Source of the DNA: an uncultured Wenzhouxiangella sp.
Lineage (GTDB): Bacteria; Pseudomonadota; Gammaproteobacteria; Xanthomonadales; Wenzhouxiangellaceae
Assembly: GCA_913057195.1 (NCBI GenBank)
Contig: CAJXNL010000018.1
Coordinates: 1 to 41,607 of the forward strand
Direction: 5' to 3'
Length of the DNA: 41,607 bases
The notes beneath the pieces were generated by a model. It searched no databases. It was given only the letters and a program-made list of their open reading frames with translations, and was not told where the DNA came from. Both the position numbers and the translations under genes were made by a program. Numbering within the stretch: position 1 is the stretch's first letter; every line of letters begins with the position of its first letter. Below are positions 1 through 41,607 of this stretch, piece after piece.

Positions 1-11
1 AGGCCAGCAGC

Positions 12-35
12 GGCTTGGGTGCTTTCTCCCAAGCC
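12..35 (-). other. 5' stem-loop of an outgoing transcript
   Basis: A perfect 8-bp inverted repeat (GGCTTGGG / CCCAAGCC) with an 8-nt loop. On the minus strand it begins about one or two bases after the start point predicted for the promoter at 44-71, so the outgoing RNA would begin with a stem-loop. No T-run follows on either strand, so it is not an intrinsic terminator for argH. The transcript it belongs to lies beyond the left edge and cannot be identified. Confidence 0.45.
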
Positions 36-43
36 AGCCCGCC

Positions 44-71
44 ATTATAGGCGAATAATTGCCGGGGTCAA
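44..71 (-). promoter_or_regulatory. Strong sigma70 promoter facing off the left edge
   Basis: Read on the minus strand: a -35 box TTGACC (66-71), a 16-bp spacer and a perfect -10 box TATAAT (44-49), followed by a GC-rich discriminator (GGCGGGC). This is the best promoter match in the window. It lies downstream of the argH stop and points the same way, so it serves a gene to the left. GC-rich discriminators are typical of stringently controlled stable-RNA promoters, so an rRNA, tRNA or small RNA gene is an attractive but unproven guess. Confidence 0.7.
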
Positions 72-100
72 TAGGTCGGTCGCGAAAAATGCCCGCCCGC

Positions 101-1417
101 TTAATCAGCCGGCGGCAGCCAGTGCCGAAGGCGCGCCTCCAAAGTCTCCAGCATCAACGCGCCACACGCGCCAGGGGAGGTCCGCGCTGCAATGCTGTCG
201 ATGGCTGAGCGCTGCTCCAATGCGGCCAGATCATCCGCGACCATTCGATACGCGGCCCGAAAGGTCGCGCCATCTCGCACCGCCTCATTGGCGACATCGG
301 TCGCGTGCAGGCTCGCGCCCACGGCCTCGGCCATGCGCTCAAAGTCCCACCTCAGCCCGTCCAGCAGCCGCGGCAGCAGCGCCAAACCATCCAAGGGGCG
401 GCCAAACGCCCTCAACACTGGCGCTTTGGTGTCTTGCAGGTCGCGCTGATAACCCGACGGCAAGCTCAACACGGCCTCCAATTCAGCGCGCGCACCGACC
501 ACGGTGGCGTGCATTGAACGCAGCAGCTCCACCCCATCGGGGTTGTGCTTATTGGGCATGATCGATGACCCGGTACAAAAAGCATCAGGGATCGTCACAT
601 AACCAAACTCTTGACTGGCATATAGACTCAAGTCCCAACACAGTCGTCGGATGTCGCCAGTGACCGATGACAGCGCATCGATCGCACGAAGCTCGACCTT
701 GCCACGGCTGTTTTGGGCCGCTTGAGGATTAATGACCAGACGATCAAACCCCAGCGCATCGGCGGCCCCTTGCCGATCAAGCGCAATGTTGACGCCAAAG
801 CCAGAAGCCGTGCCCAGGGGCGATGCGTCCAGCCAGTCTCGAATATGGCAAACCAAAGCCAGATCGTCGATGAATGCCTCGGCGTGACCTGCCCACCAAA
901 GCCCCAACGACGATGGCATGGCCTGCTGCAGGTGAGTGTGCCCAGGCATGGGCCTCTCAGCCTCCTGCGCGGCGCGGTCCAAACACACACGCGCCACCGC
1001 GCCGGCACTTTCAGCAACGCGTTGAAGCCTGTCTTTCAGATAGAGCCGAACGGCCACGGCCACCTGGTCATTGCGGCTGCGTCCGGTGTGGATGCGGCCA
1101 CCCACCTCACCCAGTTCGGACACCAGCCAGTGCTCGATGGCTGAATGCCCGTCTTCAAACCGCTCATCCAATAAAAATTCGCCGGCGTGCCAGGCCGCCT
1201 CCAGCGCGTCTAAGCGCTCGCACAAGGCATCGGCATCGGCTTGTGACAATATCCCCACACGTGCCAAACCCTCCGCGTGGGCACGGCTGGCTCGAATATC
1301 GAACTCAAACAGCGCCCGATCAAGCACCACATCGGATCCTGCAAGAAAGTCCATCACCGCCTCATCGGTCGCGGTGGTGGCCTTTTGCCAAAGCACGTTG
1401 ATGTCGTCACGCTCCAT
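101..1417 (-). CDS. argH: Argininosuccinate lyase
   Basis: Last step of arginine synthesis: splits argininosuccinate into arginine and fumarate in the cytoplasm. The 438-residue protein shows the fumarase/aspartase superfamily motifs: HTGRSRNDQ (110-118), GHTHLQ (159-164) with the catalytic-region His, and the signature loop GSSIMPNKHNPD (283-294). It is slightly shorter than the usual 450-460 residues, as in the Xanthomonas form. The ATG is preceded by GGAG about 11 nt upstream. It is the last gene of the minus-strand arginine cluster, separated from argC by a 176-base spacer that the tight junctions elsewhere in the cluster lack. No intrinsic terminator is visible after its stop; a new promoter begins there instead. 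Confidence 0.96.
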   Translation of the reverse strand: MERDDINVLWQKATTATDEAVMDFLAGSDVVLDRALFEFDIRASRAHAEGLARVGILSQADADALCERLDALEAAWHAGEFLLDERFEDGHSAIEHWLVSELGEVGGRIHTGRSRNDQVAVAVRLYLKDRLQRVAESAGAVARVCLDRAAQEAERPMPGHTHLQQAMPSSLGLWWAGHAEAFIDDLALVCHIRDWLDASPLGTASGFGVNIALDRQGAADALGFDRLVINPQAAQNSRGKVELRAIDALSSVTGDIRRLCWDLSLYASQEFGYVTIPDAFCTGSSIMPNKHNPDGVELLRSMHATVVGARAELEAVLSLPSGYQRDLQDTKAPVLRAFGRPLDGLALLPRLLDGLRWDFERMAEAVGASLHATDVANEAVRDGATFRAAYRMVADDLAALEQRSAIDSIAARTSPGACGALMLETLEARLRHWLPPAD

Positions 1418-1593
1418 AATGGTTATTGCTCCATACCCACTCGCCAGATGATCAGACGTGCGCGTCTGCCGCTCGGGCCATCACACACCGATCCCCAACG
1501 GCCGAGCGCCTTACCATGGATCATCATCGCTTCGGCCGATCAAAAGATCAAGACAGGCCTCATCACCCCACCGCTTTTCAGAAGCAGCCGAAC
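1418..1593 (-). other. argC-argH spacer with micro-ORF and hairpin
   Basis: 176 bases between two genes of one transcription unit. On the minus strand there is an ORF of 34 codons (1527 to 1423, ATG ATG start, TAA stop just before the argH ATG) with no recognisable product. There is also a perfect 6-bp stem with a 4-nt loop (CAGACG TGCG CGTCTG, 1453-1468). No convincing promoter or terminator is seen. It could be an mRNA-processing or translation-coupling leader for argH, or a decayed gene. Confidence 0.35.
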
Positions 1594-2568
1594 TCAACCG
1601 CCTGGCGTGGCGACCCGATCCAATCCTGACAACGCCCCAAGCCCCAAACTCACATTGATGTTTTGCATGGCTTGGCTGGCCGCCCCTTTTAAGAGGTTGT
1701 CTAACACCACCACAAAACTTACAGACCTGGCATCCCGTGCATCGACGCTGACCCCGCCAAGCATTGCCCGTGCCGACCCGGCCACCTGGCGTATCTCAGG
1801 CACATCGGCCACCACCTCAATCAATGGCGCGTCGGCATACACCTGGCGCCACCGATCCAACAGTGTCTGTGCCTCAACCGGCGCTTTGAATTGCGCTCGA
1901 ATGGTGACCGACAGCCCCCGAAAAAACGGCGCCACGTGCGGATGAAACGCCACATCCCGACCGAGCCGATGGGAGATTTCTTGCTCGTGAACGTGCCCGG
2001 TGAGCTGATACGGCATCAGATTATTCGCCAATCGCTCGGGATCATTCCGCGGCGAAGGGGTCTTGCCTGCGCCGCTGTGACCAGAAACCCCAAACACCAC
2101 CGGTGGCGCATCCAGGTCATCGGCCAGCGGGACCAAGGCCAACCCCGCGGCGGTGGCGTAGCACCCAGGATTGGCAATCCGTCGGGCTCCTACCAGATCT
2201 GACCGGTGCAGCTCGGTCAGCCCGTACACCCAGTCGTTGTCGAAACGATGATCCGCACTGAAATCAATGATCACCGCCTCAGGATGCGCCGCCTCAATCG
2301 CCGCCACCCAGGGCTTGGACTGGTCGTTGGGCAACGCCATCACCCAAATGTCAGCATCAACAGCCCGCACCCCATCAGGCGCCAAGGCGACCAGAGTGTC
2401 GCCCGCTTCCGGCCAGTCAGGATCAATCTCGGTGATCGGCAACCCCGCCTGGCTTGATGAGCTCGCCAGGGCCAAAGCCATTTGAGGGTGTTCGCGGACC
2501 AAAGGCAAAAAACTCATGCCGGTATAGCCACGGCCCCCAATCAGTGCCAGGCGATGGCGCTCAGTCAT
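1594..2568 (-). CDS. argC: N-acetyl-gamma-glutamyl-phosphate reductase
   Basis: Reduces N-acetylglutamyl phosphate to the semialdehyde with NADPH, the third step of arginine synthesis. The 324-residue protein has the N-terminal nucleotide-binding loop GGRGYTG (11-17), the active-site cysteine in NPGCYATA (Cys136), the GHSGAGK segment (163-169) and the GHVHEQE histidine region (191-197). The start at 2568 is chosen because family members begin a few residues before the GGxGYTG loop. It overlaps the end of argB/A by 8 bases (ATGACTGA), implying translational coupling. An upstream in-frame start at 2613 would add 15 residues inside argB/A and is less likely. Confidence 0.95.
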   Translation of the reverse strand: MTERHRLALIGGRGYTGMSFLPLVREHPQMALALASSSSQAGLPITEIDPDWPEAGDTLVALAPDGVRAVDADIWVMALPNDQSKPWVAAIEAAHPEAVIIDFSADHRFDNDWVYGLTELHRSDLVGARRIANPGCYATAAGLALVPLADDLDAPPVVFGVSGHSGAGKTPSPRNDPERLANNLMPYQLTGHVHEQEISHRLGRDVAFHPHVAPFFRGLSVTIRAQFKAPVEAQTLLDRWRQVYADAPLIEVVADVPEIRQVAGSARAMLGGVSVDARDARSVSFVVVLDNLLKGAASQAMQNINVSLGLGALSGLDRVATPGG

Positions 2569-3889
2569 GGCGGGTCTCACCGTCCACCCAACCGGCGCTG
2601 CGTTGCTGAGCATCGGTCACCCACTTATCGAAACACGCTCCACTGTCAACGCCCACACCAAACACCACCCAGCCCCCCCGGCGCATGCTCATCTCACACT
2701 GCTGGAAATACCAGCCGTTGATTGGGTTGTTGATCCGCGACCGCCAATACATCGCTTCAAATCGCTCGCGCAGCGCACTCCACAACGCGGCGCCAAGGCC
2801 CTCACCTTGAGCTTCGGGCGTGACCACGATCTTGTCGAGATAGGCCACGCCATCGACCCCCTCACAAATCAACGCCGCCGCGCGATCACTCTCAGCCACC
2901 AACCAGCCGCGCACCACCCGCTCAGCCAACCAGTCCTCGCGCAAACGCCGCTGGAAGCTGGCTTCAAACAGCCCTTCGACAGCCTGTTGACGTTCGCCGT
3001 CCAAAGCGGTGTGCCACTCGATCATCTCGCCGCGGCGGATCAAAGTGCCCGCCCCGGTGTGGGTGAACAACTCGCGAGTCAACTTCGGCGCGGAGGTGAT
3101 CGACACCGAGGTGTCGCTGGGCAAGCGCTCGAGCATGGTCGCGATGGTCTTGAGCTTCAGCGCCATCCCCGAGTGCACCCAATCGCTTTGCATAAGGCGA
3201 TCGAAGTCTGCGCTGAGGTTAATGGCAGAAATAATGCCCCCATCCGGACCCAACAGGCCGCCCGTCTCGGTCAAGAAAATCACCTTGTGGGGTGCGACCG
3301 CCCACACCAGCTCTTGGGCGGCCATATCGGCATTGATGTTCATCATCTGCCCCGAGGGTGACTCACCCAGACAAGCCAGCACTGGCAGCGCACCGGCACG
3401 AATCGCGGCACTCAACGGCTCGAGCACCACCTCGTCGACCTCACCGACCAACCCCAAATGATCTGGGTCGGCCAAATGGGACTTAAATACCCCGTGAAGC
3501 ACCCCCCGGGCTTTAACCCCGCGCGACTCCAAGGCATCAATTAACCGCGTATTGGCCTCATAAATAATGGGTCGCACCACCGCCATCACCGCCTCGGTGG
3601 TGACCCTCAATCCGTCGTGTTTTTCCACGGTCAAGCCGGCCTCACGCATCGCCTCATCGAGCTGGGGCCCTGCGCCGTGGAGCACAATCGGCGTCAGGCC
3701 CAACTGGTGCAAAAACGCCAGCGCCGAGGCCAGCGCGTCAATGTCATCACGTAAGACGGCCCCGCCCACTTTCACCACCGCAAAGCGCGTCTGGTCCACT
3801 CTGGAAAACTGCTTAAGGTATTGACGCGCCTCACGGCTGGAGCCCAACTGGCCCAGAAGCTCGATCACCGTGGCGCGGACATCCGTCAT
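2561..3889 (-). CDS. argB: Bifunctional N-acetylglutamate kinase/synthase
   Basis: A 442-residue fusion covering the first two steps of arginine synthesis: acetylation of glutamate and phosphorylation of acetylglutamate. Residues 1-290 are an amino-acid kinase domain with VKVGGAVL (39-46) and the substrate loop HGAGPQ (71-76). About 300-440 is a GNAT-type acetyltransferase domain of the vertebrate-NAGS/DUF619 class, recognised by YWRSRINNPIN from 381. This is the NAGS-K arrangement known from Xanthomonas, Xylella and Maricaulis. No separate argA or argJ is present in the window, which fits. The ATG shares ATGA with the argE' stop. Feedback inhibition by arginine is expected from the family, not shown here. 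Confidence 0.93.
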   Translation of the reverse strand: MTDVRATVIELLGQLGSSREARQYLKQFSRVDQTRFAVVKVGGAVLRDDIDALASALAFLHQLGLTPIVLHGAGPQLDEAMREAGLTVEKHDGLRVTTEAVMAVVRPIIYEANTRLIDALESRGVKARGVLHGVFKSHLADPDHLGLVGEVDEVVLEPLSAAIRAGALPVLACLGESPSGQMMNINADMAAQELVWAVAPHKVIFLTETGGLLGPDGGIISAINLSADFDRLMQSDWVHSGMALKLKTIATMLERLPSDTSVSITSAPKLTRELFTHTGAGTLIRRGEMIEWHTALDGERQQAVEGLFEASFQRRLREDWLAERVVRGWLVAESDRAAALICEGVDGVAYLDKIVVTPEAQGEGLGAALWSALRERFEAMYWRSRINNPINGWYFQQCEMSMRRGGWVVFGVGVDSGACFDKWVTDAQQRSAGWVDGETRHD

Positions 3890-4995
3890 GCGCTCACCGC
3901 CACGTTGTTCATGGCTCGATAAATCCCCAAAGCACGATTGAGCTCAGCCACCGACACCCACTCATCGGCGGTGTGGGCTTGAGCAATGTCGCCTGGCCCC
4001 AGCACCAACACTGGCCAACCGGCCTGTGAAAACAGCGCCGCTTCTGTCCAAAACGCCACCGGCGCACCCACTGTAAGCGCAGTGGTGGCCTTGACGCGCG
4101 CACAAAACCCCAGCGCTGCCTCAGAGGTTTGTCCCGCCGCAGGCAGCGGCGACCCAGAAAATGGGATCTCCCAATCGGCCCAAGCGTGTGCCCCACCTAG
4201 ATTTTTAACGGTCTCAAAAAACGCTTCGTTGCTTTGCCCTGGGGCCAAGCGGGCACTGTAATGGAGCCTGGCCTCAGGCGCGATGACATTGGACTTGGTC
4301 CCACCTGAAATCAACCCGACGTTAAACCCGCTGGGCTGATTGGCCTCGTTCATGGCTTGGGTGTAGGTCAACGTCGCGCTCAGCCACTGGGCCAAGCGAT
4401 GGTTGGCATTGTCGGCCAGTGCGCGCGGCTCGGATGAGTGCCCCGCCTGGCCTTGAATCACGCCTTTGACCGATAAGAACCCACGATGCTCGGTGATCGC
4501 CTCACACAGGGTTGGCTCACAAACCACCACCTGCTCGATGCCGTCAAGGGGCTGGTCGAGGTAGCGTTGAACACAACAACTGCCCGCGCCTTCTTCGTCG
4601 GTGGTCAGCAACAGGGCCATGTCTTGACCGCCGTCCTCACCATCGTCTTCGGCCAGGGTCAGCAAGCACGCCGCCGCCCCTTTGATGTCGCACACCCCTC
4701 GGCCAAACGCCAACCCATCATCCAGCGTCAAGTCCAGGGCCGGCCGTGTCCATCCCTCGCCAATCGGCACAGTGTCCAAGTGACAATTAAACAGCAGCTT
4801 AGGTGCGCCGCGGGTGGCCAAGATGTTGATGTGGCCGTCGCCAAAGTCGTCCACCCGCACCTCAAACCCAGCGCGTTCCAACACCGAGACGGGGTATGTG
4901 ATCAGCGCATCATTGGCCGAAAAGGCTCTCGGAGGGTTTTGGCTGTCTTGGCTGACCAAGTGCGCCAAATGATGGAGGATGCGGGCCTCACTCAC
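3886..4995 (-). CDS. argE': N-acetylcitrulline deacetylase (ArgE')
   Basis: M20-family zinc amidohydrolase predicted to remove acetate from N-acetylcitrulline, giving citrulline for ArgG. With a GTG start at 4995 it has 369 residues, close to the Xanthomonas enzyme (about 366). Visible metal-site motifs are CHLDTVP (His72), VCDIKGAAA (Asp103), TTDEEG (Glu134/135), CEPT and a late GDIAQAHTADEW histidine. Motifs such as NPPRA near residue 20, FWTEAALFS and GPGDIAQAHTADE match Xanthomonas ArgE' rather than enterobacterial ArgE. Neighbouring argF' supports acetylcitrulline as substrate. The GTG lies 5 nt after the argG stop; an upstream ATG at 5082 would overlap argG by 82 bases and adds residues unlike the family. 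Confidence 0.88.
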   Translation of the reverse strand: MSEARILHHLAHLVSQDSQNPPRAFSANDALITYPVSVLERAGFEVRVDDFGDGHINILATRGAPKLLFNCHLDTVPIGEGWTRPALDLTLDDGLAFGRGVCDIKGAAACLLTLAEDDGEDGGQDMALLLTTDEEGAGSCCVQRYLDQPLDGIEQVVVCEPTLCEAITEHRGFLSVKGVIQGQAGHSSEPRALADNANHRLAQWLSATLTYTQAMNEANQPSGFNVGLISGGTKSNVIAPEARLHYSARLAPGQSNEAFFETVKNLGGAHAWADWEIPFSGSPLPAAGQTSEAALGFCARVKATTALTVGAPVAFWTEAALFSQAGWPVLVLGPGDIAQAHTADEWVSVAELNRALGIYRAMNNVAVSA

Positions 4996-5000
4996 GCCGC

Positions 5001-6200
5001 TCAGCCCCGCCGAACTTTGGCAGCCAAGGTTGAACTTTGTCCCAGCAGTTTGACAAACCCATGAGCCTCCTCGGGCGTCCAATCCGCCGACTGGGCGTAT
5101 ACCGCATTGGGGTCGGCCAACAGATATTTCGAGCCGACCGACACCGCCTGGATCTCGCCCCCTTGGGTGGCCAACCGAACCACGCCGGTGACATATTCGT
5201 TCGCACTTTTTAAGTACGCCTCCAGGTCTTTTTTATGCGGCTCATAGAAAAATCCGGTGTAGACCAGCTCCGCCCAGCGCGCGGCCACGGTGCGGTGAAA
5301 CTGGTTTTGGAGCTTGGTGTTCACCGCCTCCATCAATGCGCGATGAGCGACCATCAAACCATCGACACCCGGGCACTCAAAAACAATCCGACCTTTCAAA
5401 CCGATGGACACATCGCCCGTGTAGATGTGTCGACCGACCCCATAGGCCCCAAGGGCCTCATTGAGCGTTGCCAACAGCTCAGGGCCTGACATCGGCTCAC
5501 CGTCTAAACTCACCGCCTGGCCCTCTTTAAACCCGATGGTCAGCGCCAGAGGTGCATCAGGCCAATCAGTTCTGGGCTTGCACCACACGTGGGTGTCGTC
5601 ACCAGGCACACCAAAAGCATCAATCTCTTGGCCTGACAAAGTCACCCCCAGAAGGTTTTCGTTGATCGAATAGCGTGCGTTGGACTCAGGCACGTCGATG
5701 CCGGCTTCCGCCATCAAGCCAATTTCATGTTGGCGCACATCTTGCGTGTGGCGCTGCAGCTCACGAATCGGCGCGTGAATGGTGTAATCGCCCAACGAGC
5801 GGACCGTTTGATCAAACCTCAACTGGTCATTGCCCATGCCCGTGCACCCGTGAGCGAAATGGTGCGTGCCCAGTCGGTCGGCCAGCTGCAAACACTCAGC
5901 AACGATCACATAGCGGTCTGAACACAGCATGGGGTATTGATCGAGCATCCGAGCGCCGGACCACAGCAGCGGCACGACAAACTGATCCCACAGCGGCGTT
6001 GAGGCATCCAGCGTGTGATGTGCCACCGCGCCCAGTTCGAGGGCGCGCTGTTCAATCCAGTCTTTTTGAGACGACGAGATGCCCCCGGTATCGACAAAGG
6101 CCGTGTGAACGTCAAAGCCTTCTTTTCGTAGGGCAAGCACACAGTAACTGGTGTCCAAACCGCCGGAGAAGGCCAACACAATCGTGGGTTGATTTGACAT
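5001..6200 (-). CDS. argG: Argininosuccinate synthase
   Basis: Joins citrulline and aspartate with ATP to give argininosuccinate, in the cytoplasm. The 399-residue protein has the ATP-pyrophosphatase loop SGGLDTS (12-18) near the N-terminus, and motifs such as HGCTGMGNDQLRF, YSINENLLG and GRHIYTGDVSIGLKGR. The length is normal for the shorter (about 400-residue) class. It starts 23 bases after argF' and ends 5 bases before argE', so its substrate arises from the product of the gene on either side: acetylcitrulline from ArgF' is deacetylated by ArgE' to citrulline. The ribosome-binding site is weak. Confidence 0.96.
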   Translation of the reverse strand: MSNQPTIVLAFSGGLDTSYCVLALRKEGFDVHTAFVDTGGISSSQKDWIEQRALELGAVAHHTLDASTPLWDQFVVPLLWSGARMLDQYPMLCSDRYVIVAECLQLADRLGTHHFAHGCTGMGNDQLRFDQTVRSLGDYTIHAPIRELQRHTQDVRQHEIGLMAEAGIDVPESNARYSINENLLGVTLSGQEIDAFGVPGDDTHVWCKPRTDWPDAPLALTIGFKEGQAVSLDGEPMSGPELLATLNEALGAYGVGRHIYTGDVSIGLKGRIVFECPGVDGLMVAHRALMEAVNTKLQNQFHRTVAARWAELVYTGFFYEPHKKDLEAYLKSANEYVTGVVRLATQGGEIQAVSVGSKYLLADPNAVYAQSADWTPEEAHGFVKLLGQSSTLAAKVRRG

Positions 6201-6223
6201 GGCTAAAGACAGGGTCCTTTGCG

Positions 6224-7243
6224 TTAGGGGTTCATCAACTTCAGCATCAGCGCTTTTTGGACGTGCAGCCGGTTTTCGGCCTCATCAATCGCCACACAAT
6301 AATCGGCATCCATGACACCGTCGGTGGCTTTGATGTTGCGCCGCAGCGGCAGACAGTGCGAAAACCGGGCGCGCTGAGTCATTGCCATTTTGGCCTCATC
6401 CACTCTAAAGTGGCGAAACGGCGCTCGCAACTTGGCCTCTTCGTCGGGCTGTCCATACATTGGCAACGCGCCCCAGCTTTTGGCGTAGACAAAATGAGCT
6501 CCGGCATACGCCGATTCGATGTCACTGGTCACTTCAAAATCTGCGCCCGTGGCTTCGGCGTAGCGCTGGGCCGCTTCCATAAACTGGGGGTCCAACCGAT
6601 AAGCGTCATCGGGAATCAGCAAGGTGGTGTCCAAACCAAACTGGGTGGCGGCCATGAGCGCTGAATTGGCCACGGCGGTGTTCAACGGTTTTGGGTGCCA
6701 CGTCCAGGTGAGAACAAATTTCTTGCCAAACCGCGTGCCTTCGGGTGGGCCCAAGTGGTCTTGGAGCGTGCGCATCATTGCCAGCTCTTGGCACGGATGC
6801 ACGATGGTTTCCATATTGATCACGGGCACGCTGGCGTGTTCGGCCAGCGCGCGGATCACTCGATCTTGGCGATCTTGGGACCAGTCTTGAAACAGTGGAA
6901 AAGCGCGAAGCGCGATTGCATCACAATAGCGAGACAACACCCCCGCAACTTCACATATGTGCTCTTCGGCCTCACCGTCCATCACCACCCCAGGCTCGAA
7001 CTCGATGCCCCAGGCGGCTTTGCCTGGCTCAAGCACGACCGCGTGCGCGCCCAATTGATAAGCGCCGATCTCAAATGAGCTTCGGGTGCGCAGCGAGGGG
7101 TTTAAGAACATCAGCGCGATGCTTTTGCCGCGCAGGTCATCGCGAATGGGATCAGACCGCAGCCGCCCAGCCTCATCGATGAGCTGCTGGAGCTCATCAC
7201 GAGACCAGTCCAGCGTGGTTAAAAAATGTCGAACCGATGTCAT
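6224..7243 (-). CDS. argF': N-acetylornithine carbamoyltransferase (ArgF')
   Basis: Transfers a carbamoyl group from carbamoyl phosphate to N-acetylornithine, replacing the usual ornithine transcarbamylase. The 339-residue protein has the carbamoyl-phosphate motif PSLRTRSSFE (49-58), HPCQELA and HCLPLRRNIKATD, including the lysine (in NIKATD) corresponding to the carboxylated lysine of the Xanthomonas enzyme. The loop EAEEH (91-95) keeps the glutamate (Glu93) that matches Glu92 of the Xanthomonas enzyme and favours acetyl over succinyl substrates. The ATG at 7243 is chosen to match the family start (MxxxHFL); a longer reading from 7351 would run back into tyrS. It begins 7 bases after the tyrS stop. 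Confidence 0.93.
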   Translation of the reverse strand: MTSVRHFLTTLDWSRDELQQLIDEAGRLRSDPIRDDLRGKSIALMFLNPSLRTRSSFEIGAYQLGAHAVVLEPGKAAWGIEFEPGVVMDGEAEEHICEVAGVLSRYCDAIALRAFPLFQDWSQDRQDRVIRALAEHASVPVINMETIVHPCQELAMMRTLQDHLGPPEGTRFGKKFVLTWTWHPKPLNTAVANSALMAATQFGLDTTLLIPDDAYRLDPQFMEAAQRYAEATGADFEVTSDIESAYAGAHFVYAKSWGALPMYGQPDEEAKLRAPFRHFRVDEAKMAMTQRARFSHCLPLRRNIKATDGVMDADYCVAIDEAENRLHVQKALMLKLMNP

Positions 7244-7250
7244 CACGCCA

Positions 7251-8465
7251 TTACACCACAGCCACTTTTTTAATGCGGCGTTTGCCGACCTGCACCACGC
7301 CCTCGAATCCTGGCGACAGCTGCATGCTTCGATCGCTGACGCGTTCGCCATCGATTTTCACTGCCCCTTGTTGGATCATCCGAAATGCATCGGAATTGGA
7401 CGCTGTGAGCCCCGCCTGAGTGAGCGCGGCAGCAATGCCGATGGCGCCATCGCTGGCGGCCACCTCGACTGACTCCAGATCATCAGGCAGCCCGCCTTGT
7501 TGAAACCGGGCAATGAAGGCCGCTTGGGCGCGCTCGCCCGAGCCTTCGCCGTGGAAGCGCTCAACAATCTCGTTGGCCAAAACAAACTTGATGTCTCTGG
7601 GATTCACGCCGCCATCGACCTGCGCTTTGTATTCAGCAATGGCGTCGTTGGATTGAAAACTTAAAAGCTCAAAATAGCGCCACATCAGCTCATCTGAAAT
7701 GCTCATCACCTTGCCAAACATCTCGTCGGGCGCATCGGTAATGCCAATGGTGTTGCCCAAAGATTTGGACATTTTCTGAACCCCATCGGTGCCCTCGAGC
7801 AAGGGCCATGTGATGATGCACTGCGGCCGTTGGCCCGCTTGAGATTGAAGCTGGCGACCCACCAACAAATTAAACTTTTGATCGGTGCCCCCCATTTCAA
7901 TGTCAGCGTTCAATGCCACCGAGTCATGTCCTTGGACCAGAGGGTATAAAAATTCATGGATGGCGATGGGCTGGTGGGCCCGGTAGCGCTTTTCGAAATC
8001 ATCACGCTCGAGCATCCGTGCGACGGTGTGTTGAGACGCCAAGCGGATCATATCGGCCGACGTCATCTTTGAAAACCATTCGGAGTTGAACCGAACCTCA
8101 GTCAGCTCAGGGTCTAGGATTTTGAATACCTGCTCGGCGTAAGTTTGGGCGTTGGCTTTGATGTCGTCTTCACTCAAAGGCTGACGGGTGACGTTTTTTC
8201 CGGTGGGGTCACCAATCATGCCGGTAAAATCGCCAATCAAAAATACCGCCGTGTGGCCCGCGTCTTGGAAACGGCGCATGGCGTTGATGATGACGGTGTG
8301 ACCCAAATGAAGATCAGGCGCGGTCGGGTCAAACCCCACTTTGACACGCAAAGGGGTGTCGTCGGTCAAGCGATCCTGAAGCTCATCACGCTGAATGATC
8401 TCCTCGGCCCCGCGGGTCAGTTCATCAATCAAGGCCGAGTTGTCATGCTCAGTGGTCGTGTTCAT
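7251..8465 (-). CDS. tyrS: Tyrosyl-tRNA synthetase
   Basis: Charges tRNA-Tyr with tyrosine. The 404-residue class I synthetase has HLGH (53-56, the HIGH motif), the tyrosine/ATP-site region GGTDQKFN (192-199) and an exact KMSKS (231-235). A C-terminal S4-like RNA-binding domain covers about 340-404. This is the TyrZ-like subtype found in Pseudomonas. The start at 8465 fits family length; an in-frame ATG at 8546 would add 27 unconserved residues across the intergenic palindrome. It is the first gene of the minus-strand unit leading directly into argF', so arginine genes may depend on the tyrS promoter. No T-box or other leader structure is recognised. Confidence 0.94.
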
Positions 8466-8649
8466 TGGTTTGACTCTGTTAACGGCGGTGGTCTTTGATC
8501 TTAACGCCCGAGGATCGCCATACGACCCGTGGGCACTTTCAGGCACAATGTGGTATTGTGCACGCTGTCAGCGATTGGGCACGCTCCAAGTGCTTCATGT
8601 TAGCGAGTTTTTCGCCACAATACTGCCCACAAACCAAACAAACACCCGA
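8466..8649. promoter_or_regulatory. Divergent tyrS / mepM-like control region
   Basis: A 184-base gap between divergent genes. It holds the inverted repeat at 8543-8561 and, on the plus strand, a possible promoter TTGACT (8470-8475), an 18-bp spacer and TTTGAT (8494-8499), which would give a leader of about 145 nt for the peptidase gene. No good minus-strand promoter for tyrS could be picked out by eye. Confidence 0.35.
8543..8561. promoter_or_regulatory. Palindromic operator-like site
   Basis: GCACAAT-GTGGT-ATTGTGC: a perfect 7-bp inverted repeat around a 5-bp centre, between divergent tyrS and the M23 peptidase gene. Symmetry and length suit a dimeric repressor or activator. It is not followed by a T-run, so it is not a terminator. 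The binding protein is unknown. Confidence 0.4.
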
Positions 8650-10131
8650 ATGATGAACAAACCCTTGCCTCACAAACCCATGGCGACTCGGCGCGGGCAA
8701 CCACGGGTGCGAGGTTGGCGCGCTGGTGCGCTTCGAATCAGAAAGCATGTTGGGCTCGTCGGCGGCGGGTTGGCCTTGGCGATGGCCACCATCATTGTCA
8801 GTCTCGAGCCAGGCGTGATCAACGATCGCCACACCGCACCGGCGCAGGCCGTGACGGTGGATGCGTCGACACCCCCCCGTCCAAGTTTAGGCAGTGATGA
8901 GGCCACGGTCTCGGTCAGCGAACAAGCGGTGGCGCTCGACGCACCGACCTCCGCTGTAGACACCGCGGCGGCGGCGCCGGCTTCAACACAGACGCCACGG
9001 GATTGGCAGCGCGTGGAAGTCGCCCCGGGACAGAGCATGGGACACATCTTTAAGTCTCTGAGCCTATCGCCCAAGCGGTTGCATGAGCTGGTGCGATTGG
9101 ATGACAAGACGGCGCGACTGGTCACCATCAAACCAGGGGATGTGTTCTTTTTTGCGCTTGACCAGGATGGAGAATTTCAGGCGCTCAAAGGCGAGCATGA
9201 CGAGGCGCATTGGCTGGTGGTTGAACGCAGCTCAGACGGTGAATGGGTCTCACAACTGGAGCCCAGAGCCATCGAGCGACGGGTGGTGGAAGCGCAGGCG
9301 GTGATCGACAGCTCGCTGTTCAACGCCGCTGTGGATGCTGGCCTGTCGAATAACATGACCATGCAGTTGGCCAACGTTTTTGGCTGGGACATCGACTTTG
9401 CCTTGGACATTCGAAAAGGCGATCGCTTCTCACTGATCTACGAAGAGATTTGGCGGGATGGTGAATTTCTTCGCGACGGGGCCATTTTGGCGGCGCGCTT
9501 TATCAACCGCGGTGACTCATTTGAAGCCGTGCGGTTTGATGCCGGCAACGGGCCAGACTACTTTGATCTGGATGGACGACCGATGCGCAAGGCGTTTTTA
9601 CGCGCGCCGCTGAACTTCACCCGTGTCACCTCCAATTTCAATCCCAAACGCTTCCACCCCATCACCCGGCGCATTCGCCCGCACAACGGCACCGACTATG
9701 GCGCCGCCACCGGCACACCGGTGTGGGCGGCAGGCGATGGCACTGTGATCGAATCGGCTTATAACCGCGCCAACGGCCACTATGTCTTTGTCCAGCACGG
9801 CAACCACATTGTCACGCGCTATCTGCACCTGAATCGGCGCGATGTAAAAAAAGGCGATCGAGTGAAACAAGGGGAAACCATCGGGACGGTGGGGTCAACT
9901 GGGCTGGCCACCGGGCCACATTTGCACTATGAGTTCTTGGTCAATGGCGCGCATCGGGATCCAAGAAAGGTGGACCTGCCGCCGGTTGAACCTCTGCCTG
10001 ACCTCGAGCGCGAGCGCTTTTTGGCGCAAAGCCAACCCTTGATCGAGCGGCTGAACCGCTTCGATGAGCAAGCCCCCCTGTTGGCAAGCATGAACCCCCA
10101 AGCTTGTCCAGACAGCAACGAGACGTGCTGA
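8650..10131 (+). CDS. M23 murein endopeptidase, OapA/LysM-like domain (MepM-like)
   Basis: A 493-residue envelope protein predicted to cut peptide cross-links in murein during wall expansion. Residues about 34-51 form one hydrophobic N-terminal segment after a basic stretch, suggesting an inner-membrane anchor with the rest periplasmic. An alanine/threonine-rich linker follows. Around 115-185 is an OapA/LysM-like domain (from WQRVEVAPGQSM). The C-terminal peptidase domain has the zinc ligands His345 and Asp349 (HNGTD) and His424/His426 (PHLHYE), so it should be active rather than a degenerate activator. The start ATG-ATG at 8650 is inferred; earlier in-frame codons fall within the tyrS leader. 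Pseudomonas has the same gene divergent from tyrS and followed by anmK. Confidence 0.88.
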   Translation: MMNKPLPHKPMATRRGQPRVRGWRAGALRIRKHVGLVGGGLALAMATIIVSLEPGVINDRHTAPAQAVTVDASTPPRPSLGSDEATVSVSEQAVALDAPTSAVDTAAAAPASTQTPRDWQRVEVAPGQSMGHIFKSLSLSPKRLHELVRLDDKTARLVTIKPGDVFFFALDQDGEFQALKGEHDEAHWLVVERSSDGEWVSQLEPRAIERRVVEAQAVIDSSLFNAAVDAGLSNNMTMQLANVFGWDIDFALDIRKGDRFSLIYEEIWRDGEFLRDGAILAARFINRGDSFEAVRFDAGNGPDYFDLDGRPMRKAFLRAPLNFTRVTSNFNPKRFHPITRRIRPHNGTDYGAATGTPVWAAGDGTVIESAYNRANGHYVFVQHGNHIVTRYLHLNRRDVKKGDRVKQGETIGTVGSTGLATGPHLHYEFLVNGAHRDPRKVDLPPVEPLPDLERERFLAQSQPLIERLNRFDEQAPLLASMNPQACPDSNETC

Positions 10132-10156
10132 TGAACCCAGGCGCCCCCCACAACCG

Positions 10157-11365
10157 TTGAACGCCCCCCGCCCCAGTGAGCCGACCCACCTGGTCGGGCT
10201 GATCTCCGGGACCAGCATGGACGGCATCGATGCGGTGGTGGTTCGGTTTGAGGCCAACACCCCCATCAGCCCCCTCACCCCATCCGCTTACACCTGGCTT
10301 GCAGCCGAGACCTATCCTCTGTCGGAGGCGTTGTCTGCTGCCTTGGCGCAAGCCCGCCAGCGCGCCGAGCACGCGCTCGATCACGACTTGGCGACACCTT
10401 TCGAGCAGCCTTGGATTCAGGCGTTGGATGATCAATTGACCGAAGCGTTCACCGAAGCCGCGTTGCAGATCATTGAGGCCAGCGGCGTGGATCCCTCCCA
10501 CATCACCGCGATCGCCAGCCATGGCCAAACCGTGGCGCATCGGCCCAACGCAGTTCCACCGATCAGTCTACAGCTGGGCGATCCGCAAACGATTGCCAAC
10601 CGAACCGGGATCCAAACGGTTGGACGGTTCCGGGCGGCCGATCTGGCCGCGCAGGGCCAAGGCGCGCCTTTGGCGCCGCTGCTGCACCAAGCGCTGTTTG
10701 CCCACCCCGATCAATACCAGGTGATCCTCAACTTGGGCGGCATCGCCAACGTCACTTGCCTCATCCCCAATCGAGAGGTGGTGGGGTTTGACACCGGACC
10801 GGCCAACGCCCTTTTGGATGCGCATTACCGCCAACATCACAGCGGACCCTTTGATCGTGACGGTCGCTGGGCGCGTTCGGGCGAGGTGGTGCCAACACTG
10901 CTGGCGCGCTTGATGGCAGATCCATTCTTCCAACAATCACCGCCAAAAAGCACCAGCATCGAACATTTCAGTCCTGCGTGGCTGGCCGAGCGACTTCAAG
11001 GGTTTGAATCGCAAGCGCCTCAAGACATCCAGGCCACATTGGCAGAGCTCACCGCGGTCACCGTGGCCGATGCGCTGAGTGTTGCATCAACGGACGGGCC
11101 AGGCATTGATCGGGTGGTGGTCTGTGGCGGTGGGGCGCACAATCAGGACCTGCTGGATCGGCTCAGAGGGCATCTTTGCAACGTGGCGTTGGGGCCGATT
11201 GAGTTTGGGCCAGTGAGCGCCGATCACCTGGAGGCCTTTTTGTTTGCATGGTTGGGCCGAGCGCGGCTGTTGGAACACGCTTTCGACACCTCGGCAATTA
11301 CGGGCGCGCGTCACCCGGTGGTGCTCGGAGAGGTCCATTCACCCCAGGCCCATGCCACCGATTAG
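10157..11365 (+). CDS. anmK: Anhydro-N-acetylmuramic acid kinase
   Basis: Phosphorylates and opens 1,6-anhydroMurNAc released from murein, allowing its reuse. The 402-residue protein has the N-terminal phosphate loop GLISGTSMDG (14-23), ASHGQTVAHRP, LNLGGIANVT and GFDTGPANALLD, all typical of AnmK in the sugar kinase/Hsp70 fold. No ATG or GTG is available at the right position; the best start is TTG at 10157. Between the peptidase stop and this TTG lies a small ORF (GTG at 10126 or ATG at 10131, stop TGA at 10158-10160) that overlaps both genes and could couple translation. Its stop codon interlocks with that of ampG on the other strand. Confidence 0.93.
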   Translation: MNAPRPSEPTHLVGLISGTSMDGIDAVVVRFEANTPISPLTPSAYTWLAAETYPLSEALSAALAQARQRAEHALDHDLATPFEQPWIQALDDQLTEAFTEAALQIIEASGVDPSHITAIASHGQTVAHRPNAVPPISLQLGDPQTIANRTGIQTVGRFRAADLAAQGQGAPLAPLLHQALFAHPDQYQVILNLGGIANVTCLIPNREVVGFDTGPANALLDAHYRQHHSGPFDRDGRWARSGEVVPTLLARLMADPFFQQSPPKSTSIEHFSPAWLAERLQGFESQAPQDIQATLAELTAVTVADALSVASTDGPGIDRVVVCGGGAHNQDLLDRLRGHLCNVALGPIEFGPVSADHLEAFLFAWLGRARLLEHAFDTSAITGARHPVVLGEVHSPQAHATD

Positions 11366-12696
11366 CGCGCAGGTGCGCCGGCTTTGAGGTGGTCGGGTTG
11401 GGACATGAGATACAGCGCCAGCGCGATTGCCGGTATCCCAAGCGCTGAGGCGTAAACAAAAAAGACCACGTAGTTGGTTTGATCCACAATCCAACCCGAA
11501 GGCCCGCCCATGAGTTTCCCCGGCAAGGTCATCAACGAGCTCAGCAAAGCATATTGGGTGGCGGTGTAACGCTGGCTGACCAGCCCCGACAGCCAAGCGA
11601 TGAACACGGTGGCTGATAACCCCACCAATAGGTTATCGGCGGTGATTGTGATCATCAGCGCCCACAGTTGGGGCGGCTGCGTGGCCAGCCAAGCAAACAT
11701 CAAATTGGTCACTGCCACGCCAATCGCACCGGCCAAAAGCATCGGCATCAAACCGAACCGAGTCACCATCACGCCACCCAACAATCCACCGGTGATTGTC
11801 ATGGCCACCCCAAAGACGCCACTGATGGCGCCAATCTGCGACAAGGTGAAGCCAAGATCGATATACAGCGGGTTCGCCATGGCGGCCATCGAGATGTCAG
11901 AGACTTTATACAGGCCCACCAACGCAATGACCGGCACGGCCATCCACCCGAGTCGACGCCAAAAATCAACAAACGGTGCGATCACCGCGCCGGTGATCCA
12001 TGCGCCGATATTGGCACCCACGCCTCGACCCGGCACACGGGCGCGATAGGCCATGACCAACGGGTCGGTTTCGATATCCAGCCGGTTGGCGTGGGTGGGT
12101 TCTTTTGAGATGGCCACAGCAATTAAACCGACGCTGACCAGGCCAGCCATCAGTGCATAGGCCAAGGGCCAACCCGCCCCATCGGCCACGAACAAGGCGC
12201 CGGCACCGCTGGCCAACAGCGCCAATCGGTAGCCAAGCACATACGTGCCCGCCATGGCCGCTTGGTATTGCACCTGATCAGATTCAATCCGAAACGCGTC
12301 GATGGTGATGTCCTGGGTGGCCGAAGCAAACGCGACCATCACCGCCAAAGCGGCCAACCGACCCAAATCGTTGATTGGGTCGGTCAAGGCCATGCCCAAC
12401 AGGCCGGTCATAATGGTCAGCTGCGCCAGAACCATCCAACCGCGGCGCTGACCCAACCAGCGCGTCAGCCCTGGAAGCCGCACCCGATCAACCACGGGGG
12501 CCCACAAAACTTTGATCGAATACGTCACCCCCACCCACGCAAAAAAACCAATCGCGGTGCGTGACACCTCTTCGGTGCGAAGCCAAGCGGTCAGTGTCGA
12601 AAACACCAACATGAATGGAAGGCCGGCTGAAAAGCCCAAAAGAAGCATCCGCCAGACCATCGGGCGGGCGTAGACGGCCCAGGCGGTGGTCCTCAT
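11362..12696 (-). CDS. ampG: AmpG-family muropeptide permease (MFS)
   Basis: An inner-membrane major-facilitator protein of 444 residues, predicted to import anhydro-muropeptides from the periplasm. Many hydrophobic segments cover most of its length; the AmpG-type motif SIKVLWAPVVDR lies near residue 60 and is followed by a basic loop with GQRRGW. It is shorter than E. coli AmpG (491 residues) and probably has 12 rather than 14 segments. It is preceded by a strong ribosome-binding site (AGGGGAGA) and lies 21 bases after xthA, so the two may share a transcript. The neighbouring anmK acts on the same recycled material, which supports the assignment; other sugar or siderophore MFS transporters of this fold are the alternative. 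Confidence 0.85.
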   Translation of the reverse strand: MRTTAWAVYARPMVWRMLLLGFSAGLPFMLVFSTLTAWLRTEEVSRTAIGFFAWVGVTYSIKVLWAPVVDRVRLPGLTRWLGQRRGWMVLAQLTIMTGLLGMALTDPINDLGRLAALAVMVAFASATQDITIDAFRIESDQVQYQAAMAGTYVLGYRLALLASGAGALFVADGAGWPLAYALMAGLVSVGLIAVAISKEPTHANRLDIETDPLVMAYRARVPGRGVGANIGAWITGAVIAPFVDFWRRLGWMAVPVIALVGLYKVSDISMAAMANPLYIDLGFTLSQIGAISGVFGVAMTITGGLLGGVMVTRFGLMPMLLAGAIGVAVTNLMFAWLATQPPQLWALMITITADNLLVGLSATVFIAWLSGLVSQRYTATQYALLSSLMTLPGKLMGGPSGWIVDQTNYVVFFVYASALGIPAIALALYLMSQPDHLKAGAPAR

Positions 12697-12717
12697 GTGT
12701 CTCCCCTGTGGGTGAGG

Positions 12718-13491
12718 CTAGAGGGGATAGTCATAGTCAATGATCAATGGCGCATGATCAGAGAAACGCGCGTCTTTATAAATCCCGGCACCCACCACCC
12801 GCGGAGCGAGCGACTGATTGATGACTTGATAGTCAATCCGCCACCCGACGTTGTTGTCCCAAGCGCGACCTCGGTTAGACCACCAGGTGTAGTGATCCGG
12901 CCCGGGCTCGACTTGCCGAAAGGCATCGGCCCAACCCCAATCACCAAAGACGTCATCGAGCCAGGCGCGTTCTTCGGGCAAGAAGCCTGAGTTTTTGCGG
13001 TTGGCTTTCCAATTTTTCAGATCGAGTTCGGTGTGGGCGATGTTCCAATCCCCACAAATCACATAATCGCGCCCGCGCTGGGCAATTTCTTGGAGCATCA
13101 CACCAAAGTGATCGAGACACTGGATCTTGAACGCTTGTCGCTCTTCTTTCGATGTGCCCGAGGGCAAGTACAAAGAGACCACACTCAAATCGCCCACGTC
13201 GACCTGCAGCCACCGCCCTTCGATATCAAACTCAGGCCAGTCGATGCCGGCAATCACCTGATCAGGCTCATGGCGGGAGTACAGGGCCACCCCAGAGTAG
13301 CCTTTCTTTTCGGCGTCGTGGTAGTGACAATGAAACCCCGCCGGGTGAAAGACCTCATCCTCAAGTTGATGGATCTGGGCTTTGGTCTCTTGAATGCAGA
13401 CAAAGTCCGCCTGCTGAGTGTCCAACCAATCAAAGAAGCCTTTGCGGGCGGCGGCCCGAATGCCGTTGGCATTGAGAGTGATGATGCGCAT
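12718..13491 (-). CDS. xthA: Exodeoxyribonuclease III
   Basis: Repair nuclease of the EEP superfamily: 3'-5' exonuclease and AP endonuclease. The 257-residue protein keeps the whole active site: Asn7, Glu35 (IQETKA), Tyr108, Asp148 and Asn150 (CGDWNIAHTELD), and the final Asp245-His246 pair (FSDHAPLIIDYD). This matters because Pseudomonas has the related regulator Crc beside pyrE, and Crc lacks several of these residues. Here the gene at the same site looks catalytic. It is divergent from pyrE, and ampG follows after 21 bases. A weak promoter candidate TTGAAC-16-TACCAT lies just upstream on the minus strand. Confidence 0.94.
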   Translation of the reverse strand: MRIITLNANGIRAAARKGFFDWLDTQQADFVCIQETKAQIHQLEDEVFHPAGFHCHYHDAEKKGYSGVALYSRHEPDQVIAGIDWPEFDIEGRWLQVDVGDLSVVSLYLPSGTSKEERQAFKIQCLDHFGVMLQEIAQRGRDYVICGDWNIAHTELDLKNWKANRKNSGFLPEERAWLDDVFGDWGWADAFRQVEPGPDHYTWWSNRGRAWDNNVGWRIDYQVINQSLAPRVVGAGIYKDARFSDHAPLIIDYDYPL

Positions 13492-13570
13492 GATGGCCTA
13501 TGGTACTCGACCTGCACTTTCGTTCAAATGACGGCATCATGCCCGAGACCATTGGCGCTAAAATACCACC

Positions 13571-14209
13571 ATGGCCTTTAACCCCACCCAAGCCCTTTTT
13601 GATCTGGCTTTTGAGTACCAAGCGCTTCGTTTTGGTGAATTTGAACTCAAATCCGGCCGCATCAGCCCCTACTTCTTTAATGCCGGCGTGTTCGCCGACG
13701 GACGCTCCATCGACCAACTGGCCCGGTGCTATGCGCACACCTTGATGGCCGCGGGGGTGGCATTTGATCAACTCTTTGGGCCTGCCTACAAAGGCATCCC
13801 CCTGGTGGCGGCCATTGCCATGGCGCTGCACCGCGACTTTGGGCTTAACGTGCCCTTCATCTACAACCGCAAAGAAAGCAAAAACCATGGCGAGGGGGGT
13901 CAGCTGGTGGGTCCACCGTTGGCCGGGCGGGTCATCATTGTCGATGATGTCATCTCAGCCGGCACGTCGGTTCAAGAATCCATCGGCTGGATCGAGCAAG
14001 CCGGCGCACAAGCCAGCGGGGTCATCATCGCTTTGGACCGTCAAGAGATTGGCCAAGATGATTGCTCGGCCGTTGACAGTCTGCGAGATCAGGGGATGTC
14101 GGTCATCTCAGTGGCCAACCTCGATGGCCTCATCGGCTGGGCGGAACACAAAGGGGTGGCCGACTTGCCGGCGATGCAGACCTACCGCAAGCAATACGGC
14201 GCAAACTGA
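13571..14209 (+). CDS. pyrE: Orotate phosphoribosyltransferase
   Basis: Joins orotate to PRPP to give OMP, the fifth step of UMP synthesis; the following step is encoded by pyrF later on this strand. The 212-residue protein has FELKSGRISPYFFNAG (24-39), the GPAYKGIPL loop and the PRPP-binding motif VIIVDDVISAGTS (121-133). The ATG at 13571 has no purine-rich ribosome-binding site (ACCACC precedes it), and a TAAAAT box lies 6 bases upstream, so a leaderless or near-leaderless message is possible. No pyrE-type attenuator is visible. A 7-bp stem after the stop (14209-14215 with 14236-14242) lacks a T-run. Confidence 0.96.
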   Translation: MAFNPTQALFDLAFEYQALRFGEFELKSGRISPYFFNAGVFADGRSIDQLARCYAHTLMAAGVAFDQLFGPAYKGIPLVAAIAMALHRDFGLNVPFIYNRKESKNHGEGGQLVGPPLAGRVIIVDDVISAGTSVQESIGWIEQAGAQASGVIIALDRQEIGQDDCSAVDSLRDQGMSVISVANLDGLIGWAEHKGVADLPAMQTYRKQYGAN

Positions 14210-14261
14210 TCCCCACAAGCCACGATTGAACCCATTGGGGATGTGACTCGTTGGCCAGATG

Positions 14262-14270
14262 TGCTATCTT
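14262..14270 (+). promoter_or_regulatory. Possible extended -10 promoter for fis
   Basis: TGC followed by TATCTT, an extended -10 element 46 bases before the fis start. No good -35 box lies at 16-18 bp spacing. It would drive fis-purH-purD and perhaps uvrD-pyrF. The 107-base gap holding it contains nothing else recognisable. Confidence 0.3.
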
Positions 14271-14316
14271 GGCGAGCTTACTTTGAATTGTTTCACTGCT
14301 CGCTTGGTTGCCATCC

Positions 14317-14595
14317 ATGTCGCCGAACACAAAAACCAACAAGAAACCTAAGAAGAAAAAGGCCAAATCCATCCCCTCCATGGCCGAGTGTGTGACGATT
14401 GCGACCGAGCAGTTTTTGGATGACATGGGCCAGACCTCCCCTGACAACCTGCACCAAGTCATCATGTCCGAGGCCGAGCGTGCTCTGATCGCCACCGTTC
14501 TCGAACACACCGACAACAACCAGTCCAAAGCCGCTGAAATCTTGGGCATTACCCGCGCGACTTTGAGAAACCGACTCTCGCGCTACAAAATCTAA
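14317..14595 (+). CDS. fis: DNA-binding protein Fis
   Basis: Nucleoid-associated dimer that bends DNA and modulates rRNA promoters and recombination. The 92-residue protein ends in a clear Fis/NtrC-type helix-turn-helix (about 68-92: SKAAEILGITRATLRNRLSRYKI-like, ending RYKI). The core from about residue 20 is typical, but the first 20 residues are a lysine/asparagine-rich tail (KKPKKKKAK) instead of the usual leader to the beta-hairpin arm. The ATG at 14317 is preferred to an in-frame TTG at 14308. The order fis-purH-purD matches Pseudomonas, where dusB precedes fis; dusB is absent here and pyrE lies upstream. Confidence 0.92.
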   Translation: MSPNTKTNKKPKKKKAKSIPSMAECVTIATEQFLDDMGQTSPDNLHQVIMSEAERALIATVLEHTDNNQSKAAEILGITRATLRNRLSRYKI

Positions 14596-14620
14596 ACCTC
14601 TCACCCTAAAAGGCCTCGAC

Positions 14621-16174
14621 ATGAACACATCACCCGCCACCGCGTTGATCAGTGTTTCGGATAAAACGGGCCTAATCGAGCTGGCTGAGGCATTCCACCG
14701 CTGCGGCATCCGCTTGCTGTCCACCGGCGGCAGCGCACAGGCCATCGAGGATGCCGGACTGCCAGTGACGCGCGTCAGCGATCACACCGGCTTCCCAGAA
14801 ATCATGAATGGCCGAGTCAAAACCCTTCACCCGAAAATCCACGGCGGGATTTTGGGTCGTCGCGATGAGGATGGGCCGGTGATGGCCGATCACGGCATTG
14901 ACGGCATTGACTGGGTCGTTGTGAACCTCTACCCCTTCGCCCAAACCGTGGCCGACCCCAACTGCAGTTGGGCGCAAGCCATTGAGAACATCGACATTGG
15001 TGGGCCTGCCATGGTTCGGGCCGCCGCCAAAAATCACCAAGACGTTTGTGTGGTCACCGATCCGGCAGACTATGCCGACATCATCAAAGCCTTGCCCGAG
15101 CGCCCCAATGACGAGGCACGTCAAGCGCTGGCGGTCAAAGCGTTTGCCCACACCGCGCACTATGATGGCCAGGTCAGTCAGTGGCTCGCCAGCCACAACC
15201 ATGAAGCCGCCATGCCCCCCATCCTCAATCTGAGTTTGGCGCAAACAGCCTCCCTTCGTTACGGCGAAAACCCTCACCAAAAAGCCGCCGTGTACCAAAC
15301 GCGTGGGGCGACGCCAAGCGGCGGGGTCGCCGGGGGCAAGCAAATTCAGGGCAAACCCTTGTCATTCAATAACCTTTTGGATGCGGATGCCGCATGGTCG
15401 GCGCTCCAACGCATTGAGCAGACCACAGGCAGCGCCAGCTGCGTGGTGGTCAAACACACCAATCCATGTGGCGCAGCCGTGGGGGAGGATGGTTTGGCCG
15501 CGTGGGAAAAAGCGTTGGCGTGTGACCCCACCTCGGCTTTTGGCGGGATCGTGGCGCTGTCGGTTAAGATCGATGCCCCTCTGGCGGCCGCGTTGAGTGA
15601 GCGGTTTCTGGAAGTGGTCATCGCCCCGGCCATCGACGCTGAAGCGAGCGCTCGCCTGGCTGAAAAACCCAACCTTCGGGTCGTGTTGGTGACCGAAAAC
15701 GCGCCCCCGATGATGGACATCCGTGCCATCGAAGGTGGGTTTTTGGTCCAGCAGCCCGATCAGTTGATCACCGATGTCGACGCTTTGAGCGTGGTCACCG
15801 ACCGCGCACCCTCCCCGGGTGAGCACAACGACTTGTTGTTTGCCTGGGCGGCGGTCCGCTCACTTCGCTCAAACGCCATTGTTTATGCCAAAGATGGGCA
15901 AACCCTGGGCTTAGGCGTGGGCCAGATGAGCCGCATCGACTCAGCCAATTTTGGGGTCTTAAAAAGCCAGCAGGCGGGTTTTGACCTGACCGGTTCGGCC
16001 ATGGCATCGGATGCGTTTTTCCCTTTTGCCGACAGCATTGAGGCCGCGGCTCGAGTGGGGGTGTCTTGCATCATCCAACCGGGCGGCTCTAAGCGCGACA
16101 ATGAGGTGATTGCCGCAGCCAACGCGGCAGGCATGGCGATGGTGCTGACCCATCACCGTCACTTCAAACACTGA
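14621..16174 (+). CDS. purH: AICAR transformylase/IMP cyclohydrolase
   Basis: Bifunctional enzyme for the last two steps of IMP synthesis. The 517-residue protein has an N-terminal MGS-like cyclohydrolase domain (about 1-150, with STGGSAQAI and GRVKTLHPKIHGGIL) and a C-terminal formyltransferase domain with LRYGENPHQ and the catalytic Lys278-His279 in VVKHTNPCG. Length is within the usual 510-530. It starts 25 bases after fis with an AAAAGG ribosome-binding site and is followed by purD after 46 bases, so the three genes probably form one unit. No purine riboswitch is seen upstream. Confidence 0.96.
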   Translation: MNTSPATALISVSDKTGLIELAEAFHRCGIRLLSTGGSAQAIEDAGLPVTRVSDHTGFPEIMNGRVKTLHPKIHGGILGRRDEDGPVMADHGIDGIDWVVVNLYPFAQTVADPNCSWAQAIENIDIGGPAMVRAAAKNHQDVCVVTDPADYADIIKALPERPNDEARQALAVKAFAHTAHYDGQVSQWLASHNHEAAMPPILNLSLAQTASLRYGENPHQKAAVYQTRGATPSGGVAGGKQIQGKPLSFNNLLDADAAWSALQRIEQTTGSASCVVVKHTNPCGAAVGEDGLAAWEKALACDPTSAFGGIVALSVKIDAPLAAALSERFLEVVIAPAIDAEASARLAEKPNLRVVLVTENAPPMMDIRAIEGGFLVQQPDQLITDVDALSVVTDRAPSPGEHNDLLFAWAAVRSLRSNAIVYAKDGQTLGLGVGQMSRIDSANFGVLKSQQAGFDLTGSAMASDAFFPFADSIEAAARVGVSCIIQPGGSKRDNEVIAAANAAGMAMVLTHHRHFKH

Positions 16175-16220
16175 TCCCTGCCGGCGCGTAAGACCCTTCT
16201 CTAGCACCAGTCACGCTACA

Positions 16221-17528
16221 ATGAGCGACATGAACGTGTTGGTCATTGGCAACGGCGGTCGAGAGCACGCGCTGGCGTGGAAAATCGCTCAGTCGCCCCG
16301 GGTCAATGAGGTGATTGTGGCCCCAGGGAATGCGGGCACGGCGGCTGAAGCCAAGTGCACCAACGCCGATGTGAGCGCTGACGACATCGATGGGCTGTTG
16401 GCTTTGGCCAAAGACCAAGGGATTGATTTGACTGTGGTCGGCCCTGAGGCCCCCTTGGCCCAGGGGGTGGTGGACACATTCCAAGCGCATGGACTTCGAT
16501 GCTTCGGCCCAAGCAAGCAAGCGGCCCAACTGGAGGCCTCAAAAGCCTTTTCAAAGGCGTTCATGCAACGTCACGCCATTCCCACGGCGGCGTATCAGAC
16601 CATCACCACGGTCAGCGATGGGATGGCCTTTTTGGACACAATTGGACTGCCGGCGGTGATCAAAGCCGACGGCTTAGCGGCGGGCAAAGGGGTGGTGATC
16701 GCCTCGACACGTGAACGTGTTCAAGCCACGCTTGAAGACATGCTCTCTGGAAACGCTTTCGGCCAGGCCGGCCACCAGGTCGTGATGGAAGAGTGCCTTG
16801 ACGGCGAGGAGGCCAGCTTCATTGTCATCGCCGCCGGTGACGATGTCTTGCCCATGGCCACCAGCCAAGATCACAAACGTCGAGACAATCATGACTTGGG
16901 GCCCAATACGGGTGGGATGGGGGCATACTCACCTGCCCCGGTGATCACACCGGCGCTGGCCGAGGACATCATGACCACCGTCATTCGCCCCACCCTGGCG
17001 GGCCTGGCAGCAGAGGGCATGCCGTTTGTGGGGTTTTTATATGCCGGCATTATGCTGACCCAAGCTGGGCCCAAGGTCTTGGAGTTCAACGTGCGCTTTG
17101 GCGACCCAGAGACCCAACCGATCATGATGCGCCTGCAATCTGATCTCGTTGATTTAATTGAGGCCGCTTTGGACGGTGAACTGAATACACAGAATCCAAC
17201 GTGGGATCAACGCAGCGCACTGGGTGTGGTGATGGCCTCTGCGGGGTATCCAGGTGCCTACGCCAAAGGCCACCCGATTTTGGGCCTGGATCAGATCGAC
17301 CATGCCGGGGTGAAAGTATTCCACGCTGGCACTGGGTTGAGTGCCACCGGTCAGACCGTGACCCAAGGCGGCCGCGTGCTGAGCGTGGTGGCCCTAGGCG
17401 AGGATGTTCCCACCGCGCATTCAAGAGCCCATGACGCCATTGCCCGGATTCAGTTCGAAGGGGCATTTTATCGAACCGACATTGGGCATCGAGCCATGCC
17501 CTCAGCGGCCTCGGGCAACGACTCTTAA
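16221..17528 (+). CDS. purD: Phosphoribosylamine-glycine ligase
   Basis: GAR synthetase: joins glycine to phosphoribosylamine with ATP in de novo purine synthesis. An ATP-grasp protein of up to 435 residues. It opens with VLVIGNGGREHALAWK, has KADGLAAGKGV (ATP-site lysine), the GPNTGGMGAYSP loop and the metal-site segment EFNVRFGDPE. The first ATG at 16221 is annotated, but family members begin at the fourth residue, so ATG 16230 (with GAG 4 bases upstream) is equally likely. Only two bases separate its stop from uvrD. Confidence 0.95.
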   Translation: MSDMNVLVIGNGGREHALAWKIAQSPRVNEVIVAPGNAGTAAEAKCTNADVSADDIDGLLALAKDQGIDLTVVGPEAPLAQGVVDTFQAHGLRCFGPSKQAAQLEASKAFSKAFMQRHAIPTAAYQTITTVSDGMAFLDTIGLPAVIKADGLAAGKGVVIASTRERVQATLEDMLSGNAFGQAGHQVVMEECLDGEEASFIVIAAGDDVLPMATSQDHKRRDNHDLGPNTGGMGAYSPAPVITPALAEDIMTTVIRPTLAGLAAEGMPFVGFLYAGIMLTQAGPKVLEFNVRFGDPETQPIMMRLQSDLVDLIEAALDGELNTQNPTWDQRSALGVVMASAGYPGAYAKGHPILGLDQIDHAGVKVFHAGTGLSATGQTVTQGGRVLSVVALGEDVPTAHSRAHDAIARIQFEGAFYRTDIGHRAMPSAASGNDS

Positions 17529-17530
17529 AC

Positions 17531-19720
17531 ATGGATGTCAGCCACCTCCTCGATGAGCTCAACGATGCCCAGCGCGACGCAGTCAGCTTAGACAAACAGC
17601 ACTGCCTGGTGTTGGCGGGTGCCGGTTCGGGTAAGACGCGGGTGCTGGTGCATCGCATCGCCTGGTTAATCCAAGTTCACCACGTCTCGCCTATGGCCAT
17701 TCTGGCCGTGACCTTCACCAACAAAGCGGCCGGGGAGATGCGCCACCGGGTGGCCGAGCTTTTGCACATCAGCCCCGATGGTCTTTGGATTGGGACGTTT
17801 CATGGGATTTGTCACCGCCTGCTTCGCATGCACGCAGGCGAGGTGGGCTTGCCTGATGCCTTTCAGATTCTCGACTCGGATGATCAATACCGGATGATCC
17901 GACGCATCATCCGGGAAATGGAGCTCGACGAAGGCGAGTACCCCGCCCGAGGCGTGCAAGGGTTTATCAATCATCAAAAAGAGCAAGGCTGCCGGGCTGC
18001 GGACGTGGCGAACATGGCCGGTGATCATGACGCCTTCCGGGCCACCCACATTGCCATTTATCGGCGTTACCAAGAGGCCTGTGAGCGTTCAGGCCTGGTG
18101 GATTTTGCTGAGTTGTTGCTGCGCGTTGTGGAGTTTTTGAGAGATCACCCGGCGCGGCGTGCGCATTATCAGTCGCGCTTTGCCCATATCCTGATCGATG
18201 AGTTCCAAGACACCAATACCCTGCAGTATGCATTGGTCAGTCTGCTGTCGACCGATCGCTCACCAGTCAAAGACATGCCGGCCAAACAACCCAACCGGTT
18301 ATTTGTCGTCGGCGATGATGATCAGTCCATCTATGGATGGCGCGGTGCGCGGGTTGAGAACGTCAACCAGTTTGTCACCGATTTCGACCCCGTCACAATC
18401 CGGCTTGAACAAAATTATCGATCGACGACCACAATCTTGGAAGCGGCCAATCACGTGATTGGGCACAATGACGATCGCATGGGAAAAAATCTTTGGACGG
18501 AAGGCGAAACCGGAGAGCCCGTTCAAATTTTTCCGGCCTACAGCGCCGAAGAAGAGGCAGACTTCATCATCGGACGAATCCAACAGTGGGCTGATCAAGG
18601 CCATCGGCTCAATGAGGCGGCGGTGCTGTATCGATCCAACGCCCAATCCCGACTGTTTGAGCAGGCCTTGCTGCGTGAAGACATCCCCTACCGCGTTTAC
18701 GGCGGGCAGCGATTTTTTGAGCGTGCTGAGATCAAAGACGCCATGGCCTACCTCCGGCTTGCGCACAACCGCGATGATGATGGCGCATTTGAGCGGGTCA
18801 TTAACTTGCCCGCCCGGGGCCTGGGCCAGCAAACGGTGACGAAAATCCGCGACTGGGGGCGTCAACACCAGGTGTCAATGTGGGCAGCCAGCCAAGCGAT
18901 GCTGCAAGCGGGTCAATTGGGGGCGCGTGCTGCAGGATCACTCAATCACTTTTTGGCATTGATCGATCAGATTGGCGAACATGAGGGCCTTGAGCAGCGC
19001 GTGGCGGCGGCAGTGAACTTCAGTGAGTTGGCCGCCTGGTATCAGAAAAAAGAGCCTGCTGATCGAGCTGAAAGCCGAGAAGAAAACCTTCAAGAACTGA
19101 TTCGGGCCGCGGAAGGATACCAACAGCCGTTTGAAGATGAACAGGCGGGCTTGTCCCCGATGGCTTCTTTTTTAGCGCAGGCCGCGCTGGAGGCGGGTGA
19201 ACATCAAAGCGAACGATGGCAAGACGGCGTGCAGCTGATGACCTTGCATACGGCCAAGGGCTTAGAGTTCCCGCTGGTGTTCTTGGCCGGGCTGGAGGAG
19301 GGTTTGTTCCCGCATCAAAAGTCGATCGAAGAGGCCTCCAGACTCAGCGAGGAGCGTCGCTTATGCTATGTGGGAATGACCCGAGCCATGCAAGTGCTTT
19401 ATCTCACCTATGCAGAGTCTCGGATGCTTCACGGCCAAACAAGCTTCTCAAGCCCCTCACGGTTTATTGGCGAAATACCCGACCACCTGACTGAGGCCGT
19501 GCGGTCGAACACCAGCACCGATGGCGCCCCATCATGGTCAACGCCCCGCCCCGCTGCTGATGGCTTAAGCTTGGGCTCACTGGTCGAGCACGCTCAGTTC
19601 GGTGTCGGCACCGTTGTGAGCTTGGAGGGCCAAGGCATGAATGCACGCGTGCAGGTCAATTTTGAAAGCGCAGGCGATAAATGGCTGGTGTTGGCCTATG
19701 CCAACCTCGATCCGCTCTAA
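17531..19720 (+). CDS. uvrD: DNA helicase II
   Basis: 3'-5' superfamily 1 helicase acting in nucleotide-excision and mismatch repair. The 729-residue protein shows the ordered motifs: GAGSGKT (30-36), DEFQDTN, VGDDDQSIYGWRGA, QNYRST, TLHTAKGLEFPLVF and YVGMTRAM. The C-terminal 45 residues form the small Tudor-like domain with HAQFGVGTVVSLEGQG that separates UvrD from Rep and PcrA variants lacking it; the start MDVSHLLDELND is also UvrD-like. It follows purD by two bases and precedes pyrF by 27, an unusual placement between nucleotide-synthesis genes that suggests a shared transcript. Confidence 0.96.
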   Translation: MDVSHLLDELNDAQRDAVSLDKQHCLVLAGAGSGKTRVLVHRIAWLIQVHHVSPMAILAVTFTNKAAGEMRHRVAELLHISPDGLWIGTFHGICHRLLRMHAGEVGLPDAFQILDSDDQYRMIRRIIREMELDEGEYPARGVQGFINHQKEQGCRAADVANMAGDHDAFRATHIAIYRRYQEACERSGLVDFAELLLRVVEFLRDHPARRAHYQSRFAHILIDEFQDTNTLQYALVSLLSTDRSPVKDMPAKQPNRLFVVGDDDQSIYGWRGARVENVNQFVTDFDPVTIRLEQNYRSTTTILEAANHVIGHNDDRMGKNLWTEGETGEPVQIFPAYSAEEEADFIIGRIQQWADQGHRLNEAAVLYRSNAQSRLFEQALLREDIPYRVYGGQRFFERAEIKDAMAYLRLAHNRDDDGAFERVINLPARGLGQQTVTKIRDWGRQHQVSMWAASQAMLQAGQLGARAAGSLNHFLALIDQIGEHEGLEQRVAAAVNFSELAAWYQKKEPADRAESREENLQELIRAAEGYQQPFEDEQAGLSPMASFLAQAALEAGEHQSERWQDGVQLMTLHTAKGLEFPLVFLAGLEEGLFPHQKSIEEASRLSEERRLCYVGMTRAMQVLYLTYAESRMLHGQTSFSSPSRFIGEIPDHLTEAVRSNTSTDGAPSWSTPRPAADGLSLGSLVEHAQFGVGTVVSLEGQGMNARVQVNFESAGDKWLVLAYANLDPL

Positions 19721-19747
19721 CTCAACCCAGGCTTGTTTGGAGTTCAC

Positions 19748-20452
19748 ATGGCTAAGCTGTCCATACCCCACCACGACCGTTTGATCTTCGCCTTGGATGT
19801 GCCTGATTTGGCGCGGGCGCGTGAATTGATTTCAACGCTCGGAGATTCGGTTCAGTTCTATAAACTCGGACTCGAGTTTTTCTTAAGTGGGCACTACTTT
19901 GAGCTTGTGCATGAACTCAAAGCCTCGGGTAAGAAAGTATTTGCTGACCTCAAATTATTTGATATTCCGCCCACCGTGGGCCGTGCGGTCGCTCAGCTGG
20001 CCCAGCATGAGGTGGATTTTGTGACCGTCCACGGCCAGGACGCCATGCTCCAACAGGCGGTTGCCCATGCTGGTGATATGGGCGTGTTGGCGGTGACTGC
20101 ACTGACCAGCCTCGATCGAGGGGATTTGGATGATTTGGGTTTTGATTGCGACATTGAAGCGTTGGTGCTGTCTCGGGCGCGGCGGGCACTGGCGTTGGGC
20201 TGTCGCGGCGTCATCTCCTCAGGACTCGAAGTCAGCGCGCTGCGCGACTCGGTGGGTGAGGCCCTGACCGTGGTCTGCCCCGGCATTCGCCCCGTGGACA
20301 ACGTGGATGATCAAAAACGGACCATGACCGCCAGCCAAGCGCTTGCAGCAGGCGCCGATTACATTGTTGTCGGACGCCCAATTCGCGATGCCCATGACCC
20401 GCGCCAGGCCGCCGAGCGCATCCAAGAAGAGATTTTGGAATACTTCAATTGA
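19748..20452 (+). CDS. pyrF: Orotidine 5'-phosphate decarboxylase
   Basis: Converts OMP to UMP, directly after the PyrE reaction. The 234-residue TIM-barrel protein has the active-site segment ADLKLFDIPPTV (catalytic Asp/Lys), VTVHGQDAM, the phosphate-binding CPGIRP and YIVVGRPI near the C-terminus. The ATG at 19748 is chosen because GGAG lies 5 bases upstream; an in-frame TTG at 19733 contains that site. It probably ends the fis-purH-purD-uvrD-pyrF unit, with the terminator at 20566-20595 as the first good stop signal, 114 bases downstream. Confidence 0.95.
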   Translation: MAKLSIPHHDRLIFALDVPDLARARELISTLGDSVQFYKLGLEFFLSGHYFELVHELKASGKKVFADLKLFDIPPTVGRAVAQLAQHEVDFVTVHGQDAMLQQAVAHAGDMGVLAVTALTSLDRGDLDDLGFDCDIEALVLSRARRALALGCRGVISSGLEVSALRDSVGEALTVVCPGIRPVDNVDDQKRTMTASQALAAGADYIVVGRPIRDAHDPRQAAERIQEEILEYFN

Positions 20453-20483
20453 ATCAATGCTTTATAGGATTCTTATTAGATGG

Positions 20484-20512
20484 TTGATAAATAGAACGTC
20501 CCAAGTTAATAT
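20484..20512 (+). promoter_or_regulatory. Sigma70 promoter for candidate small RNA
   Basis: TTGATA (20484-20489, five of six matches to consensus), a 17-bp spacer and TAATAT (20507-20512, four of six). It lies 31 bases after the pyrF stop and 54 bases before a perfect terminator, so it cannot drive pyrF and would produce only a short RNA unless termination fails. Confidence 0.5.
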
Positions 20513-20518
20513 AACGCC

Positions 20519-20595
20519 TGAGATTTGCTGAGTGATGCATCTCTCGCTCGCTAGTACGACGATTGGGCGAACCTTCCGGGGTTCGCCATTTTTTT
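20519..20595 (+). ncRNA. Candidate small RNA, about 77 nt
   Basis: Bounded by the promoter at 20484-20512 and the intrinsic terminator ending at 20595. The predicted transcript could fold into a 5' hairpin, GAGTGA (20530 region) pairing with TCGCTC through one T-G wobble, followed by a single-stranded linker and the terminator stem with a U-tail. This is the usual build of Hfq-dependent small RNAs. It matches no family that I recognise, and no conservation data are available; it may instead be only the 3' end of the pyrF message. Confidence 0.35.
20566..20595 (+). terminator. Rho-independent terminator
   Basis: A perfect 8-bp stem GGCGAACC (20566-20573) / GGTTCGCC (20580-20587), a 6-nt loop and a run of seven T (20589-20595). 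It ends transcription from the uvrD-pyrF unit and from the internal promoter at 20484, isolating plsB. Confidence 0.92.
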
Positions 20596-20692
20596 ACGGC
20601 CTTTTCACCGTCCAGCCGCCGCCCGGTGGCTTTCGCCCAAAGTGGTAAACTGCTGGGCCAATTCACGGATCCGAATACGGTCAGCCGCCAGC

Positions 20693-23224
20693 ATGCACAC
20701 CAGTGAGCATTCAACCGCCGAGTCAATGACGGTCATTGAACGCGCCCGTCAGCTCAGCCTGCGTGCACTGCGCCGCGTGCTGCACCTTTGGGTGGACAGC
20801 ACCACCATTCCTGAAGATCTCAATGAGTGGGGCATCGATGATAAGGCGCCTATTTTCTACGTCTTGGATGTTTATGCGCTGTCATCGGTGTTAATTGTGG
20901 ATGAAGTGCTCGCCAAGCGCGGCCTCAAACTCGCCTCCGATCCGTTTTCGGCTGCCGGGGCCCATCGGCCCAGAAGTTTTGGGGCCAACCGCCGTTATCG
21001 AGGCGTCTTGGTTAGAACGCGTAAGCGTCAACGCCACTCAAGCCAACTTAAAGCGCTGATCGATGAGGTTGATCCTGATCGGTTGCAGGGGGATCAAGAC
21101 ATCCAGATCGTCCCCGTTTCTGTCCTGATTGGGCGCGCGCCTGACCAAACGTCAGGGATTTTTAAGGTGCTTTTTTCTGAAAATTGGAGCACCGGGGGCC
21201 GGCTTCGTCGCCTCATCGGCACCTGGATTCATGGGCGACATACCTTGGTTCAATTCGGCCAACCTCTCAAACTGAGCTCACTTTTCGCTCAGACCGAAGC
21301 CCGCGATAAAGCCCTGGCCAGAATCTCTCGATTCAGTCGGGTCTATTTCAAACGTGTTCGAAGTTCTGCCATTGGCCCCGACCGATCACACTTGAACACT
21401 TTGATTGATGAGCTCGTTCAAAGTGAGCCGGTTGCCGCCGCCATCGAAGCCAAAGTTCGCCGGGACAACATCACCGAGGAAAAAGCCCGACGTCTGGCGT
21501 ACGGGTACGCTCGGGAGATCGCCGCCAACTATTCATACACGTTCGTCATGGTGGCCAATAAGATTCTGACCTGGTTTTTGTACCGTATTTTTCGGGGCGT
21601 TGAGGTTAAGCACTTTAAGTCTTTTCGCCAACTGGCGCCTGGTTATGAGGTGGTGTATGTCCCTTGCCACCGCAGCCACATCGACTATCTTCTGTTGTCG
21701 TACATTCTTTACCATCGCGGACTCGTGCCACCGCATGTGGCGGCGGGCGTCAACCTCAATTTACCCATTGTGGGCGCCTTAATTCGACGCGGTGGCGGGT
21801 TTTTTCTCCGCCGATCTTTCCGCTCAAAACCGTTATATGCCGCGGTCTTTAACCAATATGTGGCCATGATTTTGTCTAAAGGGGTCGCGCTGGAGTACTT
21901 CATTGAGGGCGGGCGCTCCCGGACTGGGCGACTGCTTCCACCCAAGGCGGGGATGTTGTCGATGACTGTGCGTGCATTCTTGCGCCAGCAGCAGCGCCCA
22001 GTGTTGTTCCAACCTGTCTCGATTGCCTATGAGCGTTTGGCTGAGGGCAATGCCTACCTCGCTGAACTTTCAGGACAACAAAAAAAGCCTGAGTCCTTAA
22101 GCGATTTTAGAAACGTCCTCAATATCATTCGCAAGAACTACGGAGAAGTCACCGTCAGCTTTGGGGCGCCATTGAGACTGACCGATCTTTTAGATGCCCA
22201 TGCACCCGATTGGGCTGAAGGCCATTATGAGCCCGACTCACGACCAGAATGGCTCGGGCGCCTGGTCGATGATTTGGCCGAGCAGATTTTAGTCAACATC
22301 AACAAAGCCGCACACGCCAACCCCATTGCGTTGCTCGCTGTGGCGCTGTTGGCCAGCCCGCGGCAGGCCATGGACGAGAACGACCTCAAGGCCATGCTGT
22401 CAACGCTCAAAACGCTTTTGGAAGCCCCCATCTACTCAGACCGCATCACGGTGACCGAACAGTCGGCGGAAGACATGATCCGCTATGGTTTGGCGCTTGA
22501 AGTCATTCAACGCCATCGCCACGATGGCGGCGCAATCATCAAAACAGACGAACAGACCGCGGTCTTGCTCACCTATTTCAAAAACAATTTGGCGCATGTC
22601 ATGGCGTTAAGTGCCTGGTTGGCGTGCTGCTATCTCAACTTGCGCCGTTTAAAACGCTCGCGACTGCATGAGCTGACCCGCCGGGTTTACCCGTTTTTGC
22701 AAAAAGAGCTGTTTTTGCCATGGTCTGGCGACGACCTCTCAACAGCGGTCGACCAAACGACCGACAAGTTGATCGAGCTTGGGCTATTGCAAGAAGACAA
22801 CGGCCATGTGATCCGCGAGCCGGGCGGAGAGACCAGCAGTCACCGCCTGAGAATGCTTGCCCACAGCATGCGTCAAACCCTGGAGCGTTATTTCATTGTG
22901 GTGGCGGTACTGACCAAAAATGGTCCAGGCGCTTTATCCAAGCAGCAGCTTGAAAAGCTGTGCGCGCAGTGCGCTCAGAGGGTCGCGGCGCTCCATCCAC
23001 TGGTGACGCCAGAGTTTCACGACCGCACCCTGTTTGGCCAATTCATCGCCACCTTATTTGAGGAATCACTGCTGCGTCGGGACAACGATGGGTTGCTTCA
23101 TTTTGGATCAGCGTTGGATGCGCTCAGTCGTGATGCACGCTTGGTACTTGACCGAGAAATTCATTACACCATCGTCCAGTCGGCCCCACTCGTTGGCGAG
23201 CTGCCCGCGGGCCAAGACAACTGA
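20693..23224 (+). CDS. plsB: Glycerol-3-phosphate acyltransferase
   Basis: Membrane-associated enzyme that adds the first acyl chain to glycerol-3-phosphate in phospholipid synthesis. Up to 843 residues. The acyltransferase core has the catalytic HX4D box (His326, Asp331 in CHRSHIDYLL), GGFFLRRSF, YFIEGGRSRTGRLLPPK and a PVSIAYERL block; long N- and C-terminal regions are as in E. coli PlsB (807 residues). The start is uncertain: ATG 20693 is annotated, ATG 20726 gives 832 residues and an N-terminus closer to the family length. Both lack a strong ribosome-binding site. It appears monocistronic and converges on the DUF465 gene 11 bases away. Confidence 0.94.
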   Translation: MHTSEHSTAESMTVIERARQLSLRALRRVLHLWVDSTTIPEDLNEWGIDDKAPIFYVLDVYALSSVLIVDEVLAKRGLKLASDPFSAAGAHRPRSFGANRRYRGVLVRTRKRQRHSSQLKALIDEVDPDRLQGDQDIQIVPVSVLIGRAPDQTSGIFKVLFSENWSTGGRLRRLIGTWIHGRHTLVQFGQPLKLSSLFAQTEARDKALARISRFSRVYFKRVRSSAIGPDRSHLNTLIDELVQSEPVAAAIEAKVRRDNITEEKARRLAYGYAREIAANYSYTFVMVANKILTWFLYRIFRGVEVKHFKSFRQLAPGYEVVYVPCHRSHIDYLLLSYILYHRGLVPPHVAAGVNLNLPIVGALIRRGGGFFLRRSFRSKPLYAAVFNQYVAMILSKGVALEYFIEGGRSRTGRLLPPKAGMLSMTVRAFLRQQQRPVLFQPVSIAYERLAEGNAYLAELSGQQKKPESLSDFRNVLNIIRKNYGEVTVSFGAPLRLTDLLDAHAPDWAEGHYEPDSRPEWLGRLVDDLAEQILVNINKAAHANPIALLAVALLASPRQAMDENDLKAMLSTLKTLLEAPIYSDRITVTEQSAEDMIRYGLALEVIQRHRHDGGAIIKTDEQTAVLLTYFKNNLAHVMALSAWLACCYLNLRRLKRSRLHELTRRVYPFLQKELFLPWSGDDLSTAVDQTTDKLIELGLLQEDNGHVIREPGGETSSHRLRMLAHSMRQTLERYFIVVAVLTKNGPGALSKQQLEKLCAQCAQRVAALHPLVTPEFHDRTLFGQFIATLFEESLLRRDNDGLLHFGSALDALSRDARLVLDREIHYTIVQSAPLVGELPAGQDN

Positions 23225-23235
23225 GCCTTGATGGC

Positions 23236-23439
23236 TTAGGCATCCAAATCAGGCAGGAGCTGATCTTCCCAGTACGTAATTTGGTCCTTTAAGCGGAGTT
23301 TGCGTTTCTTCAGGCGCCGAAGCTGGAGCTGATCCATGCTTGAGGTGTCGGCGAGAGAGGCGATGGCTCGATCCAGGTCACGGTGTTCTTGTCGCAGCAA
23401 CGCCAAGCGAGACTGTATTTCTGACCAACCCGTTGACAT
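23236..23439 (-). CDS. DUF465 (YdcH-like) small protein
   Basis: A 67-residue charged, alpha-helical protein. The spacing of leucines with many Arg/Lys/Asp/Glu, and the final LKKRKLRLKDQITYWED segment, fit the DUF465/YdcH family, whose function is unknown; a small coiled coil is likely. No signal peptide or membrane segment is present. It lies 29 bases after atpC on the same strand, so it may be expressed as the last gene of the ATP synthase unit; no terminator separates them. The short AAGGGC sequence occurs twice in that gap, the second copy serving as a possible, rather distant ribosome-binding site. Confidence 0.82.
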   Translation of the reverse strand: MSTGWSEIQSRLALLRQEHRDLDRAIASLADTSSMDQLQLRRLKKRKLRLKDQITYWEDQLLPDLDA

Positions 23440-23468
23440 GCCAAGGTGCCCTTATCGATAAACCGCCC

Positions 23469-23894
23469 TTAGTGTTTCATCTTTTTACGGAAGCGTTCAA
23501 GTGCGGCAAGTTGAGCCATGGCCTGCGCCAATTGCGCTTGGGCCTCCGCGACTTCCATGCCAGCGGTTTGGTCCGCTAAAGCGCGCTCGGCCGCGGCCTT
23601 GGCTTCCAACGCGGCTGCCTCATCGACATCGGCGGCGCGCTGACCCGTATCCGATAACACGGTGACAACGTTGGGCTGAATTTCAAGCAGACCACCCGAG
23701 ACGTAGAAATGCTCTTCGTCACCATCAGCGGTTTGAATTCGAACTTCGCCCGCCCGCAAGCGGGTCAGCAACGGGGCGTGTTTGGGCGTGACGCCCAAGT
23801 CGCCTTGCTCGCCCGGCACAATCACCATGGTCGCCTCGCCTGAGTACAACTCAGATTCGGCGCTCACGATGTCGCAATGTATGGTGGATGCCAT
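23469..23894 (-). CDS. atpC: ATP synthase epsilon subunit
   Basis: Part of the F1 central stalk; couples rotation to catalysis and restrains ATP hydrolysis. The 141-residue protein begins with the beta-sandwich domain ([17 protein letters not shown], and the loop [18 protein letters not shown], about 28-45) and ends in a helical hairpin rich in Ala, Glu and Gln from about residue 90. Length and layout are normal. It is the last synthase gene, 21 bases after atpD, with GAGAAG just before the ATG. Confidence 0.95.
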
Positions 23895-23915
23895 GGCTTC
23901 TCAGACTCCAATCAA

Positions 23916-25316
<1,401 letters not shown>

Positions 25317-25335
25317 TCAACTGATATGAATGGTG

Positions 25336-26202
25336 TTAAACCGCCGATGCACCACCGACAATTTCTGAAATTTCTTGAGTAATGGCGGCCTGTCTGGCCT
25401 TGTTGTACATCAACCGCAGATCATCGATCAGGTTGTTGGCGTTGTCTGAGGCGCTCTTCATGGCCACCATTCTGGCGGCATGTTCACTGGCCACATTCTC
25501 CACCGTCGCTTGATAGACGATCGACTCAATATAGCGCGTGAGGAAATCATCCAGCAGCGCCTCAGCGCTGGGCTCATAGAGGTAATCCCAATTGGTTTGG
25601 CTGGAGGTGTCTTCCTCGATCGCGGGCAAAGGCAAAAGCTGATCAAAGCGGCTTTTCTGAGTCATGGTGTTGACAAACTCGTTGTAGCAAACGAACAAAC
25701 GATCTAACTTTTGTTCGCGATAGTCGTCTAATACCACTTTGATCGAGCCGATCAGTTGGTCAAGCTGCGGTTCGTCGCCCAGGTCCTGGGTGCTTGCGCT
25801 GACGTGCACGTTCAAACGCTTAAAAAACTGTGCGGCTTTTTTGCCAATGATGACCGTCGTGATTTCCACACCTTGGTCTTGCCACTGCTTGAACTCACCC
25901 AACAGCTGTCTGAACATGTTGTTGTTCAGCCCGCCGCAAAGCCCTCGGTCAGTGGCGACGATGATATATCCCACGCGCTTAACATCGTCTCTCACTTGGG
26001 TAAACGGATGCTCGTACTCTAAACTTGCCTGTGACAAGTGGCTGATCACCTGACGCATCATCCGCGCGTACGGTCTGGAAGCGGCCATTCGGTCTTGCGC
26101 TTTTCGGATTTTGCTCGCCGAGACCATTTCCAAAGCGCGCGTGACTTTCCGAGTGTTTTGAACACTCTTGATCTGACCGACGATTTCGCTTGAATTGGCC
26201 AT
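25336..26202 (-). CDS. atpG: ATP synthase gamma subunit
   Basis: Rotating central shaft of F1. The 288-residue protein has the conserved N-terminal helix ([25 protein letters not shown]-type, residues 11-35) and the C-terminal helix around [19 protein letters not shown] that fills the hexamer centre; the middle contains [10 protein letters not shown]. Length is normal. It begins 5 bases after the atpA stop with only a weak ribosome-binding site, suggesting translational coupling. Confidence 0.96.
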
Positions 26203-26207
26203 CGTGA

Positions 26208-27755
<1,548 letters not shown>

Positions 27756-27797
27756 GCTTGCAATCCTTAAAAATCAAAAAAGTCTGGTGCGCCAGGC

Positions 27798-28334
27798 TTA
27801 TGAGGCGATCTCGCGGCGCATACGTTCCAATCGACCACGAACGCTGCCATCAATCACTTCATCACCGGCGCGAATAATGGCGCCACCAATCAGCGCCGCA
27901 TCCACGTCCACATCCAATTCAATATCCCGACCGAAGCGCTTCTTCAACCGATCACTGAGCGCCTGGCTTTGTTCATCGCTCACCGGTTCAGCGCTGGTGA
28001 TCTGAACATACACCACGTCTTCAGCGTCTCGTCGATAGCGCTCATACTGCTGGGACACTTCAGGCAATAGCGCCAACCGATCGTAATGCGCCAACACCGA
28101 TAACAAGTGGCCGAAAGACTCACCAAAATACGACCCGCCAATGGCCATCAACCGCTCAACCACGGCCTGTGAGGTGAAGCGGGGGTTGCCAATCATCGAC
28201 TGGACCACGTCATTTTCGGTGGCCATCGCCGCGACTTGCAGCGCCTGAGACCACTCGGCCACCTGGCCCAAGTTTTTCGCGGCCGCATAGGCGGCGCGGG
28301 CATAGGGTCGGGCCAAGGTGGTGCGGTTTTGCAT
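27798..28334 (-). CDS. atpH: ATP synthase delta subunit
   Basis: Outer-stalk subunit holding the F1 head to the b dimer. The 178-residue protein starts with the conserved ARPYARAAYAAAKN helix and ends with the typical GGAIIRAGDEVIDGSVRGRL segment, whose glycine-rich turn identifies the family (OSCP/delta). Length matches E. coli (177). It begins 3 bases after the atpF stop. Confidence 0.95.
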   Translation of the reverse strand: MQNRTTLARPYARAAYAAAKNLGQVAEWSQALQVAAMATENDVVQSMIGNPRFTSQAVVERLMAIGGSYFGESFGHLLSVLAHYDRLALLPEVSQQYERYRRDAEDVVYVQITSAEPVSDEQSQALSDRLKKRFGRDIELDVDVDAALIGGAIIRAGDEVIDGSVRGRLERMRREIAS

Positions 28335-28337
28335 CGC

Positions 28338-28811
28338 CTACAGCTCCTCGGCCAGCTTGTCGAGAATGTCACGATGCTTGTTGGCATCGATTTCTTTTTC
28401 AATCACGCGACTGGCGCCAGTCATCGCCAACTCCGCCACCCGTTCGCGCAGGGTTTCACGCGCCTGATTGGTGGCTTGACGGATTTCCGCCTCGGCCGCC
28501 TCAACACGCCGGTCATGCTCGGCAATGGCCTCTTCGCGCGCCTGTTCAATCATTTGGTTGCCGCGAGTTGAGGCCTGCTCAATGATATCGCCTGCTTTGG
28601 CCCGGGCCTCTTTGATGATGCCCTCAGCTTCCGCTTGCGCCTTTTCCAAGGCCTTCTCAGCTTCGTCTGACTGCGCCAAGCCCTCGGCAATTTTTTGGCG
28701 CCGCTCTTCCATCGCCTGGACCAGCGGCGGCCACACAAACTTCATCGTCACCCAAATGAAGACGATGAAGGTGCCTGCCTGACCAATCAGCGTACCAATG
28801 CTTAAGTCCAT
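28338..28811 (-). CDS. atpF: ATP synthase b subunit
   Basis: Membrane-anchored outer stalk, acting as a dimer. The 157-residue protein has one N-terminal membrane segment (about 4-26, with [16 protein letters not shown]) followed by a long charged helix rich in Ala, Glu, Arg and Lys forming the coiled-coil stalk. Length and pattern match E. coli AtpF (156). A TAGGA ribosome-binding site lies about 9 bases before the ATG. The gap to atpE carries tandem 12-base repeats. Confidence 0.95.
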
Positions 28812-28824
28812 AAGTCGGGTCCTA

Positions 28825-28848
28825 GCTCGTTAAACCGCTTGTTAAACC
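28825..28848 (-). repeat. Tandem 12-base repeats in the atpE-atpF gap
   Basis: Two adjacent units, GCTCGTTAAACC and GCTTGTTAAACC (plus-strand reading), differing at one of 12 positions, in the 60-base gap between atpE and atpF. They lie just upstream of the atpF ribosome-binding site. They may be chance slippage or part of a message-processing site that adjusts atpE versus atpF expression. Confidence 0.5.
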
Positions 28849-28871
28849 AGTGGTAAAAGCCCAACGACGAA

Positions 28872-29147
<276 letters not shown>

Positions 29148-29154
29148 TTACGTT

Positions 29155-29194
29155 CTCCTAAAAGTTAAATCAAACAAAATAAACACTTCAAAAC
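29155..29194 (-). promoter_or_regulatory. U-rich translation enhancer and RBS of atpE
   Basis: On the minus strand, a T-rich stretch (29161-29194, with runs TTTT, GTTTATTTTGTTTGATTT and ACTTTT) runs directly into TAGGAG (29155-29160) ahead of the atpE GTG. Its place and composition parallel the known translational enhancer of E. coli atpE. Assignment by analogy only. Confidence 0.5.
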
Positions 29195-29215
29195 AGCACA
29201 CCCCAGCAAACCGCA

Positions 29216-30389
<1,174 letters not shown>

Positions 30390-30461
30390 GCCTTGCTCCA
30401 AGCTAAAGAACGCCTCACGCAGGTTGTCTAAAACCGCGCTGACGCCCAAAAAATCACGCAA

Positions 30462-30491
30462 ATTATACCAGCGAACACCGCCAGCCAGCAA
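30462..30491 (-). promoter_or_regulatory. Promoter of the atp operon
   Basis: Minus strand: -35 TTGCTG (30486-30491), an 18-bp spacer and a perfect TATAAT (30462-30467) preceded by TGG, making an extended -10. The predicted start is near 30455, about 66 bases before the atpI GTG. It begins 6 bases after the parB stop codon, so the ATP synthase genes have their own promoter despite lying in line with parAB. Confidence 0.65.
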
Positions 30492-30496
30492 CAAAT

Positions 30497-31396
30497 TTAA
30501 CTGCGAGACTGGCCTTTTAAGCGGGCCAGCAGGCCGTCGAGCTCGTCAAGAGAGGTGTACCGAATCACCACCTGCCCCTGGCCCGAGGCCCGGTGTTGAA
30601 CTTGGGTCGGGGCGCACAGCCATTCGGTGAGCTCTTGTTCTAGGTGAGCGACATCGGCGCTCTTGGCGCCGGCTTTGCCCTTGGGCTTTTGGGCTCGCTT
30701 GCCCGAGCCCGAGCGCACTGCCTGCTCCATTTGACGGACAGACCAGCCCTCATTGACGGCTTTTTTTGCCAGTTCGGCTTGATCCGCGGGCGCCAAGGTC
30801 AGCAGCGCTCTGGCATGCCCCATGTTCAGTTGACCTTGTTCGATCCACTGGCGAACCGATGCCTCGAGCTCAAGCAGGCGCAATAGATTGCTCACCGCCG
30901 CGCGCGAGCGACCCACCGCATGGGCGGCTTCGGCGTGAGTGAGGTCAAATTCATCAATCAGGCGCTTGATGGACGTCGCCTCCTCTAGGGGGTTTAAGTC
31001 CTCGCGCTGGATGTTTTCGATCAGCGCCAGAGCGAGCGCAGACTCATCCTCAATCGCGCGCACAATGGCGGGAATGGTATCCAGGCCGGCCATTTGGGTC
31101 GCACGCCAACGGCGCTCGCCCGCAATAAGCTCATACTGGTCGGCTTTGGCCAACGGTCGAACCACCACCGGTTGAATCAAGCCTTGCGTTTTGATGGATT
31201 CAGCGAGCTCCTCGAGCTTTTCAGGATCCATCACACTTCTGGGCTGATAGCGTCCTGGCTCAATCTGGCTCACCGGGAGGTCCGTCAGCCCGTCACTGCT
31301 GGACGCATGACCCTCCACCGAAACGGACTGTTGGGTTTTGCCCAACAGCGCATCCAAGTTTCGCCCCAAAGGCGCTTTTTTACGCGGACCGGCCAT
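30497..31396 (-). CDS. parB: Chromosome-partitioning protein ParB
   Basis: Binds parS sites near the origin and spreads as a CTP-dependent clamp, working with ParA in chromosome segregation. With ATG 31396 it has 299 residues. Order: basic N-terminus with the LGRNLDALLG ParA-stimulating motif, the ParB/Srx nucleotide domain with ELIAGERRWRATQ, NIQREDLNPLEEA, the helix-turn-helix THAEAAHAVGRSRAAVSNLLRL, and a C-terminal dimer domain after a lysine-rich linker. GAGGAG lies nine bases before ATG 31396; a GTG at 31402 is only three bases from it. It overlaps parA by 17 bases. No parS copy was spotted by eye. Confidence 0.94.
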   Translation of the reverse strand: MAGPRKKAPLGRNLDALLGKTQQSVSVEGHASSSDGLTDLPVSQIEPGRYQPRSVMDPEKLEELAESIKTQGLIQPVVVRPLAKADQYELIAGERRWRATQMAGLDTIPAIVRAIEDESALALALIENIQREDLNPLEEATSIKRLIDEFDLTHAEAAHAVGRSRAAVSNLLRLLELEASVRQWIEQGQLNMGHARALLTLAPADQAELAKKAVNEGWSVRQMEQAVRSGSGKRAQKPKGKAGAKSADVAHLEQELTEWLCAPTQVQHRASGQGQVVIRYTSLDELDGLLARLKGQSRS

Positions 31397-32183
31397 CGCC
31401 ACTGGCTCCTCTTGCTCGTCTCAAATATTCACCTGCCAAACCTTTATAGGCCAACGCGCCCCTCGATGAGGGATCATAGGTCAGCACCGACTGCCCAAAG
31501 CTTGGGGCTTCGGCCACTCGAACGTTGCGGGGGACCACGGTGGTGAAGACCTTGTCGCCAAAATGCGATTGCAATTGCTTCGAGACTTCGCCAGAGAGGT
31601 TGTTTCTCACGTCGTACATGGTCCGAACCAAGCCCTCAATGTCCAAATCAGGGTTCACTGACCCTTGAATTTGTGCCACCGTGTCGAGCAAAGCGCTCAA
31701 GCCTTCCATGGCGTAGTACTCGCACTGCATCGGAATGAGCACGCCGTGGGCCGCGGTCAACGCATTCAACGTTAATACATTCAACGCCGGTGGGCAATCA
31801 ATCAAAATGTGATCAAAATCGCTTTGGTGATGAGCCAACGCTTTTTTCAACACTTCAGCACGGTCATCCCGCGCCATCAAGGCCACCTCCGCCGCGGTCA
31901 GATCACCATTGCCAGGCACCAACGAAAACCCCATCTCATCAACGTCGATGATCGCCTCGGCGATCGATGCCTCGCCCACCAAGACGTGATACAGCGTCAG
32001 GTCATCCTCGCCAAGCTCAATCCCTGAACCGGTGGTGGCATTGCCCTGGGGATCCATGTCCAAGAGCAACACCCGCTCGCCCAGCTCCACCAGGCCAGCA
32101 GCCAAGTTCAGCGCCGTGGTGGTTTTGCCCACGCCGCCCTTTTGGTTTGCCACCGCCACAATTTTGGCTTGATGTTGTCTCAT
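31380..32183 (-). CDS. parA: Chromosome-partitioning ATPase ParA (Soj)
   Basis: Deviant-Walker ATPase that binds DNA non-specifically and moves ParB-parS complexes. The 267-residue protein has the P-loop KGGVGKTT near residue 15, DMDPQGNATTG (Walker A'), ILIDCPPALN (Walker B) and a small N-terminus typical of chromosomal Soj rather than plasmid ParA. Its ATG shares ATGA with the rsmG stop. The order rsmG-parA-parB-atp is the usual one near the gammaproteobacterial origin. Confidence 0.95.
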   Translation of the reverse strand: MRQHQAKIVAVANQKGGVGKTTTALNLAAGLVELGERVLLLDMDPQGNATTGSGIELGEDDLTLYHVLVGEASIAEAIIDVDEMGFSLVPGNGDLTAAEVALMARDDRAEVLKKALAHHQSDFDHILIDCPPALNVLTLNALTAAHGVLIPMQCEYYAMEGLSALLDTVAQIQGSVNPDLDIEGLVRTMYDVRNNLSGEVSKQLQSHFGDKVFTTVVPRNVRVAEAPSFGQSVLTYDPSSRGALAYKGLAGEYLRRARGASGDGRSA

Positions 32184-32881
32184 GTCGTCTGATCCAATGT
32201 CTCAATGGCCTCTGCCCGTCCCACCATCGCCAGCGTCCGCTTGACCCCGCCCGCTGGGGTGGACAGTGCCTGAACTGACACATTATAGGGGGGTCTGACC
32301 TCACCCAACTCGCTATCTTGCAAGTCCGCTTTCATCGCCAGCAGCACCGTGCCCTGATCCAGCCATCGCGATGTCCACTCCACCAGCTGGCCCAGCGGGG
32401 CCAATGCTCGTGCGACCACGGCCTCGGGCCGACGGGGGCATGCCCAATGCTCCACGCGTGCTTGCACTGCCTCGACGTGGTTCAAGCTGAGCTGCCGGCA
32501 AACATGGCGAACAAACCGCACTTTTTTGCCGTTGCCATCGAGCAGCGACCACCGCTCGCCCTGCCCCGCGATGGCGAGCACCGCACCAGGCAACCCCGCC
32601 CCGGTGCCTGCATCCACCACGTGGCCGTTGGGCACCCAGGGGGCAATCGCCAAACTGTCTAAGACGTGGCGCTCCACCATCGCCGTTGGCTCCGTCACCG
32701 CGGTGAGGTTATACGCTCGGCTCCACTGTGCCAGAAGTGCTAAATACACCAGCAATTGAGACCGTCGCTCCGGGCTCAGCGCCCAGCCCAGGGCGGACAG
32801 CCCCGCATCCAAGCGTTGCCCGGGCGCCTGCCAACGCCCCTGGCGGTTCAGCGCATCATCCACATCGTCACTCGGACGCAT
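32180..32881 (-). CDS. rsmG: 16S rRNA (guanine527-N7)-methyltransferase
   Basis: Methylates G527 of 16S rRNA with S-adenosylmethionine. The 233-residue protein has the SAM loop VVDAGTGAGLPGAVLAI in place of the usual DxGxGxGxPG, the motif LTAVTEPTAMVERHVLDSL before it, and ends in a typical RsmG beta region. It is longer than E. coli RsmG (207) by an N-terminal stretch of about 20 residues. ATG 32881 is chosen because GAGG lies six bases upstream; it overlaps the end of oppF by 14 bases. mnmG, its common upstream partner, is missing; transporter genes occupy that place. Confidence 0.93.
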   Translation of the reverse strand: MRPSDDVDDALNRQGRWQAPGQRLDAGLSALGWALSPERRSQLLVYLALLAQWSRAYNLTAVTEPTAMVERHVLDSLAIAPWVPNGHVVDAGTGAGLPGAVLAIAGQGERWSLLDGNGKKVRFVRHVCRQLSLNHVEAVQARVEHWACPRRPEAVVARALAPLGQLVEWTSRWLDQGTVLLAMKADLQDSELGEVRPPYNVSVQALSTPAGGVKRTLAMVGRAEAIETLDQTT

Positions 32882-33929
32882 TCGAGACCTCGGTCGACGC
32901 CTCATCGCCATCGGGCCATTGAGACAAATCACCCAGGTCATCGGCGCGGATGCACGCCACTTGGGTGCCGTGCTCGGTGGTCTCGAGTGCCGGCCGTTGC
33001 TTGGCGCAAGCCTCAACCGCAAAAGGACAGCGGGTCCGAAACACGCAGCCTGACGGCGGGTGCAGGGGCGATGGGATGTCGCCGGCGATGGTGCGGCGGG
33101 TGCGCTCACGCTCCAGCCCGGGGTCGGGAATCGGCACCGACTCAATCAGGACTTGGGTGTAGGGGTGGCGTGGATGCAGATAGATTTGATCGCGGTCGGC
33201 CATTTCCATGGTCTGGCCCAGATACATCACCAACACTCGATCAGACACGTGGCGGACCACAGAGAGATCGTGAGCGATAAAAATCAGCGACAAATTGAGC
33301 TTTTTTTGAAGGTCTTTTAAAAGGTTCACAATTTGAGCTTGCACGGAGACATCCAGCGCGCTGACAGGCTCGTCGCAAACCACCAGTTTGGGGTTCACCA
33401 CCAGCGCGCGGGCAATGCCCACCCGCTGACACTGACCACCAGAGAACTCATGCGGATAGCGATTAATTTGGTCGGGAAGCAAACCCACCATTTGAAGCAT
33501 GCCCCGCACCCGTTCTCCGACTTGGAGCTCAGACATGTGCGGGTAAAAAGTGCGAAGGGGCTCGGCGATGATCTCGCCAATGGTCATCCGCGGATCCAGT
33601 GACCCCGAGGGGTCTTGGAAAATCATTTGAATGTCACGGCGTTTGTTTCGAAACGCCTCCTCACTCAACCCCACCAGCTCCTCACCCAGCCAACTCACCG
33701 ACCCAGATTTAGGCTGAACCAGCCCCAAAATGGCCCGGGCCAGGGTGGACTTGCCACAACCTGACTCACCCACCACCCCAAGGGTCTCGCCGCGGTGCAC
33801 ATCAAAACTCACCCCATCGACGGCTTGAATGGTGTGGTACTCATGGCTGAAAAACCGACCAGTATCGATCAAAAACTGAACCTTGAGGTCTCGAACTTTC
33901 AGCACCACGTCGCCTTGAGCCTGCGTCAT
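32868..33929 (-). CDS. oppF: Oligopeptide ABC transporter ATPase OppF-type
   Basis: One of two cytoplasmic ATPases energising peptide import. The 353-residue protein has Walker [10 protein letters not shown], the Q-loop in [14 protein letters not shown], the signature [15 protein letters not shown], Walker [13 protein letters not shown] and the switch His in [12 protein letters not shown]. After about residue 270 comes the OppD/F C-terminal extension with the cysteine cluster [15 protein letters not shown], which in related proteins can bind an iron-sulphur cluster. It shares ATGA with oppD and runs into rsmG. DppF is the alternative name; substrate cannot be told. Confidence 0.93.
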
Positions 33930-34960
33930 CTGGGAGCCTCCGTGGGATCGTCGGTGCCGGCATCGTGTGCTGGCTCGATCACATCATCCGCCGGCCGGCC
34001 TGGCAAAGCGTCCAGATGACAACGCTTGGCGTGGTGTGGATTGACGTCAGTCCAATCCGGTCGGATGCGGCATTGATCAAAGGCATATGGACACCGGTCT
34101 TGAAATGCACAGCCTGTGGGCAAATGCAACAAATTCGGCGGATGGCCTGGGATCGCTCGCAAAATCCCTGACTGCTCTTGATCCAGTCGCGGCACTGAAT
34201 TCAACAACCCTTCGGTGTAGGGGTGGTGGGGTCGCTCAAACAAGGCATCCACACCCGCCATCTCCATCTCTTGGCCGGCATACATCACCATGATCCGATC
34301 ACACAGCCCCGCCACCACCCCCAAATCATGAGTGATCAAGACAATGGCGGTGGATGATTTCTCAGACAACTCCCCCATCAACGCATTGATCTGTGATTGC
34401 ACAGTGACATCCAACGCGGTGGTGGGCTCATCGGCAATCAGCAGATCGGGTTGGCACAGCAGCCCCATCGCGATCATGATCCGCTGACACATGCCCCCTG
34501 AGAGCTCATGCGGGTATTGGCGCATCCGCTGGTCAGCATCACTCAGCCGCACCAGGCGCAGCATTTCAATGGCGCGCTGATAGGCTTCTTTTCGCTTCAA
34601 ATTTCGGTGGTGGGTCAACACCTCAATCAGCTGCTCACCAACGGGCATGTATGGGTTCAGTGAGCTCGTGGGGTCTTGAAAGATCATCGAGATTTTCGAG
34701 CCCCGCACCCGCGACAGCTCTGCCGCGCTCATGCCCAACAGTTCTTGTCCCCGAAACTTCACCGATCCCGAGGCGCGACCATTTTCAGCAAGCAGCCCCA
34801 TGAGGGCGAGCGCCGATTGGGTCTTGCCTGAGCCAGACTCCCCCACCAAGCCCAAGGTCTCACCGGGCTCCAGATCAAAGTTGATCCCGTTGACCGCTTG
34901 GACTTCGCCATCGGGCGTGTCAAAGCGAACGGTCAGATCTCTCACTTCCAACAGAGCCAT
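33926..34960 (-). CDS. oppD: Oligopeptide ABC transporter ATPase OppD-type
   Basis: Partner ATPase of OppF. The 344-residue protein has Walker [25 protein letters not shown], the signature [15 protein letters not shown], Walker [13 protein letters not shown] and the switch His in [12 protein letters not shown]. The C-terminal region again carries a cysteine cluster ([15 protein letters not shown]). The [25 protein letters not shown] block is typical of OppD. It starts two bases after the oppC stop. Confidence 0.94.
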
Positions 34961-34962
34961 GG

Positions 34963-35880
34963 TTACAACCGATCCTTGGGATCCAGCGCATCCCGAAGGC
35001 CATCGCCTAAAAAGTTAAATGCAAACAGGGTGGCCGCCAAAAACCCGGCTGGGAAAAGCAGCGACCACGGCGCAGTTTCAAGCTCTTGGGCCCCTTCATT
35101 GACCAACGCGCCCCAGGAGGTCAGCGGCTCTTGGACACCCAAACCCAGAAAGCTCAAAAATGACTCGACCAAAATCACTTGGGGAATGGTCAAGGTGACA
35201 TACACAATCACCACGCCCAAAAGGTTGGGCACGATGTGGCGGCGAATAATCTGGGACTGTCTGGCCCCGCTGGCGCGTGCAGCTTCGACAAAATCTTTAT
35301 TTTTAAGACTCAAGGTTTGGCCACGGACAATGCGCGCCATGTCCAGCCAGTTGACTGCACCAATGGCCACGAAAATCAAAAAGATGTTGCGACCAAACAC
35401 GACCATCAGCAAGATGACAAAAAACATAAACGGCATGGCGTAGACGGCGTCGACAAAGCGCATCATGACGTTGTCGACTCGACCACCGAAGTAGCCTGCC
35501 ACGGCGCCATAGCTCACCCCAATCAGCAGCGACACCAAGGTTGAGACAATGCCCACCAGCAGCGAGATTTGGCCCCCAATCATGGTGCGCACAAATAAAT
35601 CCCGGCCCAGGGCATCGGTGCCAAACCAGTGATTGGTCTCCAACGACGGTGGTGAAGAGTAGTGATCCCAGTCAGGAATCTCATGGTCCCACTCAACCAG
35701 CATGGGTCCGAGCACGACCATCACCGCCATCGCCGCCAACACCACCAAGCCGGCCACCGCCGCTTTGTTTTTTAAAAGCCGGTGCCAGGCATCGACATAC
35801 AAAGACCGCCCCATCACTGGGCGGTTATCCAGCGCGCGCTCAAAGGCGTCGGCATTTTGAGACCGTCCCGCCGCGCTCAT
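34963..35880 (-). CDS. oppC: Oligopeptide ABC transporter permease OppC-type
   Basis: Second inner-membrane channel subunit. The 305-residue protein has an N-terminal cytoplasmic stretch and a first membrane segment (about 38-58), then a large periplasmic loop with [15 protein letters not shown], the hallmark of OppC/DppC, and a core of five more hydrophobic segments. The ATPase-coupling EAA loop is [21 protein letters not shown]. Its ATG shares ATGA with the oppB stop. Confidence 0.95.
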
Positions 35881-36818
35881 GGGCCACCCTCGTTTAAGTC
35901 CTCATAGCGAATTCGCGGATCCAGCCATGCGTACAAAAGATCAACCAAAAAGTTAAACAAGATGATCAGCATGCCGTATAAGATCACCACCCCCATGACC
36001 AAGGTGTAGTCTCGATTCAGCGCGCCTTGAACGAAATAAGAACCAATGCCAGGGATGGTAAAAATCCGTTCAACCACCACCGAACCGGTGAGCACCCCAG
36101 CCGCTGCGGGCCCCAAATAAGACAATACCGGCAGCATGGCCGGCTTCAATGCGTGGTTGGTCAAAATCTCTTTTTCGGGCATGCCCTTGGCGCGCGCGGT
36201 GCGAATGAACGGCGAGTGCAGCACCTCAATCATTGAGCCTCGGGTAATGCGCGCAATGTAGGCCACCATCGGCAAGGCGAGTGTCAGCACCGGCAGCACC
36301 ATCCGATCAAAACTAAATGCCCAGCCCCCGGCAGGCAGCCAGCCCAAGACAATCGCAAACAACAAAATCAGCACCGGGGCCATCACGAACGCCGGCACTG
36401 AGATGCCGATCATGGCCACCGACATCACCGTGTAATCAATGGCTTTGTTCTGATTCACCGCCGCCCACACACCAATCGGAATGCCCACCAGCAAGGCGAG
36501 CACCAAAGCCAACCCACCCAACGTGAGGGACACTGGCCAGCCTTGCGCGATCAAATCGTTCACGCTCCAATCAAGGTAGTGAAACGACGGCCCAAAGTCG
36601 AGCTGGGCAATTTGCCACAGGTAGCGACCATACTGAAAAATCAATGGCTCATCCAAGTGGTATTTGGCAGCGAGGTTGGCCTCGACCTCAGGCATCAGCG
36701 CGCGTTCAGAATCAAACGGCCCGCCCGGCGCGACCCGAATCAAGAAAAACGCCACGGTGATCAATAAAAACAGCGTAGGCACCGCTGAGATCAATCGCTT
36801 GATCGAAAACGTCAACAT
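35877..36818 (-). CDS. oppB: Oligopeptide ABC transporter permease OppB-type
   Basis: First inner-membrane channel subunit. The 313-residue protein has a membrane segment at about 9-29, the periplasmic loop RVAPGGPFDSERAL, several further hydrophobic segments and the EAA-type coupling loop RTARAKGMPEKEILTNHALK. GLTGS-type VLTGSVVVERIFTIPGIG near the end is typical of OppB. Its ATG shares one base with the stop of the preceding binding-protein gene (TGATG). Confidence 0.95.
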   Translation of the reverse strand: MLTFSIKRLISAVPTLFLLITVAFFLIRVAPGGPFDSERALMPEVEANLAAKYHLDEPLIFQYGRYLWQIAQLDFGPSFHYLDWSVNDLIAQGWPVSLTLGGLALVLALLVGIPIGVWAAVNQNKAIDYTVMSVAMIGISVPAFVMAPVLILLFAIVLGWLPAGGWAFSFDRMVLPVLTLALPMVAYIARITRGSMIEVLHSPFIRTARAKGMPEKEILTNHALKPAMLPVLSYLGPAAAGVLTGSVVVERIFTIPGIGSYFVQGALNRDYTLVMGVVILYGMLIILFNFLVDLLYAWLDPRIRYEDLNEGGP

Positions 36819-38539
36819 CAGTTTGACTCAACCTCAGCACCCGAGTCCTCTCGGGGCTTGGCTTTCACCCAGTACATAAAGCGCGTGGGATGGCGGTCCA
36901 TGACATTGCTCTGCCATCCTTTCAGCCGTGGATGGACCAACCGCTTAGAGACATAGACAAACACCGGCAAAACCACCTGATCGGCCAGCAACAGTCGCTC
37001 GGCTTCAGCCATCAAATTGCGCCGGCGCGCATCGATTCGCTCGTTGGCCGCGCGCTCCAATAGATCATCAAAGATGGGGTTGTCATAACCGGCGTCGTTG
37101 CGTCCGTGGTCTGAGTGAAACAGTTCCAAAAACGTGTAAGCGTCTTGATAGTCGCCAATCCAACCCGAGCGAAACACCTCCGTCACACGCTTTTGAGCGC
37201 GGTTTTGAAGAAAGACCCGAAACTCCTCATTGATCAATCGCGTCTTCACGCCCAACACCTCTTTCCACATCGCTGCCACCGCCACGGCAATTTTGCGATG
37301 ATTTTCAGAGGTGTTGTACCGAAGCTCCACCGTCAGCGGTTGGCTTTCAGAGTACCCGGCTTGGCGATACAGTGACCGCGCCAACGCCTCCCGTTGGGCT
37401 TGAGTCATGTTCTCTGCATCGATGTCGGGTGACTCATAGTCAGGCAAGCCAGGTGGCACCAATCCAAACGTGGGCATCTCGCCAAATCGAGTCACTCGCT
37501 CAGTCAACAATTGACGATCCACGGCGAGTGACAACGCTTGGCGCAGTGCCAAGTTATCGGCAAATGGTGGCCGAGTTAGATTGAAAGAAAAAAAGTACGT
37601 GCCAAACCAAGGACTCACCACCAGTGCGCTGTCCATGTTCTCAGACAGCCAGCTAAATTGAGCACTGGGGACTTGGTAGGTCCAACCCAGATCCCCTGCT
37701 CGGAATCGGGTGAACTCGGTGTTTTCGTCTTCAAACGGATAAAACACCACCCGCTCGATGTGGGTTTGTTCGGCCAGTCGGTAATGCGGGTTGGGGATGA
37801 GCTCTATTTTTGAGCGCACCTGCCAATCATGGAGCTGGTACGCCCCATTGGAGACCAGCCGGCCTGGTCTGACATGCCCCGACCCATGTGCCTGGACAGC
37901 GGGCGGGTAGACCGCAAAAGTGGTGGGGTGTGACAGCAACCCCAAAAAATAAGGCGTGGGCGATGCCAAGGTGACTTGAAAAGTCAAATCGTTCAGTGCC
38001 GCCACCCCCAACTCGCTGGGCGGCATTTCTCCTGCCAAAATCGCCTCGGCGTTGGCCACGGGGGCAAGCATGCGTGCATACGTGGCAGCGGTTTCGGGCG
38101 CCACCACCCGTCGCCATGACCACACAAAGTCGCTCGCCTTCACCTGCTCGCCGTTGCTCCAACGGCCGTTGGGGTCCAAATAAAAGGTGTAAGTCAACCC
38201 GTCTCGACTGATGTTCCAACGTGCCGCTGCGCCGGGAACGATTTGTCCATCTGGGGCCGTGGTGGTGAGGCCCTCAAACAAGTCAATGACGATGTTCGTG
38301 GTGGGCACGCCCTCACCCAGGTGAGGGTCAAGCGTTTGAGGCTCCTCACCATTGCCTCGATGCAAAACCTGCTGATCTGCCAACACCTCGGCCGATGGTT
38401 GGCCTTGGTCATTCAGTGTGACCTCAACGGGCTCACTCAGGGCCATGGGCTCAGGTGAGGCATCCTGGGGTTCACCGCCGCCGCAAGCCACCACCGAGGC
38501 CACACACAGCCAAGCGATGACCTTGAAAAGCGTTTTCAT
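36818..38539 (-). CDS. Oligopeptide-binding lipoprotein, OppA-like (copy 1)
   Basis: Extracytoplasmic solute-binding protein of family 5 that delivers peptides to the permease. 573 residues with ATG 38539, which forms ATGA with the preceding stop. The N-terminus is a lipoprotein signal ending VVAC (lipid on Cys19), followed by a disordered, Pro/Glu-rich linker of about 35 residues. The mature part has the family start (LHRGNGEEPQTLDPHLGEG), WRRVVAPETAATYA, and SGWIGDYQDAYTFLELF. It is related along its whole length to the upstream copy. An ATG at 38554 would add five residues. Confidence 0.92.
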   Translation of the reverse strand: MKTLFKVIAWLCVASVVACGGGEPQDASPEPMALSEPVEVTLNDQGQPSAEVLADQQVLHRGNGEEPQTLDPHLGEGVPTTNIVIDLFEGLTTTAPDGQIVPGAAARWNISRDGLTYTFYLDPNGRWSNGEQVKASDFVWSWRRVVAPETAATYARMLAPVANAEAILAGEMPPSELGVAALNDLTFQVTLASPTPYFLGLLSHPTTFAVYPPAVQAHGSGHVRPGRLVSNGAYQLHDWQVRSKIELIPNPHYRLAEQTHIERVVFYPFEDENTEFTRFRAGDLGWTYQVPSAQFSWLSENMDSALVVSPWFGTYFFSFNLTRPPFADNLALRQALSLAVDRQLLTERVTRFGEMPTFGLVPPGLPDYESPDIDAENMTQAQREALARSLYRQAGYSESQPLTVELRYNTSENHRKIAVAVAAMWKEVLGVKTRLINEEFRVFLQNRAQKRVTEVFRSGWIGDYQDAYTFLELFHSDHGRNDAGYDNPIFDDLLERAANERIDARRRNLMAEAERLLLADQVVLPVFVYVSKRLVHPRLKGWQSNVMDRHPTRFMYWVKAKPREDSGAEVESN

Positions 38540-40089
38540 TCCAGCGACAGCCATTTTGTCAGGTGAATGTCCATTAAATTGTCTTCCCAGCCATTGACAT
38601 TGGGTTGAACCAAGTGCCTCGAGACATAGTAGTACAGGGGAACGATGACATGCGCATCGATCAAGCGTTGCTCCGCTTGGGCCAACGTGGCCATGCGCGC
38701 TTGTCCCGATTGTGTTTGGGCTGTGGCCATCAATGAATCAAACCTGGCATCGCGCCAAAATGTGTAGTTCAAGGGGCTGTCGGAGACAAACAGCTGCAAG
38801 AAATTCGCGGGATCTTGCCAATCACCAATCCATCCACCCCTGACCACTTGAGTGATTCTGCCTTGGCGGCGGTTGGTCACGAACACTTTCCATTCCTCGT
38901 TGACCAAACGCGTGTGCACACCCAAGTGCTCACGCCACATGGCACCGACGGCTGCGGCCATGCGCCGATGGTTTAGAGAGGTATTGAAGCGAAGCTCAAC
39001 TTTTAAAGGGTTGTCTTGGCTGTAGCCGGCTTGTGCATACAATGCTTGGGCCCGCTCGATCCGCGCGGCTTTTGAAGCGGTGGTGAAAGGTTCAGGTGGG
39101 TTCCAACCAGGCAAACTCGGTGGGATCAGCGCATACGCCGGTTGCTCACCTGCGCCCAGCACTTGGCGGGTGATCCGCTCGCGATCGATCACCAAGCTCA
39201 ACGCTTCCCGAAGGTCCGGCTGATCTTGAAACGGCGAGCGAGCCACGTTAAACGCTAAAAAAAAGGATCCCAGGTAGGGCGCTATTCTTAACGACGTGCC
39301 CAACTCGCGCTCAAGCCAGTCCATTCGACCTGGCGGAATGGTTTCGGTAATGTGAAGCTGCCCCGCCCGAAACCGCGACAACTCAACCGAGGGCTGCTCA
39401 ATCACATGCCACATCACCTCACCCAAAGCGACTTGTTCAGCGCGGATGTAGTGTGGGTTTTTCTCTAAGCGCAGGTGCGCCCCAGGCAGGCGCTCGACAA
39501 GCGCGTACGCCCCACTGAACCGTTGGGTCTGGCCCGGCCACGGCGCCATCACCGGATGGGTCAACAGCTCCTCAAACCACGGCGTGGGTTGCTCGAGTGT
39601 GACCACCAATCGATGCGGCCCCTCAGCCACCACCCCCAACGAGTCGACCGGGCGCTCGCCACGACGGATGGCGCGCGCATGTTGTATTGGCTCGAGCAAA
39701 CCCGCCACCGGTGACCCCGTCGTCGGGTCCACCGCGCGTTGCCAACCCGCCACAAAATCGCTCGCCACGATCGGTGCACCGTCCGACCAGCGAGCCTGGG
39801 GATCTAACTCAAACGTCCACACCCGCTGGCTGTCATCCACCGACCATTGACGAGCAACGCCGGGAATGAGCCGCGCCTTGGCGTCCAACCCGATCAAGCC
39901 CAAGTGCAGGTCGCGCAAGACGTTCACCGCCGACAAGCTCTGGGCCAGGTGAATGTCGAGGGCATCGGGCTCTGGGCCAACGCTTCGGTGCAGCGTGGCG
40001 GCCCCCACCGAGCAGGCGCCACTTAAAAGCAGCATCAGCCCCACGGCGATGGCGACGAACGTCGATTGTGGGCGGTGAGTGCACTCCAT
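38536..40089 (-). CDS. Oligopeptide-binding protein, OppA-like (copy 2)
   Basis: A second family 5 solute-binding protein, 517 residues, first gene of the transporter run. The signal segment (about 11-25) is followed by SGACSVGAA. Cys26 has an untypical lipobox (Ser at -3), so either lipidation or ordinary cleavage near VGAA is possible. The family start is LHRSVGPEPDALDIHLAQS; later WQRAVDPTTGSPVAG and GGWIGDWQDPANFLQLF align with the other copy. It lacks the acidic linker of copy 1. AGGA lies five bases before the ATG. It is divergent from gshA across 49 bases. Murein-tripeptide binding (MppA-like) is possible but unproven. Confidence 0.91.
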   Translation of the reverse strand: MECTHRPQSTFVAIAVGLMLLLSGACSVGAATLHRSVGPEPDALDIHLAQSLSAVNVLRDLHLGLIGLDAKARLIPGVARQWSVDDSQRVWTFELDPQARWSDGAPIVASDFVAGWQRAVDPTTGSPVAGLLEPIQHARAIRRGERPVDSLGVVAEGPHRLVVTLEQPTPWFEELLTHPVMAPWPGQTQRFSGAYALVERLPGAHLRLEKNPHYIRAEQVALGEVMWHVIEQPSVELSRFRAGQLHITETIPPGRMDWLERELGTSLRIAPYLGSFFLAFNVARSPFQDQPDLREALSLVIDRERITRQVLGAGEQPAYALIPPSLPGWNPPEPFTTASKAARIERAQALYAQAGYSQDNPLKVELRFNTSLNHRRMAAAVGAMWREHLGVHTRLVNEEWKVFVTNRRQGRITQVVRGGWIGDWQDPANFLQLFVSDSPLNYTFWRDARFDSLMATAQTQSGQARMATLAQAEQRLIDAHVIVPLYYYVSRHLVQPNVNGWEDNLMDIHLTKWLSLE

Positions 40090-40138
40090 GGCGATCCTGG
40101 GCGATAATGTGGGTTCATTTTAGCCTTAGGGGCTCGCC
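40090..40138. promoter_or_regulatory. Divergent opp / gshA start region
   Basis: Only 49 bases separate the two start codons. A plus-strand GATAAT (40103-40108) could be a -10 for gshA, and a minus-strand TAAAAT (40118-40123 region) for the transporter genes, but neither has a good -35 box at normal spacing. The two promoters would necessarily overlap the neighbouring coding regions. Confidence 0.3.
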
Positions 40139-41503
40139 GTGACCTCCCAAAGCGAACAACCCGTCCTGACCAATCCCCGCCAGCTGGTGGCATGGATGGC
40201 AGACGGCGGGCGGGCCAAAGACCAGTGGCGAATCGGGACCGAACACGAAAAGTTCGGGTTCCACACCGATACCTTGCAACCTTTGCCCTATGGCGGCCCC
40301 CGCGGCATTCAAGCGGTGCTGTCGGGTCTGGCCGAACAATTTGGGTGGACGGAAGTGGATGAAGGCGGTGACATCATCGCGCTCAAAAAAGACGACTGCT
40401 CCATCACGTTAGAGCCCGGTGGGCAGTTGGAGCTGTCAGGGGGGTTGCTGGATAATCTCCATCAGACCTGTCACGAGGTCAACACACACTTGGCTGAGGT
40501 CAGGCAAGTGGCCGAACCCATGGGGGTGGGGTTCATCGGACTGGGATTCCATCCCACCGCCAAGCGCGACGATATCGAGTGGATGCCCAAAGGGCGCTAC
40601 GAAATCATGCGCAATTACATGCCCAAAGTTGGCCAATTGGGCATCGACATGATGAAGCGCACCTGCACTGTCCAGGTCAACCTTGATTTCAGTGATGAGG
40701 CCGACATGGTGGCCAAACTCCGCGCGTCTTTGGCTTTACAACCGGTGGCCACCGCACTGTTTGCCAACTCGCCGTTTGTTGAGGGCGCGCCCAGCGGTTA
40801 CCTGAGCTACCGAAGCCACGTGTGGACCGACACCGACCCCGACCGGACCGGCACCTTGCCATGGGTGTTTGAGTCAGGCATGGGGTATGAACGCTATGTC
40901 GAGTGGATGCTCGATGTGCCGATGTATTTTGTCCAACGGCACGGACGCTATATCGATGTCGCCGGGCAATCCTTTCGAGATTTCATGGGCGGCCGTCTGG
41001 CGGCGTTGCCTGGTGAATACCCCGTGTTGTCCGATTGGGAAGACCACCTCACCACCGCCTTTCCCGAAGTTCGGCTAAAACGTTTTTTGGAGATGCGGGG
41101 CGCCGATGGTGGGCCATGGCGCAGACTGTGCGCCTTGCCTGCCTTTTGGGTGGGCCTGCTCTACGACCAAGTCAATCTTGATCATTGCCTAAGCCTGATC
41201 CAGACCTGGTCGCCCGACGACCACGATCAACTCCGCTTGGATGTGGCGCGCGAGGGGCTGAAAGCCACAATCCACGGCCGAAGTGTTCGCGACCTGGCCA
41301 AAGAATGTGTTGAAATGGCGCGTTCGGGTCTGTCCAGACGCCAACGCTTGACCGGATCAGGCGAGGACGAAGGTGGATTTTTGGTGGCCCTTGAGGAAGT
41401 GGTCAACCGTGGCACCACGCCGGCTGAAGAAAAGCTTGCCGCTTATCATGGCCGCTGGGGCCAAGACCTCTCTGCACTGTTTAAAGAATACGCGTATTAC
41501 TGA
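40139..41503 (+). CDS. gshA: Glutamate-cysteine ligase, plant/alphaproteobacterial class
   Basis: First step of glutathione synthesis: joins glutamate and cysteine with ATP. The 454-residue protein is of the GCS2/plant-type class found in Alphaproteobacteria and Xanthomonadales, not the enterobacterial GshA. Motifs: RIGTEHEKFGF (about 31-41), the metal/ATP region ITLEPGGQLELSGG, MMKRTCTVQVNLDFSDE and SFRDFMGGRL. The plant enzyme's regulatory cysteines were not assessed. The start is GTG 40139 with AGGGG about seven bases upstream. It converges on dut with a 5-base gap. Confidence 0.94.
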   Translation: MTSQSEQPVLTNPRQLVAWMADGGRAKDQWRIGTEHEKFGFHTDTLQPLPYGGPRGIQAVLSGLAEQFGWTEVDEGGDIIALKKDDCSITLEPGGQLELSGGLLDNLHQTCHEVNTHLAEVRQVAEPMGVGFIGLGFHPTAKRDDIEWMPKGRYEIMRNYMPKVGQLGIDMMKRTCTVQVNLDFSDEADMVAKLRASLALQPVATALFANSPFVEGAPSGYLSYRSHVWTDTDPDRTGTLPWVFESGMGYERYVEWMLDVPMYFVQRHGRYIDVAGQSFRDFMGGRLAALPGEYPVLSDWEDHLTTAFPEVRLKRFLEMRGADGGPWRRLCALPAFWVGLLYDQVNLDHCLSLIQTWSPDDHDQLRLDVAREGLKATIHGRSVRDLAKECVEMARSGLSRRQRLTGSGEDEGGFLVALEEVVNRGTTPAEEKLAAYHGRWGQDLSALFKEYAYY

Positions 41504-41508
41504 CCTGC

Positions 41509-41607
41509 TTACTCACTGCCGGTGTGGCCAATGCCGCCGGCGCCACGCTCAGTGGGCGTGAACTCATCGACCGGCGTTAGCGCCATTTGCACCACCGGCA
41601 CGATCAC
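41509..41607 (-). CDS. dut: dUTP diphosphatase, C-terminal end (partial)
   Basis: The last 32 codons and TAA stop of a minus-strand gene that runs off the right edge. The translated end contains IVPVVQMALTPVDEF followed by ERGAGGIGHTGSE, matching the C-terminus of Dut, in which the glycine-rich RGxGGxGHTG motif V closes over the active site and holds the nucleotide. Dut hydrolyses dUTP to dUMP, keeping uracil out of DNA. The fragment is too short to say more, but the motif is distinctive. Confidence 0.85.
   Translation of the reverse strand: MIVPVVQMALTPVDEFTPTERGAGGIGHTGSE

Follow-up and report, generated by a model that had tools for sequence, protein, structure and literature searches.

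The stretch of DNA analysed here (the window; 41,607 nucleotides) is contig C18 of G000, a Wenzhouxiangellaceae genome of 1.78 Mb that is 98.9% complete. On its plus strand, pyrF (19748-20452, stop codon at 20450-20452) precedes plsB (20693-23224); both names are those of the earlier note, that of pyrF without a Pfam check, and both starts were chosen by us (ATG 19748 for pyrF, for which the ORF list gives a frame from TTG 19733, and ATG 20693 for plsB). A candidate small RNA (sRNA) lies on the same strand between them, with pyrF as its conserved upstream and plsB as its downstream neighbour. Its sigma-70 type promoter (20484-20512), of a layout common to relatives, was found exactly where the earlier note had placed it (TTGATA at 20484-20489, a 17-bp spacer and TAATAT at 20507-20512), and the stretch of about 77 bases that the note had described between promoter and T-run end corresponds to a putative RNA of ~77 nt at 20519-20595. 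We set the start near 20519 because, in two loci, the first position of the Rfam sX14 model falls 6-8 nt past the −10 element as we read it. Within the RNA, we recovered the possible 5′ hairpin as a predicted fold at 20520-20545 (GAGA/UCUC plus UGC/GCA), followed by a pyrimidine-rich linker at 20540-20565 (CUCUCGCUCGCUAG then GUACGACGAUUG), which is partly unpaired in the prediction and may be the pairing region. The intrinsic terminator (20566-20595) is also as described, with a stem-loop at 20566-20587 (9 pairs including one G-U, loop of 4) and T7 at 20589-20595. The claim that the stretch holds no ORF stood in substance but not to the letter, as two frames do exist: a minus-strand frame of 90 aa with a TTG start in the ORF list (20454-20726), which we take to be spurious, and a plus-strand frame opened by ATG 20535 that runs through the terminator.

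In this single sequence, the promoter and terminator features are near chance, and the case rests on comparison. Between 19000 and 22500 there were 3 promoter-like sites vs 1.4 (sd 1.1) in shuffles and 4 terminator-like sites vs 4.6, and the fold of the 77 nt had a z of −2.1 that became −0.05 once the terminator was left out. When the pyrF-plsB gap was searched as DNA against the family, two strong matches came up, in G042 (81% over window positions 20476-20596; E 1.2e-26) and G041 (77% over 20462-20595; E 1.6e-22), both of which stop at the T-run. Between the window and its two nearest relatives, the RNA was 83% and the promoter 72-79% identical, the spacer to pyrF 55-58% and the sequence past the T-run 39-45%; with all three pairs aligned, the spacer reached 55-61%, the promoter 72-79%, the RNA 77-83% and the sequence after the T-run 39-45%. 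The whole of pyrF was 71% identical between the window and G042 (locus L112), with 41% identity at third codon positions (45% where the residue is the same); the RNA is therefore held more tightly than the adjoining gene. A lack of conservation beyond the terminator had been named beforehand as a result that would tell against an sRNA; on examination the promoter and the RNA body proved to be conserved too.

We then sought the same arrangement across the family. PyrF was detected in 42 of the 43 family genomes sampled (G000 among them), and 40 loci could be examined downstream, ten of them with less than 500 nt; left out were G039 (no PyrF match), G040 (a PyrF fragment) and G027 (contig end 13 nt past the stop). 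A unit was counted when a promoter with a TTG −35, 8 of 12 matches and a spacer of 16-19 lay in the first 500 nt after pyrF and was followed, 60-190 nt past the −10, by T5 after a fold of −12 kcal/mol or lower. Such a unit was present in 35/40 loci, all at the place described, vs a mean of 0.14/40 (maximum 1) in 50 rounds of dinucleotide shuffles; this is a post hoc count, the criterion having been loosened after the sequences were inspected, in the same way for shuffles and outside loci. A stricter first criterion, which asked for 9 of 12 promoter matches and an almost perfect stem within the first 420 nt, was passed by 12/40 loci vs 0 in 20 shuffle rounds. The unit was absent from 4/40 loci (L131, L141, L145 and L147), and a fifth, L146, fails the criterion with a unit visible by eye. 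At L131 (G017), pyrF almost abuts plsB with no sRNA unit in between, and near neighbours in the PyrF tree have one, an apparent natural loss. Among 80 pyrF loci of a wider genome set, the unit occurred in 11 of the 13 whose PyrF shows 68% identity or more and in 0/66 whose PyrF shows 65% or less (L021 was dropped as short). Five of those 13 (L002-L005, L029) were already among the family genomes counted, and of the other eight, which we take to be other Lysobacterales, 7/8 passed. A chance origin of the unit was rejected by the shuffles and the 66 outside loci. What the comparison shows is that promoter, RNA, hairpin and terminator are all conserved and that their position is fixed.

Conserved paired bases were looked for, as the earlier note had proposed, in homologous pyrF-linked RNAs, using the 18 RNAs of the window's genus (subgroups A, B and C; the labels A-E were assigned by eye). 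The pairs of the 5′ hairpin were kept: 88.8% of cells held standard pairs, against 18-60% with the partner slid by 1-3 columns, and three pairs had changed on both sides, with columns 15/26 showing A-U, G-C and G-U, all common. The number of paired cells was reached by 1 of 500 column shuffles (shuffle mean 85.7%), the double-change pairs by 7 of 500 and the pair types by 164 of 500. These figures give moderate support for pairing that is kept through sequence changes, and only moderate because the structure was drawn from the same, related sequences. From 12 sequences, RNAalifold recovered the 5′ hairpin together with some of the terminator; from the 27-sequence alignment A3 it gave no consensus structure.

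The interior of the RNA differs between subgroups, which two-base indels separate within the RNA alignment. By motif count, an A/C-rich stretch (e.g. CAACAATCAACAAC) occurs in 30/41 RNAs outside subgroup A and in 0/3 inside it. A pyrimidine-rich motif leading into CCGG (e.g. TCCTCTCCGG) was found in D (4/4), E (2/5), the rest of the family (7/9) and other Lysobacterales (8/8), and in 0/18 RNAs of subgroups A, B and C. A CCGG-type middle hairpin between linker and terminator is present in C (6/6), E (5/5), the rest of the family (7/9) and other Lysobacterales (8/8); the motif count found none in the window, L112, L113 and 9/9 members of subgroup B, and 0/4 in D, though all four carry TCCTCTCCGG. 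The linker CUCUCGCUCG recurs in L134 and L137 of subgroup C. Read in this way, the predicted window form, consisting of hairpin, linker and terminator, is the shortest seen in the genus. The subgroup A genomes (G000, G041, G042) measure 1.7-2.1 Mb vs 2.3-4.2 Mb for most of the genus, a comparison in which G041 is 84% complete and other incomplete genomes are also smaller. The three subgroup A sequences branch off at the base of the family in the PyrF tree, at a fork that is not resolved, and the tree does not show them to be a clade.

A covariance model of the 18 RNAs of subgroups A, B and C, window included (R1), when run against 398 order genomes at E 0.01, matched once in each of its own 18 training genomes and marked no other site. 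In 34 other pyrF loci, R1 had 20 matches in 131 kb, 18 at the pyrF site, and 13 of these 18 scored above 15.1 bits, the highest value reached in 342 kb of outside loci (the nulls for R1 and for R2, below, used 44 of 67 outside loci). Since R1 contains the window, we built a held-out model without subgroup A (R3), which had 12 matches in 77.5 kb, 12/12 at the pyrF site and the window included. It scored L112 at E 0.028 and the window at 12.5 bits (E 0.54), the latter being the only match over 95 kb comprising the window and 18 other loci. By this model the window alone is a weak match, its weight coming from position and from L112.

The earlier note had also held that the sequence fits no RNA family. 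At Rfam cut-offs this remained so: no family matched in the window or in the loci of 19 relatives, and RF02233, the family of sX14/Xoo3 (cut-off 80 bits), gave nothing at E<=10 in 20440-20720 and nothing in G000 at E<=0.01. It did not hold in the wider sense, as sX14/Xoo3 appears to be the counterpart after pyrF. Two other Rfam families were considered and set aside: Xoo2 (RF02241), a weak full-length match of 14.8 bits (<45) whose locus L174 showed no recognisable pyrF on reading its listed ORFs, and sbrA (RF01489), with 21.6 bits (<45) and an alignment mainly to the terminator. Across the 398 order genomes, the sX14 model matched in 63 at E 0.01, in 15 above cut-off and in none of the window's family, and it had no match in the 12 Wenzhouxiangellaceae pyrF loci tested. 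In 18 of the best 20 sX14 loci, PyrF ends within ~250 nt upstream on the same strand; L210 has PyrF about 1.2 kb upstream and L209 has no PyrF in the stretch examined. The window RNA shares this placement, just 3′ of pyrF on the same strand. Family f2, which we take to be Xanthomonadaceae with Xanthomonas because its genus g42 has RF02233 above cut-off, has a similar layout 3′ of pyrF. There, the RNA after pyrF is RF02233 at 117 bits in L185 and L187 (cut-off 80), and sX14 ranks first among Rfam families at the pyrF site of L180, L186 and L182, although below cut-off (E 2e-5 to 0.03); in L183 it came at E 1.5 behind another family, and L184 had no sX14 match.

A model built from 11 f2 RNAs (R2) provided a search in the opposite direction. 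In 171 kb of loci from Wenzhouxiangellaceae and other Lysobacterales it had 17 matches, of which 11 fell at the pyrF site, including every one of the nine strongest (E 0.025-0.8); eight of these nine exceeded 14.9 bits, the best in 342 kb of outside loci. Among the matches listed for R2, none fell in subgroup A (L111-L113), and R1 likewise had no match at the pyrF site in eight f2 loci (L180-L187). Four loci (L006, L009, L010 and L130) were marked at the pyrF site by both models, R2's score for L130 being just below the null. In the structure drawn automatically for R2, the 5′ arm is paired to the middle hairpin, which is probably an error. We treat the cross-matches between R1 and R2 as support, not proof, because terminators attract both models and, in these loci, a large share of the terminators are the very ones at issue.

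It is conceivable, if unlikely, that the window holds an independent sRNA gene that shares no descent with sX14/Xoo3, two sRNAs having settled after pyrF separately. The failure of the sX14 model to reach either the window or any family genome would fit such a history, as would the distance between the PyrF proteins of the two families (~47-54% identical, on long branches) and the differences in their other neighbour genes: within ~1.5 kb of pyrF in f2, plsB was found in 0/14 loci and uvrD in 1/14 (L181, 37.5%). Against it, both RNAs lie on the same side of pyrF, on the same strand, with the same order of parts and at a similar distance; the nine best R2 matches converge on the pyrF site, eight above the outside null; and R1 reaches the four loci that R2 also marks. 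Shared descent of the window RNA and sX14/Xoo3 is thus supported, not proven, by these comparisons. On balance, we lean towards sX14/Xoo3 being an order-wide, pyrF-anchored sRNA gene with promoter and place fixed and an RNA body that turns over fast, of which the models catch fragments; in the window's small-genome group it would have been cut to hairpin, linker and terminator, lacking two elements that its relatives carry in some form, the A/C-rich stretch and the middle hairpin. As an observation apart, the branches between the PyrF of f2 and that of the window's family are very long, which could mean that PyrF evolved fast or that one of the two was replaced.

We consider it improbable that the locus is only the pyrF terminator, that is, a 3′ UTR with a hairpin next to which a promoter-like sequence stands by coincidence. 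The stem-loop is indeed the first T-run terminator after pyrF, and neither promoter-like nor terminator-like sites stand out from chance when a single sequence is taken alone. Yet a terminator by itself would leave the conservation of promoter and RNA body, which are kept as well as the terminator, and that of the 5′ hairpin through sequence changes to be accounted for. In the related genomes L118 and L122 the whole sRNA unit stays intact although an insert separates its promoter from pyrF. In addition, sRNA-Xoo3 is described as an RNA in its own right (~80-93 nt) whose 5′ end was mapped by RACE (PMC3039613). The insert of L118 and L122 has inverted ends (CCTGATTAGC..GCTAATCAGG in L118), lies in the first ~250 nt after pyrF and has the look of a small mobile element or a repeat. 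With promoter, RNA body and terminator conserved at one place and the hairpin pairs kept, the sequence comparisons indicate that the earlier note was very probably right to see an independent sRNA gene here. The sRNA terminator probably ends pyrF transcripts as well, because it is the first of its kind 3′ of pyrF.

A leader or attenuator controlling plsB is more doubtful still: the RNA lies on the same strand directly 5′ of plsB, but plsB seems to be served by a promoter of its own past the sRNA terminator, with TGGTAAACT (20643-20651, plus strand) as a probable extended −10 picked out and judged conserved by eye, and the layout after pyrF stays in the f2 loci, 14/14 of which have no plsB match within ~1.5 kb. 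By eye, an extended −10 like TGGTAAACT recurs just 5′ of plsB at a similar place in many relatives. Least probable of all is a small-protein gene, for which ATG 20535 does open a frame, since this frame reads on through the terminator, a stop comes immediately after the aligned ATG (ATGTAA or ATGTGA) in members of subgroup B such as L117, L119, L121 and L128, and two-base indels separate the subgroups.

We therefore favour, at a probability of about three in four, a trans-acting, Hfq-assisted sRNA with its own promoter that is a diverged, shortened counterpart of sX14/Xoo3. Transcription would begin at the sigma-70 promoter ~67 nt past the pyrF stop codon, and the intrinsic terminator with its seven U would end a transcript of ~77 nt, its start set as above. 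A short 5′ hairpin would cap the front of the RNA, and the U-tailed terminator would offer the usual landing site of Hfq. At the level of sequence and conservation, the window RNA has the own promoter and the Rho-independent terminator with a long U tail that such an RNA calls for. An hfq gene is present in G000 (C3:106151-106336; E 8.6e-28) and in 42/43 family genomes, G000 included, and together with the Hfq dependence of the presumed counterpart sX14/Xoo3 this indirectly supports Hfq assistance of the window RNA by analogy. The linker might pair with target mRNAs, most likely near ribosome-binding sites, and so change their translation or stability, although its role as the pairing region is a guess from conservation. 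Linker-complement sites with at most one mismatch numbered 0+2, 2+1 and 1+9 (forward+reverse) in three genomes and were not above a reversed-pattern control (8+7, 4+10 and 9+9), and the two perfect sites are the sRNA gene itself. In a duplex scan of 32 window ORF starts vs 200 shuffled RNAs, the best p was 0.05 with none below, and the starts of pyrF and plsB gave p 0.79-0.90. Transcription, Hfq binding, target pairing and common descent with sX14 are what we infer from the conserved arrangement.

In a limited literature search, we found no paper on a Wenzhouxiangella sRNA or on an sRNA with pyrF and plsB. The window RNA is of a known kind, a conserved bacterial sRNA; what is new is the breadth of its occurrence and the link to sX14/Xoo3. 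If descent is shared, a regulator known from a crop-pathogen genus becomes the common property of an entire order, many of whose members are environmental bacteria, and harmless relatives could serve in the search for its targets. The pyrF site would also make a good test case for how fast the body of an sRNA changes while promoter and position stay fixed.

Some sRNAs form a class made from their own promoter in the 3′ region of a gene. The window RNA resembles them in that its promoter lies between stop codon and terminator, and in that the terminator would be shared, here with pyrF, which would make it a 3′-region sRNA with its own promoter. The closest comparison is with sX14/Xoo3 (RF02233). 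In the sections of the Xoo3 study used here, Xoo3 is a Northern-detected RNA of 93 nt, about 80 on the blot, with a 5′ end determined by RACE; it peaks in early growth and falls without hfq (PMC3039613). According to the same sections, 26 identified proteins changed when it was deleted (oxidation-reduction proteins decreased, one ATP-synthesis protein increased), and it was present in the Xanthomonas strains compared and absent from two Xylella strains (PMC3039613, 2011, Table 3); their text on Xoo3 does not mention pyrF. For sX14, a strong reduction in an hfq mutant and its restoration by hfq are described in the part of PMC3771888 consulted. Like the window RNA, sX14/Xoo3 sits next to pyrF on the same strand with a promoter-like site, a 5′ hairpin, a linker and a U-tailed terminator, in a length range of 77-93 nt and a host with Hfq. 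The two differ in that the window has neither an RF02233 match nor the middle hairpin, that sX14-family loci have no plsB neighbour, and that Hfq dependence belongs to what is shown for sX14/Xoo3 in Xanthomonas only. Another likeness is to sX13 of Xanthomonas, also an sRNA of the Xanthomonadales, with C-rich motifs of a kind that stand before a hairpin in many pyrF-linked relatives, not in the window; unlike the RNA proposed here, sX13 is described in the same part of PMC3771888 as acting without Hfq and as having three stems with C-rich loops.
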